A program made the position numbers and the translations under genes. From Halobacterium sp. KA-4 (GTDB lineage: Archaea > Halobacteriota > Halobacteria > Halobacteriales > Halobacteriaceae), in contig NZ_JAJJZG010000015.1 in assembly GCF_021028995.1 (NCBI RefSeq), positions 1 through 64,000 on the forward strand: DNA of 64,000 bases, in the 5' to 3' direction. Position 1 is the stretch's first letter, and the number at the start of each line of letters is the position of its first letter. The notes beneath the pieces were generated by a model, which was not told the DNA's origin, searched no databases, and saw nothing but the letters and a program-made list of their open reading frames with translations. Below are positions 1 to 64,000 of this stretch, piece after piece.

Positions 1-336
1 GCACTATGCGAATTGACTACTTCCACTCTTCCTGGCGAGGCACTCAATCCAATGCATGACCCTGATTACGTCGATTTGGCTACCACGACAACACGAACGG
101 CCGAGTTAAGCGCATAACGGAAAGAAAGGAGGAAGTCCTGACTCGGCCCGTGTTGATCATAAGATGTATTGTCCGATTGGTGGTTTGTAGAAATCCAAAC
201 GCCGAATCTGTCGGCCTTCAGATTGGGGGGAATTCTATATTGTAACATACAGTTTATCAGACTGGCATATAGCGTAAACCCGACCACAAACAACCTCTAC
301 CGCCGGATAACGTCGAAACACTCTCCCGAACCAAAT

Positions 337-364
337 GGGTGTGATTATTTGGATAATCACACCC
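337..364. repeat. 12-bp perfect inverted repeat before the integrase
   Basis: The arms GGGTGTGATTAT and ATAATCACACCC are perfect complements around a TTGG loop, and the outer T-A pair extends the stem to 13 bp. It is followed by an AATTTTT run and ends 25 bp before the integrase ATG. It could be an operator for the integrase gene, a recombinase site, or a terminator of a gene to the left. The sequence alone does not decide between these. Bases 1-336 show no gene I can support. Confidence 0.6.
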
Positions 365-389
365 AATTTTTAGTACCCCGACGCCGTCG

Positions 390-1751
390 GTGAAGCACGA
401 AACATGGATCTCGCACAGAGCAGGCCTTCACCGCCACTTCAGCGGCGAACTGGCCCAAACGCACAAATCGAGTCTGTTCCTGTTGGTGGTCGTCTTGCCA
501 CGTAGCAAAACCGGCGATACACCCGTTGAGGCCAGCTTCAAGCACTACCTCAAGGACATCGGCAAGGGTCGAGACGGGGAAGGAGGCCACTACCGGCGGA
601 ACGTCGAACGAGAGCTCAACCACTTCCTCGAGTGGACAGCCGGTGACCGTGGCCCCGACACCTGGGCCGGCATCCTCCCAGCCGACACAGATCGCGACCT
701 ACAGTTCAGAGACCTCACCGAATCCGTCTATCGTGAGTACGCGCGGTATCTCGCCGGCGAGCGCGGCCTGAAGCAGAACACTGCCCAAACGTACTACGCC
801 TATCTCTCCTCGTGGACGGGTTGGTGCGTGACAGAAGGCTACCTCGACGCTCACTACGCGAACCGATCAACAGCACGCGACCCCCTGCCAGATGATGATG
901 GACGTCGGCCCGGAGACCAGCAAGCATGGAGTCCAGAACACCGGCTTCAACTCACCGAGCACGTAATTCAACAATTCAACGACGCCTACAACGAGCATTC
1001 TGACGCAGACCAGGACAACCCGACTCTCCGGTATCACGCCATCAAAGCCGCTCGCGACCGCGCGCTCGTGTACGTGATCGCCTACACTGCAGTCCGAGGT
1101 GGGGAATTACTCCGGGACCCATCTGACCCTCGTCGACGTGGTCTTCGATGGGAAGAAGTCAACACCGATGACGGGAGTATCACTGTCTATCGGAAGAAAC
1201 AGCAGTGGGACACTGCCAGCCTGCCGAAACCAGTCATCCAGCCGCTCACAGCGTATCAGGACCTACTCGATCCACCATCTGGCCGATGGCCGGTCTTCCC
1301 CACATTCGACGCTCGAAGCCTGGGGAAACTAGTTCGAGAAGGGTTGGCTGACCGTGGGCTTGCTGACGAGGAAATCGCAGACCGCCGCGATAACAACCGT
1401 GACCTACTGCTCGCACTCGATGAGGACATCCGGCCAGATTCGATGACGACGAAGGGGGCTCGGAACGTCCTCGAACGGCTAACTGATGCAGCTGACATCG
1501 ATATCTCGGACGCGAACCACGAGTACCTCGCTCCGCACGGTGGCCGTCGTGGGATGGGGGAGATCCTCGTTCGTTCGTTCGGATATACTGTCGCAGCACG
1601 GTACTTGGACAACTCCGAGGATATGGTCAGGGAACGATATTCGCATATAGAGGCCGGTAAGCTCGGGGATAAGGCAGCAGAAGGGATTGCTGATGTGGAT
1701 TCGGTCCCTATCCCACAGGAAGAAGAAGAGGGGGGAGAAGGGGATTTATGA
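390..1751 (+). CDS. Tyrosine recombinase / integrase
   Basis: Site-specific recombinase of the phage-integrase (tyrosine) family, which would integrate or excise this element. An N-terminal core-binding (SAM-like) region holds the stretch SVYREYARYLAGERGLKQNT. The catalytic domain has the first Arg in YTAVRGGELL, the H-x-x-R box as HGGRR near residue 388, and the presumed Tyr nucleophile in VRERYSHIEAG. The usual second His/Trp before the Tyr is not evident (ARYLDNSEDM). The C-terminus is a short acidic tail. The first 30 residues look unlike the family, so the GTG at 486 or TTG at 495 may be the true start. It lies alone, just right of a perfect palindrome. Integrases of this type are common at the ends of haloarchaeal proviruses and islands. 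Confidence 0.82.
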   Translation: MKHETWISHRAGLHRHFSGELAQTHKSSLFLLVVVLPRSKTGDTPVEASFKHYLKDIGKGRDGEGGHYRRNVERELNHFLEWTAGDRGPDTWAGILPADTDRDLQFRDLTESVYREYARYLAGERGLKQNTAQTYYAYLSSWTGWCVTEGYLDAHYANRSTARDPLPDDDGRRPGDQQAWSPEHRLQLTEHVIQQFNDAYNEHSDADQDNPTLRYHAIKAARDRALVYVIAYTAVRGGELLRDPSDPRRRGLRWEEVNTDDGSITVYRKKQQWDTASLPKPVIQPLTAYQDLLDPPSGRWPVFPTFDARSLGKLVREGLADRGLADEEIADRRDNNRDLLLALDEDIRPDSMTTKGARNVLERLTDAADIDISDANHEYLAPHGGRRGMGEILVRSFGYTVAARYLDNSEDMVRERYSHIEAGKLGDKAAEGIADVDSVPIPQEEEEGGEGDL

Positions 1752-1974
1752 ATTGTATGGCGCTATATCTATCTGGCTAAGTTGGAAGTTGAGACTACAG
1801 GGGGTTTAGCGGGCCCGTGATGCGTTGTTTCAGTCGAATTTCGTCACGGAATCAGACTTAGGGAGTCTCTGAGAACACCATTCTTGTTCACTGCTCAACT
1901 GTTTCAGCGATTTTTCGAGAATATACCCAGTGTTACCACTCAAGAACAGGCATTTGGCCGGCCTGAGCGGCTGT
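1752..1974. other. Gap between integrase and transposase
   Basis: No open frame here looks coding. The stretch presumably holds one end of the insertion sequence to its right, but I could not match it confidently to an inverted repeat beyond 3672. Confidence 0.4.
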
Positions 1975-3672
1975 CTATCCGATTCCCGTCTCCTTCTTCA
2001 AGAGTGTAAGTGTATTATCCGCTGTCACAATCGGCGAATGCTCGTACTCGTCAGTTAACTCGACCTGCACGAGCAAATCGACGGCTCTCCAGATCGAGTA
2101 CAGCAGGCAGGCGAACGCGAAGTAGAAGAATCGCAGCCCGAAATTCTTCGACGTCGTCGCTGCCATGAATCGCTTGATCGACCTATAGCCGCTCTCGATT
2201 TCCCACCGATACCCGTACTCAGTGAGAAATCCGCTCACGGTATTGGTCATAAACACCGAGTACTGCCGGTGGTCGTCGTGCTCAGCGTTCTCTTTGCGCC
2301 GGTAGATCAGCGTCGTTGAGTGCCACTCGTTGTTCCCGAGGTGGAGCTTCCGGTCGGTCTCGTACCGATCTTGGCCGTGTTGGAGCAACCGCTTTGCCTG
2401 AGCTTTCTCGCTGGTCTGCATCCGTTTCGGGACGACATACGACAGCCCGCGCTGGCTGATCATCTCCAGGACGTGCTGGCTATCGAACTCCCGGTCCATC
2501 AGGACGTTATCGACGTGGACCAGTTCCTCGGTAGAGTCCAGCAAGTCTTCGACGATCTCTTTGCGTGACTCACCCCTCCGAACTGGACGAGCATCCAGCA
2601 CAATTGGAACCGCATTGCCGACCAACTGGACAGTGGCCCACTGGTAGGCGTATTCGTCGGTGTTCTCCTTCGTGCCGATGATCTCATCCTCGTGGCCCGT
2701 TCGATCACCGGTGAAGGGGTCAGCTTCGGTAATGTCGATGGCGACGATCCCAGCTCGGAAGAACTGCTCTGTCTCCGCAACTTCGTTCAGGAGCCGATTG
2801 ATGGCCTGCCGGTACATCTCTCGGACCTGTGGAATCGAGAGGTCGCGGATGTGCTCGCGATGGGCGTGCCCCAGCGGTGTCCGGTCACGCGTCGATTCAT
2901 AGACGAAACTGCGAGCCCCTTCGTTCGCAGCCAGTCTCTCGCGAAGTCCGAGATACGTCTGTAAATCCCAGAAGGCGTTCTGGTGGATTTCACAGCCCTC
3001 ACCACGATCCAACGAGAACGCTGGGAAGACGACGCGACTGACGTGGTCCGTAATCGGTGCCGCTTCGTCGAGGACAGCTTGATCGTCTGGGTGTGGTTCG
3101 TCCTCTTTGTGGTGAGATGGAAGGTGCCGTTCTGGTTCGCGCGGAACAGCGACACCCGCGTTCTGGGCTTTGATGAGGATGGTCCGCGCAGCTGTCTCGA
3201 CTGTACTGCGAAGCTCGGCAGTGAATCGGTTGTGCCAGCTGCGCCACAGCGTCGATTGGTCCGGTACTACCTCCAGGTCTAATTGTTCACAGAGTTCTGG
3301 ACGACAATTGAGGTACTCAACGAGTGCCGTCTCGTTATCCCATCCGTAGAGTTCCTTCAGAACGAACACCCGAAAAAGCGCATCCATCTTGTAGCGTCTT
3401 GTATTCGCGTAGCGGTCGTGGGCCTCGAACCGGAAGTAGGCTAACGGGAGCGAGCAGACGAACTGCTCAACTGAGTCGTGAGTGTCGTGTTTGAACCAGA
3501 TTCCCGAGACGATGCGAACGTCCGATTCCAACCCGGCAAGCGAGGTTTGGTCGTACAGTGGTGTTGAATCGTATACTGGCCAGTCAGCGTGCGACCGTCG
3601 TGCGATTCGTCGGAAGACAGCTCGGCGAGACTCACGAACCGTAGTCACTACGAGATACTGGCCACGACACAC
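1975..3672 (-). CDS. Large IS4-like DDE transposase
   Basis: A 565-residue DDE transposase that would catalyse cut-and-paste movement of its own element. The visible core motifs are VAIDITEADPF (first Asp), LMDREFDSQHV (second Asp) and YRWEIESGYRSIKRF (Glu, the Y-(2)-R-(3)-E-(6)-K signature of IS4-like enzymes). These are followed by a hydrophobic RFFYFAFACLLYSIWRAVDLL segment. Four other proteins in this window (at 11491, 24970, 43494 and 57672) share the same plan. An N-terminal helix pair and VVPDQSTLWRSW precede the catalytic part. The reading frame is intact. GTG at 3672 is the first start; a later one is possible. Terminal repeats were not resolved. Confidence 0.85.
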   Translation of the reverse strand: MCRGQYLVVTTVRESRRAVFRRIARRSHADWPVYDSTPLYDQTSLAGLESDVRIVSGIWFKHDTHDSVEQFVCSLPLAYFRFEAHDRYANTRRYKMDALFRVFVLKELYGWDNETALVEYLNCRPELCEQLDLEVVPDQSTLWRSWHNRFTAELRSTVETAARTILIKAQNAGVAVPREPERHLPSHHKEDEPHPDDQAVLDEAAPITDHVSRVVFPAFSLDRGEGCEIHQNAFWDLQTYLGLRERLAANEGARSFVYESTRDRTPLGHAHREHIRDLSIPQVREMYRQAINRLLNEVAETEQFFRAGIVAIDITEADPFTGDRTGHEDEIIGTKENTDEYAYQWATVQLVGNAVPIVLDARPVRRGESRKEIVEDLLDSTEELVHVDNVLMDREFDSQHVLEMISQRGLSYVVPKRMQTSEKAQAKRLLQHGQDRYETDRKLHLGNNEWHSTTLIYRRKENAEHDDHRQYSVFMTNTVSGFLTEYGYRWEIESGYRSIKRFMAATTSKNFGLRFFYFAFACLLYSIWRAVDLLVQVELTDEYEHSPIVTADNTLTLLKKETGIG

Positions 3673-3828
3673 TCAAGAATCCGTCCAACCGATCAATACA
3701 GGTCAAGCAGATACCAGAATAGCGATTATGTTACTAGCATCTGTCAAGCGCGGCGTGGGAATACAGAGGATAGATGCAGTACACAGACTTTGTTTGTCCT
3801 GAGGAACCAACTCTGAATCAACCGTCTC

Positions 3829-3894
3829 ACTTCCACATCTGGTAGTTACAACCGCACTTCTAACTTGGTAGCTTTTAACTTCCAAAGCCGTATC
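3829..3894 (+). promoter_or_regulatory. Triple-operator promoter P1 (pirin operon)
   Basis: Three related boxes occur: ACTTCCACATCTGGTAGT (3829), ACTTCTAACTTGGTAGC (3856) and ACTTCCAAAGCCGTATC (3878). Their starts are 27 and 22 bp apart. Box 2 runs into CTTTTAAC (about 3872-3879), a plausible haloarchaeal TATA box 29-32 nt before the ATG at 3908, so the mRNA should be nearly leaderless. The same three-box layout precedes the genes at 6844, 7995 and 10532. Boxes that cover the TATA box and the expected transcription start suggest repression. Confidence 0.8.
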
Positions 3895-3907
3895 ATAGGG
3901 TGAAGAA

Positions 3908-4660
3908 ATGCAAGTAAGCAATGATACAGCGCTCTACAAGGCCCCTCGCACAGATCTCACGCAGAATCAGGGCAAGTTCAGAATGCATACCAACTACCCT
4001 GGGCGACTCCTCCCAGACCATGACGACCACGGCTACGGACCGCTCGCTCGCGTTGACGAAGCAATCTTGGATCCGGACACGTTCGTTGGTATGCATCCAC
4101 ACCAAAACGACGAAATTGTCTCGTACGTCCCGACCGGCGTGATGCGTCACCGAGACCGGGCAGGCAACGAGTTAGTCATGGACTCTGAACACCTGATGGT
4201 GATGAACGCCGGGACCAGGTTCTGGCACGAGGAGCAGACACTCGAAGATGACCCACAGCTGCGGCTCCTCCAGATCTTCGTCCGACCGCACACGGTCGAT
4301 CTCGAACCGAATATCCAGCACGGTCCCGTTCCGGATCCCGTCGCCAACGAGTGGCGACATCTCTTCGGTCCGGAAGAGTCCGACGCACCGTTCTACGTGC
4401 GCAACGACGTCAACTTCTATGACGTCCGCCTCGACGAGGGAATGAGTGTCGAACTGCCCTCGATAACGGGATGGGATACGTACTTCTACGTGTTCGAAGG
4501 CGCAGTCGAGGCCAACGAGACGACCTTCGACCGGACAGAACAGGGATTACTCGTCGGTGCAGAGGAACTGACAGTCACCGCCCAAGAAGAGACGTTGCTC
4601 GTTGCCTTCCTCATCAACCCCGACGCACCGCTTACGTACCAGGGAACCATCGGCCGGTAA
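3908..4660 (+). CDS. Pirin family protein
   Basis: A bicupin of the pirin family; members bind iron and some are quercetin 2,3-dioxygenases. The N-terminal cupin keeps the metal-site pattern H63-x-H65 (MHPHQNDEIVSY) and H107-x-E109 (AGTRFWHEEQ), and a second cupin follows to about residue 245. The length of 250 matches the family. It opens an operon with the dioxygenase-like gene (48 nt gap) and the esterase (1 nt overlap). Promoter P1 places it under the shared triple operator. YhaK/YhhW-type pirins are induced by oxidants or electrophiles in some bacteria, in keeping with the neighbours. The protein has no cysteine. The exact substrate is unknown; a quinone or flavonoid-like aromatic is an inference. 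Confidence 0.85.
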   Translation: MQVSNDTALYKAPRTDLTQNQGKFRMHTNYPGRLLPDHDDHGYGPLARVDEAILDPDTFVGMHPHQNDEIVSYVPTGVMRHRDRAGNELVMDSEHLMVMNAGTRFWHEEQTLEDDPQLRLLQIFVRPHTVDLEPNIQHGPVPDPVANEWRHLFGPEESDAPFYVRNDVNFYDVRLDEGMSVELPSITGWDTYFYVFEGAVEANETTFDRTEQGLLVGAEELTVTAQEETLLVAFLINPDAPLTYQGTIGR

Positions 4661-4708
4661 ACAGCTACTGCCGGTTCCCCCGCTTAAAATAAACACAAAA
4701 CACATCTA

Positions 4709-5653
4709 ATGGTAACAGACACGCCGGGTATCCACCACATCACGGGCATCGTTCGGGATGGCCAGCGGAATCTCGACTTCTATACGGGAGTCCTCGGGCT
4801 ACGCCTCGTCAAACAGACAGTGAACTTCAACGAGATATTCACGCGCCACCTCTTCTATGGCGACGAAACCGGCACGCCCGGCACGAGCTTGACGTTCTTC
4901 CCGTATCCCGCAGAGGAAGACGGACGCATTGGACAGCCACAGATCACCACTGCCGCGCTTGTCATTCCTCCCGGGTCGATCGAGTACTGGAGTGATCGAC
5001 TCACCGCTCACAACATCGAATTTGACGGCCCGTTCGAACGATTCGACGAAACTGTCCTCCGGTTTACCGACCCAGACGGAACGCAACTTGAACTCGTCAC
5101 CGGCGACTCGTCGGTCAAACCGTGGCCGGACGGACCGATTCCGACCCAGCACGCGATTCGGGGTATCCACAGTGTGACGATCCGTTCTGTGAGCATCTTC
5201 GTCACCGCAAGTGTGCTCGACACGCTGGGCTTCGAGCTCGTAGACCAGGAGGGTGACCGGGTTCGGTATCAGGCACCGGGGGACCGAGCAGCCATCGTTG
5301 ACCTCCTCGACAGAGACGGTGAGTTCGGCCGCGAGGGTGTCGGCTCGATCCATCACGTGGCGGTACGTATTTCGGACGAAGAGGAACTCTATGAATGGCA
5401 TAACCTGTTCCGAGACCGTGGCTACGATGTCTCACGAGTGCATGATAGGCACTTCTTTCACTCGCTGTACCTCCGCGAGCCCGGCGGTATCCTGTTCGAA
5501 CTCACCACCGAGGGGCCGGGACTCACGTTCGACGTCGATACCGACACGCTCGGGCAGTCGCTGTACCTCCCCCCCTCGCTCGAAGAGGACCGCGAGATGA
5601 TCGAAGGACAGCTTCAACCGCTCGAACTCCCACCAGCCCTCAAACCGAACTAA
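4709..5653 (+). CDS. Ring-cleaving dioxygenase-like VOC protein (MhqA/MhqO type)
   Basis: A two-domain vicinal-oxygen-chelate protein of 314 residues, the same size as the Bacillus MhqA/MhqO/MhqE hydroquinone dioxygenases. The first VOC module begins PGIHHITGIVRDGQRNLDFY (metal His near residue 10) and ends DPDGTQLELVTG (Glu). The second begins VGSIHHVAVRISD near residue 217 and ends EPGGILFELTTEGPG. These His and Glu residues are the usual Fe(II)/Mn(II) ligands. It should act in the cytoplasm to open hydroquinone or catechol rings or process quinone-thiol adducts. It is the second gene of the P1 operon; its stop overlaps the esterase start. It has no cysteine. The substrate is inferred from the family and partners. 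Confidence 0.83.
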   Translation: MVTDTPGIHHITGIVRDGQRNLDFYTGVLGLRLVKQTVNFNEIFTRHLFYGDETGTPGTSLTFFPYPAEEDGRIGQPQITTAALVIPPGSIEYWSDRLTAHNIEFDGPFERFDETVLRFTDPDGTQLELVTGDSSVKPWPDGPIPTQHAIRGIHSVTIRSVSIFVTASVLDTLGFELVDQEGDRVRYQAPGDRAAIVDLLDRDGEFGREGVGSIHHVAVRISDEEELYEWHNLFRDRGYDVSRVHDRHFFHSLYLREPGGILFELTTEGPGLTFDVDTDTLGQSLYLPPSLEEDREMIEGQLQPLELPPALKPN

Positions 5654-6315
5654 TGACTCGATCATCCCACTCCTCCGAGTCGGGTGATGACCTGCATCGA
5701 GGACAACCGATCGAATCAGCCGGTGCCCCCCCGCAAGCTGCCGACGCAGCCGTGATCATGGTTCACGGTCGTGGCGCGACCGCTCAGAGTTTCTTATCGC
5801 TTATAGACGAGTTTCTGCATCACGGTGTGATGTATCTCGCTCCACAGGCAGCTCAGAGCACGTGGTATCCCCGGTCGGGCTATGAACCAATAGAAGCGAA
5901 TGAACCGTGGTTTTCGTCCGCACTCGCCCGTGTGAAAACGGCACTTGAAACGGCGACTACCGCCGGCATCCCCTCCGAGCGTGTGGTCCTCCTCGGATTC
6001 TCTCAAGGCGCAGGTCTTGTAAGCGAATACGCTGCCCGAAACCCACGTCGCTACGGTGGACTCATTGCACTCTCTGGAAGTCTACTCGGACCGGAAACGA
6101 GCCATACGTACGACGGGACGATTGATGGCACACCGGTCTTCGTTGGGTGTGGCAGGAACGATCCGTATGTTCCTGCTGAGCGTATTCACGAAACTGCATC
6201 CGTGTTTGAACAACTTGATGGAGACGTTACTGTTGAACTCTACGAAGAGTTGGGCCACGCAATTACTGACGATGAAATCCAGGTGGTCAACACGTTTGTC
6301 GAACAATTTGACTGA
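5653..6315 (+). CDS. Phospholipase/carboxylesterase family hydrolase (MhqD type)
   Basis: An alpha/beta hydrolase of the phospholipase/carboxylesterase family, 220 residues. The triad is visible: Ser117 in GFSQGAG, Asp170 in GRNDPYVP and His202 in ELGHAITDDE. The oxyanion-hole region is MVHGRGA. The start ATG shares one base with the upstream stop (TAATG), so translation is probably coupled to the dioxygenase-like gene. In Bacillus the dioxygenase/esterase pair mhqE-mhqD sits in the hydroquinone regulon, and this arrangement looks equivalent. The first 30 residues are polar and probably disordered. A single Cys (166) lies beside the Asp of the triad. It may hydrolyse lactones or esters from ring cleavage; this is inference. 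Confidence 0.83.
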   Translation: MTRSSHSSESGDDLHRGQPIESAGAPPQAADAAVIMVHGRGATAQSFLSLIDEFLHHGVMYLAPQAAQSTWYPRSGYEPIEANEPWFSSALARVKTALETATTAGIPSERVVLLGFSQGAGLVSEYAARNPRRYGGLIALSGSLLGPETSHTYDGTIDGTPVFVGCGRNDPYVPAERIHETASVFEQLDGDVTVELYEELGHAITDDEIQVVNTFVEQFD

Positions 6316-6320
6316 GGAGC

Positions 6321-6692
6321 TTACTCAGGACAATCAAGCTGTTCTGCTCCATGGGTAGTCATCCAGTTTTCGAGTTCTCGGAAGGTCGGTTCGAGTTCTT
6401 CTAATGGTTCTGTCGCCTCGTATTCTACCCGTGGCGGAATCTCGTCGTACTGCGTGCGATCAAGAAATCCGACTTCGACAAGTTCGTCGAGCCGTCGAGA
6501 CAGCGTATTCGGGGAGATATCAAGGGCCTCTTGCAGTTCGCCGAATCGAACCGGCTGGTTGTCTCCAAGGAGGAGTTCGCGGAGAATCGCCAGCGTGTGT
6601 GCCTTTCCGAGAAGTGAAAAGAGTTCACTCCCATCGACCGCTCCCCGCTGTTTTGATTGCAATTCCGTTTTAGATTCACTCATGCAACTCAC
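6321..6692 (-). CDS. HxlR/DUF24-type winged-helix regulator
   Basis: A 123-residue DNA-binding protein of the HxlR (DUF24) family. The HTH spans about residues 24-80 (LLGKAHTLAILREL, then GELQEALDISPNTLSRRLDEL), followed by a wing (PRVEYEATEPLEEL). It starts with GTG at 6692, giving M-S-C: Cys3, with a second Cys at 121. Bacillus YodB and CatR, of the same family, sense quinones through an N-terminal Cys (Cys6 or Cys7) that can pair with a C-terminal one. Starting at the ATG at 6683 would remove Cys3. A perfect ACTAC-N7-GTAGT covers the start, so it probably represses itself and the four triple-operator promoters. It converges on the esterase gene with a 5-nt gap. Confidence 0.85.
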   Translation of the reverse strand: MSCMSESKTELQSKQRGAVDGSELFSLLGKAHTLAILRELLLGDNQPVRFGELQEALDISPNTLSRRLDELVEVGFLDRTQYDEIPPRVEYEATEPLEELEPTFRELENWMTTHGAEQLDCPE

Positions 6693-6707
6693 TACGAATC
6701 CAGTAGT
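6691..6707 (-). promoter_or_regulatory. Perfect operator over the hxlR-type start
   Basis: ACTAC-GAATCCA-GTAGT is a perfect 5+7+5 inverted repeat that overlaps the GTG start at 6690-6692. The boxes of the four neighbouring promoters have the same form with one arm as ACTTC. Its position downstream of any TATA element fits autorepression. Confidence 0.75.
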
Positions 6708-6769
6708 AATGTATGTTGTGGAAATCGCATCATCGTGCCAATAACTGAGCTGTGTGAGTGTGCATCAAC

Positions 6770-6835
6770 ACTTCCATACCCGGTAGTTACTATCTCACTT
6801 CTAACTTGGTAGTTTTTAACTTCTAATCCCGTAGT
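6770..6835 (+). promoter_or_regulatory. Triple-operator promoter P2 (SDR gene)
   Basis: The boxes are ACTTCCATACCCGGTAGT (6770), ACTTCTAACTTGGTAGT (6797) and ACTTCTAATCCCGTAGT (6819), at the same 27/22-bp steps as P1. A TTTTTAAC TATA-like element (6813-6820) lies about 27 nt before the ATG at 6844, predicting a leaderless mRNA. The divergent regulator gene starts 78 bp to the left. Confidence 0.8.
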
Positions 6836-6843
6836 AAACCTGT

Positions 6844-7611
6844 ATGACTGGACAACTCCTCGATGGAAAAGTTGCAGTAATAACAGGTGCCGCAAGCGGG
6901 AATGGTCGTGCGATTGCGGATGCTTACGCTGAAGAAGGGGCAGATATCGTAGTTGCGGACATTCAAGAGACTCCACGAGAAGGTGGAGAACCAACCCACC
7001 AACTCGTTGAAGACGAGTATGGTGTTGATACAAAGTTCGTGGAATGCGACGTTACAGACACCGATAGCCTTGTTGGGGCGGTGGACGCGGCAGATGAGTT
7101 CGGTGGGATTGATATCATGGTGAACAATGCCGGGATCTTCCGTCAGAAGGATTTCGTGGAGGTGACGGAAGATGAATACGAACAAATGATGGACATAAAC
7201 GTCAAAGGTGTGTTCTTCGGAGCGCAAGCCGCAGCAAAGAAAATGCTCGATAAGGGTGACGGGGGCGCCATCATCAACATGTCTAGCGTCGCCGGCATCA
7301 TTGGTCAGGCGACGTTCTCGGTCTATCACACCACGAAGGGGGCGGTACGACTACTTACGTACTCCCTTGCAGACGAACTCGGGCCGGAGGGTATTCGAGT
7401 GAACGCAATTCATCCAGGCGTTATTGAAACTGAGATGACCAAAGACGATGTCCCGATCGCAACGCAGGAAAGCGCGGAGAACACACCGATGGAACGGCTC
7501 GGTCAGCCCGAGGACGTCGCGGGTGCAGCACTCTATCTTGCCTCAGACGACCTCGCTGGCTATGTGAACGGCGAGTCGCTCATTGTTGACGGAGGCCAAT
7601 CGAACACGTAA
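6844..7611 (+). CDS. Short-chain dehydrogenase/reductase
   Basis: A classical NAD(P)-dependent SDR oxidoreductase of 255 residues. The cofactor loop is TGAASGNGRAIA (T14-G21), NNAG is at 94-97, and the catalytic set is Ser147/148, Tyr161 and Lys165 in VYHTTKGAV. After the first beta-alpha unit, VVADIQ ends in Asp39, which usually indicates NAD rather than NADP. The C-terminus VNGESLIVDGGQSNT is typical. It is transcribed alone from P2, so it belongs to the same regulon as the pirin and EF-1A operons. Reduction of a reactive carbonyl or quinone is a reasonable guess; the family is too broad to name a substrate. It has one cysteine (Cys68). Confidence 0.88.
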   Translation: MTGQLLDGKVAVITGAASGNGRAIADAYAEEGADIVVADIQETPREGGEPTHQLVEDEYGVDTKFVECDVTDTDSLVGAVDAADEFGGIDIMVNNAGIFRQKDFVEVTEDEYEQMMDINVKGVFFGAQAAAKKMLDKGDGGAIINMSSVAGIIGQATFSVYHTTKGAVRLLTYSLADELGPEGIRVNAIHPGVIETEMTKDDVPIATQESAENTPMERLGQPEDVAGAALYLASDDLAGYVNGESLIVDGGQSNT

Positions 7612-7918
7612 AACGTCACTCTCGCAAAGAGCAAAATAGCGCTATTTCCTTTTTCCAGGCACTGTCTAGTTCAGCACCTCCTTGGCTGGTATTTGGTCAT
7701 TCAGCGCTTGATTCGTCCGATACCACATGATTGAGACACCTGTTGATAGGCGATCTCACTCAACCACTATCTGTTGACTCACGCGCTAGGGGCTTAGTAG
7801 CAGGATTTTCATAGGGTCAATCTCCTCTAGAAGAGCGTTTCATTATATAACTGAGTTCTCTCCGCAAGAGAACACAGCTGATAATACGGTATACATCCAA
7901 TGATACCCCCTCTCAGTC
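7612..7918. other. Spacer with an IS6-type remnant
   Basis: No complete gene is present. The left part holds a decayed transposase end (see 7658-7735); the rest, up to promoter P3, is AT-rich and featureless to the eye. Confidence 0.5.
7658..7735 (-). pseudogene. C-terminal remnant of an IS6-family transposase
   Basis: The terminal sequence GGCACTGTCTAGTT is shared with the IS6-type element at 18210. Read on the minus strand, the fragment ends YRTNQALNDQIPAKEVLN-stop. This is recognisably the same C-terminus as HQRPHQSLDGNTPAEEVLN-stop in that element, but diverged. No upstream part of the gene remains. It marks an old insertion between the SDR gene and the EF-1A operon. Confidence 0.65.
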
Positions 7919-7984
7919 ACTTCCACATCCGATAGTTACTACTACACTTCTAACTTGGTAGTTTTTAACTTCTAAAACCGTAGT
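7919..7984 (+). promoter_or_regulatory. Triple-operator promoter P3 (EF-1A operon)
   Basis: The boxes are ACTTCCACATCCGATAGT (7919), ACTTCTAACTTGGTAGT (7946) and ACTTCTAAAACCGTAGT (7968), again 27 and 22 bp apart. The TATA-like TTTTTAAC (7962-7969) lies about 29 nt before the GTG at 7995. This puts an elongation-factor gene under the same control as detoxification genes. Confidence 0.8.
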
Positions 7985-7994
7985 TAGCGATACA

Positions 7995-9266
7995 GTGAGT
8001 ACTGACAAACCCCACCAGAACCTGGCTATCATCGGCCACGTCGACCACGGCAAGAGCACACTCGTGGGGAGACTTCTCTATGAGACAGGGAGCGTCCCCG
8101 AGCACGTCATCGAACAACACCGCGAGGAAGCTGAGGAGAAAGGCAAGGGCGGCTTCGAGTTCGCCTACGTCATGGACAACCTTGCCGAAGAGCGTGAGCG
8201 AGGTGTCACGATAGACATCGCCCATCAGGAGTTCTCGACGGAGGCGTACGACTTTACCATCGTCGATACACCGGGACACCGAGACTTCGTCAAGAACATG
8301 ATCACGGGCGCGTCCCAGGCTGACCACGCTGTCCTCGTCGTCGCTGCTGACGATGGCGTCGCGCCCCAGACCCAGGAACACGTCTTCTTGGCCCGCACCT
8401 TGGGAATTGACGAGCTTATTGTCGCTGTCAACAAGATGGACCTCGTCGACTACGAGGAAGCGAAGTACAAGGAGGTCGTCGAGGAGGTCAAGCAACTCCT
8501 CAACCAGGTCCGATTCGACACCGACGATGCATCGTTCATTCCCGTTTCCGCATTCGAGGGTGACAACGTCGCCGACGCCTCCGAGAACACAGACTGGTAC
8601 GATGGCGAGACGCTGCTTGAGGCGCTCAACGATCTGCCCGAGCCACAGCCAGCGTCGGACGCGCCGCTTCGGCTCCCGATTCAGGACGTCTACACCATCT
8701 CCGGTATCGGTACTGTCGCTGTTGGACGTGTCGAGACCGGCGTCATGAACACCGGCGACAACGTCTCGTTCCAGCCTAGCGACGTGGGCGGCGAAGTGAA
8801 GACGATCGAGATGCACCACGAGGAAGTCCCCCAAGCCGAACCGGGCGACAACGTCGGGTTCAACGTCCGCGGCATCGGTAAGGACGACATTCGCCGCGGC
8901 GACATCGTCGGGCCTGCTGACGATCCGCCGAGCGTCGCTGAGACCTTCCAAGCCCAAATCGTCGTCATGCAACACCCCAGCGTGATCACCGCCGGCTACA
9001 CGCCGGTCCTCCACGCCCACACGGCGCAGGTCGCCGGCACCGTCGAATCCATCGACCAGAAGATCGATCCCTCGTCCGGTGAGGTCGCCGAGGAGAACCC
9101 CGACTTCATCCAGTCGGGCGATGCCGCTGTGGTCACGATCCGACCGCAGAAGCCCCTCAGCATCGAACCATCGAGTGAAATCCCCGAACTTGGAAGCTTC
9201 GCCGTCCGCGACATGGGTCAGACCATCGCGGCTGGCAAGGTTCTTGAAATCAACGAGAGAGACTAA
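7995..9266 (+). CDS. Cysteine-free archaeal elongation factor 1A
   Basis: A full-length (423 aa) aEF1A, the GTPase that delivers aminoacyl-tRNA to the ribosome. All GTPase motifs are present: GHVDHGKST (G1), RGVTID (G2), D91-T-P-G-H (G3), NKMD (G4) and SAF (G5). Domains 2 and 3 are complete. It has no cysteine. From memory, the usual haloarchaeal protein has Cys in DCPGH, in GDVCGP and in QVACTVES; here these are Thr92, Val305 and Gly348. An EF-1A gene normally lies with the rps10/rpl genes. This one starts with GTG, is read from stress promoter P3, and is followed 7 nt later by a flavoprotein. It should be functional: no key residue is missing. Alternatively, it could be the only EF-1A of the genome, which I consider unlikely. 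Confidence 0.93.
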
Positions 9267-9273
9267 CCCAACA

Positions 9274-9858
9274 ATGACAGACGTCATCATCGTCGGTGGT
9301 GGTCCCGCTGGCCTGAGCGCAGCACTGTTTACCGCAAAGAACGGCCTCAATACCGTCGTCTTCGATACCGATCAGACGTGGCTGCATAAAGCTCATCTGT
9401 TCAATTACCCGGGAATCGGGTCTATTGGCGGAACGAATTACATAAACACGCTCCGAGAACAGGTCGATGATTTCGAAGTTGACCGTCATCAAGACACTGC
9501 TGTTACAGCAGTTGAGTCCACCACAGATGGGTTTACCGTTAAAACAGACGAAGACGACCACGCTGCAGACTACGTGGTCCTTGCAACAGGAGCTAATCGT
9601 GATCTTGCCGATGATCTCGGCTGTGCGTTCACTGACGAGAACGTCGTCGATGTCGATGTGACGATGGAGACGTCGGTCGAAGACGCCTATGCGACGGGCG
9701 CGATGGTACGCGCTGAGGAATGGCAAGCTGTCATCTCTGCAGGCGACGGTGCCGCAGCCGCGCTCAACATTCTCACGAAAGAGAAAGGCGAGCACTTCCA
9801 CGATTTCGACACGCCAGCCGATGCCGAAGCTCTGTTCGGATCACTAATCGATAACTAA
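9274..9858 (+). CDS. Small FAD-dependent (thioredoxin reductase-like) oxidoreductase
   Basis: The ATG at 9274 gives 194 residues that open with a Rossmann FAD motif, VIIVGGGPAGLSAALFTAKN. YVVLATGA (about residues 105-112) and a C-terminal ATGAMVRAEEWQAVISAGDGAAAALN follow, the latter as in the FAD-binding end of thioredoxin reductases. The NADPH-binding domain and the CxxC redox pair are both absent, so it cannot be a standard thioredoxin reductase. Such short forms occur in haloarchaea; their role is unknown. It is the second gene of the P3 operon. A longer frame runs back to 9079 but would overlap EF-1A by nearly 190 bp and is rejected. It has one Cys. Confidence 0.8.
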   Translation: MTDVIIVGGGPAGLSAALFTAKNGLNTVVFDTDQTWLHKAHLFNYPGIGSIGGTNYINTLREQVDDFEVDRHQDTAVTAVESTTDGFTVKTDEDDHAADYVVLATGANRDLADDLGCAFTDENVVDVDVTMETSVEDAYATGAMVRAEEWQAVISAGDGAAAALNILTKEKGEHFHDFDTPADAEALFGSLIDN

Positions 9859-9886
9859 CTGTTCTTAACAGGGAATACGATATTGT

Positions 9887-10279
9887 ATGTCGAGAAACCA
9901 ACTGCCTGATCAAGAAGACTGGCCATGGGACTTCGAAAAGCGACGTGACAATGTCGGCGTCTGGCTACTGACTGGTTGGGATGGTTACGATCAGGAAACG
10001 CTCGAAAGTGTATCAGAACACTACGACAAGCGAACGAACCAATCAGATATCATTGGTACAGTTGCAGTGTTCAGTGAAGATACAAATCTGCCGAAAGAAA
10101 CCCAACAGTACATAGCAAATGAGTGGGGGGACAACGCTGGAGGCGTTAAACGTGTTGCGCTCGTTTCAGAGGGACTGAAAGCGATGGCTGTGTCCGCAAA
10201 TGTTGAGGTCGAAAATGACGTCGAAGTCGAATGGTTCAAAGATATCGACGAAGCAGTAGAGTGGGCAGCAGGCGAATAA
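9887..10279 (+). CDS. SpoIIAA-like/STAS-type hypothetical protein
   Basis: A 130-residue acidic protein without membrane segments or cysteines. The alternating pattern IIGTVAVFSEDT, KRVALVSEGLKAMAVSANV and VEWFKDIDEAVEWAAGE resembles the SpoIIAA-like (STAS-related) fold, where a short stress-type domain ends with a -DEAxxWL helix. That reading is by eye only. It follows the flavoprotein by 28 nt and is probably the last gene of the P3 operon. A TATT/AAAT-rich stretch follows, with no clear terminator hairpin. Function unknown. Confidence 0.7.
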   Translation: MSRNQLPDQEDWPWDFEKRRDNVGVWLLTGWDGYDQETLESVSEHYDKRTNQSDIIGTVAVFSEDTNLPKETQQYIANEWGDNAGGVKRVALVSEGLKAMAVSANVEVENDVEVEWFKDIDEAVEWAAGE

Positions 10280-10452
10280 AACTACTTCTGCATTATTTCA
10301 ATAAATATCATAAGTAAAAATTGTTTCCAAGAGACGCGGAGTCTACTACATCAGTTGACATCGGGGTCGAACCACGAGTTCAGCGGGCATTTCGTTTGTA
10401 ACTTACCTTCCGAACCTTTGGGGGTAACTCTAAAGTGTGAGTCAATTTTCTC

Positions 10453-10518
10453 ACTTCCACATCCGGTAGTTACAACTACACTCCTAACTTGGTAGCTTTT
10501 GGCTTCCAAACTCATAGC
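10453..10518 (+). promoter_or_regulatory. Triple-operator promoter P4 (DoxX gene)
   Basis: The boxes are ACTTCCACATCCGGTAGT (10453), ACTCCTAACTTGGTAGC (10480) and GCTTCCAAACTCATAGC (10502), with the same 27/22 spacing. Box 3 is the most degenerate of the set, and the TATA-like element is weaker (GCTTTTGGC). The expected start, by analogy with P1, is about 30 nt beyond box 3, which falls on the ATG at 10532. Confidence 0.75.
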
Positions 10519-10531
10519 TGGGTATGTAGTG

Positions 10532-10591
10532 ATGGAAGACAACCTGATCACAGACATGCAGACGGACTATCTGACGGTGATTTATCAATGA
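10532..10591 (+). CDS. 19-codon leader peptide before the DoxX gene
   Basis: The frame ATG...TGA encodes MEDNLITDMQTDYLTVIYQ and ends in ATGA, sharing 4 nt with the DoxX start at 10588. The ATG lies 30 nt from the start of operator box 3, the same as for the pirin gene in P1. A leaderless transcript from P4 would therefore begin at this small frame, not at doxX. Translational coupling is the simplest role. No homologue is known to me. Confidence 0.5.
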   Translation: MEDNLITDMQTDYLTVIYQ

Positions 10592-10953
10592 GCCTCTTCG
10601 GCACGGCATTCCTCGGTGTACAATCGGTGTTGGCTCTCGCTATGATTGGTGCAGGAGGAGTGAAGTTAGGAGGTATCGAGTCACAGATTGAGGAGTTCCA
10701 GCGGTACGGCTATCCGCAGTGGTTCCGGCTGGCGACGGGCAGTATTGAACTCCTTGCGGGAGTCGTACTCGTGGCGGGCCTCTTCGTGACACCCGTCTTA
10801 GCCCTCGGTGGAAGCCTACTCGTCGTCGCAACGATGGTCGGAGCAGTCGTCACGCACGTTCGGATGGGAGATCCTGCTACGGACATCGCCCCGTCAATGA
10901 TTCTCCTCATATTAGCACTGGGAGTGAGCTGGTACCATGTGAGTCCCCTCTAA
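10588..10953 (+). CDS. DoxX-like integral membrane protein
   Basis: A 121-residue protein with four hydrophobic stretches (about 5-25, 48-68, 71-90 and 101-118). The FxKLxG-like GAGGVKLGGIESQIEEFQRYGYP after the first is characteristic of DoxX/DoxD-like proteins. Members of this family (CatD, MhqP) are part of quinone and electrophile regulons in Bacillus. The start at 10588 overlaps the leader peptide stop. A frame running back to 10489 would begin inside operator box 2 and is rejected. It has no cysteine. Likely role: membrane partner in quinone or thiol redox homeostasis, by analogy only. Confidence 0.8.
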   Translation: MSLFGTAFLGVQSVLALAMIGAGGVKLGGIESQIEEFQRYGYPQWFRLATGSIELLAGVVLVAGLFVTPVLALGGSLLVVATMVGAVVTHVRMGDPATDIAPSMILLILALGVSWYHVSPL

Positions 10954-11490
10954 CCCAGTAGACAGCAATACCGCTTAACAAGGTGCTTTGAGTGGTCTGG
11001 TTCCTTCAATGTAGAGATCAGCCACTCATCCCTGGATTCAAGAAAACGGTGCCTGCTTTTCTGTATTGACTGATCCTATCCTCTGTAGATTGGTTCGCAA
11101 TCAATATCGCATTCGCGCCCTGTATCTTGCACGACGGCCGAACATCATCTGTAACTGGTAGAAATTCCAGCGGTACATTCGCAGACCTACCCAACAGCCG
11201 TTGCAGAATAGAGTGTAATCAAGAACCAAACAAAACCATTCTCCGAGACATGGCGAAACTCTATGCATTGAGATGACTGGTCTCAACTACTGGGCTAAGT
11301 GGAGTTGCGAATGCCGGGCAAAACGTTCACGGGATCGACGCTATTCGGACCAGTACCCGCTAGAAATAGCCGCGATTACGCTCTAATTGCTATCATAGAG
11401 CTAGAATTATTATACTAAACAAACTTATCGGTCGAAATCTACTTCAGCAAATAGTGATGCCTCTCGCGAAGGGCTAGCTTAGACCGAGTT
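10954..11490. other. Non-coding stretch between DoxX and a transposase
   Basis: No frame of credible composition is present. The 11100-11290 minus-strand frame has an unhalophilic, basic composition. The right part probably holds the end of the insertion element carrying the next transposase, but no inverted repeat was matched. Confidence 0.4.
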
Positions 11491-13254
11491 CTAAATGAGT
11501 GTGATCAACTCCTTGTCCAGCCAATCAAGGAACCGACTGAGTGTGATTCTGGGCTTTTTCCGGGTTTCAATGACCCCAATGCGCTCTTGTGTGAGGAAAT
11601 CGACTAACAGCCACATATTGTAGACCACACACCCAAAAGCGAAATGGAACCACCGTACTCCAAACTCCTTCGAGGTAGTCCACGCCGCTGCGTTCTTGAT
11701 CGACGAGTACGAGTTCTCGATCGCTCCGCGGTCACTGTACTGTTCAATCTGCTTTTTCGCCCAGCGCCGATCGAGTGCGACCTCGTCACTCACATCGAGA
11801 CTGGTGATAAACGGCTGTGGCGATCCCTCTTCATGGACATCATCATCTTCCGCTGGGGGTAACACGGCAACGGTCGTATGTACTGTGTGGTTTGAGACGC
11901 CACCCTTCACTGCACCGTGCATGACGAAATCCTCCTCGACATACAGCGGGGTGTCGTTCGGTTCGTGATACCCCTGCTTCACTTGGTCAAACCGGTCGCA
12001 CATCGGTCCAATCCGATGCTGATCTTTCTGAGCAGGGATCACGTAGTCCAACCCCTTGTCAGTAAGCGTCTGAATGACGTCTACAGCGTGGAATTCACGA
12101 TCGGCGTACACCATCCTGATGTCGACGTAGTCTTCGGCGATCGAAAGGAGCCGTCGTGCAACATCCCCGATATAGTAGGAATTACCCTTGCCGGGATACG
12201 CGTCTGTTGCGGCGTAGTCCGTACTTCCAAGCGGACACACCCCCACGACGTAGTGAGTGTTCTCGCCGACGATCACGACCGTCGCGAACTTGTGACACCA
12301 GGTGTATCCCTTTCCCTCTGGCGCGCCCTGGACCCATTTCATCTCGTCGCGATCGCCATAGTAGGCAACATACGTGATGTCCAGCGCGACCTTTGTCCGA
12401 GTCCCAAACCGTGAGCCGTTATCGTGTTCGAGCTCCCTGATTCGGGGCTTCGCGCGTGTGTAGGTCTTTCGGAGAGCGAAATTCAGCACGGTCGCAATAT
12501 CATCGACGGACATGTGTTTGAGAGCCTCCAACAGGGTCTCACCAGATGGACCATCCTCGTAGAACGGGTCATCAACGGCGGGATCTGGATTTTTCATGTC
12601 ACCCAGCTTCTGTCCCGAACCGTGTGCCGCCTGCTGCTTGATCGACGCGATTGCTTCTAAGACGAGTAATTCATCGTCGTCGTAGATCGCGTCATCTGAT
12701 CGGGAGAGTGAGATTGAAGGGATGGCTACTGATTTCAGCTCATTAAGCACCTCTTGTCCCTTCTTTCGCAACAAGCGTTGGACGGTTCGATTTGATAGCG
12801 ACTGTTTGTCTTCGCCGTCCGATGTTTTGAGAAGATCATTCCCGATTGGTGCGCCTCGTTCAGCAGCAAGTGTTCGAATCTCTTTCACTCCCCGTTCCAC
12901 GGGTGACTGAAGTTCTTCGAATCGTCCTCCATCTAATCGCGTTGGCTTGAACGTGCTTTCTGAGGGAAGATCGTCGAGGTCAAAACCCATAGCAGTGGCC
13001 AACTCTGGATTTGCTTCAAGTTGGTCCGGGATCGTCGTCAAGGAGACATCTTCGGCTTTCGCCCACACGTATGCGAGAAACATTCGTGGAAACGGTGTGG
13101 CAGTGTGCCAATCTGGATATCTGTCTCGTCGTTCAAATCGGTCGGTGTCAAACTCATCAACGAAATCTATCCATTCTGTCTCTTCGTCGATGATCTCATC
13201 TGCTTGCTTTCCAAGGCCTGTGACCGGGGAGGAGGGGGTATCTGGGAGATTCAT
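11491..13254 (-). CDS. Large IS4-like DDE transposase
   Basis: A 587-residue DDE transposase of the same general plan as the one at 1975, but in a different subgroup. Catalytic stretches are VALDITYVAYYGDRDE, MVYADREFHAVDVI and YSDRGAIENSYSSIKNAA. The terminal hydrophobic motif is RWFHFAFGCVVYNMWLLVDFL. The N-terminal half contains a predicted helical DNA-binding region (TVQRLLRKKGQEVLNEL). The frame is complete and ends in LDWLDKELITLI. It lies between a non-coding gap and a divergent wHTH gene. Ends of the element were not resolved. Confidence 0.83.
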   Translation of the reverse strand: MNLPDTPSSPVTGLGKQADEIIDEETEWIDFVDEFDTDRFERRDRYPDWHTATPFPRMFLAYVWAKAEDVSLTTIPDQLEANPELATAMGFDLDDLPSESTFKPTRLDGGRFEELQSPVERGVKEIRTLAAERGAPIGNDLLKTSDGEDKQSLSNRTVQRLLRKKGQEVLNELKSVAIPSISLSRSDDAIYDDDELLVLEAIASIKQQAAHGSGQKLGDMKNPDPAVDDPFYEDGPSGETLLEALKHMSVDDIATVLNFALRKTYTRAKPRIRELEHDNGSRFGTRTKVALDITYVAYYGDRDEMKWVQGAPEGKGYTWCHKFATVVIVGENTHYVVGVCPLGSTDYAATDAYPGKGNSYYIGDVARRLLSIAEDYVDIRMVYADREFHAVDVIQTLTDKGLDYVIPAQKDQHRIGPMCDRFDQVKQGYHEPNDTPLYVEEDFVMHGAVKGGVSNHTVHTTVAVLPPAEDDDVHEEGSPQPFITSLDVSDEVALDRRWAKKQIEQYSDRGAIENSYSSIKNAAAWTTSKEFGVRWFHFAFGCVVYNMWLLVDFLTQERIGVIETRKKPRITLSRFLDWLDKELITLI

Positions 13255-13282
13255 AGCAAAATATTATTTTGTTGAATAGTAG

Positions 13283-13295
13283 CTCAAAATCTGAG
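13283..13295. promoter_or_regulatory. ACTCA-type box, distal copy
   Basis: CTCAAAATCTGAG is an imperfect palindrome of the same family as the two boxes at 13431-13462 that precede the wHTH gene. It lies 28 bp upstream of the transposase start, so it might serve that gene or be coincidental. Confidence 0.35.
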
Positions 13296-13430
13296 TAAAG
13301 AGTATGGGTGTCATTTCCGGAAACAAATTCACGTATGACGCGAGGTCTGGCTGCCAAATAAGTAGAATTCGCTGAGTAGACTCTATCTCTGATACCCCTC
13401 AGCTGGTGAGCCAATTCCAAACCAGATATC

Positions 13431-13462
13431 ACTCAGATTCTGAGTAGACTCAAAATCTTAGT
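13431..13462 (+). promoter_or_regulatory. Tandem palindromic boxes before the wHTH gene
   Basis: ACTCAG-ATT-CTGAGT is a perfect palindrome (13431-13445), followed after two bases by the related ACTCAAAATCTTAGT (13448-13462). They end 21 bp before the ATG at 13484, where a repressor would block transcription. Autoregulation by the wHTH product is the simplest reading. Confidence 0.55.
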
Positions 13463-13483
13463 TGATGTCCCTCTACGACTTAC

Positions 13484-14089
13484 GTGATGACCAATCAAAT
13501 CGCGGAATTTTTTAAGAGAGATGGCGCAATTGGGTTAATTCTCGCAATTGGTCCTGAGAATGCCCGATTCAAAAAAATAGTATCTCAAGTAGCAGTAAGC
13601 CATGATACGGTGTCTAACCGGGTCGAAGAGGCTCGCAATATAGGATTGATCAAGGCAGAAGCTGTTTCGGATATAGGAACGAGCTTCACTAACAAACTCA
13701 CACCAGCTGGAGAGATCTGTTACTGGGGAATGGTAGAATTAGGATTGGATGACGCATATACGGAATATGTTAACGCGATTGAGAACTACAACAATTTATC
13801 AGACAAATACGCTCGACAGGTTGGTGACGAAGCTGAGTGGTTAGATTGGGTACTTGAGAGTGACGTTCGCGTAGATAACTTACTGACGAAGTTCGAGGCG
13901 CGAGGCGAAGATATGATACCCCCCTTTTCATCCTATCCAGAACCGGTTAAAGAGGCCCTCCAGCAGCAGTCAGTTGAGCCACTCGAAAATATCGATCATA
14001 AGGATGTCTGGTTATGGCGTATTATACAATATCCTCCAGAACCCGACCACGAAGATCATCCGACACTACCGTATAACAACGATACATAG
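13484..14089 (+). CDS. Winged-helix regulator, unassigned family
   Basis: A 201-residue protein. The N-terminal 85 residues look like a winged helix: AIGLILAIGPENARFKKIVSQVAVSHDTVSNRVEEARNIGLI (recognition helix SHDTVSNRVEEAR) and a wing FTNKLTPAGEICYW. The remaining part is acidic with no domain I recognise (conserved-looking AEWLDWVLESDVR). The halves suggest a DNA-binding domain plus a sensor or dimerisation region. GC content is visibly lower than in the stress regulon to the left, which hints at separate origin. Two palindromic boxes lie just upstream. A similar architecture is encoded at 59766, also beside a large transposase. Confidence 0.7.
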   Translation: MMTNQIAEFFKRDGAIGLILAIGPENARFKKIVSQVAVSHDTVSNRVEEARNIGLIKAEAVSDIGTSFTNKLTPAGEICYWGMVELGLDDAYTEYVNAIENYNNLSDKYARQVGDEAEWLDWVLESDVRVDNLLTKFEARGEDMIPPFSSYPEPVKEALQQQSVEPLENIDHKDVWLWRIIQYPPEPDHEDHPTLPYNNDT

Positions 14090-14101
14090 ATCTTAGGTAG
14101 C

Positions 14102-14200
14102 TTAGTTTGAGGGTGTTATAGCAGTGATGACTGGCACGCCCAGAACGATTAGTGGGATGAAAAGTTGCCCAACCTGAGCGGAGAGGAACAGTAGAAAATG
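14102..14200 (-). pseudogene. Truncated C-terminal end of a membrane protein
   Basis: The minus-strand frame reads FLLFLSAQVGQLFIPLIVLGVPVITAITPSN-stop, a plausible membrane segment with a short tail. It begins exactly at the left terminal repeat of the IS at 14201. It therefore looks like the 3' end of a gene cut by that insertion. I could not find the matching 5' part right of the IS. Confidence 0.35.
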
Positions 14201-15129
14201 GGGCTCTGTAGTTTCGCTAGACGCAACGGCTACGACTGCGTTATTGCCGTAGAAAGCGAAGAGACAGATCGGTGTGACATCCGAAATCCGTCTCTTCACG
14301 CGTGTTACGGTGGCTAAGGCTAAATCAGTTGTCGCTAATCCGGACGAACCCGCCTCCCCCTTCGGGGTCGGCGGGTTCGCAGAATGGGCGATGCTCACCG
14401 TGCATGCACTCCGCATCGAGCTGGGCAAATCCTACCGCGTCGCGGTAGATTTGCTCTCAGAAATGCCCGGCGTCCTTGAAGAGATCGGACTCACCAGACT
14501 CCCACACTACACGGTGCTTCGCACGTGGTTTGAGCGGATTTCGACCAAGACGTGGCGTGCGTTTCTCGGCGTGTCGGCCGAGAAACACACCGGGCACGCT
14601 GCTATCGATTCGACTGGCTTTGACCGTGATCAGCCCAGCCGCCACTACGCCAACCGCACGAACTACCGCGTTCGAGCGCTGAAAGTCACCGCACTCGTGG
14701 ATGTCGAGACGCTGTACATCACCGACATCCACTCGACGACCTCGAAGAAACACGATGCGAAGATCGGCCCGCAGGTCGCTCGGCGCAACGCCGGTGACCT
14801 GCGGAGCCTTGCTGCTGATCGCGGCTACGACGCCAAAGCCTTTCGCGATGAACTCCGCGAAAACGGCATCAGACCGCTGATTAAACACCGAATCATGAAT
14901 CCACTCGATCACGCCCACAACGCCCGCATGGACGGTGATCGGTACCACCAGCGTTCAATGTCCGAAACCGTCTTCTCGTCGATCAAGCGCACGCTCGGCT
15001 CCGCCGTGCGTGCGCGTAGCTGGTGGCTAGAATTCCGCGAAATGCTGCTGAAAGCCACCGTCTACAACCTCCGTCGGAGCGTCCGATATCCGTGAAATCG
15101 ACCGCCGTGTACCGAAACTACAGAGCCCC
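14201..15129 (+). mobile_element. IS5-type insertion sequence, 929 bp
   Basis: The element is bounded by perfect 17-bp inverted repeats, GGGGCTCTGTAGTTTCG (14201-14217) and its complement (15113-15129). It contains one intact transposase. No target duplication is visible at the borders, so one flank may have been rearranged after insertion. Confidence 0.88.
14274..15095 (+). CDS. IS5-family transposase
   Basis: A 273-residue DDE transposase of the IS5 type common in haloarchaea. The acidic triad lies in AAIDSTGFDRD, LAADRGYDAKAF and SETVFSSIKRTLGSAVRAR (Y-R-E pattern replaced by HQRSMSETVF). It starts with GTG at 14274. Unlike the copy at 17138, it is intact, so the element may still move. 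It is related to the transposase at 19673 (both have SxHYAxRTNY), but clearly not the same IS. Confidence 0.88.
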   Translation: MTSEIRLFTRVTVAKAKSVVANPDEPASPFGVGGFAEWAMLTVHALRIELGKSYRVAVDLLSEMPGVLEEIGLTRLPHYTVLRTWFERISTKTWRAFLGVSAEKHTGHAAIDSTGFDRDQPSRHYANRTNYRVRALKVTALVDVETLYITDIHSTTSKKHDAKIGPQVARRNAGDLRSLAADRGYDAKAFRDELRENGIRPLIKHRIMNPLDHAHNARMDGDRYHQRSMSETVFSSIKRTLGSAVRARSWWLEFREMLLKATVYNLRRSVRYP

Positions 15130-15324
15130 CGATTTAAAACAGATAGATTGAGAGCGTAGTTTATCACCCCCCATACTCGGGGGTACTGCCATAGATCATT
15201 CTATGGGAATCTGAGACATGATTTACACTATATGGATTTCAGCGGCGTTCTCAAGGGCTACTCGCTTTAATATAATACCATATTATATGGAAAGGTATTT
15301 GTGTTATGGTTAATACATTGACTT
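15130..15324. other. Upstream region of the halocin-like gene
   Basis: AT-rich intergenic DNA between an IS end and the halocin-like gene. It holds the palindrome listed at 15278 and probably the promoter. No gene is apparent. Confidence 0.5.
15278..15290 (+). promoter_or_regulatory. Palindrome in the halocin-like promoter region
   Basis: CCATAT-T-ATATGG is a perfect 6+1+6 palindrome embedded in an AT run that could contain the TATA box. It lies 35 bp before the GTG start. It could be the binding site of a regulator controlling halocin production, which is growth-phase dependent in known producers. Confidence 0.45.
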
Positions 15325-16194
15325 GTGGTCAAAGATAACATACCGCGACGAGATGTGTTGAAGAGCATTGGTGCCTCAAGTGTTGCTCTCGGAGGTGCCA
15401 CTGGACTTGCCAGTGCAGATACCGCCGAAAATGGGGCAGACCCATCAGACATCACGGTGACCGAAATTTCAGGAAAAGACCGAAAATCCACGTTGAAACG
15501 CCTCAAGAAGGAGGATGATACCAAGATATTGTTTAAGTTATTGAAAAAAGAAGATCTTCGTTACAATCGCGAAGAGGCCCAAGCCTGGGAGGTTACGGAA
15601 GCTAATGGTGAGAAACGAACAATGGCTTACTTCCCGTTCTCATCCACCGGAAAACAAAAAAAGCGTGTGGATGACAGGGAATCTGGTATTATGTATACTG
15701 GTATAAACAGTCTTTCTAGCGACATCCCTGCTGATTCTGGAATCCGTAACGTAGAGGCTTTTCAGGTTGGCCCTGACACAGAAAGCAGTGACGTTTCTGT
15801 CCAAGGGCAGTCTGGAAGTGATGTTGAGATAAAGCGGACGATCGTTGAGGACGGCGGCCCCAAAACGATGACCAAAGTTAAGTCATCCTCTTCTGGTTCC
15901 GATCGCATCGGAACACAGAACCACGATGAAAATTGCTACTGCTATCAGGAATACGAAGATTGTGAGAATGTCAATTATACGTGTGTGGCTAAGAAAGTCT
16001 CTGCCGGGATCGGTTCACTAACGGCCTGTTATGGCTGTATTCAAACTTCTGGCATACTCAATATAGCCTGTTTCGGTTGTACGAACGCCGTCGGCGCGTC
16101 AGCTGTGTTTGACATCAATTGTGAAACAGGTACTGACTGCGTGACGAAAAATAATTGTATTCAGGACGAAGCCGTCGGAAACCAGATATGCTAA
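15325..16194 (+). CDS. Halocin C8-like peptide precursor
   Basis: A 289-residue preproprotein. The N-terminus is a Tat signal, RRDVLKSIGASSVALGGATGLASA (Arg8-Arg9, cleavage near 31). A charged middle part of about 170 residues comes next. From about residue 203 there is a Cys-rich tail with 12 cysteines (CYCYQEYEDC, CYGCIQTSG, CFGCTNAVGAS, ending QIC). Halocin C8 (HalC8) is made the same way: a Tat-exported precursor of about 283 residues whose last 76, with ten Cys, are the antimicrobial peptide, while the front part (HalI) gives immunity. Here the tail is about 87 residues and the Cys count differs, so it is a divergent relative. It starts with GTG at 15325, the first possible start after an in-frame stop. 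Confidence 0.8.
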   Translation: MVKDNIPRRDVLKSIGASSVALGGATGLASADTAENGADPSDITVTEISGKDRKSTLKRLKKEDDTKILFKLLKKEDLRYNREEAQAWEVTEANGEKRTMAYFPFSSTGKQKKRVDDRESGIMYTGINSLSSDIPADSGIRNVEAFQVGPDTESSDVSVQGQSGSDVEIKRTIVEDGGPKTMTKVKSSSSGSDRIGTQNHDENCYCYQEYEDCENVNYTCVAKKVSAGIGSLTACYGCIQTSGILNIACFGCTNAVGASAVFDINCETGTDCVTKNNCIQDEAVGNQIC

Positions 16195-16514
16195 CGTCTA
16201 TTAACTCAGCAACGTCGTTTTTGGTTGGTTCGAGTTCAGTTTTTATCTGAACACCGCTACTTGACCCACTCGCAGACTCTGAGGAATAGGTAATTAATAA
16301 TTTTGATACATGTCTCTAGAGTGAACATTTGACCACAAACTCCTTATGAATCTCCTATCAATAATGTATTTACGCTTATTTATCAGCAAGAACTGATCGT
16401 GCGTAATACTAGTGAACCGATGGATTTTCTAACCCCATTGGTATCGTTGTCGCTTATGTCGAATTCACACCTTTGTATCGAGCTGGGATCAACAATCTGC
16501 GTGATCTCTTGGGA
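16195..16514. other. Gap downstream of the halocin-like gene
   Basis: AT-rich DNA of 320 bp between two convergent genes. I see no gene, repeat or hairpin that I can support. Confidence 0.4.
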
Positions 16515-16793
16515 TTAAACAGGTCGATGGCCTTTAGAGGAATACTTGGTTCTGTGAATAATTACCACTCCAAGGAATGCACTAACGATCCCGGCTCCAA
16601 ATAAGAACTGCTCGGTGTTAGTCGAGAAATTAAAGACGTTCGTAATAATTAGAGGTAATACTGCCAGGTACGTTAATATTCCACCGAAGAAATAACCCCA
16701 ATTTGGTCCCTTATACAGCTTATAGGCTGAAATTAGGAGCATTGAAAGAATAGATATTGTCAAGAAAAGAGTTGGATTGCCAATGTTAACCAT
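16515..16793 (-). CDS. Small membrane protein near the halocin-like gene
   Basis: A 92-residue protein with three predicted membrane helices (about 8-26, 33-53 and 64-80) and a basic tail HRTKYSSKGHRPV. No family recognised. It is convergent with the halocin-like gene, so it is not in the same transcript. Small membrane proteins often accompany peptide antimicrobials as immunity or export factors; that is only a contextual suggestion. The gene is AT-rich like the halocin-like gene. Confidence 0.55.
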   Translation of the reverse strand: MVNIGNPTLFLTISILSMLLISAYKLYKGPNWGYFFGGILTYLAVLPLIITNVFNFSTNTEQFLFGAGIVSAFLGVVIIHRTKYSSKGHRPV

Positions 16794-17062
16794 AGTCGGT
16801 TGTTAGCCTCAAAACCAATAAAATTTGTGTATAATAAAAGCTATAATTTCAGTGAGAGAAAAAAAGCGATGTACTTCGTGACGCTGTGAAACATCTCGAA
16901 TTCAACCGCGCGGATCTCAAGGCGACCACTGCAAAAGAAGTCGACATTTGGAAAATCACCAAATTGCTTCTTACTTCTCAAACGCTATATCGGTGCATCG
17001 TCGTCGCGGAGCTTCTCGATGCACAGTTTCGGAGGATAGGCCAGTTTCAGGTCGAATTTTTC

Positions 17063-17951
17063 TGCTGTGTTGAATAGCGATCTTATCTACCGATATCGGT
17101 GGTTTAGAAGGGTGAAGCCGAGGAAATCGAGCTTGGTATGGAGATCGATCTCCTCGACTTCATCGAGCAGTGTCGTGACCTAGCTAAACAAGCGTTGGGA
17201 AAGCACGCGGGCGAACCCGCCAGCGGCGGGTTCGCCCGCTGGGTTCACGTCGTTCTCCACTGTTTTCGGGTCGAAGACGGCCACAGCTACCGCGAAACGC
17301 CGAACCGGCTGAAGTACATGGCTGAGATCTGCGACGCTCTCAACTTAGATCGAGGCGATCTTCCCGATCACACGACGCTCTACAAGTCGTTTGATCGGCT
17401 GAAAATGTGGGTGTGGCGGGCGCTGCTGCGCTCGACAGCACGTTCTTCGACCGGCGACGTGCGTCCTCGTACTTTCGTCAGCGGGCAGGACGGACGATAC
17501 AGACGCTGAAAGTGACGACATTAACTGATGTGGAATCGCTTGCTGTGCTTGACGTTCACATCGCAGCTCGGTGGAAGCATGACACGAAGACCGGACCGCA
17601 GGTCGTCCGCCGAAACGCGGACGACCTGCAGTCCGTCGCCGCCGACAACGGCTTCCAAGACTGGCACACCGAGTACGAGATCGCCGCATATGACGTTGAG
17701 TACCTCGTTCATTATCGCGGCTCGTCAGCGAACGCAGCCGCGAAAAATGCTCTGAACCGGGCAAAGGGCTACTCTCAGCGGTGGATGGCCGAAACATCGT
17801 ATTCGACAACGAAGCGCTCGCTCGGCGATGCCGTGCGAGCGCTGGGCTGGTATCGACAGTTCCGTGAGATTGTCTTGATGTTCGCCATCATCAATATAGA
17901 ACCGCTGTGTGAGCCGCTGTGACCGTAACTCAGCATCTATTCAACACAGCA
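17063..17951 (+). mobile_element. IS with 15-bp inverted repeats and 8-bp target duplication
   Basis: The terminal repeats are TGCTGTGTTGAATAG (17063-17077) and its complement (17937-17951). The same 8 bp, AATTTTTC, flank both sides (17055-17062 and 17952-17959), a clear target-site duplication. The element is 889 bp and carries a frameshifted transposase. The flanking DNA at 16862-17062 joins to 17960 onward in the uninterrupted sequence; I do not recognise a gene across that junction. Confidence 0.9.
17138..17922 (+). pseudogene. Frameshifted IS5-family transposase
   Basis: The N-terminal part reads MEIDLLDFIEQCRDLAKQAL to about 17430, and the C-terminal part (AALDSTFFDRRRASSYFRQR onward, with ETSYSTTKRSLGDAVRALGW) is in a different frame. 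The first Asp region (LDSTFFD) sits near the frame change around 17407-17450. A single indel would restore a protein of about 260 residues. The second Asp region reads SVAADNGFQDW, so D-R-G has become D-N-G; this may be another inactivating change. Confidence 0.8.
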
Positions 17952-18221
17952 AATTTTTCGGGCCTCAACATTATGTCCGATGCGGCTCTGTTGAAATCCC
18001 TGAGTTTACATGTTTAGCCTGTAATTCCACGAGATGAATGCCTTCCCGAAGTCGCAGATTCTTCGTTTTACTGAGAAGACGTGTTGCGAAGATTGGGAGT
18101 AATGCACAGGTCTGACGGCGATCACTCGCAGGACTGAGCGGTCTCGTGTACCCCTGCTTACGAGTGGATAACCTGAGTTTGTCAGAACAATAGGAAAATC
18201 TGTTTCCGGGCACTGTCTAGT

Positions 18222-18790
18222 TTAGCACCTCCTCGGCCGGCGTGTTTCCGTCGAGCGATTGGTGCGGTCTCTGATGGTTGTAGTAATGCACGAACTGTTC
18301 AAACCATTCGCGTGCGCTCGACCGACTGCCCACCCACGAGTTATGGAAACGGTCGATACGCATTTGAGCGTGTGAAACCACTTTTCGATCAGGTTCCGGT
18401 CGATATAGTCAACCCGACCGTTCAATCCTAATCGAGCCAGGGCAGTCCAATGCCCGAACCGATCGACGAGAAACACCGCCTCCGAGAAGTCATGTTTCTC
18501 GCGGCGACCGTGCAGGAACGCAGCCGCCGGATCGGTGCCATACCGCTCAAATAACGCGACATCGAGAATCAACTTCGTGTCAAGATCGATTGCAGTGTAC
18601 AACCAAGACCACTCGCCGTTAATCTTGATAGCGGTCTCGTCAACCGCGACCCTTGACGGCTTCGCCGTTGGCGGGTCGCCAACGCTATCAGATACCCGAT
18701 GTACCTACTGAAAGATCGCTTGATGCGAGCGTTCTACGCCGAACAGCCGAAGAATCTCTTTTGTCTCTCGAAGCGAACAACCGGTCGCGT
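18222..18790 (-). pseudogene. Broken IS6-family transposase (outer element)
   Basis: On the minus strand the order is GCSLRETKEILRLFGVERSHQAIFQ, an in-frame stop, then VHRVSDSVGDPPTAKPSRVAVDET and LYTAIDLDTKLILDVALFER. VFLVDRFGHWTALARLGLNG follows, and EKWFHTLK, after which a frameshift leads to the true end RPHQSLDGNTPAEEVLN. DDE residues are AVDET and FLVDRFG. The gene has at least one nonsense and one frameshift mutation, so it is dead. Confidence 0.75.
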
Positions 18791-18794
18791 GGAG

Positions 18795-18830
18795 GCGGAC
18801 GGCGACGCTCTAACGGGCGTCGCCGTCCGC
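18795..18830. repeat. Perfect 14-bp GC-rich hairpin
   Basis: GCGGACGGCGACGC (18795-18808) and GCGTCGCCGTCCGC (18817-18830) flank an 8-nt loop. It lies at the junction between the outer IS6-type transposase and the nested element, seven bases before the nested terminal repeat. Nothing comparable is seen elsewhere in the two elements, so it may be a relic of the rearrangement. Confidence 0.7.
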
Positions 18831-18837
18831 TCACCAT

Positions 18838-19525
18838 CGTGTTTAGTTTAGCGAGTTCCACCAGACGGCAAAGGCTTGCAACCACGATTCCGCTGTTGTT
18901 GGCTCGACGTGGCTGAAACTATTACTGAACGAGGAAGTTCGGCGTTTTATTTCTCTAAAAACACATTCGACAGCATTCCGATTCCTATGCCGAACGGTCT
19001 GGAATCGAAGCCCGACTCGCTGTAGTGCTGTTTTGAGATGCTGGGCGTGATCAACCAGAAACATGGCGTCTTCAACGTCGTGTTTCTCGCGTAACTCCTG
19101 CAGGAACCGTTCAGTTAACGCCGTTGTTGTCGTCGGAAACAGCCGAATATGCAGAATTCATTCGAGTTGGGATTGACGGTAGCGTACAGCCAGTACTGCT
19201 GGCCGTCGATGCGGATCGCCGTTTCGTCAACCGCAATCTGATCCGGACTGGTATCGCGGACCGGCTGTAGATCAGCTTTCTGCACCCAATCATGAACGGC
19301 TTTCCGAGAGCGCTGGACACCGAACTTCTCAAGTTCTTTGACGGTATTCGAAAGTGAGAGTCAAGCCAAATGAAGTCGAATACCAAGCCGTATCAGCTCG
19401 CTCGGTGTCCGCTCTCGCTCCACAAACTCTAACTCAATCCAGTCGCTACAGTCACTGAGGCGAGTGATTTCAGCCATGGACAGCAGAAATTACTCTCGCC
19501 TCACTTTTCAGCCATAACTAAACAC
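18838..19525 (-). mobile_element. Nested IS6-type element
   Basis: Ends TCGTGTTTAGTT (about 18838) and AACTAAACACGA (to about 19525) form a terminal repeat. The element is about 690 bp, the normal size for haloarchaeal IS6-type elements. It lies inside the outer IS6 element. No exact target duplication was found at its borders. Confidence 0.7.
18843..19478 (-). pseudogene. Broken IS6-family transposase (nested element)
   Basis: From the ATG at 19478 it reads MAEITRLSDCSDWIELEFVE, LIRLGIRLHLAGLSLSNTV and KADLQPVRDTSPDQIAVDET, all typical of haloarchaeal IS6 transposases. A frame change near 19110-19150 (after the stretch YATVNPNSNEF) breaks it. It resumes in MFLVDHAQHLKTALQRVGLR and NAVECVFREIKRRTSSFSNS to the end at 18843. 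DDE residues are AVDET, FLVDHA and VFREIKRR. It is inactive as it stands. Confidence 0.75.
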
Positions 19526-19576
19526 GACCTCCTCAAACTGGCTTAACTAGACAGTGCCTTGAAGACCTATATATTA

Positions 19577-20555
19577 GGCCTTGTTTAGACGCCCGAAACC
19601 AGGTACCTCAGCGACTCACGGGCTAGTATCTGTTTCCTAGTAGCTACCGCTAAATGTCTAACTTACTAGGAAGTGAAGCGGGTAGGCTTGGTTGTGTTGA
19701 CGAAGCTAGCCCGCTTCACGAAACAAGTTGTAACGCTCGCCCAAAAAGCCGTCGTTGGCAACGCGAAACCCGCCTTACAGCGCGGTGACGGCGGCTACGC
19801 CGACTGGGTGATCGTGTCGATTCACGGTCTCAAAACGTATCTCGACCTGCCGTATCGACGACTTCTCGACGTGCTGTACGAAATGCCGCGAATCGGACGA
19901 ATTCTCGGTCTAGAACCATTCGAACTGCCCGACTTCACCACTGTCTGTACGCGTATGCAGGATCTCAAAATGCCGCTCTGGCGCAATTTACTCCGGCTGT
20001 CGGCGGAGCTGCACGACACCGGCGAAATTCAGGCGATCGACGCAACCGGCATGGATCGCGTCGCTGCCAGCCAACATTACGCGAAACGGACGAATTACAC
20101 GTTCAAGGCGGTGAAAACGACCGCGTTGATCGACTGTGAAACCGGTGCGATTCTAGATATACATTGCTCGATGAAACAACCGCACGATACACAGATCGGC
20201 TGGCAACTACTCAAACGAAATCTCGACAAAGTGACTATATTGACCGCAGATAAAGGATACGACTGGTGGCTCTTTCGTCAAAAACTCCGCGCTGAAGGCG
20301 TTACACCAGTGATCAAACACCGCGAATTCGGCTGGACTGGCGTCGCCAACAATGTATTGCTCGATGATACGACGTATCATCAACGCTCGAACGTCGAATC
20401 GACGTTTTTCGCACTCCGGCGCAAATACGGCGAGATCGTCCGGGCGAGAACCTGGTTCGTCCAATTCCGCGAACTCGTTCTCAAATGTGCCGTCAGAAAC
20501 GTCGAACTAGCGCTCGACGCCTCTACCGGGTGAAATCAAGCGTCTAAACAAGGCC
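19577..20555 (+). mobile_element. IS5-type element with 8-bp target duplication
   Basis: Perfect 16-bp inverted repeats, GGCCTTGTTTAGACGC (19577-19592) and its complement (20540-20555), bound a 979-bp element. ATATATTA is duplicated on both sides (19569-19576 and 20556-20563). The transposase is intact, so this is a recent, probably active insertion, only 20 bp from the IS6-type element. Confidence 0.92.
19673..20533 (+). CDS. IS5-family transposase
   Basis: A 286-residue DDE transposase. Key regions are QAIDATGMDRVAASQHYAKR (Asp), LTADKGYDWWLF (Asp) and HQRSNVESTFFALRRKYGEIV (Glu, with following Arg and Lys). The frame is complete and the enclosing element has clean ends. It is related to, but distinct from, the transposase at 14274. 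It starts with GTG at 19673 (GTGAAGCGGGTA). Confidence 0.88.
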   Translation: MKRVGLVVLTKLARFTKQVVTLAQKAVVGNAKPALQRGDGGYADWVIVSIHGLKTYLDLPYRRLLDVLYEMPRIGRILGLEPFELPDFTTVCTRMQDLKMPLWRNLLRLSAELHDTGEIQAIDATGMDRVAASQHYAKRTNYTFKAVKTTALIDCETGAILDIHCSMKQPHDTQIGWQLLKRNLDKVTILTADKGYDWWLFRQKLRAEGVTPVIKHREFGWTGVANNVLLDDTTYHQRSNVESTFFALRRKYGEIVRARTWFVQFRELVLKCAVRNVELALDASTG

Positions 20556-20649
20556 ATATATTATTACCCTGCCAGTTAACGTTCCGCTCTGAAGACACAA
20601 TAGATGTTATCTACATAATAATCGGGTTGCGAGAGAGAGAGTGAAGACG

Positions 20650-21795
20650 TCAGGTGTCAAGCGAGATGGAGAAGAACTCTGTACCGAGGTTTGGTGGTTG
20701 ATAGGCTTCTTTAGCTGGCATAAAGTTCGTCTGAGTAACCCCGGCTTTGAGGCCGTTAAATGCAACCTTCATTCGGACACCGATGTCAACGTAGCCGGTC
20801 TGGATATCGGTGGTTAATTCGTAATCTAGGTACGGTTGATCACCAACGGTTCCTTCGTCCGGCCCGAATGATGCGTCTACGTTACCACCTGCCACGTATG
20901 GAAGTTGTGCGACGCCAACATTTGCGTCCATCAACAGCGTGGAATCTTCGCTTTCTTCTGATGTATCTCGTACAAATCCTTCTGCAATAACATACCCACC
21001 CATTCCGACACTGGAGATAACACCTAGAATGTCTCCACTGAAGGTAACGGTGACGTCAGAGACATCCGACAAGACAAACGCCTCTTTGAACACCTCAGCA
21101 GTGGCACTCGAATTCACCGTAAGATACGCGCTTCGCTGCGCAACGCCGCACCGGTTGTCTCCCTCTTTGTAGTTAGCGCCAACACTGTTTATGATTGGAA
21201 TCCCGTTATCAAGTTGCTCCGTACCGTCATCCGCATCGGATATCGTTCCTGGAATACTGATTGCGGCTGGTTCGATAGAATCAGTGGAAGATCCAGCATC
21301 TCTGCTAATTTCCATAGATAGCGCTTCTTCGCGTGCCGATTCAGCCTTTTCCCTTAGGGTACTGAATTCAAATTCCTCCCGATATTCTGAGTTACTAACA
21401 CGGCTTACCAGTACTGCTGAGCCAGAGGGGGATGAATCTGCAGCTTCAACATCTTCTGTCTGCGCCTTACTCAGCTCGAGTTCTGTTTCGGCACGAGTTG
21501 TATGACCATCTTCGAAATTAAGTGGCTGAACTAGCTTTACCGATCCGATGTCGGGTATTTCGGTATCAGATAATCGATTACCAGCGGTGTCGGCGATTTT
21601 CTTTCCACTGGAGGACACAATTATGCCGCGGCCGACTCGGAACTCTCCATGTTCATCTACAAGCTTCTGAACAGCCTTTGCCGGTCCATTCGGGGAAGAA
21701 TCAGCCGTTACTGCGGTTGTACCAAAGGCGGCAATGGCACTACTGGTAGCAATACCTTTGAGGTAGTTCCGTCTTGTCTTGTTTGGTTCTCGCAT
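20650..21795 (-). CDS. Tat-secreted protein of unknown function
   Basis: The ATG at 21795 gives a 381-residue protein starting MREPNKTRRNYLKGIATSSA, a Tat signal with Arg8-Arg9 and a cut near residue 32. The mature part is acidic, rich in Ser and beta-prone, with only one Cys. No domain recognised. The C-terminal half (VTFSGDILGVISSVGMGGYVIAEGF, DYELTTDIQTGYVDIGVRMKVAFNGL) looks like a beta-sandwich. It shares AT-rich composition and Tat export with the halocin-like gene 4.5 kb away, and its promoter likewise has an AT-rich imperfect palindrome (AATATAAT...TATATTATT). A role as a secreted effector or surface protein is possible but unproven. Confidence 0.65.
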   Translation of the reverse strand: MREPNKTRRNYLKGIATSSAIAAFGTTAVTADSSPNGPAKAVQKLVDEHGEFRVGRGIIVSSSGKKIADTAGNRLSDTEIPDIGSVKLVQPLNFEDGHTTRAETELELSKAQTEDVEAADSSPSGSAVLVSRVSNSEYREEFEFSTLREKAESAREEALSMEISRDAGSSTDSIEPAAISIPGTISDADDGTEQLDNGIPIINSVGANYKEGDNRCGVAQRSAYLTVNSSATAEVFKEAFVLSDVSDVTVTFSGDILGVISSVGMGGYVIAEGFVRDTSEESEDSTLLMDANVGVAQLPYVAGGNVDASFGPDEGTVGDQPYLDYELTTDIQTGYVDIGVRMKVAFNGLKAGVTQTNFMPAKEAYQPPNLGTEFFSISLDT

Positions 21796-22006
21796 TGCAG
21801 ATGATAATATAATGGGGTTGTATATTATTTTAACTCCTGTTAATATCACCACGCACCGTGAAAATGCCCAGTCCCTGAAAATGAATATTCTCGTCGACTA
21901 GGGACGAAATAGTATGAGTTGCTTGATACTCCCCACAAAACCCTATCTTAAGGCAAGGATCAGGTTGTAAGTGGCCATCAATGAGTGGGTCTTGCCAATT
22001 AATTAG

Positions 22007-22381
22007 TTATCTCCGTTGGAGAAACCAATACACTAGTGGAAGACAGCAAGCAAAGATAACCGGCCAATAAAGCATCTGTGTGACAGGGTCCGAAGGGAAT
22101 ACGAGAGCAGTCCCGATAAGAGTCCCCAGCCCAACAACACCAACGATGGCTGCACGCCACTCCCACTGGGAAGGGGGAGATTCACGGTCATGATGTCGAC
22201 GCCAGAAACCCACGTAATAGAAGAGCAATACCACTGAGAGAGGACCAAAAACTGCCCAAAGTATAGGATGTTGGCTTCCACGAGAACGGGCATCTAGGGC
22301 AGCCCAACCACCAATTGCAAGCCCGACACTCAGGAGAAGTGTTGTGTTAAGTATGGTGAGGAGGGCTGCAGTTGAAGTCAT
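22007..22381 (-). CDS. Small membrane protein with four helices
   Basis: A 124-residue protein with four hydrophobic segments (about 7-27, 40-60, 74-94 and 100-118) and a short polar loop, WRRHHDRESPPSQWEWR. I do not recognise the family. It is divergent from the regulator gene at 22637 across a 255-bp AT-rich gap. Position effects (near a Tat-secreted protein) do not define a role. Confidence 0.65.
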   Translation of the reverse strand: MTSTAALLTILNTTLLLSVGLAIGGWAALDARSRGSQHPILWAVFGPLSVVLLFYYVGFWRRHHDRESPPSQWEWRAAIVGVVGLGTLIGTALVFPSDPVTQMLYWPVIFACCLPLVYWFLQRR

Positions 22382-22648
22382 AGTTTATTTGGCGATCGGT
22401 ATGCGGTTTTATTCTGGTTCAGAGTACTATCGGAGACTCCGCCCAGCGACTGCAACTGTTTTATTGCCGAACCTAATATATATTCTATCTTCATATCCAT
22501 ACCTATAATGAAGAAATCCATTCTTATCAATTTTCCTGTCTCCAGGTGATACTTTGTAAAGAGTCAGGAAGAAGGTGGAAATCTTCACTTGCTCATAACG
22601 AGAAAACGCCCACCCATCTTTATTACGATATGACAGTTGGTGTTTGAT

Positions 22649-23437
22649 ATGGTTGAAACGGAGGATGGCACCGAACTCCGGTCGATACTCCACAAACGAC
22701 ACAACGTGCTCGCCGCTCTCAAAACAGAACCTCAAACGAAACCAGACCTCGTCGAAACTATCGACTCATCCCGCTCAACAATTGATCGCGCGATTAGCTC
22801 CCTCGAGGACACAAGCTGCATCGAGCGTCAAGGTGAAACTTACCACCTAACCCAACTCGGTCGTGTATCTTTCGCTGAACACAACCGATACGTGAAGATT
22901 ATGGACGGAATCGCTCGCGCCAGTGGTATTCTTAACTCTATATCCAGAGAGATCTGCATCGATCCCGACTTCTTCAGTGGAGTATCCGTTCAGACAGCCG
23001 ATCCGCACGCTCCAGAGTCTGCCCTCAAAAATAGTATCAAGGCGCTCAAAACGAGCGATCGATTAGTTTGCCTCATTCCTGTTGTCCTATCTGTATATAT
23101 TGAAGTCCTTACAAACCATATTTGTAAACATGAAATTGAAGCCGAACTTCTCTTCCACAATAACGCATTAGAATCCCTACTTGAATATTATCACGACCGC
23201 TTTGACAAAATCGACACTAATGAACATGTGGAACTCTACGTGACCGAACAAGATCTTCCCTATGCACTTTGGATTACGGAACACGACGGTCGCTCGCGAG
23301 TTGATATTACTGTCTATGAGGATGGTGGCGTACGGGGCGTCCTAATGAACGACTCTTCGCCCGCTCTGCAATGGGCTCTCAAAGAGTTCGCCAAGTATCT
23401 CGAAGCTTCAGAGCGAGCCACTATCTATTTGACATAA
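22649..23437 (+). CDS. FilR1-like wHTH transcription regulator
   Basis: The N-terminal ArsR/FaeA-like winged helix is ILHKRHNVLAALKTEPQTKPDLVETIDSSRSTIDRAISSLEDTSCI, followed by a TYHLTQLGR wing. A sensor domain from about residue 95 contains DRLVCLIPVVLSVYIEVLTNH and GVRGVLMNDSSPALQWALKEFAKYLEAS. The latter is typical of the HTH proteins with a methanogenesis-regulator FilR1 middle domain (DUF1724) that are abundant in haloarchaea. Length 262 fits. A GTG at 22637 would add four residues; I chose the ATG. Target unknown. The genome region is AT-rich. Confidence 0.78.
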   Translation: MVETEDGTELRSILHKRHNVLAALKTEPQTKPDLVETIDSSRSTIDRAISSLEDTSCIERQGETYHLTQLGRVSFAEHNRYVKIMDGIARASGILNSISREICIDPDFFSGVSVQTADPHAPESALKNSIKALKTSDRLVCLIPVVLSVYIEVLTNHICKHEIEAELLFHNNALESLLEYYHDRFDKIDTNEHVELYVTEQDLPYALWITEHDGRSRVDITVYEDGGVRGVLMNDSSPALQWALKEFAKYLEASERATIYLT

Positions 23438-23717
23438 TGACATCGTAAATCGGCCGTATATGATCTGGAGGAGGGGCAGCAGTGTGCATCGCCCATGCGA
23501 AGATGGGGTGTGCGCCAATCCTCGCAAGCCCGTCGGATAGATTGGTGCGTTGGCGGGCACACGCGATTGTGATGTAGCCATACAAACTTGATAGGTGCGA
23601 GTTAGGAATGCCTGTGACATAATATCAGCGGTCACTGTGAGCGTACTTTGTCAGCGCTGGCCCCGAAGGATTACTTCAGTGAATCGAGAGAGGAATTGTG
23701 AATCTAATGCCCGAATT
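23438..23717. other. Gap after the FilR1-like regulator
   Basis: No frame in 280 bp has credible composition. A direct or inverted repeat is not evident. Confidence 0.35.
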
Positions 23718-24116
23718 TTAGGTAGTAACTGCATCCCGCTCTTCCGCTTGTGTTGAACGCTGTACACAGAGTGTATACGTCGTGACGAGGACAACAACAA
23801 GTCCGACAGTTCCGAGAGTGCGGGGTATTGGGAGCTCAACTAACGGCGGTATATCACGTTTCAAGATAAAGGTTTCAACAATGAGTTCACCGACAATGAG
23901 AGCAAGTATAGTAGCCCATAGCCACATTATCGCGTACCCAAGCTCATCTAAATGGTCCTTTATCACAGCATGACCGAGCAAACCCAGAGCAGCCAAAGTT
24001 GGGACGATAAGAAAGACACGAACAGGACTTACTACGAGAAGACCAGCACCGAGAGTGAGCGCCCAAAAGTACACGAGAGTCAAGAGTATGAGCTTGATTG
24101 ACCGGGGGCTACTCAT
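23718..24116 (-). CDS. Small membrane protein with four helices
   Basis: A 132-residue protein with hydrophobic stretches at about 8-28, 33-48, 60-82 and 97-116, separated by short polar turns (KDHLDEL; KRDIPPLVELPIPRT), and an acidic C-terminal tail. No family recognised. It is flanked by AT-rich gaps and has no neighbour in the same transcript. It could be an accessory membrane protein of the halocin-like neighbourhood, but no evidence links them. Confidence 0.6.
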   Translation of the reverse strand: MSSPRSIKLILLTLVYFWALTLGAGLLVVSPVRVFLIVPTLAALGLLGHAVIKDHLDELGYAIMWLWATILALIVGELIVETFILKRDIPPLVELPIPRTLGTVGLVVVLVTTYTLCVQRSTQAEERDAVTT

Positions 24117-24414
24117 ATTCAGTCAGTAGTTCAGAAGACAGTAAAAGTATTCTGCAAGGAATAAAGCTGTTGTCAATCCAATTAACTCGCACCTCGACCT
24201 CGCGGTATTTGTACTTGGAAACTGAGTGGATAGAAATTACATTTTTGTCACTACATCAAATTCCTATATCCGCATTTTAGCTCGTTTACCTCGAATATTC
24301 TCGGTACCAGTTTGCTTAGAATCTACTAGTAGTTACCACATATGGGATGACATAAAGCCATTTTCTGTCCATGCTATTTAATCGCGTGAGGAATTAGCGG
24401 CTTGCTCTGTACTG

Positions 24415-24537
24415 AACGAAACGTGCTCCACCTGCACTTAGCGAAGTTACGCATCACATCGAAGCAGGTTCATACCAGCGAATTCGGAGTGAAACAGCCA
24501 CTCAGTGGGTGAACGAACTTACCGGGCTGGATGATTG
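24415..24537 (+). pseudogene. C-terminal coding remnant
   Basis: A frame open from 24415 ends RIRSETATQWVNELTGLDD-stop, with composition like a real halophilic protein. It has no start codon and stops follow upstream, so it is probably the tail of a lost gene. The rest of the 24117-24581 interval shows nothing I can support. Confidence 0.35.
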
Positions 24538-24581
24538 AAGAGACACAAATTAAATTTTATAGGATGGGTTGTATTTAGAAG

Positions 24582-24848
24582 ATGGAGTTGGCAACTGTCC
24601 TGGAGCAGGTTTCGCGGGCGGATACGTGGCTTGAATCACACCAACTGGTTTGGTATCTACTGCTCATCGTATTCTTCACCGTTGGGCGACTCCTACTGGA
24701 AGTAGTTCTCTCGGGCAGGACGATTATGGAAGGACTTGCCGAGGGCCTTTTATTCGGGATATCTTTGCGACCACATACGTCCTCCTCAAACACTTTGTTT
24801 GGGGGTCTCCTACTCATGGAGGTCTTTGACCTGATCTTATCGGTGTAA
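24582..24848 (+). CDS. Short membrane protein, perhaps truncated
   Basis: An 88-residue product starting MELATVLEQVSRADTWLESH with a membrane helix at about 22-42 and a second at 68-86. After LLFGISLRPHTSS the sequence loses charge and looks shifted in frame. The end may therefore be the result of a frameshift in a longer membrane protein. It lies 120 bp left of a large transposase gene, so IS insertion could have truncated it. Function unknown. Confidence 0.4.
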   Translation: MELATVLEQVSRADTWLESHQLVWYLLLIVFFTVGRLLLEVVLSGRTIMEGLAEGLLFGISLRPHTSSSNTLFGGLLLMEVFDLILSV

Positions 24849-24969
24849 CAGCATCGATAGACGCGGTATGTGAACGGCTGTATAATACCCTCACTACTGG
24901 TAAGTGGCGTAACGGACCAACGAATAGCGTACCCCAGTAGGCGAATGCTTTTATGACAAAACGCCAGAA

Positions 24970-26955
24970 TTGACAGTAGTGTCACAGACGGCGCGTCCGC
25001 CCGGAGGTTCCCGGTGGAAGTGGCTCGGTCCAACGAAGAATATCGAGAGTGCCAGCTACGAATCCACACCAAAAGATTACCCCGTAGACGGCCTCTACGG
25101 CTCTAACGACGGTACTCTCGTCCGCGCTACCTCCTTCGATATGACGTTCCGCGAGATGGTGGACGGCGCGCTCAAAACCTACCCCCGCGAACAACAAGTC
25201 CGCCATAACCGCTCGGTCACGTTAGAGGACCTCGTTACTGAAGTGCCCGTCTCGTACCTCCGCTTCTACGACGAATACGACCACGATCAGGGCCACCCGA
25301 AGCCCTGGGGAGCCGTCTTCCGAGCTCACGTCCTACGGTGCGTGAAAGGCTGGAAGAACGAGAAAGCACTCTGGCGCTACCTCAAGCAGAAGCCGTTCCT
25401 CTGCACGCAGCTGGGCTTCGACGGTATTCCCGATCAGTCCACGCTCTATCGAGCGTGGGAGTATCGGCTCTCTAAAGTACAGGATGCCGTGCGGGACGCC
25501 GCCGAGGTCGTCGTGGATATCGCCCGCTACCACGACATCCCCGCGCCCGAACCCGAGTTTCTGCCCGATCGGCCGACCGATACGGTGACGAACTCGAAGA
25601 GCAAGGACACGCTCGCCCGTGAAAAAGCCCGCGAGGTCTGGAAGGGCGCGAAGCCTATCGTCGAGGACTGCTTCCACCTCGACCGCGCTGGCAACGCCTC
25701 GATCCCGGAAGGCGCGTTCTGGGAGCAGCAGGCCTACCTTGGGATGCGGTCGGATATGCACCCGCACGACGGTGCCGGAAACTTCGCCGAGGAATCGACC
25801 CGGCGGAAGACGCCGTCAGGCGACTCGCACCGGTTGCAGACGAAGACGCTCGGCGTTGAGCGCATTCGGACGATGCTCCGGGAGACTGGCCGGACGCTCG
25901 TTGCGCGGGCAAAGTCGAAGGACAAAATGGGGCGCAAGCAAATGGCGGCTATAGACTTCACGAAGGGCAACCCGTGGAGCGGCCAAGTCGAGCGCGATAG
26001 CAGCGGACAGAATCAGGAGCCGTGGATTCTCGGGTACAAGGGCAACGACGGCCCGTTCTTCCAGTGGGCGGTCATCAAACTTGTCGGCCACGACGTCCCG
26101 CTGATCCTCGATGCCGTCCCGGTCGTTCGTGGCCGAAAGCGGGCGGACATCGTGGACGATCTCCTTGACGGTGCTACCGGTATTGTCCCTGGACTCGATT
26201 TGGTGATGATGGACCGCGAGTTCGCGCTTGACGACGTGAAGGACGCCTGCGAGAAACACGACGTCCACTACCTGAACCCTGGCGTCGTGCGGTCCAGCAG
26301 CGACCACGAACACCAGATCGCCAAACTCGCTAGCGAGGACAAGGACTTCGACGTGGTCGAACAGGAGCGCCTGGACGATGGCCCGACACGGAAAGCGGTC
26401 TACCTCCCGAAGCGCGAGTGGGGGCGTGAGGACGAAGACGATGACGGGACGGACGTGACGATTCATCAGGAGCTTATCGAGGACTTTGAGGACGTCGGCG
26501 ACACGACACCGCTCTCGGAGGACCGCGACGTCGACTCACCGCTGAGCAACCTCCTCAACGAGGTCGCCGAAGAGGAGGAGCTCAAGGAGCCGGCACGGGT
26601 TGAAGCGCCGGCGGTGCCCTTCGAGACGAACCTCCCGTGGGTGGACGTTGATCCCGAGGATGAGCAGGAGATGAAGCACCAGGTCGGACGGCTGATGGCC
26701 CGGTACAAGCGGCGCTGGGGCATCGAGAACGGATTCAAGAAGCTGAAGACGTTCCTCGCGGAGACGCAGTCGCCCGACCACCGGTTCCGGTACTTCAACT
26801 TCGCGTTCGCCTGCGTACTGTACAACTGCTGGCGGCTTGTGGACATCCTCGTGCAGTTGGAGATGGACGGGGAGGTTGGGAACGAGCCGGCGATTACGGC
26901 GAACTCGTTCCTGACGTTCGCCAAGAAGAGCTACGGCCTCGACCCGCCCGACTAA
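24970..26955 (+). CDS. Very large IS4-like DDE transposase
   Basis: 661 residues, the longest of five related transposases here. Catalytic regions: AAIDFTKGNPWSGQ, LVMMDREFALDDV and YKRRWGIENGFKKLKTFLAE, then the shared hydrophobic RYFNFAFACVLYNCWRLVDILVQ. An inserted acidic stretch (about 480-545) lies between the second Asp and the Glu. It is full of Asp/Glu (EDEDDDGTDVTIHQEL). The start is TTG at 24970 or GTG at 24979. GC content is much higher than the AT-rich neighbours, so it probably came from elsewhere. Terminal repeats not resolved. Confidence 0.83.
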   Translation: MTVVSQTARPPGGSRWKWLGPTKNIESASYESTPKDYPVDGLYGSNDGTLVRATSFDMTFREMVDGALKTYPREQQVRHNRSVTLEDLVTEVPVSYLRFYDEYDHDQGHPKPWGAVFRAHVLRCVKGWKNEKALWRYLKQKPFLCTQLGFDGIPDQSTLYRAWEYRLSKVQDAVRDAAEVVVDIARYHDIPAPEPEFLPDRPTDTVTNSKSKDTLAREKAREVWKGAKPIVEDCFHLDRAGNASIPEGAFWEQQAYLGMRSDMHPHDGAGNFAEESTRRKTPSGDSHRLQTKTLGVERIRTMLRETGRTLVARAKSKDKMGRKQMAAIDFTKGNPWSGQVERDSSGQNQEPWILGYKGNDGPFFQWAVIKLVGHDVPLILDAVPVVRGRKRADIVDDLLDGATGIVPGLDLVMMDREFALDDVKDACEKHDVHYLNPGVVRSSSDHEHQIAKLASEDKDFDVVEQERLDDGPTRKAVYLPKREWGREDEDDDGTDVTIHQELIEDFEDVGDTTPLSEDRDVDSPLSNLLNEVAEEEELKEPARVEAPAVPFETNLPWVDVDPEDEQEMKHQVGRLMARYKRRWGIENGFKKLKTFLAETQSPDHRFRYFNFAFACVLYNCWRLVDILVQLEMDGEVGNEPAITANSFLTFAKKSYGLDPPD

Positions 26956-27108
26956 CTCCCTCGTTTCCGCTGGGCTTGCTCGGTCGTGAGCGGCAGCGCT
27001 GTCCCGCCCGCCGACTTCTCACCGGATTTGTGAACGATATCAGACAGTTCTCCCGGAAGCGCGTTCCAAGACTTGCTCGGGTACTTCTTCCAGTCTTCTT
27101 AGCTGTGA

Positions 27109-27474
27109 AACCTGTGCATTATAGAGCCATCTTCGCAACATCAGAGTTACAAGACGTTCTACTTCAAGTCTCGGCCTTCGGAAATCAGCATTCGGAAGGC
27201 GCACCACATCTTCCAAGTTAAGATCGCGATTGAAAACCGGGAGGTCCTTCAGGAATTCCGGTGTCAGAGTTGTTCTGAACGGGTTCACTGGACGAATCTC
27301 AAAAACGACGACACCATGACCCTCTGTGAACGTGTCATAATGCTTCAAAAGCAAGTCTGTAACTGCGAAGGGTCTCTTGAACTCCTTGAAGAAGGACTAG
27401 ATGAAGCGCATATCATCCCGCCAGGAGATTCTTCGCCCGCGGCCCAGGAACACGCTGTATCTCACACAGATTAG
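27109..27474 (+). pseudogene. N-truncated gene with Cys-rich motif
   Basis: A frame open from 27109 to the stop at 27472-27474 reads FYFKSRPSEISIRKAHHIFQ, then FRCQSCSERVHWTNL, TLCERVIMLQKQVCNCEGS and LELLEEGLDEAHIIPPGDSS. It has CxxC and CxC pairs typical of a zinc-binding protein and a halophilic composition. There is no start codon before residue about 70. An upstream piece in another frame (AFQDLLGYFFQ) may be its broken front. It lies right after a transposase, which probably caused the decay. Confidence 0.45.
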
Positions 27475-27522
27475 TAGCTGAGTGGCTTATTATCTAACTT
27501 CTATACACCCTTACAGACCCAT

Positions 27523-27714
27523 CTACATTCCTCCTGTTATTCCGATATAATCGGGGCTCACTACCAACAGCCGTTTGACTAATACATCCCCTAGTATAAC
27601 TAATACGATCATAACCAGAAGAATTGAATAGACAGAGCCCCAAACTACGAAATAAGGCTCATGACGGATCACTGCTGTAAAATTGGACAAACTATCGACA
27701 AATATTCCCTGCAA
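27523..27714 (-). CDS. Possible single-helix membrane peptide
   Basis: The minus-strand frame contains YFVVWGSVYSILLVMIVLVI, a convincing membrane helix, and ends in YIGITGGM. Its 5' end overlaps the divergent rdfA start at 27661, and the best start may be GTG at 27671. Weak evidence: hydrophobic frames arise by chance in AT-rich DNA. Confidence 0.25.
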   Translation of the reverse strand: MQGIFVDSLSNFTAVIRHEPYFVVWGSVYSILLVMIVLVILGDVLVKRLLVVSPDYIGITGGM

Positions 27715-28374
27715 GAGAGTGTGATCGGTAGCGACCTTAACGAAAACCTACGCGCACGGTGGGTTGGCGAGAGTGACTTCCCCGAAACAGCCACCCGACC
27801 GCTTACAGACTGGTTCAACCAGAAGATCCTCAAAAAAGTCTACGCAGAGCACGACCGGAAAGCTATCGAAACACAGCTCGAATCCGACTACAAAGCACTC
27901 CGGTCGGATGACGAAGTGAAACGCGGAGCAATCATCGACGACCTCGCCGACGACGGAATCGATGGCGAAGAGTTGCTTGACGACTTCGCCAAACGGTCCA
28001 CGATGTACCGCCACCTCACTCAATGCCTCGACGCGGAGAAAAACAAGACGAGCAGCGACAGCAATTGGGAGGAAGATAAAATCGAATACGCCCGAGATAC
28101 GATGCAGAAGAACGTCTCGGATGTACTTCGTTCCCTTGAGCGAAAGGGAGAGTTACCGAACGGGACAGAAGCCGAAATCCAAACACCAATCATCCTCAGC
28201 TGTCCCGCTGACGAGTGTTCTACACAGACACGGTTCGCGCGAGCTAAAAACCGGGGCTACATTTGTTCCGAACACTCTGACGTCGATGACGAGATCCAAA
28301 CAGACAGTACTGAACAAGACAGCGAAGTGCCCGAGGCAGAATCAGATTCTCAAACAACCGCAAACCCCCCCTAA
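27661..28374 (+). CDS. rdfA: RdfA-family (rod-determining factor) protein
   Basis: A 237-residue protein that I recognise as the haloarchaeal RdfA family. An N-terminal CCKIGQTIDKYSLQESVIGSDLNENL is followed by RPLTDWFNQKILKKVY, a LTDDDV-like RSDDEVKRGAIIDDL and a DDFAKRSTMYRHL helix. The C-terminal zinc-binding CPADECSTQTRFARAKNRGYICSEH is also typical. In Haloferax, RdfA is needed for rod cell shape. Accessory replicons often carry copies next to an SMC-related ATPase, as here (118-bp gap to the next gene). The copy may act in DNA handling or segregation rather than in shape; that is inference. Confidence 0.78.
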   Translation: MTDHCCKIGQTIDKYSLQESVIGSDLNENLRARWVGESDFPETATRPLTDWFNQKILKKVYAEHDRKAIETQLESDYKALRSDDEVKRGAIIDDLADDGIDGEELLDDFAKRSTMYRHLTQCLDAEKNKTSSDSNWEEDKIEYARDTMQKNVSDVLRSLERKGELPNGTEAEIQTPIILSCPADECSTQTRFARAKNRGYICSEHSDVDDEIQTDSTEQDSEVPEAESDSQTTANPP

Positions 28375-28492
28375 TCTGCAGCCACAACTCCGCCACATAA
28401 AACAACCGGTTTTGCCAACTCTACACCCTTGTTCCCGTTGGAGAATGGATTACACCGGTCCCTTTATTACTCGTCTCGCCCAATAACGATGT

Positions 28493-30376
28493 ATGTGGAA
28501 CCTCGAAATAGAGAACATCGGAGGGATTCGTTTTGGTGAAACCTCACTCAGTCCAGGTTCAAATATCGTTCAGGCCTCGAACTTCCAAGGTAAATCAAGT
28601 CTTCTCGCAGCAATCCAGACAGCTATGGGAACAACCGGACAATTTGGAGAACAACACCCGCTCATGGAACGTGCAGACGAAGGCCACGTCACCCTAGAAA
28701 CAGAAGACGGCACCTACAAGACAACACTTGAACGAACCGTAGGGGTTGAAGAAGACACCATCACCCGGAGTGGCGACACGTACCTCACAGACGAACAGGA
28801 TCAAGTCGCTGCGCGGCTGTTCGCCTGTCTCGGTGAAAATAATCCCGTACGGGCAGCCGTACGCGAGAAAGACCAAGAGAAACTTACGGAGCTCCTCACG
28901 AAACCGCTGGAGACTGAAAACATCGACCTTCGAATCAAGAATCTGCAAAGTGAAATCGCAGACATCAACGACGATCTGAAGCAGGCAGACCGGGCGATGG
29001 ACAAACTACCGGCTGCTCAAGAAGACGTCACTCAACTGGAGAAGGAGCTAGAGGAACTCAAAGAGCAGCGAGACGAACTCGAAGAGAAGGTTGATGAAGA
29101 TACAGAGCAACGAGACCTCCGTAACGAACTAACCAGCAAGCAGTCCGACTTAGACCGGAAAAAGAGTCAACTTGAACGGCTCGAAAAACAGATCGGGCGC
29201 CGCGAAAACCAACTCGAGCAGAAGCAGGAGGAACTAGAGGAGTTGGAGGTTCCCGAGGAACTGGACCTTGACACAAACGTTAATGAAAAGCAAGAACGCG
29301 TCAAGGAACTGGAACTGAAAATCAACTTGCTCGGCGACCTCTACCGGAGCAACAAAGCAGTACTCGATGAGAACGAACTGGCGCTCATCACCGACGTTGA
29401 GCGAAACATCTCCGGTGACACCTTCGACTGCTTCGTCTGTGGGCAAGATACCTCAGAGGAAGACGTCCAAGAGCAGCTGGAGGCCATCAAGCAGAAGCAA
29501 CAGTCGCTCGAAGAGCAGAAGGCGGAGTTGGACCAGGAGATTAGCAAAATCCAACAGCGCAAGCGGGAGATTCGGTCGAACCGCCAGAAGAAAGAGGAGC
29601 TTGAGACGGATATCAAGCAACTCAAGGTCGATATTCAGGAAGACGAGCAGGAAGTCGAAGGGGTCAAAAGCGACATCGAGGCCCTGGAAGACGAGGTTGA
29701 AGAACTGGACGCCAAATACGAAGAGGCTGAGGAGGAAGAAGAGGAGTTCAGTTCTGAACTGAAGACCGTCCAGCAGAAGATCGGGACGACTGAGAACAAA
29801 CTCAGTCGGGCGAAGGATAAGCTCGAGCGGTTGGATGAGGAAGCCAGTGGGCGTGACGAGATTCAAGCGAAACTTGACGAAAAGAAAAACGAACTCAAGG
29901 AGCTGAGACAGCGCCGTAACAAGAAGTACAGTGAGCTTGTTGATCAGTTCGATGAGGCGATGGACGAAATCATGAATACGTTCGCGCCCGGCTTCGATGG
30001 GGCTCGCCTTGATAAAACGATGGATACCAATAAAACCATCGATAAATTCGAAATTGTTGTTGCGCGGGAGGTGGACGGGAAAGGCCGTAATACGGACCTC
30101 AGCAACCTCAGTGAGGGTGAACGTGAGCTCGTCGGGATTGTCACTGCTCTCGCCGGCTACCGAACGTTCAACGTCAGTGAGCGGGTCCCATGTATTCTCC
30201 TCGACGGCATTGGACAGCTTGCTGCTGAACACATCCGTCATATGATCGATTACCTAGAGGACACCACGGAGATCCTTGTGACGACCGCCTATCCAGAAGC
30301 CGGGTCGTTCGATGGGCGGACGATTTCCCCGGACAACTGGGAAGTCATCTCGAGCGAAGGGCCTGTAACTCCGTAA
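28493..30376 (+). CDS. Archaea-specific SMC-related ATPase
   Basis: A 627-residue SMC/Rad50-like protein. The ATPase head halves lie at the ends with long coiled coils (about 150-290 and 320-480) between. The hinge is a zinc hook, CFVCGQ, near residue 313. The Walker A is atypical, ASNFQGKSSLLAAIQ, lacking the usual GxxGxG. The signature is LSEGERELVGIV near 538. The Walker B CILLDGIGQL has Gly where the catalytic Glu normally stands. These features match the haloarchaeal SMC-related family found beside RdfA. Whether it hydrolyses ATP normally is open. Likely role: DNA tethering or partition for the replicon. Confidence 0.8.
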   Translation: MWNLEIENIGGIRFGETSLSPGSNIVQASNFQGKSSLLAAIQTAMGTTGQFGEQHPLMERADEGHVTLETEDGTYKTTLERTVGVEEDTITRSGDTYLTDEQDQVAARLFACLGENNPVRAAVREKDQEKLTELLTKPLETENIDLRIKNLQSEIADINDDLKQADRAMDKLPAAQEDVTQLEKELEELKEQRDELEEKVDEDTEQRDLRNELTSKQSDLDRKKSQLERLEKQIGRRENQLEQKQEELEELEVPEELDLDTNVNEKQERVKELELKINLLGDLYRSNKAVLDENELALITDVERNISGDTFDCFVCGQDTSEEDVQEQLEAIKQKQQSLEEQKAELDQEISKIQQRKREIRSNRQKKEELETDIKQLKVDIQEDEQEVEGVKSDIEALEDEVEELDAKYEEAEEEEEEFSSELKTVQQKIGTTENKLSRAKDKLERLDEEASGRDEIQAKLDEKKNELKELRQRRNKKYSELVDQFDEAMDEIMNTFAPGFDGARLDKTMDTNKTIDKFEIVVAREVDGKGRNTDLSNLSEGERELVGIVTALAGYRTFNVSERVPCILLDGIGQLAAEHIRHMIDYLEDTTEILVTTAYPEAGSFDGRTISPDNWEVISSEGPVTP

Positions 30377-30466
30377 CTAGGGCTGGCCTTTCTGCGGTTG
30401 CAGTTCTTTTGGTGTGTTTTTTCGCCTCGGGGGTGGGGTGAAGTAGAATTAGTTAGAGGAGTTACT

Positions 30467-30988
30467 ATGAGTCAAGCCCCAGCATCCACCGGCCAGAGCG
30501 AAGTTGCACCAGTTTCGCGAGAACTGAATAAGAACGTCAATAGTTTCGATGGGGGTTGCGCTTCTATCGAAGAGGTGATCGAGGCGAACACTGACCTCCC
30601 GCCAGAGGAGCAACGTGGCCGACCGGTTCTTTCAAAGCAAGTGCCACTTCAGATTGGCGAAGCATTGTTGACCACTCTTCCGATGACGCCGCTCTATCGG
30701 TACAGTCGGGGTTCTGAATCGACGACTGCGTGGCGGGTTGGGGAAACAACGCAGGCGCTGATTCGGTGTGAAGACGAGGACCGTGGCGTGCAGTGGGATA
30801 TGCTTCCGGCAGTGGGGGAAGCTCAGTTGGATCTGCGTTGGATGATGCTGCAGTCGCTCTTCCGTGAGATTCCGTTCGCGATCGACTATCTTTCTGAAGG
30901 CACAGTTCGTTCAATTCTGCGGGTCACGCAACCAAATCACCGCGTGGCTATCGAGCAGCTGCTTGGTGACTGCCAGGAGTCGAAGTGA
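30467..30988 (+). CDS. Hypothetical protein
   Basis: From the ATG at 30467, 173 residues without membrane segments. A polar N-terminus is followed by a compact region (GEALLTTLPMTPLYRYSRGSES, WRVGETTQALIRCEDEDRGVQW, LDLRWMMLQSLFREIPFAIDYL). No family recognised. It follows the SMC-like gene by 90 bp, perhaps in one unit. A longer frame from 30398 begins inside a G-rich noncoding run and is not preferred. Confidence 0.6.
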   Translation: MSQAPASTGQSEVAPVSRELNKNVNSFDGGCASIEEVIEANTDLPPEEQRGRPVLSKQVPLQIGEALLTTLPMTPLYRYSRGSESTTAWRVGETTQALIRCEDEDRGVQWDMLPAVGEAQLDLRWMMLQSLFREIPFAIDYLSEGTVRSILRVTQPNHRVAIEQLLGDCQESK

Positions 30989-31229
30989 CACCGGTCATGT
31001 TTTGGAAACTAGAATTGAGGCGAGTTACCACAACGCCGGATTCTTCGCGATAGCCGGATTTGGAACGGGCTTACTGCGTCCCAAATGGCGGCGAATGGAA
31101 AGTCTGGTGACAGAAAAATCAACTAGTGTACCACAATTGCGTTCCATCCGCAGAGAGAATAGAAATTTGTACCACCCGAAGTGGAGTGGAGGAGTTGAAA
31201 GGGGCAGTAGAGCCCTGAACACCTATAAT

Positions 31230-31952
31230 ATGGCCAGAGAAAGAACTATCATTTACGTTCCAAGTATAGATGAAGCAGTTGACCGACAGAACCTCCCCAT
31301 CGATAACCCCCAAAATGGTGAAGACTGGGGGCTCGTCGCTGAAGGGTACGCGTACGTGCGAATCGAGTTCGTGTACACAGACGAAACAATTCGAATCGCG
31401 CGAACGGCATACAACCGGCTCTGCCATGAACTACCCACCGAAGTCTTCGCAATCAACAACCCGACGAAAGAGATCCTCACGATTGGAAGTGACGCAGTTC
31501 TCGACCTCAAGAACGGAGAACCACCACTCGAAGGGCTCGAAAACAGTCTAACCGAGGCGGTTGCGACAGTCTTCGCGATGCAGGCCAACGAGGGAATCCG
31601 GGACTGGCCAGCTATCCCCGAAGGGACGAATGGAGACGGTAGCGTCCCACCAGTCACAGCCGTCGAGCCGGTGTACCCTGACGTCGACGCAGAAACCCCA
31701 CGGTGGGTGTCCTGTAGGCTAGAGTGGGACCCCGACCGAGAAGCCTTCGTCAATTCGCAGGCTGATTCTGGCTGGGAGTTCGACGACAATGCGATTGCAG
31801 ATGCGAACTACATCGTCCACAACCAGGACTACGGCAACCTCACCGAAGCGATGGAGAAGGCGTTGGAGGACACAGAATGGGAGGGTGTTTCGCCGTCCTC
31901 CGTGGTCGAACCGGACGAGGATCAATCGCCCGAATGGGGGACTGTAGTGTGA
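31230..31952 (+). CDS. Hypothetical protein
   Basis: 240 residues from the ATG at 31230, MARERTIIYVPSIDEAVDRQ. Its acidic, evenly structured sequence includes VRIEFVYTDETIRIARTAYNRL, EVFAINNPTKEILTIGSD and DANYIVHNQDYGNLTEAMEKAL. No domain recognised. Its stop (TGA, 31950-31952) overlaps the GTG of the next gene, so they are probably co-translated. The frame extends left to 30864, but that part overlaps the upstream gene and has a different composition. Confidence 0.65.
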   Translation: MARERTIIYVPSIDEAVDRQNLPIDNPQNGEDWGLVAEGYAYVRIEFVYTDETIRIARTAYNRLCHELPTEVFAINNPTKEILTIGSDAVLDLKNGEPPLEGLENSLTEAVATVFAMQANEGIRDWPAIPEGTNGDGSVPPVTAVEPVYPDVDAETPRWVSCRLEWDPDREAFVNSQADSGWEFDDNAIADANYIVHNQDYGNLTEAMEKALEDTEWEGVSPSSVVEPDEDQSPEWGTVV

Positions 31953-32173
31953 ATCACACGGTAAACTTCGTCGCAGTCCTCGCCGATTCGATTACCGAGG
32001 AGTTCGAGAAACCGCCGGAGGAACTGAGCGAGCAAGAACTCGAAGACGCAGCTGAGGAGTACTTCGATTCGCTAACTGAGCCCGAGCTCAGGAGCCTGTA
32101 CCGCGATGGGCCGATTTCCATCGATGACGCTTTCGAAGAAGAGGTAGACAGCCCCAGTACTACTGGGGAGTAG
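31949..32173 (+). CDS. Small acidic hypothetical protein
   Basis: 74 residues if it starts with GTG at 31949 (GTGA overlap with the preceding stop) or 79 from the ATG at 31934. Strongly acidic, with a helical stretch PPEELSEQELEDAAEEYFDSL. No family recognised. Translational coupling with the preceding gene suggests a shared function. Confidence 0.6.
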   Translation: MNHTVNFVAVLADSITEEFEKPPEELSEQELEDAAEEYFDSLTEPELRSLYRDGPISIDDAFEEEVDSPSTTGE

Positions 32174-32210
32174 GCCTGCGACGCGTTTTCGAGGCGTTCA
32201 TAAATTCGAT

Positions 32211-32624
32211 ATGAGCGCCCGCCATCATCATTCATCACACACATATATGGAAACGTCAAACACCAATTCTAACCGAGGAGTCGACCGGCGGTATCTCTGC
32301 ACCAACTGCAACGCGGTCGTTCAAGCACGATGGTTTGCTACCGGCTCGTTCTCCATCGGTTGTGAGTGTACGACCGTTCCTGTCGTCCCACAAATGGGAC
32401 AGGACGAGACTCCAAACTCATGGCGCGTCGAGCGCGAAGACTGCTGTGCTGACGTCGAAGCCGGTGACTTAGAACGAGTCTACGAGCACGAGAAGGGGGA
32501 ATATCAGTGTTCGGTATGCGGCGCAACGTACAGCTGGGGTGGAGACATGATCACACCACCAGATGACGATTCAGATGGTCGAGCAACCGGGGGCGATGCA
32601 GAGGTTGAAAACTATGGCAACTAA
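32211..32624 (+). CDS. Zinc-ribbon-type hypothetical protein
   Basis: 137 residues with two CxxC pairs, YLCTNCNAVVQARW and YQCSVCGATYSWGG, and a CEC/CC region between them, so probably one or two zinc sites. The ATG at 32247 (METSNTNSNRG) is an alternative start. Its 3' end overlaps the methyltransferase start at 32614 by 11 nt, linking the two in one unit. Function not recognised; a DNA- or protein-binding partner of the methyltransferase is possible. Confidence 0.6.
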   Translation: MSARHHHSSHTYMETSNTNSNRGVDRRYLCTNCNAVVQARWFATGSFSIGCECTTVPVVPQMGQDETPNSWRVEREDCCADVEAGDLERVYEHEKGEYQCSVCGATYSWGGDMITPPDDDSDGRATGGDAEVENYGN

Positions 32625-34515
32625 GGGTACAAGCACGAATGCGGAAGCGCAGAGCGGGATAGACAAAACTGGTCCAGCAGCCGATCTCTTCGAGACGATT
32701 AACGCCGGTGAGAAGATTGTCGTTGTGGATCTGTTCGCCGGTGCTGGTGGGATGAGTTCGGGGGCGATCCGGGTTCTCAGTCAAATCGCTGAAGAAGTCG
32801 GCAAGCCCGTCGACGAAATCGCGGAAGTAATCGCCGTCAATCACTGGAGTTGCGCCCTTGAGACGCATAACAAGAACTACCCTTGGGCAACTCACTTCCA
32901 CTCCAAGATTCAAGAGCTCCGCCCCCGAGACATCATAAAGGACGAGCGCACCGATCTTGAGAAGGGTGATGCGATTCATCTGCTCATAGGGTGTCCTGAC
33001 TGTACGTATTTCTCCAGTGCGCGTGGGGGCGGCCCGAAGGACCCTGACTCCCGTGCAACCCCCAGGGAGATTCTTGATTGGGTTGAGCGATTAGATGTGC
33101 GAAACCTGTTGTTCGAGAATGTGCCGGAATTTGAACAATGGGGCCCGCTAGATTCCGACAATGAAGTAATTGAAAGTAAGAAGGGGGAATACTTCGATAA
33201 CTGGATCAACGCACTCTCCATTGAAGGATTCAACGTCGACTGGCGGGTGTTGAATGCTGCTAATCATGGTGATGCAACGAGCCGTCGACGACTCTTCGTT
33301 GCTGGGCGAAAAGACAGCGGGATCTCGTGGCCAAAACAGAGCCACAGCGAAAACGGGAACGTACCAGGAACTGAAGAATGGCGAACTGCAGCCGACATCA
33401 TCGATTGGAACGATCTGGGCGAATCGGTCTGGACCCGCGACATCGGTGACGGTCGACGAACCCCACTCGTGAACCGAACAATGCAACGGGTAGCTGAGGG
33501 CATCCGGCAGCACGGAACAGATGCGCTCAAACCATTCGCAGACGCGATCGCGGACATTGGACAGGATGACGTCTATGAAATGCGGGAGAACGTTATCCCA
33601 GCGCCAGAAGCGGCACTGGTAGCAGACGCAGTCTCCGAACCATTCCTAGTCAAGTACAATGCAACGTCGACAACCCATCCAACTGCAGAGCCAGGCGAGA
33701 TACACACGCCCGATGTAGGAGAGTTTGCACTCTGTGCGCCCAGGTTAGACCAAGACGGCAGCTCATTCGAGCAAGCGAGTGACGAACAACAACCAATCGA
33801 GTACACAGGCGGGGGGCTGCCCTCACTCTCCTCGAGAACGTGGGTTCTTGGACAGCAATCTGGCGCTCAAGCAAAATCCGCAACTGCCGCTCCCCTTCCA
33901 ACAGTCGCGACTAAGGGTGCAATTAGCCGGTTCACCGCAACCCCGTTTATCCTGCCGAAGAACGGGAAGCAACGAGGATTATTCTCAAACAAGACGTACC
34001 TGAAGAAGCCGCTTCACACGATTGTCGCAGGGCGTATCGACCAAGGATACAGCGTAACGCCGTACCTGGTTCCGTTCTACGGAGAGCGATCAGGGCAGCG
34101 ACCCCGGACCCACGATATCGATGAGCCACATCCAACAATTCCTGCATCAGCAATTAAGCGTGGTCTCACTCAACCGTACTTAGTCGAATACTACGGAAAT
34201 GGGACTGTTCAACCTGTAACTGGACCGCTTCCGACTGTTACAACGAAAGAACGGTTTGCGTTAGTGGTTCCTGAATTATTCCCCCTGGGGATCGATATTA
34301 ACTTCAGAATGCTGAAGCCAGAAGAGTTGGCCGCAGCAATGGGATTCGAGGGCTACGAATTCACGGGGAATAAAACGGAGACGGTAAAGCAGATTGGGAA
34401 CGCTGTCCCCGTCAATGTGGCAGAATCCCTGTGTAAAGAACTGCTTCTTGGAAGTAGCCCGACGCTAGATTCGTTCACCGACTCGGCGACGTCAACTGTT
34501 GAAGCAGATGACTAA
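32614..34515 (+). CDS. DNA (cytosine-5) methyltransferase
   Basis: A C5 cytosine methyltransferase of 633 residues from the ATG at 32614. Motif I is VVVDLFAGAGGMSSG (about 36-50). Motif IV reads GCPDCTYFS instead of G-x-P-P-C-Q-G-F-S but keeps the catalytic Cys (near 129). Motif VI is LLFENVPEF near 167, motif VIII is SRRRLFVAG, and motif X is QIGNAVPVNVAESL. The target-recognition part repeats an -LPTV-TKG/-TIVAG- pattern seen in phage-type enzymes. No endonuclease gene adjoins it, so it is an orphan methylase. The PadR gene begins 85 bp downstream. Target sequence unknown. Confidence 0.88.
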   Translation: MATKGTSTNAEAQSGIDKTGPAADLFETINAGEKIVVVDLFAGAGGMSSGAIRVLSQIAEEVGKPVDEIAEVIAVNHWSCALETHNKNYPWATHFHSKIQELRPRDIIKDERTDLEKGDAIHLLIGCPDCTYFSSARGGGPKDPDSRATPREILDWVERLDVRNLLFENVPEFEQWGPLDSDNEVIESKKGEYFDNWINALSIEGFNVDWRVLNAANHGDATSRRRLFVAGRKDSGISWPKQSHSENGNVPGTEEWRTAADIIDWNDLGESVWTRDIGDGRRTPLVNRTMQRVAEGIRQHGTDALKPFADAIADIGQDDVYEMRENVIPAPEAALVADAVSEPFLVKYNATSTTHPTAEPGEIHTPDVGEFALCAPRLDQDGSSFEQASDEQQPIEYTGGGLPSLSSRTWVLGQQSGAQAKSATAAPLPTVATKGAISRFTATPFILPKNGKQRGLFSNKTYLKKPLHTIVAGRIDQGYSVTPYLVPFYGERSGQRPRTHDIDEPHPTIPASAIKRGLTQPYLVEYYGNGTVQPVTGPLPTVTTKERFALVVPELFPLGIDINFRMLKPEELAAAMGFEGYEFTGNKTETVKQIGNAVPVNVAESLCKELLLGSSPTLDSFTDSATSTVEADD

Positions 34516-34600
34516 TCTGGGACGGTGTAAGCGCGTCTCAAAGTTGTATTGTTCAGCGCACCGAAGTATTATTACATTCGCACGAATAGCGTTTCATGCG

Positions 34601-34897
34601 ATGCAAGACCTCACCGCCTTCCAGCGTGACATGCTGTATGTCGTCGCTGGATTAGACGAACCATACGGACTTGAAATCAAGGGGAAGATGGAGGAATACT
34701 ACGATGTGGAGGTGAATCACGGTCGTCTGTATCCGAACCTCGATATCCTGGCTGAACGCGACTTGCTGAAGAAAGGCAAGCACGACGAGCGGACGAACGA
34801 ATACGAGGTCACTGAGAAAGGTCGGCGGTTCCTCGATCAGCGATCCGCTTGGGAACAACAGCACCACCAACCTGCAGCCCCCGCCCAAGGTGATTAA
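34601..34897 (+). CDS. PadR-family regulator
   Basis: 98 residues from the ATG at 34601: MQDLTAFQRDMLYVVAGLDE, GLEIKGKMEEYYDVEVNHGRLYPNLDILAERDLL, and a wing DERTNEYEVTEKGRRFLDQR. This is the compact PadR-like winged helix seen widely in haloarchaea. The next gene starts one base after its stop, so it is co-transcribed with a small membrane protein, a frequent PadR arrangement. Longer frames to the left overlap the methyltransferase end. Confidence 0.83.
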   Translation: MQDLTAFQRDMLYVVAGLDEPYGLEIKGKMEEYYDVEVNHGRLYPNLDILAERDLLKKGKHDERTNEYEVTEKGRRFLDQRSAWEQQHHQPAAPAQGD

Positions 34898-34898
34898 C

Positions 34899-35129
34899 AT
34901 GTCCAGTAGTAACGCGTTAGATTCCATTAACAGCCACATGGTGCGGCTCAGCGAAGTCATCGACCAAGATAACGAAGCAGCTCGCCTCCAAGGGAGTGTC
35001 CTTACAGGAGCATTACTTGGTGGTTGGCTTGTCGCCGCCGCTATGACTGCTGGCTACTCGCCCCTTATCGCAGCGCTGATGCTCACTGTCGGTGTTATCG
35101 GTGGGATTGGCGCCCGCATCATGCTGTAA
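34899..35129 (+). CDS. Small membrane protein paired with PadR
   Basis: 76 residues with two hydrophobic helices (about 31-50 and 52-72), GALLGGWLVAAAMTAGYSPL and IAALMLTVGVIGGIGARIML, after an amphipathic N-terminus. PadR repressors commonly control an adjacent small membrane protein or transporter. No specific family recognised. Confidence 0.65.
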   Translation: MSSSNALDSINSHMVRLSEVIDQDNEAARLQGSVLTGALLGGWLVAAAMTAGYSPLIAALMLTVGVIGGIGARIML

Positions 35130-35408
35130 CACATCCACAGACCGTACGGCGCGCGAAACAAGTGGGAGAGTAAATACACTCGCCAAAAGCGCGATCGCGA
35201 AAAAAATGGTGGGTGAATGAGCGGCCAACAGTACAACTCAGCACCTTACCAAGCGTTCCAACAAGCCCGTTGCAATGAGTTGGTAAGGGAGAGTCAAGAT
35301 AAGTTTCTGCCCCCCGAGAATAGGATGAAGGGGATGACACTGGGTAGGGCAATTTCTCCCAGAAAAAGCTCACCAACCACCATCGGTAACAAGTACACTT
35401 TCAGACCC
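35130..35408. other. Gap before the MBL-fold gene
   Basis: This stretch contains the first 45-bp repeat (35244-35288). The MBL frame is open from 35217, but its first 64 codons run through this repeat and look unlike the domain. Confidence 0.5.
35244..35288 (+). repeat. 45-bp repeat, copy 1
   Basis: CCTTACCAAGCG - 13 variable bases - GTTGCAATGAG - TTGGTAAGG. The outer CCTTACCAA and TTGGTAAGG are inverted copies of each other. The same structure occurs in opposite orientation at 39148. The two copies enclose the MBL gene, the iterons, orc1-A and the origin. Confidence 0.65.
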
Positions 35409-36788
35409 ATGAACATCAGTTTCAAATACGCAAATCGAAGTAACACCTCCGTCCTCCTGAAATTCGACGGCATCATCGACAACCAAACACTCTGCCTCCT
35501 CGTTGACGCCGGCGAAGGCACCGACGTCGACTCACTCATCAACGAGGATGAAAACGAGTTCCTCGCGGGGATTCTACTCACACACCTCCACCTAGACCAC
35601 TACATATCCCTCGACGAGAATCTTCGCGACAATACGAGAATATACACATCAAAAGAGAACGAGAAAATCCTCAACACCGTTCTTTCAGAAGCGAACTCTA
35701 ACCGCACCAACTCGTTCAACACCCACCAAATTCAGTCCTCTGTCACACCAATCACCGACAGTATAACGATCGGTGATGCTCTCACCATCACACCAGTCCC
35801 AGCTGGACATACACCCGGCGCAACTGGATTCTACATCCAGTTCGGCAGTGATGGCGATACTGAAACTATTCTCATCACTGGCGACTTCACGCGGCGGACT
35901 GTCGCCGGGTATTCAGGGCTCCCCCTCCACGAAACGGACACACTGATTCTCACGGGCGCAACCGCTGACAGCTTCCAGGACTCAATCACAAGCGCCCTAG
36001 ACAAGGCGCTTGAGCACGGAGTTTCTGGCTCCCCAACACTCGTTACTGCATCCGGGTTGAACTGTGTCCACTTCACATATCTCCTCGGGCACCTACTCGA
36101 CCGGACTTCAAGCCCTTCTCAGGTCAACATCGTCGGACAAGCAGCGAAGCTCTACGACGCACTTGGATACGCTGTCCCCAATGTGAACTCTATACAAGAA
36201 TACGACGCTGGCAACGTCGTCGGCGAATCATATATCACGGTTAGCGGGCCGGATATCCCGAACAGCGGAGGGGCGAAACTTCTCTTCGATGAAATCCGCC
36301 ACGACCCGAATGCCGGGTTAATCCAGTTGGTCAGTGGCGATCGGGGCGATATTGCAGATAGTCAATGTACAATTAACCGGTACGTCACCGTCAATCATCC
36401 GACGATGGAGACGGTAGAGAATACCATCGAGCTATTGAATCCAGAGCAAGCCATCATCACGCACCAAACTGGAGACAACTTAGAACGCTACCGGGACCAG
36501 CTACCCACGGCTGTTTGGGCTCCAAAGGACAACCAAACATACACATTCTACAAGGATGGAGAATGGACGCCGCCACACTGGATCAACAAAGAGACTCTGA
36601 GAAAGTACAATAGCAGCACACAACCGATTAAACTTCCTGCGGTCGCCCCTGATACAGATTCATTCAGGCGTATGGGAGTTGACCTTGGGGGCGAGGGAGT
36701 GCTCCTCAATAACGTGATGATGGTTTCTGATACCAATTCGTCCGATTATAAGTATTCGACAGCTTCAACGCCAAATCCCGGAGTTTGA
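35409..36788 (+). CDS. MBL-fold metallo-hydrolase
   Basis: 459 residues from the ATG at 35409 (MNISFKYANRSNTSVLLKFD). The metallo-beta-lactamase fold shows as LLVDAGEGTDVDSL, THLHLDHY (HxHxDH metal site), PVPAGHTPGATGFYI and LITGDFTRRTVAGYSG, the last supplying a metal-site Asp. A C-terminal region with ITHQTGDNLERYR and FYKDGEWTPPHW suggests the beta-CASP/RNase J-like or a related larger MBL group; I am unsure which. It could process RNA or DNA, or hydrolyse a small ester. It lies between the PadR pair and the iterons of the replication region. Confidence 0.75.
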   Translation: MNISFKYANRSNTSVLLKFDGIIDNQTLCLLVDAGEGTDVDSLINEDENEFLAGILLTHLHLDHYISLDENLRDNTRIYTSKENEKILNTVLSEANSNRTNSFNTHQIQSSVTPITDSITIGDALTITPVPAGHTPGATGFYIQFGSDGDTETILITGDFTRRTVAGYSGLPLHETDTLILTGATADSFQDSITSALDKALEHGVSGSPTLVTASGLNCVHFTYLLGHLLDRTSSPSQVNIVGQAAKLYDALGYAVPNVNSIQEYDAGNVVGESYITVSGPDIPNSGGAKLLFDEIRHDPNAGLIQLVSGDRGDIADSQCTINRYVTVNHPTMETVENTIELLNPEQAIITHQTGDNLERYRDQLPTAVWAPKDNQTYTFYKDGEWTPPHWINKETLRKYNSSTQPIKLPAVAPDTDSFRRMGVDLGGEGVLLNNVMMVSDTNSSDYKYSTASTPNPGV

Positions 36789-37161
36789 GGTTGTCTTCGT
36801 AGGTCGAATCAGAGCTAACACGCATGTGTGGGGGTGATCCAATCGGAATCAGGCCTCTGTAGGCAATGCATGAAGATACACATCCCCTTTGCGAGGTGTG
36901 TACTCCAACCCCCCGCTTGCCCAAATGTAGAAGAACAACCCAAACCGAACACCCCCCGCTTGCCCAAATGTAGAAGAACAACCCAAACCGAACACCCCCC
37001 GCTTGCCCAAATGTAGAACAACCCGAACCGAACACCCCCCGCTTGCCCAAATGTAGAACGCAGCCCAATCTATTAGTCCCGTATCCAAAAGCGCCTTGAG
37101 CTACCCACCCCGTAAACGGGTGAGATTCAACATAGACCCCGTTCTAGCCCTCGGCGGGTGA
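36789..37161. other. Iteron-bearing intergenic region
   Basis: No gene. Open frames here run through the iterons and are artefacts of their sequence. The region separates the MBL gene from the 3' end of orc1-A. Confidence 0.7.
36909..37058 (+). repeat. Four iterons downstream of orc1-A
   Basis: Four direct copies of CCCCCCGCTTGCCCAAATGT, each followed by AGAA, start at 36909, 36952, 36995 and 37035, at steps of 43, 43 and 40 bp (close to four helical turns). The spacers (GAACAACCCAAACCGAACA) are also conserved. The same box with A for G (CCCCCCACTTGCCCAAATGT) forms the inverted pair at 38743 and 39088. They are likely binding sites of Orc1-A and could control copy number. Confidence 0.85.
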
Positions 37162-38493
37162 CTAAGACTTCGAGAAGAACTCATCGAGAGACGTGTTGAT
37201 CCGCCCCATCACTACATCCTTTTCGTCAACCACATCTTCAAACCGCTCTTCCTCAGAGATAAGAGCATCAACAAGATATCCAGATTGCCGATTCAACACG
37301 AAGGACTTGTAGACACCCGAATCTGGGCCTTGGCTTTTTCGATGTGATTCCAGTAGTCCATTCGTCTCAAACTCGCTCGTGTACCGGCGAATCGAATCAA
37401 GTGACTTCGTCTCCGTCCCAACCTGGTCGCAGATGTTCTGGTAGACTTTCTTCACCACCGGGGACGGGATGAGTTCGATATCGTGCTTCGACCACGCTTG
37501 CGTGGCTGAAATCGCCAACAGAACACCCTTCTTAGAGAAACTGTACCCCTTCGCAAGACTTAGGACTCGGTCCTTTTCCACTTCATCCTGAGACTGGCGA
37601 ACATGCTCTTCGGCCACAGTCGAAGCGCCCTCATTCACTGCTACATCGCCTGCTGTCCGTAAGAGGTCCACTACTTTTCGAGCATCACCGTGATCCTGTG
37701 CTGCGATCGCTGAAGCCAGCGGAATAACATCTTCCTCAAGAACACCGTCTAAAAAGGCGTCTTCGCGCTTATGGAGGATTTCGCGGAGTTGGCTCGCGTT
37801 GTAGTCATCGAAATGGACGTCGCGTGGGTTAAATGAACTCTCAGCTCGACCATCGAGATCGCGCATGAAGTCCGGCTGGTTGGTGAGTGCGACGACCGAC
37901 ATATCGTTGAATCCGACAAGGTCGTTCATTCGGCTGAGTTGGTAGAGAAGTGCAGAGAACGCAGATTCGCTAGCTCCAGATTTGAGTGGGTTGACGAGAA
38001 GATCGACCTCGTCGATGATAACAACAAGAGCGTCATAATTGGCGTCTACTGCTTCAATAGTTTTAGTGAGAGCCTTGTGAGTCGATAGCCCTTTCACAGA
38101 TATTTTTTCGTCGACGTTGTCCAGCTGGGACACATGCTTTGCGAGTTTTTCGCACGCCTGGAAGTTAGTTTGGAGCCACTCGCAGTTGATTTGGATCGTC
38201 GCGAGGTCTTCATCCTGTTCGTCGAGTGCGGATTGGTACTCGTTGAGGACTCGATTAACGATCAACGATTTGCCGGTTCCAGATGGGCCGTACGCGAGAA
38301 CGTTTGGTGGGGTGCTACCTTGAATGAGAGGTTTGAACAGCGTGATGAGGTTAGAGAGTTGGTTGTCGCGTCCAACGATGCGGTCGTCGGAGATGATGCG
38401 GTTAGTATCTAGGAGATCTCGGTCTTTGAAGATCCCCGTACTTTCATCTCTAACAGCAGCCGAGATATCACCAGAGCCGAGGTTTGATTCCAT
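37162..38493 (-). CDS. Orc1/Cdc6 replication initiator A
   Basis: A 443-residue Orc1/Cdc6-type AAA+ initiator. Walker A is AYGPSGTGKSLIVNRVL, Walker B is LVVIIDEVDLLV, and sensor 1 is MSVVALTNQPDF. The lid region contains DDYNASQLREILHKREDAFLDGV, and a winged helix (RRYTSEFETNGLLES) ends the protein. It should bind the iterons and the inverted boxes that flank its gene and open the origin. The start ATG at 38493 faces the candidate origin, the usual haloarchaeal orc-origin arrangement. It is not very similar to the second orc at 42220 outside the AAA+ motifs. Confidence 0.9.
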   Translation of the reverse strand: MESNLGSGDISAAVRDESTGIFKDRDLLDTNRIISDDRIVGRDNQLSNLITLFKPLIQGSTPPNVLAYGPSGTGKSLIVNRVLNEYQSALDEQDEDLATIQINCEWLQTNFQACEKLAKHVSQLDNVDEKISVKGLSTHKALTKTIEAVDANYDALVVIIDEVDLLVNPLKSGASESAFSALLYQLSRMNDLVGFNDMSVVALTNQPDFMRDLDGRAESSFNPRDVHFDDYNASQLREILHKREDAFLDGVLEEDVIPLASAIAAQDHGDARKVVDLLRTAGDVAVNEGASTVAEEHVRQSQDEVEKDRVLSLAKGYSFSKKGVLLAISATQAWSKHDIELIPSPVVKKVYQNICDQVGTETKSLDSIRRYTSEFETNGLLESHRKSQGPDSGVYKSFVLNRQSGYLVDALISEEERFEDVVDEKDVVMGRINTSLDEFFSKS

Positions 38494-38742
38494 TTAGGGG
38501 TTCTTTTGGATGGACTCACATAAATCCCCACCCACTTACGGAATGTAGAGAGAGATGCCGATATTGAGACTGGTGATTTGGGACGGTTCAAACCTCACAA
38601 TAGGAGAGTCTCATATGGGGGTGGTATCACAACCGGTATTCAGTCCGGAAAGACGCAACCCCATGAGAAATGTATTCGGTAACTGGTGGTGGGCAAGAGT
38701 GAAACATAACGAGAGTGATACGGTTCCAGAGATGGTTGTTCA

Positions 38743-39114
38743 ACCCCCACCCCCCACTTGCCCAAATGTTCCAAGGAAGTTGGTGGGGAGGGGGCCAGCA
38801 GGGAGATGACCTAAGAACGCCGAAAACGCCAAGAACAGCAGAAAGAAGAGGTAAGGGCACCATACTCGCGTTAGCCGTTTCTAGACGAAAGGCTTAACAC
38901 GAATACACGCTAACCATACCCGCACCGCAACTAACACAGGTGTCGACGAGGAACGTAGGCGACACCTGGCCTAGAACAGCATTTTCTTCCTATCTTCTCG
39001 ATTCTTGTTGTTTGAGGTTCTCTCCGCAAGAATTCTTTTCCTCCCATCGTGATTCTGGGCTTCTCCCAACCCTCATCCCCCTCTCGAACATTTGGGCAAG
39101 TGGGGGGTGGGGGT
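38743..39114. other. Candidate replication origin
   Basis: A 27-bp sequence ending CCCCACTTGCCCAAATGT (38743-38769) is repeated perfectly in inverted orientation at 39088-39114. This is the layout of haloarchaeal origins: inverted origin-recognition boxes on either side of an unwinding region, upstream of orc1. The 318 bp between contain a 9-bp hairpin, CAGGTGTCG...CGACACCTG (about 38938-38969), followed by an AT-rich, pyrimidine-rich stretch (about 38980-39050). The core CTTGCCCAAATGT is that of the downstream iterons. Confidence 0.8.
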
Positions 39115-39147
39115 AGCTTTTCTCGGATGGTTGAGGGGACCACCGAA

Positions 39148-39192
39148 CCTTACCAAGTCATTGCAACGCTTCGCACCAATCGCTTGGTAAGG
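39148..39192 (-). repeat. 45-bp repeat, copy 2 (inverted)
   Basis: Read on the minus strand: CCTTACCAAGCG - 13 different bases - GTTGCAATGAC - TTGGTAAGG. The arms match copy 1 at 35244 except for one base, while the 13-nt centre is unrelated, a pattern expected of a site with two conserved arms. The copies are 3.9 kb apart and inverted. Confidence 0.65.
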
Positions 39193-39493
39193 TTCTCGCA
39201 CCAAGCTGGAGGCGGTCGCGAATGAGCTTGGCCAGCCTCCCAACACGGAACTCCCTATTCGGAGTGCGTATCCCAGGACACCCACACACCGTCTTCTTGA
39301 AGGGAAACGCCCGCCGTGAGATGGGTTTGGCGGTCATAGTACCACTAGCGCTGAATGCGTAGATATCACGTGAAGTACCTCGGGGCTTGCCCCCGAGGTA
39401 CTCGACCCACCCCGCCTGTAGACCATCCCATGACACGCTATAACAAGAGCGTGGATATCGGGAGTGTATTTGGTAAGAGTCGATGGAGGCACT
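39193..39493. other. Non-coding stretch between origin and tandem repeat
   Basis: No supported gene. Minus-strand frames here (for example CPGIRTPNREFRVGRL) run out of the 61-bp repeats and lack halophilic composition. Confidence 0.4.
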
Positions 39494-39693
39494 CACCTCT
39501 TTTCCTGAGTGTTTTCTTCCGTGATCTGGAATCGGTTTGCGGGGTGGGGGGACACACCTCTTTTCCTGAGTGTTTTCTTCCGTGATCTGGAACCGGTTTG
39601 CGGGGTGGGGGGACACACCTCTTTTCCTGAGTGTTTTCTTCCGTGATCTGGAACCGGTTTGCGGGGCGGGGGGACACACCTCTTTTCCTGAGT
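39494..39693. repeat. 61-bp tandem repeat, three and a third units
   Basis: Units start at 39494, 39555, 39616 and (partial) 39677 with exact 61-bp spacing. Units differ by one or two substitutions. Each begins CACCTCTTTTCCTGAGTG and later has a GGGG(T/C)GGGGGG run. Read on the other strand, CTCAGGAAAAGAGGTGTG resembles haloarchaeal origin-recognition boxes (GGAAAC core followed by a G-rich end). The period is not a multiple of three, so it is not coding. Confidence 0.85.
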
Positions 39694-39894
39694 CCAAGAG
39701 AAACATTAGCACGTATATGTTGGTGCTTTTCCGGTATTATGGACGAAAGCACGTCCCCGAAACAGGAAGCCCCGCCCTCAAGGAAGCTGCTAGGCGGCTG
39801 AGTGGAGAAGAGTGGTTTACACAGCTGGATCGGTCAGTGTAGATGCACGAGTTCGAGTGAAATCGTGATATATGAATGTGTGGCAGACATGAGA

Positions 39895-39915
39895 CACACC
39901 TCGTTTCCGGAGTGA
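39895..39915 (-). promoter_or_regulatory. Origin-box-like motif
   Basis: ACACCTCGTTTCCGGAGTGA; its complement TCACTCCGGAAACGAGGTGT has the CCGGAAACGAGG core of haloarchaeal origin boxes as I recall them. It lies 200 bp from the tandem repeat, whose units are diverged versions. It may belong to a second origin served by Orc1-B. Confidence 0.5.
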
Positions 39916-40125
39916 CAATGAGGATGGCATCAACGATAGCGGTCTACAAGATCTCTTGGCTGAGAAGATAGCAGCCACGGTCAAGAAATGTCTGTACCAC
40001 CCCCACACCAGATTTCCTGAGAGTTGTGGTTGAGAGGTGTACCAACTGTAACCGCCTCCAACCGTTACCGCAGGTGACATCCTCCGCGCCGTGAACGGCG
40101 CGGCTTCCTTGCATGGGAATACCGG

Positions 40126-41382
40126 TTAACTACCGGCAGTGGGTTCCGACCCGACCTCTCCGAGCGTCATCTGCCGTGGTTGGCTCTGCTCGGTGGGGGT
40201 CGCGGCGCTGTCACAGGCGCTCCCATCCCGTGAGATGTCATCGCCCGCCGGTTTCAGCGGCAGGCTCTCACCCCACGGGTCGTGGCGGTCAGCGATGTTG
40301 ACCGCCGCGTTGATGTCTGCGTGGTACTCCGATACCCAACACTCGTCGTTCTGACACCGGAACTCATCGCCGTCCCGATACCCGATGTGGCCGCACTCGT
40401 GGCACGTCTGGCTCGTGTACTCCGGGCGAATGTATTCGACCGGGATGCCAGCCTCTCGTGCTTTGTCCTCGATACGCTCCTGCAAGCGAGCGAACGCCCA
40501 TGCGTGGAGGCGTCGGTTCATCCATTCGCCGTAGTCGAGGTCTTCGCGGATGTACGAGAGGTCTTCCAGAACGACCACAGGCTTCTCGAATCGGCAGGCG
40601 TACTCGATTGCTTGCCGAGACGCCTTTTCGATGATGTCTGTGAGTGCGTTCTGGTAGTGGTCGAATCGCTCGTCAATCCGCCACTGGGCGGCGTCACGCT
40701 CTTGCAGTCGCTTCAGCGTTGTGAACATCTCTTTGCGGAGGTGACGAGCGCGGCCGCCGTTGATGAGCAGTGGGTCAGTCGGAGTGCCCTGCTTGCAGGC
40801 ACAGCCCGCGAGCAGGTGCGCTTCGCCAATATCAAAGCCGACTGGCGTCACATCCTCGTCGGTCGGCTCATAGTCCGGTTGTTCGACCGGGAACTCGACA
40901 GTGACGTGGAGCGTCCACGACGTGCGGTGGCGTTGCAGGCGGAGTTGGCCTGCCGACGCCTCACCGTGTACGAGGTCGTGCCACAGACCGTCTTGTTCGG
41001 GGTTGATACGAAGCGGTATCCAGAAATTCGTCCCGCGACCGGGTTGCGGTGCCCACCATGTGAACTCGTAGTCACGCGCCGCCGAGTGGTCGAACTCGGC
41101 GGCTTGGTTGGTAAGCCGAACCGGGTGGTCGTCGTCTAACTCCTGTGCGTTGTAGGTGTCGTGCAGTTGTGGGACGTAGTTGCAGAGAGCTGCTTTCGCC
41201 TGATACGGGAGGTCGTAGGGCGTCACCACGTCGCTGGTGGCGGTCATCGTGTCACACCCGGCGTCGAACGCTTCGTGTAGCCCCTCACGGTAGGTTTCGA
41301 GCAGGTCACACAGTTTCCGCTCTTTGTGGGCTGTCGGCGGGGCGAGTGTAGCTTCCAGCGTTTTTGTGGTTGTCGCGGTCAT
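40126..41382 (-). CDS. tnpB: TnpB RNA-guided nuclease
   Basis: A 418-residue TnpB of the IS605 type. The RuvC acidic residues lie in VGFDIGEAHLL (Asp), VVLEDLSYI (Glu) and EYHADINAAVNIA (Asp). The zinc ribbon is CHECGHIGYRDGDEFRCQNDEC. All appear intact, so it should be able to cut DNA guided by an RNA from the element's right end. The gene starts 2 bp after tnpA stops. The 3' end of the gene and the hairpin at 40084 are where the guide RNA would be transcribed, with the guide read from DNA beyond the hairpin (about 40060-40078). Confidence 0.9.
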   Translation of the reverse strand: MTATTTKTLEATLAPPTAHKERKLCDLLETYREGLHEAFDAGCDTMTATSDVVTPYDLPYQAKAALCNYVPQLHDTYNAQELDDDHPVRLTNQAAEFDHSAARDYEFTWWAPQPGRGTNFWIPLRINPEQDGLWHDLVHGEASAGQLRLQRHRTSWTLHVTVEFPVEQPDYEPTDEDVTPVGFDIGEAHLLAGCACKQGTPTDPLLINGGRARHLRKEMFTTLKRLQERDAAQWRIDERFDHYQNALTDIIEKASRQAIEYACRFEKPVVVLEDLSYIREDLDYGEWMNRRLHAWAFARLQERIEDKAREAGIPVEYIRPEYTSQTCHECGHIGYRDGDEFRCQNDECWVSEYHADINAAVNIADRHDPWGESLPLKPAGDDISRDGSACDSAATPTEQSQPRQMTLGEVGSEPTAGS

Positions 41383-41383
41383 G

Positions 41384-41776
41384 CTACTGGTCGTCCACGT
41401 AGTCCATCAGCGTGTCAATGCTCACTTGGCCGGTCGTGGCGAGGAAGTATCCCGGTTGCCAGAACGCATCTTCGAGCGTCTGTGTTACTTCGGGAAACTC
41501 CGACCGTATCCGTCGGGACGTGACACCTTTGAGTGAGTTGATGAACTTCGTGAGGTCTGTGGTTGGTTTGGTCTGAAACAGGATGTGAACGTGGTCGGTA
41601 CCACCGTCCACGTTCTTGATGTCGGCCTCGAAGTCGTCTGCAATATCGTGGGCGATTTCAGCCACACGCTCCAGCCGCTCATACGTGAGAATATCGGCCC
41701 GGTACTTCGTGACAGTCACGAAGTGGTACTGAAGCGCGTACACTGTGTGCGACCCGGTTTGCAGATGATACTCCAT
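41384..41776 (-). CDS. tnpA: TnpA, Y1 HUH transposase
   Basis: 130 residues, the normal size for IS200/IS605 TnpA. The HUH metal motif is HVHILFQTKP near residue 63 and the catalytic Tyr lies in DTLMDYVDDQ near the C-terminus. It cuts single-stranded DNA at the hairpin ends and moves the element as a circle. The frame is intact and adjoins tnpB, so the element is likely mobile. Confidence 0.9.
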   Translation of the reverse strand: MEYHLQTGSHTVYALQYHFVTVTKYRADILTYERLERVAEIAHDIADDFEADIKNVDGGTDHVHILFQTKPTTDLTKFINSLKGVTSRRIRSEFPEVTQTLEDAFWQPGYFLATTGQVSIDTLMDYVDDQ

Positions 41777-41950
41777 TTGGCCTTAGCAGATACGAGACAC
41801 CCAATTCAGATAACTCTTGTGACGTGGGGTATTCAGCAGGGAGAAACCGAGTGGTTTGTTGCACAGAGCTTACGCGATTCACTCCCGCCCTGTTCGCTCC
41901 TCGGTTCCGACTGAGCGTCGGAACACTCGTCACTCACGGGAAGGGCGGGA

Positions 41951-42219
41951 TTCTCTCGCTGAATCAAGATAGCTACCGCAGACAGTTACAGCACTGCAAT
42001 TTGTTTGTATTACGGATACTGTTTGTGGAGTGGGATCTTATAATTTATCCTTATCTAGAGGTCAGAATCTAACCGGTCGTCCGTGTTTTGGCTAGCTCTC
42101 AGGAAATGACGTGTGTGGGAGATATATCTCCATTTAAGTATCCTAATGTCTCGGGAGACTCAGGACTCTCAGGAAGAGGGAGGGGTTTTATGTGGTTAGT
42201 GTTCCTGTGTCCGGGTAAA
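41951..42219. other. Upstream region of orc1-B
   Basis: An AT-rich interval that holds the palindrome at 42118. The orc1-B frame runs left to 42088 but lacks conserved sequence before 42220. Confidence 0.5.
42118..42131. promoter_or_regulatory. Perfect palindrome upstream of orc1-B
   Basis: GGAGATATATCTCC is a complete 14-bp palindrome about 90 bp before the orc1-B ATG. It may be an operator or overlap the promoter (ATATAT). Other short repeats follow (CTCAGGACTCTCAGGA). Confidence 0.45.
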
Positions 42220-43428
42220 ATGGGATTGGAACGATTCACGGCAGAGGACCCAATTTTTGTCGACGAGGATGTTCTTCGCGATAGTCACAGACCAGAGGGT
42301 TTGATTGAACGGGATCAAGAATTGACCGAGTACCAGTCGTCGTTAAAACCGGTAATCAAGGGCGCTCGTCCACGTAATATTTTCTTGTACGGACAGACGG
42401 GTGTGGGGAAGAGCGTGGCAACGCAGATGGTTATGGACAGGCTTCGTGAGGATCAGCAGCAATACGATTATCTCGACGTCGAGGTCGTCGATATTGTCTG
42501 TAAGAACTTGTCGAGCTCGTACCAGGTGGTGGTGAAGTTGGTAAATCAATTCCGTGATTTTGAGGATAAGATCCCGACGACTGGTTATCCACCGGACACG
42601 GTTTACGAGTTCCTGTGGGAGCATCTTCGGGAAGTAGAGGCTACACACGTCCTGTTTGTGTTGGACGAGGTAGATGCTATCGGGAACGACGACGACATTC
42701 TATACCAGTTACCGAGGTCGAACGATAACGGGAATGTTCCGCCAGAGGAGACGAAGGTGGGCGTGATCGGAATCTCAAACAATTTCACGTTCCGCGATAA
42801 CTTGTCGGCTCGTGTGAAGGACTCGTTGTGCGATGAGGAGATTCACTTCCCGCCGTACGACGCTAACCAGCTGCGGAATATCTTGTACCAGCGAGCGGAG
42901 AAGGCTTTCGTCGACGGTGTTCTTGAGGAGGATGTAGTTCCGTTGTGTGCAGCGATGGCAGGGCAGGAATCAGGGAGTGCGAGGCAGGCGTTGAAGTTGT
43001 TATTCAAAGCCGGCGATTTAGCGCGTAGCCGTGATATGACTGAGGTGACGGAGGATTTGGTTCGTGAGGCTGAACCGTTGGTGAAGGGGGGTCAGGTGGA
43101 GAACGAGCTTGAGTCTTTGCCGACGCAGAGCCATTTGACGTTGTATGCGATTTTGAAATTGCACGAGCGGGATGAGTTGCCGGCGAAAAGCAGTGACGTG
43201 TATCAGGTGTATCAGCAGGGGGCAGAATTCATTAATGCGGATGTGAAGACAGATCGGACTATCCGTGACCGGTTAAGCCAGTTGAAGTTGAAAGGTTTTC
43301 TCGAGGTTGAGGAGCATAATGAGGGGCCGAAGGGCGGCAGCTACTATCTTTATGAGTTTGGGGATATCCGGCCAGAGATGATTCGGGAAGTGTTGGAGGA
43401 TTCAATGCGGTTAGAAGAACTGTTCTAA
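42220..43428 (+). CDS. Orc1/Cdc6 replication initiator B
   Basis: A second Orc1/Cdc6 AAA+ protein, 402 residues from the ATG at 42220 (MGLERFTAEDPIFVDEDVLR). Walker A is LYGQTGVGKSVATQMV, Walker B is LFVLDEVDAIG, and sensor 1 is GVIGISNNFTF. The lid (PPYDANQLRNILYQRAEKAFVDGV) is followed by a C-terminal winged helix (IRDRLSQLKLKGFLEVEEHNEG). Two initiators within 5 kb suggest two origins on the replicon or a fused replicon. Its stop codon lies in the 4-bp target duplication of the IS that follows, so the reading frame ends exactly at the insertion. Confidence 0.9.
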   Translation: MGLERFTAEDPIFVDEDVLRDSHRPEGLIERDQELTEYQSSLKPVIKGARPRNIFLYGQTGVGKSVATQMVMDRLREDQQQYDYLDVEVVDIVCKNLSSSYQVVVKLVNQFRDFEDKIPTTGYPPDTVYEFLWEHLREVEATHVLFVLDEVDAIGNDDDILYQLPRSNDNGNVPPEETKVGVIGISNNFTFRDNLSARVKDSLCDEEIHFPPYDANQLRNILYQRAEKAFVDGVLEEDVVPLCAAMAGQESGSARQALKLLFKAGDLARSRDMTEVTEDLVREAEPLVKGGQVENELESLPTQSHLTLYAILKLHERDELPAKSSDVYQVYQQGAEFINADVKTDRTIRDRLSQLKLKGFLEVEEHNEGPKGGSYYLYEFGDIRPEMIREVLEDSMRLEELF

Positions 43429-45326
43429 CAGTAGTCCCTGATTTTACCGAGGTCTGTTGCACACTCCAGGGCTGATGTTGTCTGCCGCGTTTGTCAGATG
43501 ATTCTCTTCGTACCGGTGCGCGCACGCTCAACGTCGGCCTCCCGAATCGCGTGAAGCACGTCTGTCGCGGTGAGTTGGAAGTTCTCCCGGCCACCGAAGT
43601 GGTAGGGGAGTTCGTATTTGAGTGCTGTCCAGTAGTTATAGAACATCTGAGCCGCGCCGAAGTAGAACGTCCGCACCGCGCGCTTGCTCGATCCACAACG
43701 CCCCTGGAAGTCGTGTTTCAGCTGACGAATCGCCGTCTCAACCTGCCACCGATCCCGGAACTGGTACGCGTACTTCCGCAGCTTCTCGTCGGGGACGTCC
43801 TCAACGTCGTAATCCGTAATCCACGCGACGTGCTCTTTCTCGCGTGCCTCACTCCCGATCTCCCCCTCATGGATGGGGTGCGCAAACACGTTCACCTGGT
43901 CTCTGCCGGTGAATCCAGCGAATCGCACCCCGTTCTCGCCGTCGGGTTCGTCGTCATCGAGTCGGTCCAGTAGCTCGCCAGGGGCACCCGTATCCTTCGC
44001 CTGAATCAGGAAGTCAATCCCTTCCTCGCGGCACGTTGTCACCACGTCCCCCCGGTACATCCCCCGATCACAGTAGACGTGCCCCAGCTCGAAGTCGGCA
44101 TACGTGCTGACGCGACGAATCAGCCGCCGCAACGCGTCCGCCGTCTCGTTTTCCTTCTTAATCGGGGTCGCCCCCAGTACGTACCGCCGATCAGGGGCCG
44201 CAACCGAGAGTACAGCGTATTTCCAGTAACTCGTCGTGTTCGAAGACTGGCGTCCCCCACTCGTCCACTCATGGTCGTCGCCGTACCAGGGGACGTCCGT
44301 GATGTCGTAAGCGAGATGCACCGGTTCCTCCGGGAGCAGTTCTTCGCGCTCCAAGAGCCGACAGGTGCCCCGAATGAACTTCGCTTCCAACTCCTCAACC
44401 TCGTACTCACGGGCGTAGCTCCGCAGCGTCGCCGGCGGCGGGACCGCGACAGCATCATCCGTCTGCCATCGTAGCAACTTCGCCCCATTCGCCGCGTAGC
44501 AGTCCTCAAGGGCGATGTGGGCGAGCAGCCGATAGAAGTCCTCAGTCCGATACTGGTAGTTCGGCGCGAGCTGGTCGCGGTCGAACCCCAGCGCGGGCAT
44601 CGTCAGCGCGAGTAACTCTCCGACCACCTGGGTGGCGGCCTCCATCTTTTCCCCGACGTCAACGGGATCGTCTGCAGTCCATTCCAAGTGTTCCGGCTCG
44701 GGTTCCGGGGGGTCAGGACCGAGATCGTCAAGCGGTCGGTCATACATGACGGTGTAGCGAGCCGCCTGGTCCGCCCGCGTTGCTGCCTCTGTGAAGACAG
44801 CATCCCCCGGGGAGAGCGCTCTGAGATGCCGGGAGATCGTAGAGTAGTGCGGAATCTCATCCGGGGAGAAGCCCGCTTCACGGGCGACACGGGGGGTGTC
44901 AGCGAGGTAGTCAGCGAGGCTGCGGTAGTCGGTGTCGTCGTCGGAGACGAGTTCGCGGAGAATGGCGAGACAGTACCACTGGGGGGCGTCCTCGCTAGGT
45001 GGCCACTCGGTGAACAGGCTGCTTTCTGGGGCGATGGTGTTCTGGAAGTGGAGAAGCGCGAGACAGTGGACGTCAGCCGGGTGGACGCTGCCGATTGCGT
45101 ACGGGGAGAGACGGCCGGGAGAGGCGTTGTGTTCGAACTTCGGGGGGTCTGTGACCTCGGACTGCAAGTGGTCCGGCGGATCGTATTCGTCCATCGATTC
45201 CGGGGTTTTCTCCCGGGCGTGATAGGTTTGGGTGGCCTGTCGGGATGGTAATGACTTCGAGGGACTCGATGCTGGCGTAGCCGCAGAAGCACGTGCAACA
45301 GACTCCGGTAAAATCAGGAACTACTG
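43429..45326 (-). mobile_element. IS with 34-bp inverted repeats, inserted at the orc1-B stop
   Basis: The ends begin CAGTAGTCCCTGATTTTACC (43429-43462) and CAGTAGTTCCTGATTTTACC on the opposite strand (45293-45326), with three mismatches over 34 bp. CTAA is found on both sides (43425-43428 and 45327-45330), a 4-bp target duplication that contains the TAA stop of orc1-B. The element is 1,898 bp with one intact transposase. Confidence 0.9.
43494..45194 (-). CDS. Large IS4-like DDE transposase
   Basis: 566 residues. Catalytic regions: LAYDITDVPWYGDDHEW (Asp), GHVYCDRGMYRGDVV (Asp) and FRDRWQVETAIRQLKHDF (Glu), then RTFYFGAAQMFYNYWTALKYEL. A FSPDEIPHYSTISRHLRALS helix-turn-helix stretch sits in the N-terminal half. 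The GC content is much higher than in the surrounding DNA. It is the most divergent of the five large transposases here and the only one for which clean ends and target duplication were found. Confidence 0.87.
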   Translation of the reverse strand: MDEYDPPDHLQSEVTDPPKFEHNASPGRLSPYAIGSVHPADVHCLALLHFQNTIAPESSLFTEWPPSEDAPQWYCLAILRELVSDDDTDYRSLADYLADTPRVAREAGFSPDEIPHYSTISRHLRALSPGDAVFTEAATRADQAARYTVMYDRPLDDLGPDPPEPEPEHLEWTADDPVDVGEKMEAATQVVGELLALTMPALGFDRDQLAPNYQYRTEDFYRLLAHIALEDCYAANGAKLLRWQTDDAVAVPPPATLRSYAREYEVEELEAKFIRGTCRLLEREELLPEEPVHLAYDITDVPWYGDDHEWTSGGRQSSNTTSYWKYAVLSVAAPDRRYVLGATPIKKENETADALRRLIRRVSTYADFELGHVYCDRGMYRGDVVTTCREEGIDFLIQAKDTGAPGELLDRLDDDEPDGENGVRFAGFTGRDQVNVFAHPIHEGEIGSEAREKEHVAWITDYDVEDVPDEKLRKYAYQFRDRWQVETAIRQLKHDFQGRCGSSKRAVRTFYFGAAQMFYNYWTALKYELPYHFGGRENFQLTATDVLHAIREADVERARTGTKRII

Positions 45327-45390
45327 CTAAAATACTCGTATATACACGTATATAAGCAACACTCAAGGAGTTGTAGCCAAACACACAGAT

Positions 45391-46191
45391 ATGGCAGACG
45401 ACGACACACAGCTCGAGCGAGAAGTCAAAGAGTTCGGAAACGGAGCCCACGCCACCGTTCCACGAGAATGGCTCGGAGAAACGGTCGTCATCAGACCAGC
45501 CGAGGAAAACTCCAGCAAAGCCCTCCAACCCCCAATCACGACAGAAAAACTCCATTCAACCCTCAAAGACGCCTCTCGTGAAGACTTCACCCGCGAGATC
45601 CGCAACTCAGACAACTACCCACGCGAGGGTGAATACCAGTACGACCACGACCTACGACTCTCGATCGACGTCGAATTAGTCTACGAAAACGACACAGCAG
45701 GCATCCACGACGCAGAAGAAGGGAGGGTAACTCATCTAATAGACAGACCGACGGAAGAAGAACTCCTCGAACACACCGAGTGGTGGGACACTTCAATGAG
45801 GCAGCCTGAGACCCTCGGTTGTATTGACCCTGCTGTATCTGGAGTTCTCGACCAGTACGGCATCACGTACGGCGACCTCTACCACTACACCATCAAATGG
45901 AATGGTGGCGGAAAGCGATCCTTCGACTTCTCAAACCGGCTTGCAGCAGAAGGACGGTTCTATCTCCCGATCTGGAGTCGGTACGACTCTCTCCAGGACT
46001 ACAAGGATTCGAGCGCCTACCGGGTAGCGACAGCTCTCACAGAAGCACCGGAAGAAGACTATCTCAAGTACCTCAATACGTTAACCGAACGCGGAATCAA
46101 CTGGGGAGAACGTGAGAAGCGAGATGGAGCCACAAGAGACGTCTCGCGAGAGGATATCCTTGAAGAATCTACCATCCCCGCCCCCAAGTAA
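45391..46191 (+). CDS. Hypothetical with DUF2080/AbrB-like N-terminus
   Basis: 266 residues. The first 35, QLEREVKEFGNGAHATVPREWLGETVVIR, resemble the DUF2080 transposon-encoded proteins, a swapped-hairpin AbrB-like DNA-binding fold. The remainder, acidic with GYxLYHYTIKWNGGGKRSFDFSN-like strands, is not recognised. The C-terminus ends DVSREDILEESTIPAPK. It starts 64 bp after the IS end and may have lost its promoter to the insertion. Possibly a DNA-binding protein linked to the adjacent partition region; that is only contextual. Confidence 0.6.
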   Translation: MADDDTQLEREVKEFGNGAHATVPREWLGETVVIRPAEENSSKALQPPITTEKLHSTLKDASREDFTREIRNSDNYPREGEYQYDHDLRLSIDVELVYENDTAGIHDAEEGRVTHLIDRPTEEELLEHTEWWDTSMRQPETLGCIDPAVSGVLDQYGITYGDLYHYTIKWNGGGKRSFDFSNRLAAEGRFYLPIWSRYDSLQDYKDSSAYRVATALTEAPEEDYLKYLNTLTERGINWGEREKRDGATRDVSREDILEESTIPAPK

Positions 46192-47126
46192 CGCGCCATT
46201 AGCCGCAAGCCACTCGGATATGGGGCGTCCGGTTACTGGCTCTCGTCCCCCCACTGTGGTATAGTGTGTCTCTGTAACCAGGAACGCCCGTTCCAGGTCG
46301 AGTCCACGGTTCACATCTCTGTTACTGCAACAGGAACCTTCTCCCTGATTCAGATTCATGAGTCGGGAGCGCGCTTCGCGATCGTGGTTCTGTATCCGGT
46401 TCCCTACCCACGAATCTGATCCGCGTTCCTGTTCCCTGGCACTGTAACTTGTCTTTGAATCATGGACTTGTTACTCGTATCTGTTTCATGGGGCCGATCC
46501 ACGTGCTCGTCCCATGCTCCTGCATCGTGAGTTTGCTACACGAAACTGACACTCGCTCCAAGCACACGTGCCCGGCACATAGTCCAGTATCGCGGAACAA
46601 TACCTTGGTACTGTTTCTTGATCCTGCTCCACGAACCTGAACCATGTTCCTGTGCCATATATCTGTACCACGTTTCTGTCACATGGTTCAATAACACACT
46701 CCAGTACCATGGCACAGTATTGTGGTACACTCCCGTGTACCCGAGTCCTGAATCACATACGTGATAGTGAGATCTGGTACTGGAGCTTGAACCAGAAGCA
46801 TGTGCCAGGTTCATGGAACCATACTTCGGCACACTACCCTGGTATTGGTCCGTGTAGCTGGCGCGGGTTCCACCAACCTTAGACTTAGACCTGTTAATCA
46901 GCCACTCCACGCCCTATACTGGCCGCCTCCATAGTTGCAGTTCATCGCGCTGGTACACTCAGACGCAGCCCCGATGAGGGACATCAGCCGGCTGGGAGGG
47001 GATCTCGACTCTCCTATACCTTGCATCTCCTACCGCAGACCGATGTTGTACCCTGTACCACTAACACGGCTATGGTACACGGTCCTGTACCACGGTAGTG
47101 TACCGTGGTACGTCTGACGCACATTT
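46192..47126. repeat. Degenerate repeat field before parA
   Basis: About 900 bp without a coding frame. From about 46440 to 47115 it is filled with loose copies of short words such as CTGTACCACG, TGGTACACGG, CCATGGCAC and TTCCTGT, spaced irregularly at about 15-20 bp and in both orientations. It ends in a clear cluster (GGTACACGG, TGTACCACGG, TGTACCGTGG; 47073-47110) immediately before parA. Repeat fields next to parA genes often act as centromeres (parS/parC), and the cluster beside the start could also allow autoregulation. Confidence 0.6.
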
Positions 47127-47132
47127 ATGGGA

Positions 47133-48104
47133 ATGGCCAATCAACGGGTGTCTATGGCACCACCAACTGAATCGGTCTCTCAAACCGACAGCAACGACGA
47201 AGCCGCCGCTGAGCCGGGTTCAAGCGAACCGCGCGCCGTCAGCTTCGCGTTCCTCAAGGGCGGAACCTCGAAAACCACGCTCTCAATCAACACGGCACGC
47301 CACCTTGCGGAACGGAACGGAGAGGGCAGCACGCTCTTCATCGACCTTGACCCGAACGGTCACGCCACCCGTAACTACGAATTCGGATACGACAACACCC
47401 TCTACAAATCTGGCACGGACCTCGATCAAGTTCTACTCGGCACGAAGGACAGCGGCCCAGACCCCGCCACCCTCCCAGTCGAAACGCCATTCAAGTTCGA
47501 CCTGCTCCCATCCAGCAACGAACACGAATCCCTCGAAAAGCGAATCTCGTCTGAGGCCGCAGCTTCCTCGCGCCTACGCACGCGCCTCGTCGACCCACTG
47601 CTTGGTGACGAGTACGACTACATCATCATCGACCAGCCGAGCAACTCCGGGATGATGAACAACAACGGTGTCGTCGCGTCGGGCAACATCCTCATGCCCA
47701 TGCTCCCGAACGGGGAGACCATCGAATCCTACAAGCGCACGCGCGAGCGCCTCATCATGCCACTCGAAGAACGGAACATGGACGCCAACATCCTCGCAGT
47801 CATCCCGAACCGCCTTGGGGCCCGCATCGACCAGGAGACGAACGACCGCGTCCTCCTAGAAGCAATCAACACGAACGAGCGGTTCAAAACGTTAGTTCCA
47901 GACTTCGCCCGCATTACCGAGGAGGAGTGGGAGAAGATCGATGCTGGTGAAATGGAACCACCGAAGCCCGGAGTGCGTGACACCGCCGCCATCACGAACG
48001 GTATCGAGAAAGAAGGCGTTCCCCTCCTCGACTACGCCCCGGAGAACGATCAGAACGACCACTTCGATGAAATCGCAGCCATCATCGAGCGTGGAGGTGT
48101 CTGA
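47133..48104 (+). CDS. parA: ParA-family partition ATPase
   Basis: A ParA/MinD-type ATPase, 323 residues from the ATG at 47133 (MANQRVSMAP; 47127 and 47154 are alternatives). The deviant Walker A is FLKGGTSKTTLSIN, A' is FIDLDPNGHATRN and Walker B is YIIIDQPSNSG. The Walker A has Thr-Ser where Val-Gly is usual. It should drive segregation of the replicon, using the repeat field as centromere and the downstream protein as adaptor (2 nt gap). Confidence 0.88.
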   Translation: MANQRVSMAPPTESVSQTDSNDEAAAEPGSSEPRAVSFAFLKGGTSKTTLSINTARHLAERNGEGSTLFIDLDPNGHATRNYEFGYDNTLYKSGTDLDQVLLGTKDSGPDPATLPVETPFKFDLLPSSNEHESLEKRISSEAAASSRLRTRLVDPLLGDEYDYIIIDQPSNSGMMNNNGVVASGNILMPMLPNGETIESYKRTRERLIMPLEERNMDANILAVIPNRLGARIDQETNDRVLLEAINTNERFKTLVPDFARITEEEWEKIDAGEMEPPKPGVRDTAAITNGIEKEGVPLLDYAPENDQNDHFDEIAAIIERGGV

Positions 48105-48106
48105 AT

Positions 48107-48661
48107 ATGGGGGACGGATTCGGTGACCTCGACGACGTCGTGGGTAAGAATGGAGAAGTGCAAGACCCCGATGAAACGGAGGTAGAACCCGAACCTGAAC
48201 CCACGGATACGGAACCCACCACCAGTTCAGACAGTTCAAACGCCGAGTCACAGACCCAAGAAGACTCCCAATCCGCAGCGGATACAACGGACGCTTCATC
48301 TCAACCGACAGAGATCGTCGCCGGAGATGCTGAAATGACGGCAGACCCGAATCTTGTTGCAGACCTAGCAACGCGGCCAGTGCCCGGAACGGCGACCGAC
48401 TCTAACTACCCGTTCGCATTCCGCCGTGACACGTGGAATGATGAACGCGGAAGCAATCTCAAATTCGTCCAGCGCCCCGAAACGAAGAAGCGGGAGGATG
48501 AAGTCCTAGAGGAGGTCACTGAGGAGCTCTACCCGAACGTGGATATCAATATCACCGACGTCCGTGAAGCAGTCTACATTGCGGGCCTGATGAATCTCGA
48601 TGACGCTGTTGATGTTCTCAACCAGTGGGGCTTTGCAGACTTGGAAGAACTCCGCGACTAG
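48107..48661 (+). CDS. ParA partner, candidate centromere-binding protein
   Basis: 184 residues, two bases after parA. A long acidic, Thr/Ser/Glu-rich, disordered first half (about 1-75) precedes a compact C-terminal domain with YPFAFRRDTWNDERGSNLKF, VLEEVTEELYPNVDINITDV and REAVYIAGLMNLDDAVDVLNQWG. No ParB domain is recognisable, as is usual for archaeal ParA partners. Function is assigned by position and coupling only. Confidence 0.65.
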   Translation: MGDGFGDLDDVVGKNGEVQDPDETEVEPEPEPTDTEPTTSSDSSNAESQTQEDSQSAADTTDASSQPTEIVAGDAEMTADPNLVADLATRPVPGTATDSNYPFAFRRDTWNDERGSNLKFVQRPETKKREDEVLEEVTEELYPNVDINITDVREAVYIAGLMNLDDAVDVLNQWGFADLEELRD

Positions 48662-48788
48662 CAGTAGTTGCTAACGCGGTTTCTTTATTCAGGTAGATGC
48701 CTGAAAATGGAATGGCTGAATCAGTAAGTAGGAATGCAATCTGTTCGCACTGTCTACCGGGATAGACAGCCGCAGAGAACGCTCGCAA

Positions 48789-48905
48789 TTAGTCCGACTG
48801 GATTTGATCCCACGCTTCGACACACTCCTCGCAGAGGTAGCCAGTGTATCCGTCCACCTCGTAGTGTTCGACCGTCGTATTTCTGCCACAGCGCCCGCAT
48901 TTCAT
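48789..48905 (-). CDS. 38-residue zinc-finger protein
   Basis: A short frame with four metal-site cysteines: MKCGRCGRNTTVEHYEVDGY, then LCEECVEAWDQIQSD. CxxC-x19-CxxC spacing matches the small zinc-finger (microprotein) class common in haloarchaea. A GTG nine bases upstream could add VER. It lies in the gap between the parA partner and the Lrp-like gene. Confidence 0.6.
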   Translation of the reverse strand: MKCGRCGRNTTVEHYEVDGYTGYLCEECVEAWDQIQSD

Positions 48906-48956
48906 GCGTTCCACTCCGATACTGCTTGAATAGGGCGTGTCATAATCAGGACCGCG

Positions 48957-49700
48957 TTATTGGGTGCCGAATACTTCCAGCGCCTCTTTCTCTAGCCCAG
49001 ATTTCGAGAATAATGAAATGACGTCGCCCGTTTCAATCCTGGTCTCGCCTTTCGGCGTTAGGATGTCGCCGTCGCGTTCGATGCCGACCACCAGCATTTC
49101 GTCAGCCAGCAGCCCCTTCTTGACTGCCTCCTCGATGGTAAGCCCTGCAACTTCCGCTCCCTCTGAGACGGTGAATTCGACGACCTCAGCGCCGCCAGCG
49201 AGACTCATGAAATCCGTCAGCGACGGCCCGACGGGAACATCATCTGGGCCAAATGGGTTGTACGGCTGATGGTACTCGCCTTCGACGACGCTCTCGTCCT
49301 CGATCTCTAACCCGATGTCCGAGAGTTCGCCCGCGATACGGCTGATATCGTCCGTATTCGACCCGACGGCGGTTACTGCAATATTCGTCTTCCCAGTCAT
49401 TAGCTCCCGGACGGACACGACGCCGGAAATCTCTAGTGCGGCCTGAGCGAGTCGGTCGCGGTCGGGAATCGGGGCCGTACAGCTGAACTGGTAGGTGACG
49501 CGTCCCTCGATAGATTTGTAGTTGATGTCGGCCAGATACCCGCGCAGCACGCCCTCCGCTTCGAGTTGATGGATTCGGTTTCGGATCGTTGCCGCGGTCA
49601 CCTCCATCTCCTCTGCGATCTCCGCGGCTGTCGTGTTCCGGGCATCACGCGCTAGGTGATAGAGGACCCGCTTGTCAATCTCATCGACCCGATATTCCAT
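48957..49700 (-). CDS. Lrp/AsnC-type regulator with RCK_C domain
   Basis: From the ATG at 49700, 247 residues. The Lrp/AsnC DNA-binding part is YRVDEIDKRVLYHLARDARN, AEIAEEMEVTAATIRNRIHQ, LEAEGVLRGYLADINY. An Lrp ligand-type domain follows, and a C-terminal RCK_C (TrkA-C) domain of about 75 residues (VVEFTVSEGAEVAGLTIEEA, LVVGIERDGDILTPKGETRIETGDVI). It probably binds a nucleotide or ion through RCK_C and controls the Trk genes to the right. Longer starts up to 49757 add a non-conserved tail. Such fusions recur next to haloarchaeal trk genes. Confidence 0.83.
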   Translation of the reverse strand: MEYRVDEIDKRVLYHLARDARNTTAAEIAEEMEVTAATIRNRIHQLEAEGVLRGYLADINYKSIEGRVTYQFSCTAPIPDRDRLAQAALEISGVVSVRELMTGKTNIAVTAVGSNTDDISRIAGELSDIGLEIEDESVVEGEYHQPYNPFGPDDVPVGPSLTDFMSLAGGAEVVEFTVSEGAEVAGLTIEEAVKKGLLADEMLVVGIERDGDILTPKGETRIETGDVISLFSKSGLEKEALEVFGTQ

Positions 49701-49962
49701 ACTTGTACTAGGGTTAGAACGCATAACTAATCCTCGATTTGTGAGCACACAACCCACTATTGTGTCTCCACGTACTTGTCATCATTCCCTATGCATATTT
49801 TGCAAATTAAAAAATCTACCCCAGATATTTCTCTTGCAAAAATATAATGCCAACTCTTATTGCGTGGTGACAATCTATCTGGGGGATAGCCGCCACCGAA
49901 TCCGCACCAAACTGGTTTGATACTCAACCATCGGTGTCCGACCTGAAGTGGCCGGCTAACCC

Positions 49963-50313
49963 ATGACACCATCACATATTGACCCCCCAGACGCCATCCC
50001 GACGGACGTCGCAGCAACGCTCGAACGCTGCAGTGATGCGGAACTCCGGGAGATCATTCACTACGCACAACAGCTCCTCCGAGCGCATCCGCCGCTAACG
50101 GACGCCATCGAGTCACGGCCGGGAGAAGACCTCGTTCGCATCGAGGACCACGGTGCATACACCATCGCCGTCGTCGAACGCCCCGGTGAAACGGACAAAG
50201 ATCGTGGCCCGTTCGCCTACCGAGTCAACTGGGAGTCGGATGTCAACGGCGGAGAGGGTAAGTACAGGTGGCACTACCTCGGGAAGGTCTACAGCGACCC
50301 AGGGGGTGGCTGA
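49963..50313 (+). CDS. Conserved-looking hypothetical protein
   Basis: 116 residues with a helical N-terminus (TPSHIDPPDAIPTDVAATLERC, AELREIIHYAQQLLRAHPPL) and a beta-rich end (GAYTIAVVERPGETD, FAYRVNWESDVNGGEGKYRWHYLG). I recall similar proteins in haloarchaea but no function. It is the first gene of the probable trk operon; its TGA and the USP ATG are one base apart. Confidence 0.7.
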   Translation: MTPSHIDPPDAIPTDVAATLERCSDAELREIIHYAQQLLRAHPPLTDAIESRPGEDLVRIEDHGAYTIAVVERPGETDKDRGPFAYRVNWESDVNGGEGKYRWHYLGKVYSDPGGG

Positions 50314-50314
50314 G

Positions 50315-50758
50315 ATGGCGAACTCGTTATTCCGGCGCGTTATTGCGCCAGTCGCTACCCCAGACGATGCGGCGACGACGGCCGACGCGCTCGCCCCGCA
50401 CGTGAGGGGGACAGATTCGACAGTCGTTGCCATTCACGTAATCGAGAAGGCTGGCGGTGCTCCTGACAAAGCGTCCGTAGAGCAACGCGAACAGTACGCC
50501 TCAGAGGTCTTCGACGTCGTCGCCGACGGCTTCGAAGGGACCGGAGTGACAGTCGAACTGGACCTCCGATACGGGACCGACGTTGCAGCGACGATTATCA
50601 ACGCAGCCCACGACAAGGACGCCAGCGCCATCGTCTTCACACCGCGTGGCGGGAGTCGATGGCGCAAACTCCTAACCGGCGACGTCGCTCACAGGCTCGT
50701 AACCGACAGCGACGTTCCGATTCTGAGCCTTCCAGACCACGAGGTGAATGAGACGTGA
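50315..50758 (+). CDS. Universal stress protein (UspA type)
   Basis: 147 residues with the Usp fold: FRRVIAPVATPDDAATTADAL, VVAIHVIEKAGGAPDK, the ATP-loop-like VFTPRGGSRWRKLLTGDVAHRLV and the end DVPILSLPDHE. The GxxGx9G(S/T) motif is altered. It precedes trkA by about 55 bp. Usp genes often accompany Trk potassium transporters in haloarchaea. The Usp frame could be read further left but overlaps the previous gene. Confidence 0.83.
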   Translation: MANSLFRRVIAPVATPDDAATTADALAPHVRGTDSTVVAIHVIEKAGGAPDKASVEQREQYASEVFDVVADGFEGTGVTVELDLRYGTDVAATIINAAHDKDASAIVFTPRGGSRWRKLLTGDVAHRLVTDSDVPILSLPDHEVNET

Positions 50759-50812
50759 ACGTCTACGCATATTGCTTGAACAGGTCCCTTACCGCGATTT
50801 AGAAATCCATTC

Positions 50813-51523
50813 ATGTACATCATCATCGTCGGAGCCGGCGATATCGGGTCGCCACTCATCGAAATTGCAACGAACGCAGGCTACGAGGTCGTCGTGATTG
50901 AGAAGACCACCGACCGGGCAGACGAGGTCGCTAGTGAGTACGACTGCATGGTTCTTCACGCGGACGCGACGGTCAAAGAGTCCCTGCTTGATGCGGGTGC
51001 TGACCGCGCGGACGCGATTATCACGACAACCGATCAGGACGCAACGAACGTGATGGTTTCGTTGCTCGCCCAAGAGCTCGAAATTCCGGCAATCGTTTCG
51101 GTCGTGCACAACCCCGAGCACATGAATCTGTTCCGGCAGATTGGCGTCAATACGATGGAAAATCCTCAGCGACTCATCGCAGAGTCGCTGTTCCGGTCAG
51201 TTGACCGGCCGTCCATCGTCGATTACATGCGCGTCGGAGAGGTTGCCGAAGTGTTCGAAATTACTGTCGCTGAAGATGCACCAATCTCCGGGATGACACT
51301 CAGCGAGGCGGACCAAGAAGGATTGCTTGACGAGGAGACACTCGTCGTCGCAATTGAACGGAAAGGAACGGACTCCCCCATTACTCCTCGGGGTGACACT
51401 CGCATCAAGCAGGATGACCTCCTAACGGTCTACTCCGGGACTGGGGCGACACCGAAGGTGACGGATGTCTTCGGTCATTACGAGGACCACGAGGAGGATT
51501 CCTCGGAGGGGTTTGGATTATGA
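50813..51523 (+). CDS. trkA: TrkA potassium-uptake regulatory subunit
   Basis: 236 residues: an NAD-binding RCK_N domain (YIIIVGAGDIGSPLIEIATN, acidic Glu after VVVIEK, MVLHADATVKESLLDAGADR) followed by an RCK_C domain (VFEITVAEDAPISGMTLSEA, IERKGTDSPITPRGDTRIKQDD). It gates the TrkH channel in response to nucleotides. The trkH gene follows by 44 bp. Together with the Lrp/RCK_C regulator this gives a full, locally controlled potassium-uptake unit, useful in high-salt life. Confidence 0.9.
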   Translation: MYIIIVGAGDIGSPLIEIATNAGYEVVVIEKTTDRADEVASEYDCMVLHADATVKESLLDAGADRADAIITTTDQDATNVMVSLLAQELEIPAIVSVVHNPEHMNLFRQIGVNTMENPQRLIAESLFRSVDRPSIVDYMRVGEVAEVFEITVAEDAPISGMTLSEADQEGLLDEETLVVAIERKGTDSPITPRGDTRIKQDDLLTVYSGTGATPKVTDVFGHYEDHEEDSSEGFGL

Positions 51524-51566
51524 ATTATCCAGCAAGCCCGCGGCGAAACGCGACTAGTAGTGACTA

Positions 51567-53117
51567 ATGAGAGTTGAGACAGACACGGTCGCACGCGACG
51601 TCGGCCGCATCGTACAGGCAGTCTCACTGATGATGGTCGTCTCTATCGTCGTGGCGGCTGTCAACCGTGAGTTCTACGCCATCCCCGCATTCCTCGCCTC
51701 TACCGTCATCACAGCCGGAATTGGAACTGGGTTGGCCCGACGCTATCGAGATGCAGCACCGCCGGAGAAACGCGACGCGATGGTCACTGCGGCCAGCTCG
51801 TGGGCGATCGTTGGCATCCTCGGCGGATTACCGTTTATCTTTATCGCGTGGACGATTCAGGTTGACCCATTCCCTGTTTGGGCGAATACACCACCAATAG
51901 ATTCAACGACAGCGATATTCCTCCATCCGCTCGATGCGGTGTTCGAGAGTATGAGCGGCTTTACTGGGACGGGCCTAACGATGGCTGCTGTCGAAGAGAA
52001 ACTCCCGCGGTCGCTGCACTGGTGGCGGTCGCTTATCGAGTGGATCGGTGGCGTCGGCGTCATCGTCTTGACTGTCGCCATTCTCCGGCGAAGTGGTGGC
52101 GGCGGATCGTATACGCTGTACGAGAGTGAAGCGCGCTCGGAGAAGATTCATCCGAGCATCGTCACGACTGTCCGAGAGATTTGGAAGATCTTCGTCGGCC
52201 TCACTGTCGGTTCGATCGTCCTCTTCCTGCTCGCTGGGATGCCGCTGTGGGATGCTATCAACCACGGAATGACTGGGATTGCGACGGGCGGGTTCTCCGT
52301 GCATGCGGAGTCTATTGGATACTACGACAGCCCGATTATTGAGTACGCGACGGTTCCGATAATGGTCGCGGGCAGCATCGCGTTCCCGATTCACTACCTA
52401 CTGTTCAGAGGCGAGCTACGGAACTTCTACGCGGACCTCCAGACGCGGTGGGTTTTCCTCTGGTTCGCCGCCGGCTCACTCGCGCTAACTGGTATTCTGT
52501 ACGCCAACGGCCAGTACGCGACGCTGGAGGAGACGTTCCGAGTGAGCCTGTTCCAGTTTGTGTCGGCGACGTCTAACACCGGCTTCGGGAGCGCGACGGT
52601 CGGTGGTGGGACTGAACAGGTGTGGAGTGCTGGCGCGACGTTACTGACGTGTCTGGGGATGCTGACCGGCGCCGCGGCGGGGTCCACGACGAGCGGGCTC
52701 AAACTGATTCGCGTCGCCACGCTCATCAAGGGCACCGTCTGGCAGATTCAGGAAGTATTCCGACCGAACACGGCGATTCGATACCTACGCATCGGCGAGC
52801 GCAAACTCAGCGAGCAGCAAGCCGAACGCGAATACACCGAAGCAACCGTTGTATTCGTCCTCTGGATCACGTTCCTCGCTATCGGCGTTGCCGTCCTCCT
52901 CCGCGTCCTGTCCCCGGGGTATCCGTTAGAATACGTGATTTTCGACGTGATGAGCGCGCAGAGCAACGTTGGGTTGGACTCTGGAATTACTGGGCCGGGG
53001 ATGCCCGACACCGCGAAAGCGATGTTAGTCATCAACATGTGGGTCGGCCGCTTGGAAATTATCCCCGTCGCAGTACTTCTCGGGACGATATTCCGCCGGT
53101 TCAATCTCTACCGATAG
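51567..53117 (+). CDS. trkH: TrkH potassium transporter
   Basis: A 516-residue TrkH/KtrB membrane channel with about ten helices. The four pore loops with their glycines are MSGFTGTGLT, MTGIATGGFS, ATSNTGFGSA and AQSNVGLDSG. Charged cytoplasmic stretches, LRIGERKLSEQQAEREYTEA, lie between. It is the transport subunit for K+ with TrkA upstream. The start ATG at 51567 precedes a helix (RIVQAVSLMMVVSIVVAAVN), as in the family. It is the last gene of the cluster. Confidence 0.9.
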   Translation: MRVETDTVARDVGRIVQAVSLMMVVSIVVAAVNREFYAIPAFLASTVITAGIGTGLARRYRDAAPPEKRDAMVTAASSWAIVGILGGLPFIFIAWTIQVDPFPVWANTPPIDSTTAIFLHPLDAVFESMSGFTGTGLTMAAVEEKLPRSLHWWRSLIEWIGGVGVIVLTVAILRRSGGGGSYTLYESEARSEKIHPSIVTTVREIWKIFVGLTVGSIVLFLLAGMPLWDAINHGMTGIATGGFSVHAESIGYYDSPIIEYATVPIMVAGSIAFPIHYLLFRGELRNFYADLQTRWVFLWFAAGSLALTGILYANGQYATLEETFRVSLFQFVSATSNTGFGSATVGGGTEQVWSAGATLLTCLGMLTGAAAGSTTSGLKLIRVATLIKGTVWQIQEVFRPNTAIRYLRIGERKLSEQQAEREYTEATVVFVLWITFLAIGVAVLLRVLSPGYPLEYVIFDVMSAQSNVGLDSGITGPGMPDTAKAMLVINMWVGRLEIIPVAVLLGTIFRRFNLYR

Positions 53118-53350
53118 GGCGTGGATACGCTCTGACTGCGGCCTTCTATTCTCACACAAGGTTAGTTGTTCGTCTGTACTTACCGACTGTTTCACCCAGT
53201 ACTCTGAATAAATAAACTGCACTTTCAACTACTGCTAGCCTCGCTCAACCACGCTTCTGTTCGCGAGAAGGCTGCAAAGAATGTTAAGCAAACAGCACGA
53301 AATGTAGAATATCTAAAAGATTTATAAGTGTTCTAGTCTAAAGCGCTTCC
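53118..53350. other. Gap between trkH and the R-M gene
   Basis: AT-rich interval with a likely promoter for the restriction-modification gene (TTTATAAGTG about 20-30 nt before the ATG at 53351). No gene found. Confidence 0.5.
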
Positions 53351-56300
53351 ATGCCAACACCGTCGGACTTTCTCGACGGCCTCCACAATATCGGAGACCG
53401 CGTACACGCCGAAATGAGTGAAAAAGACGTCGAGAACGCCTTCCTCAACGAACACTTCTACACTCTACTGGACTATGACGGCGCAGGCCACGACCTGCGC
53501 AGCGAGATGACACTCCCGGACAACAAGCGCCCGGACTACATCACCCTCGACGACAACGAATCCGTCACCGCCGTCTACGAATTCAAATCCAGCGGACGCG
53601 ACCTCGACAAACACACCGACCAACTATTCCACTACGTAGACGAGCTGAAAGCCGACTATGGAGTGCTGACAAACGGCGAAGAACTGCGCCTATACCGCCG
53701 CGACGAATCCCACCTCACCACGATCGCCCTCGCCGAAGCAACAAGCCAGCAAGCGCGAGACACGTTCAAAGCGCTACAGAAACCGGAATGGGATATCACT
53801 GACACCGAAAGTGTAAACGACTACCTGAATCGGCTTGAGCCAGTCACGCTCAACGGCGAACTCGGTCGCGAACACTTCTTCGACACGTTCCGTTTGGAGG
53901 AAGGGAGTGTGTTTGCAGATCTCGTCACCGCGATGATGGACCTGCTACACGAACTGCGCGACGACAAAGAAGCGAAATTCGTCGAAGGTGCATATGATTT
54001 CTGGGAAGCCAGCTACGCGAACATCCCCGAAGACACACCCGAGTCATGGGAGTCGATGCTGCCGAGCAACCGACAGTCCGACCTAAAGGACTTCATGTTC
54101 TGCCTCGAGAGTGGGCACGCACTCCTTGGACGGCTGTTGTTGTCGAAGGCTGCGCAGGACTACGACTTCTTCAAGCAAACCCAGTACGAGGGAATGGACG
54201 ACTACTTCACCGGCCTTTCGGGATTCTCATCAGAAATCGACCCTGAATCCTACCCCGTTGCTGCCGCAAGCCTCATCGAAGACATGCAAGAACAGCTCGT
54301 TGAGAGTCTCTTTGAGGACGACATTTTCACGTGGTGGAAAGAGAGCTACCGTACGGCGCTAGCGACCGGGCACGGAAGTGGTGCGACACGGTTCAAGAAA
54401 GTCGCAGAGGAAGGGACCGATACAGAGCTGAGTGAAGCGACCAGAGAGCGGTTTAGTCGCGCAATTTCACATACGCTGTTCGCGGTGCTGAAGTTCGACT
54501 TCGCCCAGATTTCGGGTGACCCACTCGGGAATCTGTACCAGCGGTATTTCGACCCGGAGACGCGGAAAGCGCTTGGAGAGTTCTACACACCCGAACCCGT
54601 CGTGGACTACATTATGGACGGTGTTGACTACGACGTCGGGGTATCCTCGCAACGAGTAATTGACCCGGCATGCGGATCTGGTACGTTCCTGGTTGAAGCC
54701 ATCGAGCGATACATCGAAGACGTACGACGGTATGACGACGACCCGGATTGGACGAAAGAATTGACTGAGTTGTGTACGCACCCGCATGTTGTCGGTGTAG
54801 ACATTCACCCATTCGCGGTATTGATGGCGCAGATCCGATTCATGGTCGCGATCTTGCCGGAATACCGAGAAGCGAAACAACAGGACCACGATTTCACGAT
54901 CCGCAGACTCCCGATTTTCCGCGCAGACACCCTCCGAGACGAACGTGAACTAACCGGCGCCGACCTTGGAGACGCGGAAGGTCGGCAACTGACTTGGGAT
55001 GCGATGACCGAGGACACACAGGACGTTCGCGTACCTGTACCGCTCCCGATCGAGGTCGATGATACAGCAGACACGCCCGGAGTCGAGACTGACGACGGGT
55101 TCCTGGTAAAGCGAATTCGGATGCCGTTATTCGACACAATCCAACTGAAAACCGGGGTGAGTAATTTCGGGGAATACTTCGCGGCGCTACAAGGCGTTCT
55201 CGACGTCGTGAAGTGGCATATGGACGAAGGATACTGGGAGTACCAAGGCGGTCTTAACTCCGGTATCGAGCGGTACACGTCCCAGGGATACGACGGTGTA
55301 GAGGAGTTCTTCTCGCCGTATGTAGACGATATGCTGGAGGTGACACGGCAGCTGCAGGAGAACCACGACGACGGGCGCCTGTTCAAGATGTTCGAGGACA
55401 CCGTACTGGCGCTCGTTGTGAAGAATTACATGGACTACGACTACGTCGTGGGGAACCCGCCGTACGTGCGCGTGCAGAACCTACCCGATAGTCAGAAAGA
55501 GATGATGGAGTCGCTATACGACTCAACCACCGGGAATTACGATATTTACTGTCCGTTCTACGAGCGTGGACTCGATTGGCTCCAGGAGGGAACGGGGAAA
55601 CTCGGGTTCATTACCCCGAACCAGTTCATGGTCACAGAGTACGGTGAGGGCCTTCGACAAGTAATGCTAGACGAAAGTCGCATCAAGGAGGTGTACGACT
55701 TCCGCGACTCCGGTGTGTTTGAGGATGCGACCAACTACCCGGCAATCGTAATTCTGGAAGACGAACCAGACGAGTCCACACGCGAAGATAACGATATTCG
55801 ATGTGTCAGAGTCAAAGCGAACACCGACAATGAGAGTGACCGAGAGCTCGACGATGAGATTATCAAAGCGGTGCGTGATCACCGTGGGAACCCTGGGTAT
55901 TCGGACGAGTTCATCGACGTGTTTGACTACCCGCAGAGCACGCTTTCAGGCGAGGAATATTGGCCGTTGATGCCGCCGGAGGAATTGCAGGTGTTTGAGA
56001 AGCTCGAACAGCAAGCTGATACAACAATCGGGAAGGCGACTGATGCCGTATTCCAGGGTATTCGGACGAGTGCGAACAAGATTTACGTAGTTGACGTACT
56101 CGATGCCGATCGCGTAGAATCGAGTGATACCGGCGATGTAGTGACAATCGTGCCGACAGGTGAGTCGAAGGAGTACGAGATTGAGACTGATTTACTGCGC
56201 CCGTTCCTGAAAGGGAATGACGTCAAGAGGTGGCGTGGTAAGTGGTCTGGCTTGCACGTTATCTACCCGTATCACGTACAGCAGGCGAACGACGGTGGCC

Positions 56301-57244
56301 AGGAAGCGGTGCTGTATGGTGAAGATGAGTTACGCGATGAGTTGCCGCTGTCCTGGCAGTACCTACAAAAGCACGAGACAGCCTTAAGAGAGCGTGAAGA
56401 CGGCGGTTGGTTGGATAGTGACGTGTGGTGGGAGTTCGGACGTTCGCAGAATTTGGAGAAGTTCGAGACGCCGAAAACAATTCAGGCCGAGATTGCGGAT
56501 GATGCGACGTTCATGATCGACGAGGCCGGAACATGGTACTTTACGACGGCGTATGGTGTCACGTTTAGCGAGCAGTACCGCGATATTACAGAAATTTTGT
56601 CTACGGAACTGAATTCGAAGGCATTAGATTTCTACTTGAAGCATATCGCGGCCATCAAAGCGGGCGGATACTACTCATACCGGACGCAGTACGTCGAAAA
56701 GCTCCCATGTGTTACTCAAGATTCTACTGACGTCTTTCAGGATATCCGTGATAGAACAGGGGATATTGTCTCGTCGATTGACCTAGATAGTAAAACGAAC
56801 CGCTTCCCTGAGGCGTATCTGGGCGACTACGATGGGCAGCTGGACCGAATTGAGTACGAGTGGCAGACTCGTCGATATCCGGTGAATGCATCTGTAGAAG
56901 AGACCGACGATGGGCGGTTTGTGGTGACCGCCGGGAACACTGACGAGATTACCGACCCGCTCATTGATTCTGGAAGTCGGGCGGAGAATGAATTGCGCGC
57001 GGAGTACGTTCGTGAGGCGGTCAATGGTCGGAATATGAAGAGTGGTGAGGAGATGTCGATGCAGATTCCGGTCGCGCAGGACGGTGTTGAGGAGTTACTG
57101 GATCGTCTGAAGGAGGACGAACAGACGGTTGCTGCGAAGGACATCAGTGCGCTTGAGGCGGAAATTGATGAAGCGGTGTATGAGCTGTTCGGACTCTCTG
57201 AGGAGGAACAGCAGGTAGTGGAGAATTACCACGAAGTGTTCTGA
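53351..57244 (+). CDS. Type IIG/IIL-like restriction-modification enzyme
   Basis: A single 1,297-residue polypeptide combining nuclease and methylase. The N-terminus has a PD-(D/E)xK nuclease site, KRPDYITLD then AVYEFKSS (Asp62, Glu77, Lys79). A helical linker follows. The adenine-N6 methylase core has motif I DPACGSGTFLVEA near residue 438, the LGEFYTPEPVVDYI approach before it, and motif IV VVGNPPYVRV near 702. The C-terminal third (from about 830) is the target-recognition region, TaqI-type (GIRTSANKIYVV, LLRPFLKGNDVKRW, TQYVEKLPC). All catalytic residues appear present. No separate R, M or S gene adjoins, so it works alone. It defends the replicon or acts as a maintenance system. Confidence 0.88.
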   Translation: MPTPSDFLDGLHNIGDRVHAEMSEKDVENAFLNEHFYTLLDYDGAGHDLRSEMTLPDNKRPDYITLDDNESVTAVYEFKSSGRDLDKHTDQLFHYVDELKADYGVLTNGEELRLYRRDESHLTTIALAEATSQQARDTFKALQKPEWDITDTESVNDYLNRLEPVTLNGELGREHFFDTFRLEEGSVFADLVTAMMDLLHELRDDKEAKFVEGAYDFWEASYANIPEDTPESWESMLPSNRQSDLKDFMFCLESGHALLGRLLLSKAAQDYDFFKQTQYEGMDDYFTGLSGFSSEIDPESYPVAAASLIEDMQEQLVESLFEDDIFTWWKESYRTALATGHGSGATRFKKVAEEGTDTELSEATRERFSRAISHTLFAVLKFDFAQISGDPLGNLYQRYFDPETRKALGEFYTPEPVVDYIMDGVDYDVGVSSQRVIDPACGSGTFLVEAIERYIEDVRRYDDDPDWTKELTELCTHPHVVGVDIHPFAVLMAQIRFMVAILPEYREAKQQDHDFTIRRLPIFRADTLRDERELTGADLGDAEGRQLTWDAMTEDTQDVRVPVPLPIEVDDTADTPGVETDDGFLVKRIRMPLFDTIQLKTGVSNFGEYFAALQGVLDVVKWHMDEGYWEYQGGLNSGIERYTSQGYDGVEEFFSPYVDDMLEVTRQLQENHDDGRLFKMFEDTVLALVVKNYMDYDYVVGNPPYVRVQNLPDSQKEMMESLYDSTTGNYDIYCPFYERGLDWLQEGTGKLGFITPNQFMVTEYGEGLRQVMLDESRIKEVYDFRDSGVFEDATNYPAIVILEDEPDESTREDNDIRCVRVKANTDNESDRELDDEIIKAVRDHRGNPGYSDEFIDVFDYPQSTLSGEEYWPLMPPEELQVFEKLEQQADTTIGKATDAVFQGIRTSANKIYVVDVLDADRVESSDTGDVVTIVPTGESKEYEIETDLLRPFLKGNDVKRWRGKWSGLHVIYPYHVQQANDGGQEAVLYGEDELRDELPLSWQYLQKHETALREREDGGWLDSDVWWEFGRSQNLEKFETPKTIQAEIADDATFMIDEAGTWYFTTAYGVTFSEQYRDITEILSTELNSKALDFYLKHIAAIKAGGYYSYRTQYVEKLPCVTQDSTDVFQDIRDRTGDIVSSIDLDSKTNRFPEAYLGDYDGQLDRIEYEWQTRRYPVNASVEETDDGRFVVTAGNTDEITDPLIDSGSRAENELRAEYVREAVNGRNMKSGEEMSMQIPVAQDGVEELLDRLKEDEQTVAAKDISALEAEIDEAVYELFGLSEEEQQVVENYHEVF

Positions 57245-57671
57245 ATGGCCTCCAGTGGTTGAGTCGGTCCTCGTAGTACTTCTCTCTCGTCCCCTCCTGT
57301 GATTGTTTCCGTCGGGTGATTCATTCTATAATGCTTTAGCGATCCTGTGCTATCAGGGTGTGTGAGGGTCTCTGCAGACTGATTATGGGGTGGGCTCTGT
57401 TGAGAAGCGGTGCGAATAAACCGCTTATTTGTATGTTAGAGAACCTCGAAAACTGTGGGGCCACAGGTTCGGAAGGTGACTTTTCACACTAATCTGGAAA
57501 GCGGAAATAACGTTCAGCGTGAGTAATCGATGAGAAGTCACTTCCAACCTAGAAACTCCTACCAGCGGACTGGCAGAACAGCGGTTGATTTATGAGAACT
57601 GCCGCAAAAAGTCGTTATCTGAAGAGCGCTGCTGCTACCGATCGAATTAACACGAAGAGAAGAGTCCCCGC
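57245..57671. other. Gap right of the R-M gene
   Basis: Intergenic DNA of 430 bp with no frame of credible composition. One end of the next insertion element presumably lies here but was not identified. Confidence 0.4.
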
Positions 57672-59543
57672 TCAGTCAGGCGGTTCGAGTGAATCCATCA
57701 GCGTAAACACAGAGCCAACAGCGGTCAACAGCGTGTCTGGCCGACCATCCACAGGATTCGCCTCGTACTCGTCGTACGCCTCCCCAACAAGCACCTGAAG
57801 CTGCGCGTCGACGAGCCGCCAGACGTTGTAGAGCAACGTCGCCCAGACGAAACTGAAACACCGCACACGATAGTCCTTCGACGCAACAGACGGCAGGAAC
57901 CGCTTGATCGACCGATACTCGTTCTCGATGTCCCACCGGCTACTGTACCGGGCTGTCAATCCCATTGCATCGTCCGGTGACACATCCTCTCGATTCGTGA
58001 CGAACACTGCAAACGACCGCTCGCCCTCCTCGTCCTCCATCGCGACGAAGTCCTCGGTTCTGGGCGGCACGTACATGATGTTCGTCGTGTGGCTGTACTC
58101 GTAGTCCGGAGCCGGGTACAGATCAACGTCAGGTTCGACCGCAATATCAGCCGTCGGATGCTCTCGAATGTTCTCGATCGCCGCCCAGTCTTTCGCGTAC
58201 TTCCGCTTGGGAAGCAGATAGTCCACGTCGTAGCTGTCCAGCACATCCTGAACGCGATGCCCATCGAATCCCCGGTCGGCCATCACCAGATGAATATCAA
58301 CGTGCGCTGTCGCCCGCTCCATCAATCTGTCAACAACCTCATCGAGCGATGTTGTCTCACCACTCTCGCCCTCCCACGTCGAATTCTCACGGATGGGCTC
58401 AACCGCGAGAACAATCGGAGCATCGCGTCCGATAATCGTGAGCGTGGCGTATTTGTAGCCGTACGTCCCCGGATCTTCGCATCCGCTCACCATCTCTGGA
58501 TAGTCCGCTTTCGGTACCTTCTGCTTCCCGTTACCCAGCTCGATTCGCGGATCGTCTGGCTGGATATCCGATTTCGCCTTCCACGGAGAGACGTAAAATG
58601 GGATCTCGGTGATGTCAATCGCCGCAACAACGGGCTCCGTAATCATATCCGTCTGCTGGAGCGCACCGAGTAACCCCTCTATCGACTCATCGAACGAATC
58701 TTGGAGTGTTTCGGCACACCGTCGCCACGATGGAGTCGGGTTCGTCGATGTGGTGTCGAAATCACCGAGCGTGTACTGGTAACTGCCCGGTGTAGCACAC
58801 TTCTTGACCGCATACGTATGCGTATCGTGATGCAACGCATCGTCCAGCTGTCTATTGAACGTCCGGTAGACCGTTCGAGAGCCCGTCCGGTCGCCAAGGA
58901 GACTCATTCGAGTCTGGGATTCCCACACCGTCTCGTCTTCGTGCTTCACGTTCGCTGCTCGCCCGGTGTCGAATGCAGGGAATACGTGCTTGCCAGCGGT
59001 CTCTAAGAGGTCGCTGGCGTGCCGGTCGACGAAGTGGGTGATTGGCTCTCTCGTCTCGGAACTTGCTTCGTCGCCCTCGGCATTCGCACCGCCAATCAGC
59101 GTCGGGGCCGAAACTTCCCGGACGTCGAGATCGTTCTCAGCTGCAACGATTCGGATGTCATTGCCAATCGCTTTGAGGAACCGCCGGAGCTGTGGGCTGA
59201 ACCGTCGTCGTTTCGTGTGGGAGATTGTTCCCTGGGAAACCGATCGCTGTAAGTTGAATCTGAGTTGGAGGTACGGCCACGACTGAATACGGTTAGCTAC
59301 CTCGTCCTGTGTGTAGTCGCACGCGTGCATATAGATGAAGACGCGGACCATCGACTCGGTTGAGAACATAAAATTCGACTTGCGCGTCACCCACTGGTCG
59401 ATTATCTCAGTCGGAAATTGGAGACTCCCGATTGTCCGTGAGATATTCTGTGTACCCTCGAGAAGCGTTGATGCCTGGTCGACCAGTAGCTCACGGGCCG
59501 TCTGCAATTCCGTGATGTCGAGTGGGTCGTGTGAGCCAGACAT
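57672..59543 (-). CDS. Large IS4-like DDE transposase
   Basis: 623 residues. Catalytic regions: VAAIDITEIPFYVSPWKAK (Asp), HLVMADRGFDGHRVQDVL (Asp) and YSSRWDIENEYRSIKRFLPS (Glu), followed by RCFSFVWATLLYNVWRLVDAQLQV. The N-terminal region includes FSPQLRRFLKAIGNDIRIVA and a SQGTISHTKRRR helix. Of the five related enzymes here it is closest in its end motif to the one at 1975 (YRSIKRF). The frame is intact; ends not resolved. It separates the R-M gene from a wHTH gene. Confidence 0.84.
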   Translation of the reverse strand: MSGSHDPLDITELQTARELLVDQASTLLEGTQNISRTIGSLQFPTEIIDQWVTRKSNFMFSTESMVRVFIYMHACDYTQDEVANRIQSWPYLQLRFNLQRSVSQGTISHTKRRRFSPQLRRFLKAIGNDIRIVAAENDLDVREVSAPTLIGGANAEGDEASSETREPITHFVDRHASDLLETAGKHVFPAFDTGRAANVKHEDETVWESQTRMSLLGDRTGSRTVYRTFNRQLDDALHHDTHTYAVKKCATPGSYQYTLGDFDTTSTNPTPSWRRCAETLQDSFDESIEGLLGALQQTDMITEPVVAAIDITEIPFYVSPWKAKSDIQPDDPRIELGNGKQKVPKADYPEMVSGCEDPGTYGYKYATLTIIGRDAPIVLAVEPIRENSTWEGESGETTSLDEVVDRLMERATAHVDIHLVMADRGFDGHRVQDVLDSYDVDYLLPKRKYAKDWAAIENIREHPTADIAVEPDVDLYPAPDYEYSHTTNIMYVPPRTEDFVAMEDEEGERSFAVFVTNREDVSPDDAMGLTARYSSRWDIENEYRSIKRFLPSVASKDYRVRCFSFVWATLLYNVWRLVDAQLQVLVGEAYDEYEANPVDGRPDTLLTAVGSVFTLMDSLEPPD

Positions 59544-59765
59544 TGAGAGATGCTGTAATGAATGTTAATTTGAAGTAGACTGATATTCTGGGACGATATT
59601 TTCGATTTGCTTGAGAGAGGGTTTGAGGGGGAGACATTTGAACGGTTAGGGGCATTATGAAGCAAGAATTTGATTGATAGCAATATTGGTACGCTTGAAG
59701 GATAGCTTCGATTCAAGGATTAGTTGCATCTATATCTGTCTTGAGCGGCTACCCTCTATTTATCA

Positions 59766-60311
59766 ATGGAGCGAAGTCCTGTGGAAGCGTATCTCCGCCG
59801 CAAAGGAGCCCTGGAGGTGCTTATCGAAATCGGTCTCGGAAGTGCTACGTTCCAGAATGTCGACGAGGCGGTGTTGGTGAGTTCGTCAACTGTCTCGAAC
59901 CGACTTCAGGAAGGTGTGGAGAACGAGCTCATTGAGGTCACACATCGGCCAATCGACCACGGAACGCAGAAACGCTATACGCTCACAACAGTCGGAACGC
60001 GTGTTGTCAATCGAGTCCGAGAAATCGATCTGGATAAGACCGTTCAAAAGCTTCAACGTCTTCACAGAGAGCGAGAGACAGAGTTAGAACGTCTAATCGG
60101 GCGACTCAATCGCGATAAGTTGATCATCGGCTACGAGCATGAGCAAAACCCACCCTCCATTCCTGAGGACAATATCCCACCAGATGACGCGATCGGGGGC
60201 CTCGAGCCGCCGTCAGAGAGTGACCAGAAAGCAGCCCACCGAAAACGGCTCGAAGACGACCTCGTCGGGCTGGATGAGGAGACCGACGATGGGAGTGATG
60301 ACCAGATGTAG
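59766..60311 (+). CDS. Winged-helix regulator (transposase-adjacent)
   Basis: 181 residues. The winged helix is AYLRRKGALEVLIEIGLGSATFQNVDEAVLVSSSTVSNRLQEGVENELIEV, with wing KRYTLTTVGTRVV. A helical linker with a possible short coiled coil (LDKTVQKLQRLHRERETELERLIGRLNRD) comes next, and an acidic tail DEETDDGSDDQM. Similar in build to the regulator at 13484. It starts with ATG at 59766 behind AT-rich DNA (TATTTATCA). Target unknown. Confidence 0.72.
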   Translation: MERSPVEAYLRRKGALEVLIEIGLGSATFQNVDEAVLVSSSTVSNRLQEGVENELIEVTHRPIDHGTQKRYTLTTVGTRVVNRVREIDLDKTVQKLQRLHRERETELERLIGRLNRDKLIIGYEHEQNPPSIPEDNIPPDDAIGGLEPPSESDQKAAHRKRLEDDLVGLDEETDDGSDDQM

Positions 60312-60466
60312 GGCGCGATCTGTCTCTGTGCTCTGAGCTATCTGTATCTATCACCGGAGGTTTGTATCGTGGTTCGTAACACCTGAGGATCGTAGACGTC
60401 TATAATCACCAGTCTCACCTGACGCTCTCCGGTCGGTGAGGACGTACACTCCACTGTTTCCAGTGA

Positions 60467-60485
60467 ACACCCCTCGTTTGGAGTG
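60467..60485 (-). promoter_or_regulatory. Origin-box-like motif
   Basis: ACACCCCTCGTTTGGAGTG; its complement CACTCCAAACGAGGGGTGT looks like a haloarchaeal origin-recognition box (AAACGAGGGGT core), with the sequence CTGTTTCCAGTG nearby in the same direction. It resembles the motif at 39895. An isolated box may mark an origin boundary or a promoter. Confidence 0.45.
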
Positions 60486-60659
60486 AGAAACTACCATAAA
60501 TACCCCTTGGGGGAGAAACAGAGTAGCCTCGACATGGAACAGACGCGCTGTACGCGGTCGGGAGGATCGTACGTGTGGCTTGAATCACTATTGATCGCGA
60601 GGAGGGTCACACCGCGAACGAACTGGAAGTTAGTCTCGTATATAATCTCTATAGCGTCC

Positions 60660-60747
60660 GTTCAACCTTTCTCCTTATCCTTGAACGAGTGACTGTCCCA
60701 TTCAACTTTTCTTCTCTAACGTTGAATGAGGGAGATCCTTATTCAAC
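60660..60747. repeat. Three TTCAAC repeats at 40-bp steps
   Basis: GTTCAACCTTTCTCC (60660), ATTCAACTTTTCTTC (60700) and ATTCAACCTACTCTG (60741) are spaced 40 and 41 bp. Each of the first two is followed 14-15 nt later by its complement (TTGAAC at 60681, GTTGAAT at 60721), making hairpin-like units. The period equals that of the iterons at 36909-37058, one every four helical turns, but the sequence differs. Confidence 0.6.
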
Positions 60748-60987
60748 CTACTCTGAAAACCATCTATCCGAATCTCGCTCATACTCACCTTCTCAATAAC
60801 CCCCACTGTGAGAAATGAGGATAGGGAATGCACACCTCACAACGTTGAAAATGCCAAACGAGGCTATGGACATCGACGAAGAGTTGCTGGCCGATACTAA
60901 GACTAGGCCCGGCGGTGGGACAGACTAAAGGGCATCTTTGACTCTCCTCAGCCCCTATATCTTCGTCCGCGAAATTCACACATACGC

Positions 60988-61632
60988 GTGAATACGCTCC
61001 TTCCTCTCAAATCGTCCCCCGAGTCACTAACCGACCGCGATGTCGATCCAAAGCTCGTCGACTTCGAGGATGCGGATGCCGATGAGATTCTGACCGTCGT
61101 CTCATCGACAATGGCCCGTCGGATTCTTGCGGCCCTGTACGACGAACCACAGACACAGTCCGATCTCGCCGACACAGTCGAGACATCCGTCCAGAACGTG
61201 AACTACCATCTCACTCGACTTCAGGAGGCCGAACTGGTCGCGGTCGTGGATACGTGGTACTCTCGACAGGGCCGTGAAATGGATGTCTACGCACCTGCAC
61301 ACGGTCCACTCGTCCTGTTCACCGGAGCGGAACGGACAAGCCCCTCGTTATCGTCGGCACTCAAGCGCCTGTTCGGTGCAGTCGGCGTGATTGCGGTTGC
61401 CAGCGTCTTGATCCACGCCCACTGGTGGTCCCGTCAACCCACGATCCGCGCCGCCCCGGGCATGACGCCGTCACCTGACATCGTAACTAGACTCAATACG
61501 ATGTTTGAGATGTTTCTTGCTGGACCGGGAACCTTAACGCTTTCAGCGGGACTCGGTCTCGTCGTCGGCCTATTTCTCCTCTGGTACTGGTACATCTACC
61601 GACCGGCACAGCGCCAGCCTGCGGGCGGCTGA
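60988..61632 (+). CDS. Membrane-anchored ArsR-type wHTH protein
   Basis: 214 residues from GTG at 60988. An ArsR-like winged helix lies in the front half (DADEILTVVSSTMARRILAALYDEPQTQSDLADTVETSVQNVNYHLTRLQEAELV, wing RQGREMDVYAPAHGP). Two membrane helices follow (about 126-146, FGAVGVIAVASVLIHAHW, and 183-205, LTLSAGLGLVVGLFLLWYWY). This is a one-component regulator tethered to the membrane, a type seen in haloarchaea. The next gene, a lipoprotein, is 90 bp downstream and in the same direction, so it may be the target or the sensor partner. Confidence 0.78.
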   Translation: MNTLLPLKSSPESLTDRDVDPKLVDFEDADADEILTVVSSTMARRILAALYDEPQTQSDLADTVETSVQNVNYHLTRLQEAELVAVVDTWYSRQGREMDVYAPAHGPLVLFTGAERTSPSLSSALKRLFGAVGVIAVASVLIHAHWWSRQPTIRAAPGMTPSPDIVTRLNTMFEMFLAGPGTLTLSAGLGLVVGLFLLWYWYIYRPAQRQPAGG

Positions 61633-61721
61633 TTGTGCAACTGGAGAGCGGCACGGAGGATTCAAAGACATCTTTGAGTCTGGGATAGGACGATAGTCAC
61701 CCCCGAGAGACTACGTTGTGT

Positions 61722-62699
61722 ATGGAACGCAGAGCGTTTCTCGGCATGGCCGGAATCGGTATCACGGCAATCGCGGGCTGTATCTCCCAGGCAGACACCG
61801 GCGATCAACCGCCGAACGAAGCGACGAACACGCCCACCGACCAACCGCCGACGAACGACCCGACGGAGACTACGCAGATGAACGAGCACGAACGGATCCC
61901 AACTGGCGAAACGACGAATATCGCACTCGGGGAGGAGACGCTCTCCGAGACTGGAGCACGAACCCCGCACGGGATCGTTCTTGACAATCCAACGGACGAA
62001 ACGTGGACTAGGCACCTCGTGATTCGGGAACCCGATGATTCAGTTGCCCTCGACGAAACGTACGAACTCGAATCGGAGTCGAACGTTGCAGTCTCGCTCA
62101 CTGACCCGCTCCGCTACACCGCTGAGGTGAACATTCCTGAGACGGAGTCGTCCAGCACTGTCGACGTAGACCTCGCGTGGTTCGACTGCAACGCTTCGTC
62201 GACGAGTTTTACCATCCAATCGGATGGCGAGGTGAAAACCGCCACAATCTCGACGAAGATGGCGTGTCTGAACGTCACAACCGAGCGTGTTTCCGCGGGT
62301 AAAGAGACGTCGCTCTCGCTTGGAGATGGCTCATTGTCCAATGAGAGTGATAGTAAGCCACACGGCATGACCCTCACGAACCCGACGGAAGACACGGTGA
62401 CATCCCGACTCGTGATCGCACGCGGGGAAGAAGTGCTCCTCGATGGTCTCTACACGCTCGAATCGGTGGGTGAAGTAGCGGTGACGCTTACCGAACCGGG
62501 CCACTATCAGGGCACGGCGTCGATTCCAACCACTGGCACCACCGAGACCTTCGAGGTCAAACCCAATCAGTTCGATTGTAACCACTCTTCGACGAACATT
62601 TCGATTCGGTCGGACAGCGAGTTAGACGCAGAGACGATCTCGACATTGATGGCCTGTCAGCCGAGCGAAGATGGCGAGAACGAAACATCCGACCAGTAG
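61722..62699 (+). CDS. Lipoprotein with two repeat domains
   Basis: 325 residues. The signal MERRAFLGMAGIGITAIAGC has twin Arg (3-4) and a lipobox AIAGC, so export is by Tat and the Cys is lipid-modified. A Thr/Pro-rich linker (about 22-60) precedes two homologous domains of about 125 residues. Both contain an -LxxExLSE-PHGxxLxNPT- start and end in a FDCNxSSTxFxIxSDxxxxxxxISTxMAC motif (WFDCNASSTSF and QFDCNHSSTNI). The Cys pair in each (FDCN...MAC) suggests one disulfide per domain. The surface location and immunoglobulin-like strand pattern fit a binding or shield protein. Function unknown. Confidence 0.75.
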   Translation: MERRAFLGMAGIGITAIAGCISQADTGDQPPNEATNTPTDQPPTNDPTETTQMNEHERIPTGETTNIALGEETLSETGARTPHGIVLDNPTDETWTRHLVIREPDDSVALDETYELESESNVAVSLTDPLRYTAEVNIPETESSSTVDVDLAWFDCNASSTSFTIQSDGEVKTATISTKMACLNVTTERVSAGKETSLSLGDGSLSNESDSKPHGMTLTNPTEDTVTSRLVIARGEEVLLDGLYTLESVGEVAVTLTEPGHYQGTASIPTTGTTETFEVKPNQFDCNHSSTNISIRSDSELDAETISTLMACQPSEDGENETSDQ

Positions 62700-62869
62700 T
62701 CGGGATTCCAGTACATTTGTTGGCTGTGGCTGCGACAAGCGTATGTGGACTATTCTATGGAACTCTTTTGTCAACTGTGTGCTCGTCGCAATGTCAGAGG
62801 GATAGGCCGATACATTCTATCCGTTCACAAAACCGTTCTCATCCACACAACCGGTGAAAGCAACGTGGA

Positions 62870-63313
62870 TTAGTTGTCGTTTGTGAGAGTCGGAATTCGT
62901 TTCTCGAACAATCGATCAAGGGCGATCCAGAGAATCTCCGTCGGAATCGTCTTCTTGAAGTGGGCACACTCATGGTCACGTTCACCCCTCACTGGATGAG
63001 CATACTGGAAGTGAACCGGCCCGAGATCAGGGTGATCATCGTCGCGGTGCCACCCACAATTGAACCCCGTGTTCGAATCGGCGTAGTGGATGCGATAATA
63101 TGGTTCGTCCTCGACAAACCGCCATTCAATGTCAAGTGTCGGCGACTCTGGGCCGGTCAGCGGCACAACACGGCTTGGGTCAATCTGCGCTCGAAGGAAC
63201 TGTTTGACGATGCTATCCGGTTCGTAGGCGACAGTCGTAACGATGGGATGTCGTTGTAACACATCTTTCAGTCCCTCGTAGACCGAGCTGTCGGTCGTTC
63301 CTGAAAGACCCAT
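62870..63313 (-). CDS. TumE-like toxin candidate
   Basis: 147 residues starting MGLSGTTDSSVYEGLKDVLQ. The core LDIEWRFVEDEPYYRIHYAD followed by NCGWHRDDDHPDLGPVHFQY and HPVRGERDHECAHFKKTIP resembles the DUF6516/TumE family of toxin proteins (a beta-rich core with conserved Asp-His). The regulator gene immediately upstream (6 nt) is a wHTH protein, as in TumE-TumA pairs. The assignment rests on a recalled pattern and gene order only. Confidence 0.5.
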   Translation of the reverse strand: MGLSGTTDSSVYEGLKDVLQRHPIVTTVAYEPDSIVKQFLRAQIDPSRVVPLTGPESPTLDIEWRFVEDEPYYRIHYADSNTGFNCGWHRDDDHPDLGPVHFQYAHPVRGERDHECAHFKKTIPTEILWIALDRLFEKRIPTLTNDN

Positions 63314-63319
63314 CAGTTG

Positions 63320-63844
63320 TTATGCCGGGAGAGCGTCACGCTCGGTGGCCCAGTCGTACTCGGTGAGTGCTGCTCGAACGACAGGGATGCGGTCGACGAG
63401 ATGCTCCCACTCGCTGGCGACCTCGCGCCGCTCCGCAATCTCGTCAGGGTCGTCGAGGTCAGCGATGCTGGCCCGGAGTTCGCCTGGCGTCTCGACGCCG
63501 TACGACGTCTTCCAATCTGTGATTGTGGTGCGCATCGATTCGAGAGACGCGGTGAGTTCCTCACGATTGTGTTCGCGCTGGAGGGCAGCGACCTCCCGAT
63601 AGGTGGCCATGAGCTGGTCGACGCAGTACAGCGTCTGGTCACCTTGCTCGATCTTTCGGAGAACGTTGTCCTCGACGAGTTGGTCGAGGTATTTCTGCGC
63701 CGTCTTCACCGAGACCTCCGTCTCATCGGCGATCCACGAGGCCGTACGGGGTGTTCGGAGCGTCCGCGCGGCGGCGCGAATCCGTTCCCCGCGTGTCATT
63801 GAAGCGCGAGCACGGTCGTCATCTTGGTTGTGGTCGTCGGGCAT
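63320..63844 (-). CDS. wHTH antitoxin-like regulator
   Basis: 174 residues. A disordered polar front (PDDHNQDDDRARASMTRGER) is followed by a winged helix, RIRAAARTLRTPRTASWIADETEVSVKTAQKYLDQLVEDNVLR with wing EQGDQTLYCVDQLM. A long helical domain (TYREVAALQREHNREELTAS, AERREVASEWEHLVDRIPVV) completes it. This plan fits haloarchaeal DUF7342-like proteins, often the first of a two-gene unit with a small TumE-like protein. It is read from about 63850 leftward and should control the pair. No gene in the last 156 bases of the window is evident. Confidence 0.62.
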   Translation of the reverse strand: MPDDHNQDDDRARASMTRGERIRAAARTLRTPRTASWIADETEVSVKTAQKYLDQLVEDNVLRKIEQGDQTLYCVDQLMATYREVAALQREHNREELTASLESMRTTITDWKTSYGVETPGELRASIADLDDPDEIAERREVASEWEHLVDRIPVVRAALTEYDWATERDALPA

Positions 63845-64000
63845 AGTCGTAACTACGCTGTGCTAGAACATATATCTACTGCACTGGATATATAGGGCAT
63901 TCTGGGGGGCGATATATGTCATTCTCCGATTCTTAGAACTTCTCCAGCGAGATTCTGTCTGCGGTGGCGTGGCTGCACGATATCGGTCGGCCACGAAGTT

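Follow-up and report, generated by a model that had tools for sequence, protein, structure and literature searches.

The question raised by this locus is whether an HxlR-type regulator, encoded on the minus strand at 6324-6683 (120 amino acids; stop codon 6321-6323) of the window (the whole 64,000-nucleotide stretch of Halobacterium sp. KA-4 DNA that was analysed), is a thiol-based switch for the genes around it, and through which residue it would act. A preliminary description had suggested that it is a redox switch for the whole cluster, sensing quinones through an N-terminal Cys3. The family assignment was confirmed, as the Pfam HxlR profile (PF01638) is matched with 61.2 bits against a cut-off of 20.8 over profile positions 2-88 of 91, and the PDB relatives include YodB, YtcD, HxlR, and YdzF. 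The reading favoured here, with a probability of about 0.6, is that of an autoregulated electrophile- or quinone-response regulator of the HxlR family, which lacks the canonical cysteine and possibly senses through its C-terminal Cys118.

The surrounding genes are all located on the plus strand. Upstream in the numbering lie a pirin-family protein with a quercetinase-type C-terminal cupin (3908-4660; Pfam, with YhhW/quercetin dioxygenase as PDB relatives), an MhqO-like ring-cleaving dioxygenase (4709-5653; PDB 3oaj, MhqO, 2.8e-73), and an MhqD-like phospholipase/carboxylesterase (5653-6315; Pfam Abhydrolase_2, PDB 4h0c). Among solved structures, the dioxygenase is most similar to B. subtilis MhqO, with a 2,6-dichloro-hydroquinone dioxygenase likewise near; its gene overlaps the esterase gene, which reproduces the mhqED arrangement. 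On the other side, a short-chain dehydrogenase/reductase (SDR, 6844-7611) is followed by a second EF-1A (7995-9266), a 194-residue FAD/NAD(P)-binding protein related to thioredoxin reductase (9274-9858; Pfam search), a 130-residue protein that matches no Pfam or NCBIfam family and is likely part of the EF-1A operon (9887-10279), and a DoxX-family membrane protein (10588-10953; Pfam DoxX_2), which we take to be of the CatD/MhqP type of Bacillus quinone regulons. The predicted targets thus include a dioxygenase, a carboxylesterase, and DoxX, as in quinone-detoxification regulons. From its gene content, a role of the cluster in quinone or electrophile detoxification is plausible, with the pirin, SDR, and DoxX proteins completing the response; SDR and DoxX proteins are not quinone-specific.

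Several further features of the cluster were recorded. The 9274-9858 protein is a shortened thioredoxin reductase-like protein with one cysteine and is linked to a cysteine-free EF-1A in several genomes. A 19-codon ORF (10532-10591) starts where the promoter boxes predict and its stop codon overlaps the DoxX start (ATGA), so that translational coupling or a leader peptide is possible. The eight other cluster proteins contain 3 cysteines in 1907 residues (0.16%), compared with 0.94% in the other long ORFs of the window. A cluster-wide avoidance of cysteine was nevertheless dropped as an explanation, since the majority of homologues elsewhere lack cysteine as well (18/30 for the pirin and 17/30 for the dioxygenase), and only the cysteine difference of EF-1A is therefore specific. 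Transposase-like ORFs, recognised by inspection only, flank the cluster (1975-3672, 11491-13254, and 14274-15095), which, given its scattered occurrence (22 of 392 genomes), suggests that it spread horizontally.

Cysteine residues of the regulator

The regulator of the window contains a single cysteine, Cys118 when numbered from ATG 6683 and Cys121 when numbered from GTG 6692. Orthologues were sought in 392 genomes of the order (E < 1e-30) and found in 22 of them; five extra loci came from, e.g., Natrinema zhouii, Natrialba aegyptia, and Halopenitus malekzadehii, several of them duplicating genomes of the main set. Among the 21 distinct proteins surveyed, all 18 close orthologues have exactly one cysteine, situated near the C-terminus, at an overall identity of 60-70%. 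Counted from the conserved Trp of the last helix, this residue stands at +11 in 15 proteins and at +5 in three (the L033 type), which are different positions; Cys101 and Cys108 of YodB stand at +5 and +12 from the corresponding Trp. The three more distant relatives in the survey (L053, L055, and L056) have no cysteine at all, and L053 is a linked HxlR protein that adjoins a cysteine-free EF-1A and yet lacks any thiol. Therefore, sensing through a thiol cannot be a property of the whole wider group. The AlphaFold model of the regulator is weak (pLDDT 61, and below 50 in the tail beyond the last helix).

The N-terminal sensor position presents a different picture. In an alignment of YodB, whose sequence was confirmed against PDB 5hs7, with about 30 haloarchaeal HxlR paralogues, the canonical sensor cysteine precedes the F of FSLLGK by seven residues. 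The classical haloarchaeal paralogues keep it, including two encoded in the same genome (L142 and L143), whereas the clade of the window regulator lacks it; the window protein has Ala/Val at the position of YodB Cys6, and hence no helix 1 cysteine comparable to YodB Cys6, CatR Cys7, or HxlR Cys11. Of the two cysteines near the ends that the preliminary description had listed, the C-terminal one is thus present and conserved in the close orthologues, and Cys3 does not belong to the protein. The two-cysteine arrangement of the YodB subtype is present in its C-terminal half only, the N-terminal partner being absent. Since there is one cysteine, the YodB-type N-to-C disulfide that had been suggested for this protein is impossible. 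S-alkylation, a mixed disulfide, or a Cys118-Cys118' linkage are conceivable in a single-cysteine regulator, and sensing through the C-terminal cysteine is plausible as judged from the sequences.

The same cysteine inventory bears on a thiol-independent alternative, in which a quinone or another aromatic compound occupies a pocket of the regulator, the mode of sensing suggested for MhqR, and Cys118 is uninvolved. The loss of the canonical sensor cysteine and the cysteine-free relatives agree with it, as does the fact that MhqR controls a comparable dioxygenase-esterase operon by a thiol-independent mechanism, its C95A mutant responding normally (PMC6798810). However, ligand binding in a pocket would leave unexplained why the close orthologues, at their degree of divergence, have all kept a single C-terminal cysteine at the site of the YodB C-terminal pair, and the thiol-free EF-1A of the cluster suggests a thiol-reactive stress. 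We regard the pocket model as possible, at clearly less than even odds.

Promoter boxes, predicted regulon and start codon

The predicted autoregulatory operator, ACTACTGGATTCGTAGT on the minus strand, occupies 6691-6707 with a TATA-like sequence on one side and the start codon on the other, its core centre lying 16 bases before the ATG. It contains the perfect dyad ACTAC-N7-GTAGT that had been described near the regulator start, and the consensus among orthologues is ACTACGAAnTTCGTAGT. The perfect pattern occurs at two sites in the 3.34-Mb genome, compared with five for the reversed control pattern, and is thus not rare; the significance of the operator comes from its recurrence at the same place before orthologues and not from the single match. 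The second site, C22:229911, between hisA-like and hisB-like genes, was set aside as a chance match because it shows no flanking similarity. In most of the QLECS-type clade, loci of the L002/L031 type carry an additional perfect palindrome, GTATCCTCAACTGAGGATAC, on the upstream side of the operator, where a different regulator might bind.

The perfect form is not shared by the four neighbouring promoters, contrary to what had been proposed: they carry ACTTC-N7-GTAGT and relatives, arranged as three boxes. Box A reads CTTCCA-N4-YRRTAG and box B CTYCTAACTTGGTAG, and the distances between box centres, about 26.5 (A-B) and about 21.5-22 (B-C), are constant in the four promoters. All of these are on the plus strand. 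Upstream of the pirin-dioxygenase-esterase operon (3830-3893), A lies at 3830-3845, B at 3857-3871, and a C-like box at 3879-3893. The SDR gene is preceded at 6771-6834 by A (6771-6786), B (6798-6812), and C (6820-6834), and the EF-1A operon at 7920-7983 by A (7920-7935), B (7947-7961), and C (7969-7983). Upstream of the 19-codon ORF and the DoxX gene (10454-10516), A is found at 10454-10469, B at 10481-10495, and a C-like box at 10503-10516. A TATA-like sequence is located between B and C, so that each of the four targets has A and B on the upstream side of TATA, and the promoter of the regulator itself has the C position only.

This layout also bears on the sign of control, which may be negative. 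Archaeal sites at TATA/BRE or between TATA and start usually block initiation, and here box B abuts TATA/BRE, while box C falls between TATA and start at the SDR and EF-1A genes. These positions speak against an activator resembling B. subtilis HxlR on hxlAB, for which A and B would recruit basal factors and only box C of the own gene would be repressive. Such an activator would fit the placement of A and B upstream of TATA and the presence of the downstream box alone at the own promoter, and the title of a reference in PMC6943732 describes B. subtilis HxlR as a positive regulator. Taken together, activation is regarded as possible, though less likely than not.

The distribution of the boxes indicates which protein reads them. 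In the 3.34-Mb genome, the 31-bp box-B/C core was found in no further copy beyond the cluster. Of the 392 genomes, 15 contain the core element CTAACTTGGTAGYTTT, and 14 of these have an orthologue, always adjoining (hypergeometric p 2.6e-19, relatedness ignored); the reversed control is found in none. The targets behind the same boxes vary by lineage, an F420-type reductase in most genomes and pirin/EF-1A in others, and the regulator is the sole constant neighbour, which is strong indirect support for the regulator as their reader. A different regulator acting through A and B could be suspected from their left half (CTTC vs CTAC in the own operator), from the divergent spacing of box A, and from one genome, G331, that has the element without the regulator; set against the constant adjacency elsewhere, this is improbable. 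In that genome (L146, G331:C1:1917500-1922500), a reductase gene has intact A/B boxes with no regulator adjoining, and we read it as an orphan target after regulator loss or replacement. The divergent neighbour in most genomes (L057:7897-8667; also L059, L061, L063, L068, and L069) is an F420_oxidored-type reductase that carries an HTH_10 DNA-binding domain at its C-terminus, an uncommon fusion of enzyme and regulator. Very probably, therefore, the predicted regulon comprises the regulator itself and the whole cluster. The cluster-wide switch of the preliminary description is retained in this respect, and redox sensing through Cys3 is not.

The fate of Cys3 depends on the start codon, as had been recognised: an in-frame GTG at 6692 would prepend V-S-C to the protein beginning at ATG 6683. 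The ATG follows the operator after 6-7 bases in all 21 loci with a clear operator (the window, with a gap of 7, and 20 others), and protein similarity among orthologues begins there. An equivalent in-frame start adding a cysteine was found in none of the 20 other loci; the L033 type, with a spacing of 6 instead of 7, has its upstream bases in a wholly different frame. Moreover, the distance from the beginning of the TATA-like sequence to ATG 6683 is 30 bases, comparable to -31 to -35 from the starts of the target genes. GTG 6692 sits within the operator, about 20 bases past the TATA-like sequence, hence near the point where the transcript is expected to begin or even before it, and a transcript beginning at the ATG fits the TATA position. 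On the conserved spacing, the onset of similarity, and the TATA position, the start is assigned to ATG 6683, which places Cys3 outside the protein. Even if translated, it would not be the equivalent of YodB Cys6, since it would stand about 24 residues before FSLLGK instead of 7, that is, about 17 positions away. Both observations that the preliminary description had named as speaking against Cys3, a start at 6683 and absence of the residue from orthologues (it is missing from all), were thus made. A GTG start with YodB-like sensing through Cys3 and a disulfide to the C-terminal cysteine has in its favour that the in-frame GTG exists, and it is dismissed on the conserved ATG, the TATA spacing, the alignment with YodB, and the orthologue cysteine inventory.

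The cysteine-free EF-1A copy

The EF-1A of the cluster (TIGR00483, 666 bits) is 87% identical to the canonical copy on contig C11. The latter has Cys at 92, 305, and 348, and the cluster copy has Val at 305, Gly at 348, and no cysteine anywhere, thus lacking the cysteines of canonical haloarchaeal EF-1A. Cys305 is absent from all six regulator-linked copies and Cys348 from five of them, five being wholly cysteine-free, whereas both residues are present in 33/33 unlinked haloarchaeal copies, 32 of these full-length (Fisher p 3e-7, relatedness ignored). Second EF-1A copies in G287:C1, G391:C3, G308:C1, G370:C10, and G321:C1 keep Cys305 and Cys348. Cys92, the equivalent of EF-Tu Cys81, was rejected as a distinguishing residue because Thr occupies this position in some unlinked copies as well.

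The linked copies differ at only 3-9 of the 276 columns that are invariant in the 32 full-length unlinked sequences, and in 5/6 of them the changed columns include both invariant cysteines. Their divergence is high at synonymous sites and low in amino acids (dN/dS about 0.06-0.1), indicating that they are under constraint. EF-1As of thermophiles also lack Cys305 and Cys348, which are therefore dispensable for EF-1A function. The EF-1A tree needs three changes to explain the cysteine loss, but monophyly is compatible with the data (p-AU 0.53); a claim of six independent losses was accordingly limited to one to three events, and the hypothesis set out below may go back to just one such event.

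In the cyanobacterium Synechocystis, translation stops when one EF-Tu cysteine is oxidised (Yutthanasirikul 2016, cited in PMC8141631), and the proteins that undergo S-thioallylation in Bacillus include EF-Tu (PMC6943732). These effects elsewhere lead to the hypothesis of a thiol-proof EF-1A here. We propose tentatively that an HxlR regulator without the canonical cysteine may induce the cysteine-free EF-1A under electrophile or thiol stress, so that it would replace the thiol-bearing copy and translation would continue. Such a copy could not be alkylated or oxidised at cysteine, a logic like that of zinc-free ribosomal-protein paralogues. It may represent a natural solution to EF-Tu-type cysteine oxidation, testable in a genetically tractable group.

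Proposed mechanism and related systems

In the favoured reading, the regulator would be an HxlR/DUF24 dimer of 120-residue subunits, with translation of a leaderless mRNA beginning at ATG 6683. Binding to the dyad at 6691-6707, which separates its TATA box from its start codon, would limit its own transcription, and binding to the A-B-C dyad arrays at the four divergent or neighbouring promoters would give it control of every gene from 3908 to 10953. The gene products would remove quinone-type electrophiles (pirin, MhqO-like dioxygenase, MhqD-like esterase, SDR, and DoxX) and supply the cysteine-free EF-1A. The likeliest trigger for release from DNA would be modification of Cys118, the sole thiol, which lies in the C-terminal tail adjoining the dimer-forming helix, whether by S-alkylation, a mixed disulfide, or a Cys118-Cys118' linkage.

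An archaeal HxlR-type regulator of the quinone or electrophile response was not found in the open literature searched. Within the haloarchaea, OxsR of Haloferax volcanii is likewise a single winged-helix regulator for which thiol action is proposed, but it belongs to the TrmB family, has no quinone cluster, and shows no sequence relation as far as tested. B. subtilis HxlR, the namesake of the family, is an activator responding to formaldehyde through a Cys11-Lys13 crosslink; it binds upstream of its target, like the boxes of the window, whereas the window regulator has no Cys11 equivalent. MhqR (mhqED/mhqNOP) similarly controls a dioxygenase and phospholipase/carboxylesterase pair, but is of the MarR type and not of the HxlR family, and uses no thiol. 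The nearest comparison is with YodB, QsrR, and CatR, the DUF24/HxlR quinone sensors of Bacillus and Staphylococcus, which share the fold family, a dyad operator overlapping the promoter, and ring-cleaving dioxygenases and quinone-detoxification genes as targets. In YodB, disulfides link Cys6 to Cys101' or Cys108'; QsrR undergoes S-alkylation, and MhqR needs no thiol for sensing (PMC6798810). The window regulator also has a cysteine near its C-terminus, as YodB has Cys101 and Cys108, and differs from these sensors in having a single cysteine and no N-terminal one, archaeal TATA promoters with three boxes, and EF-1A in its predicted regulon. With a sharply defined local regulon and the defining residue absent, it can separate the N-terminal cysteine from quinone sensing in the HxlR family.
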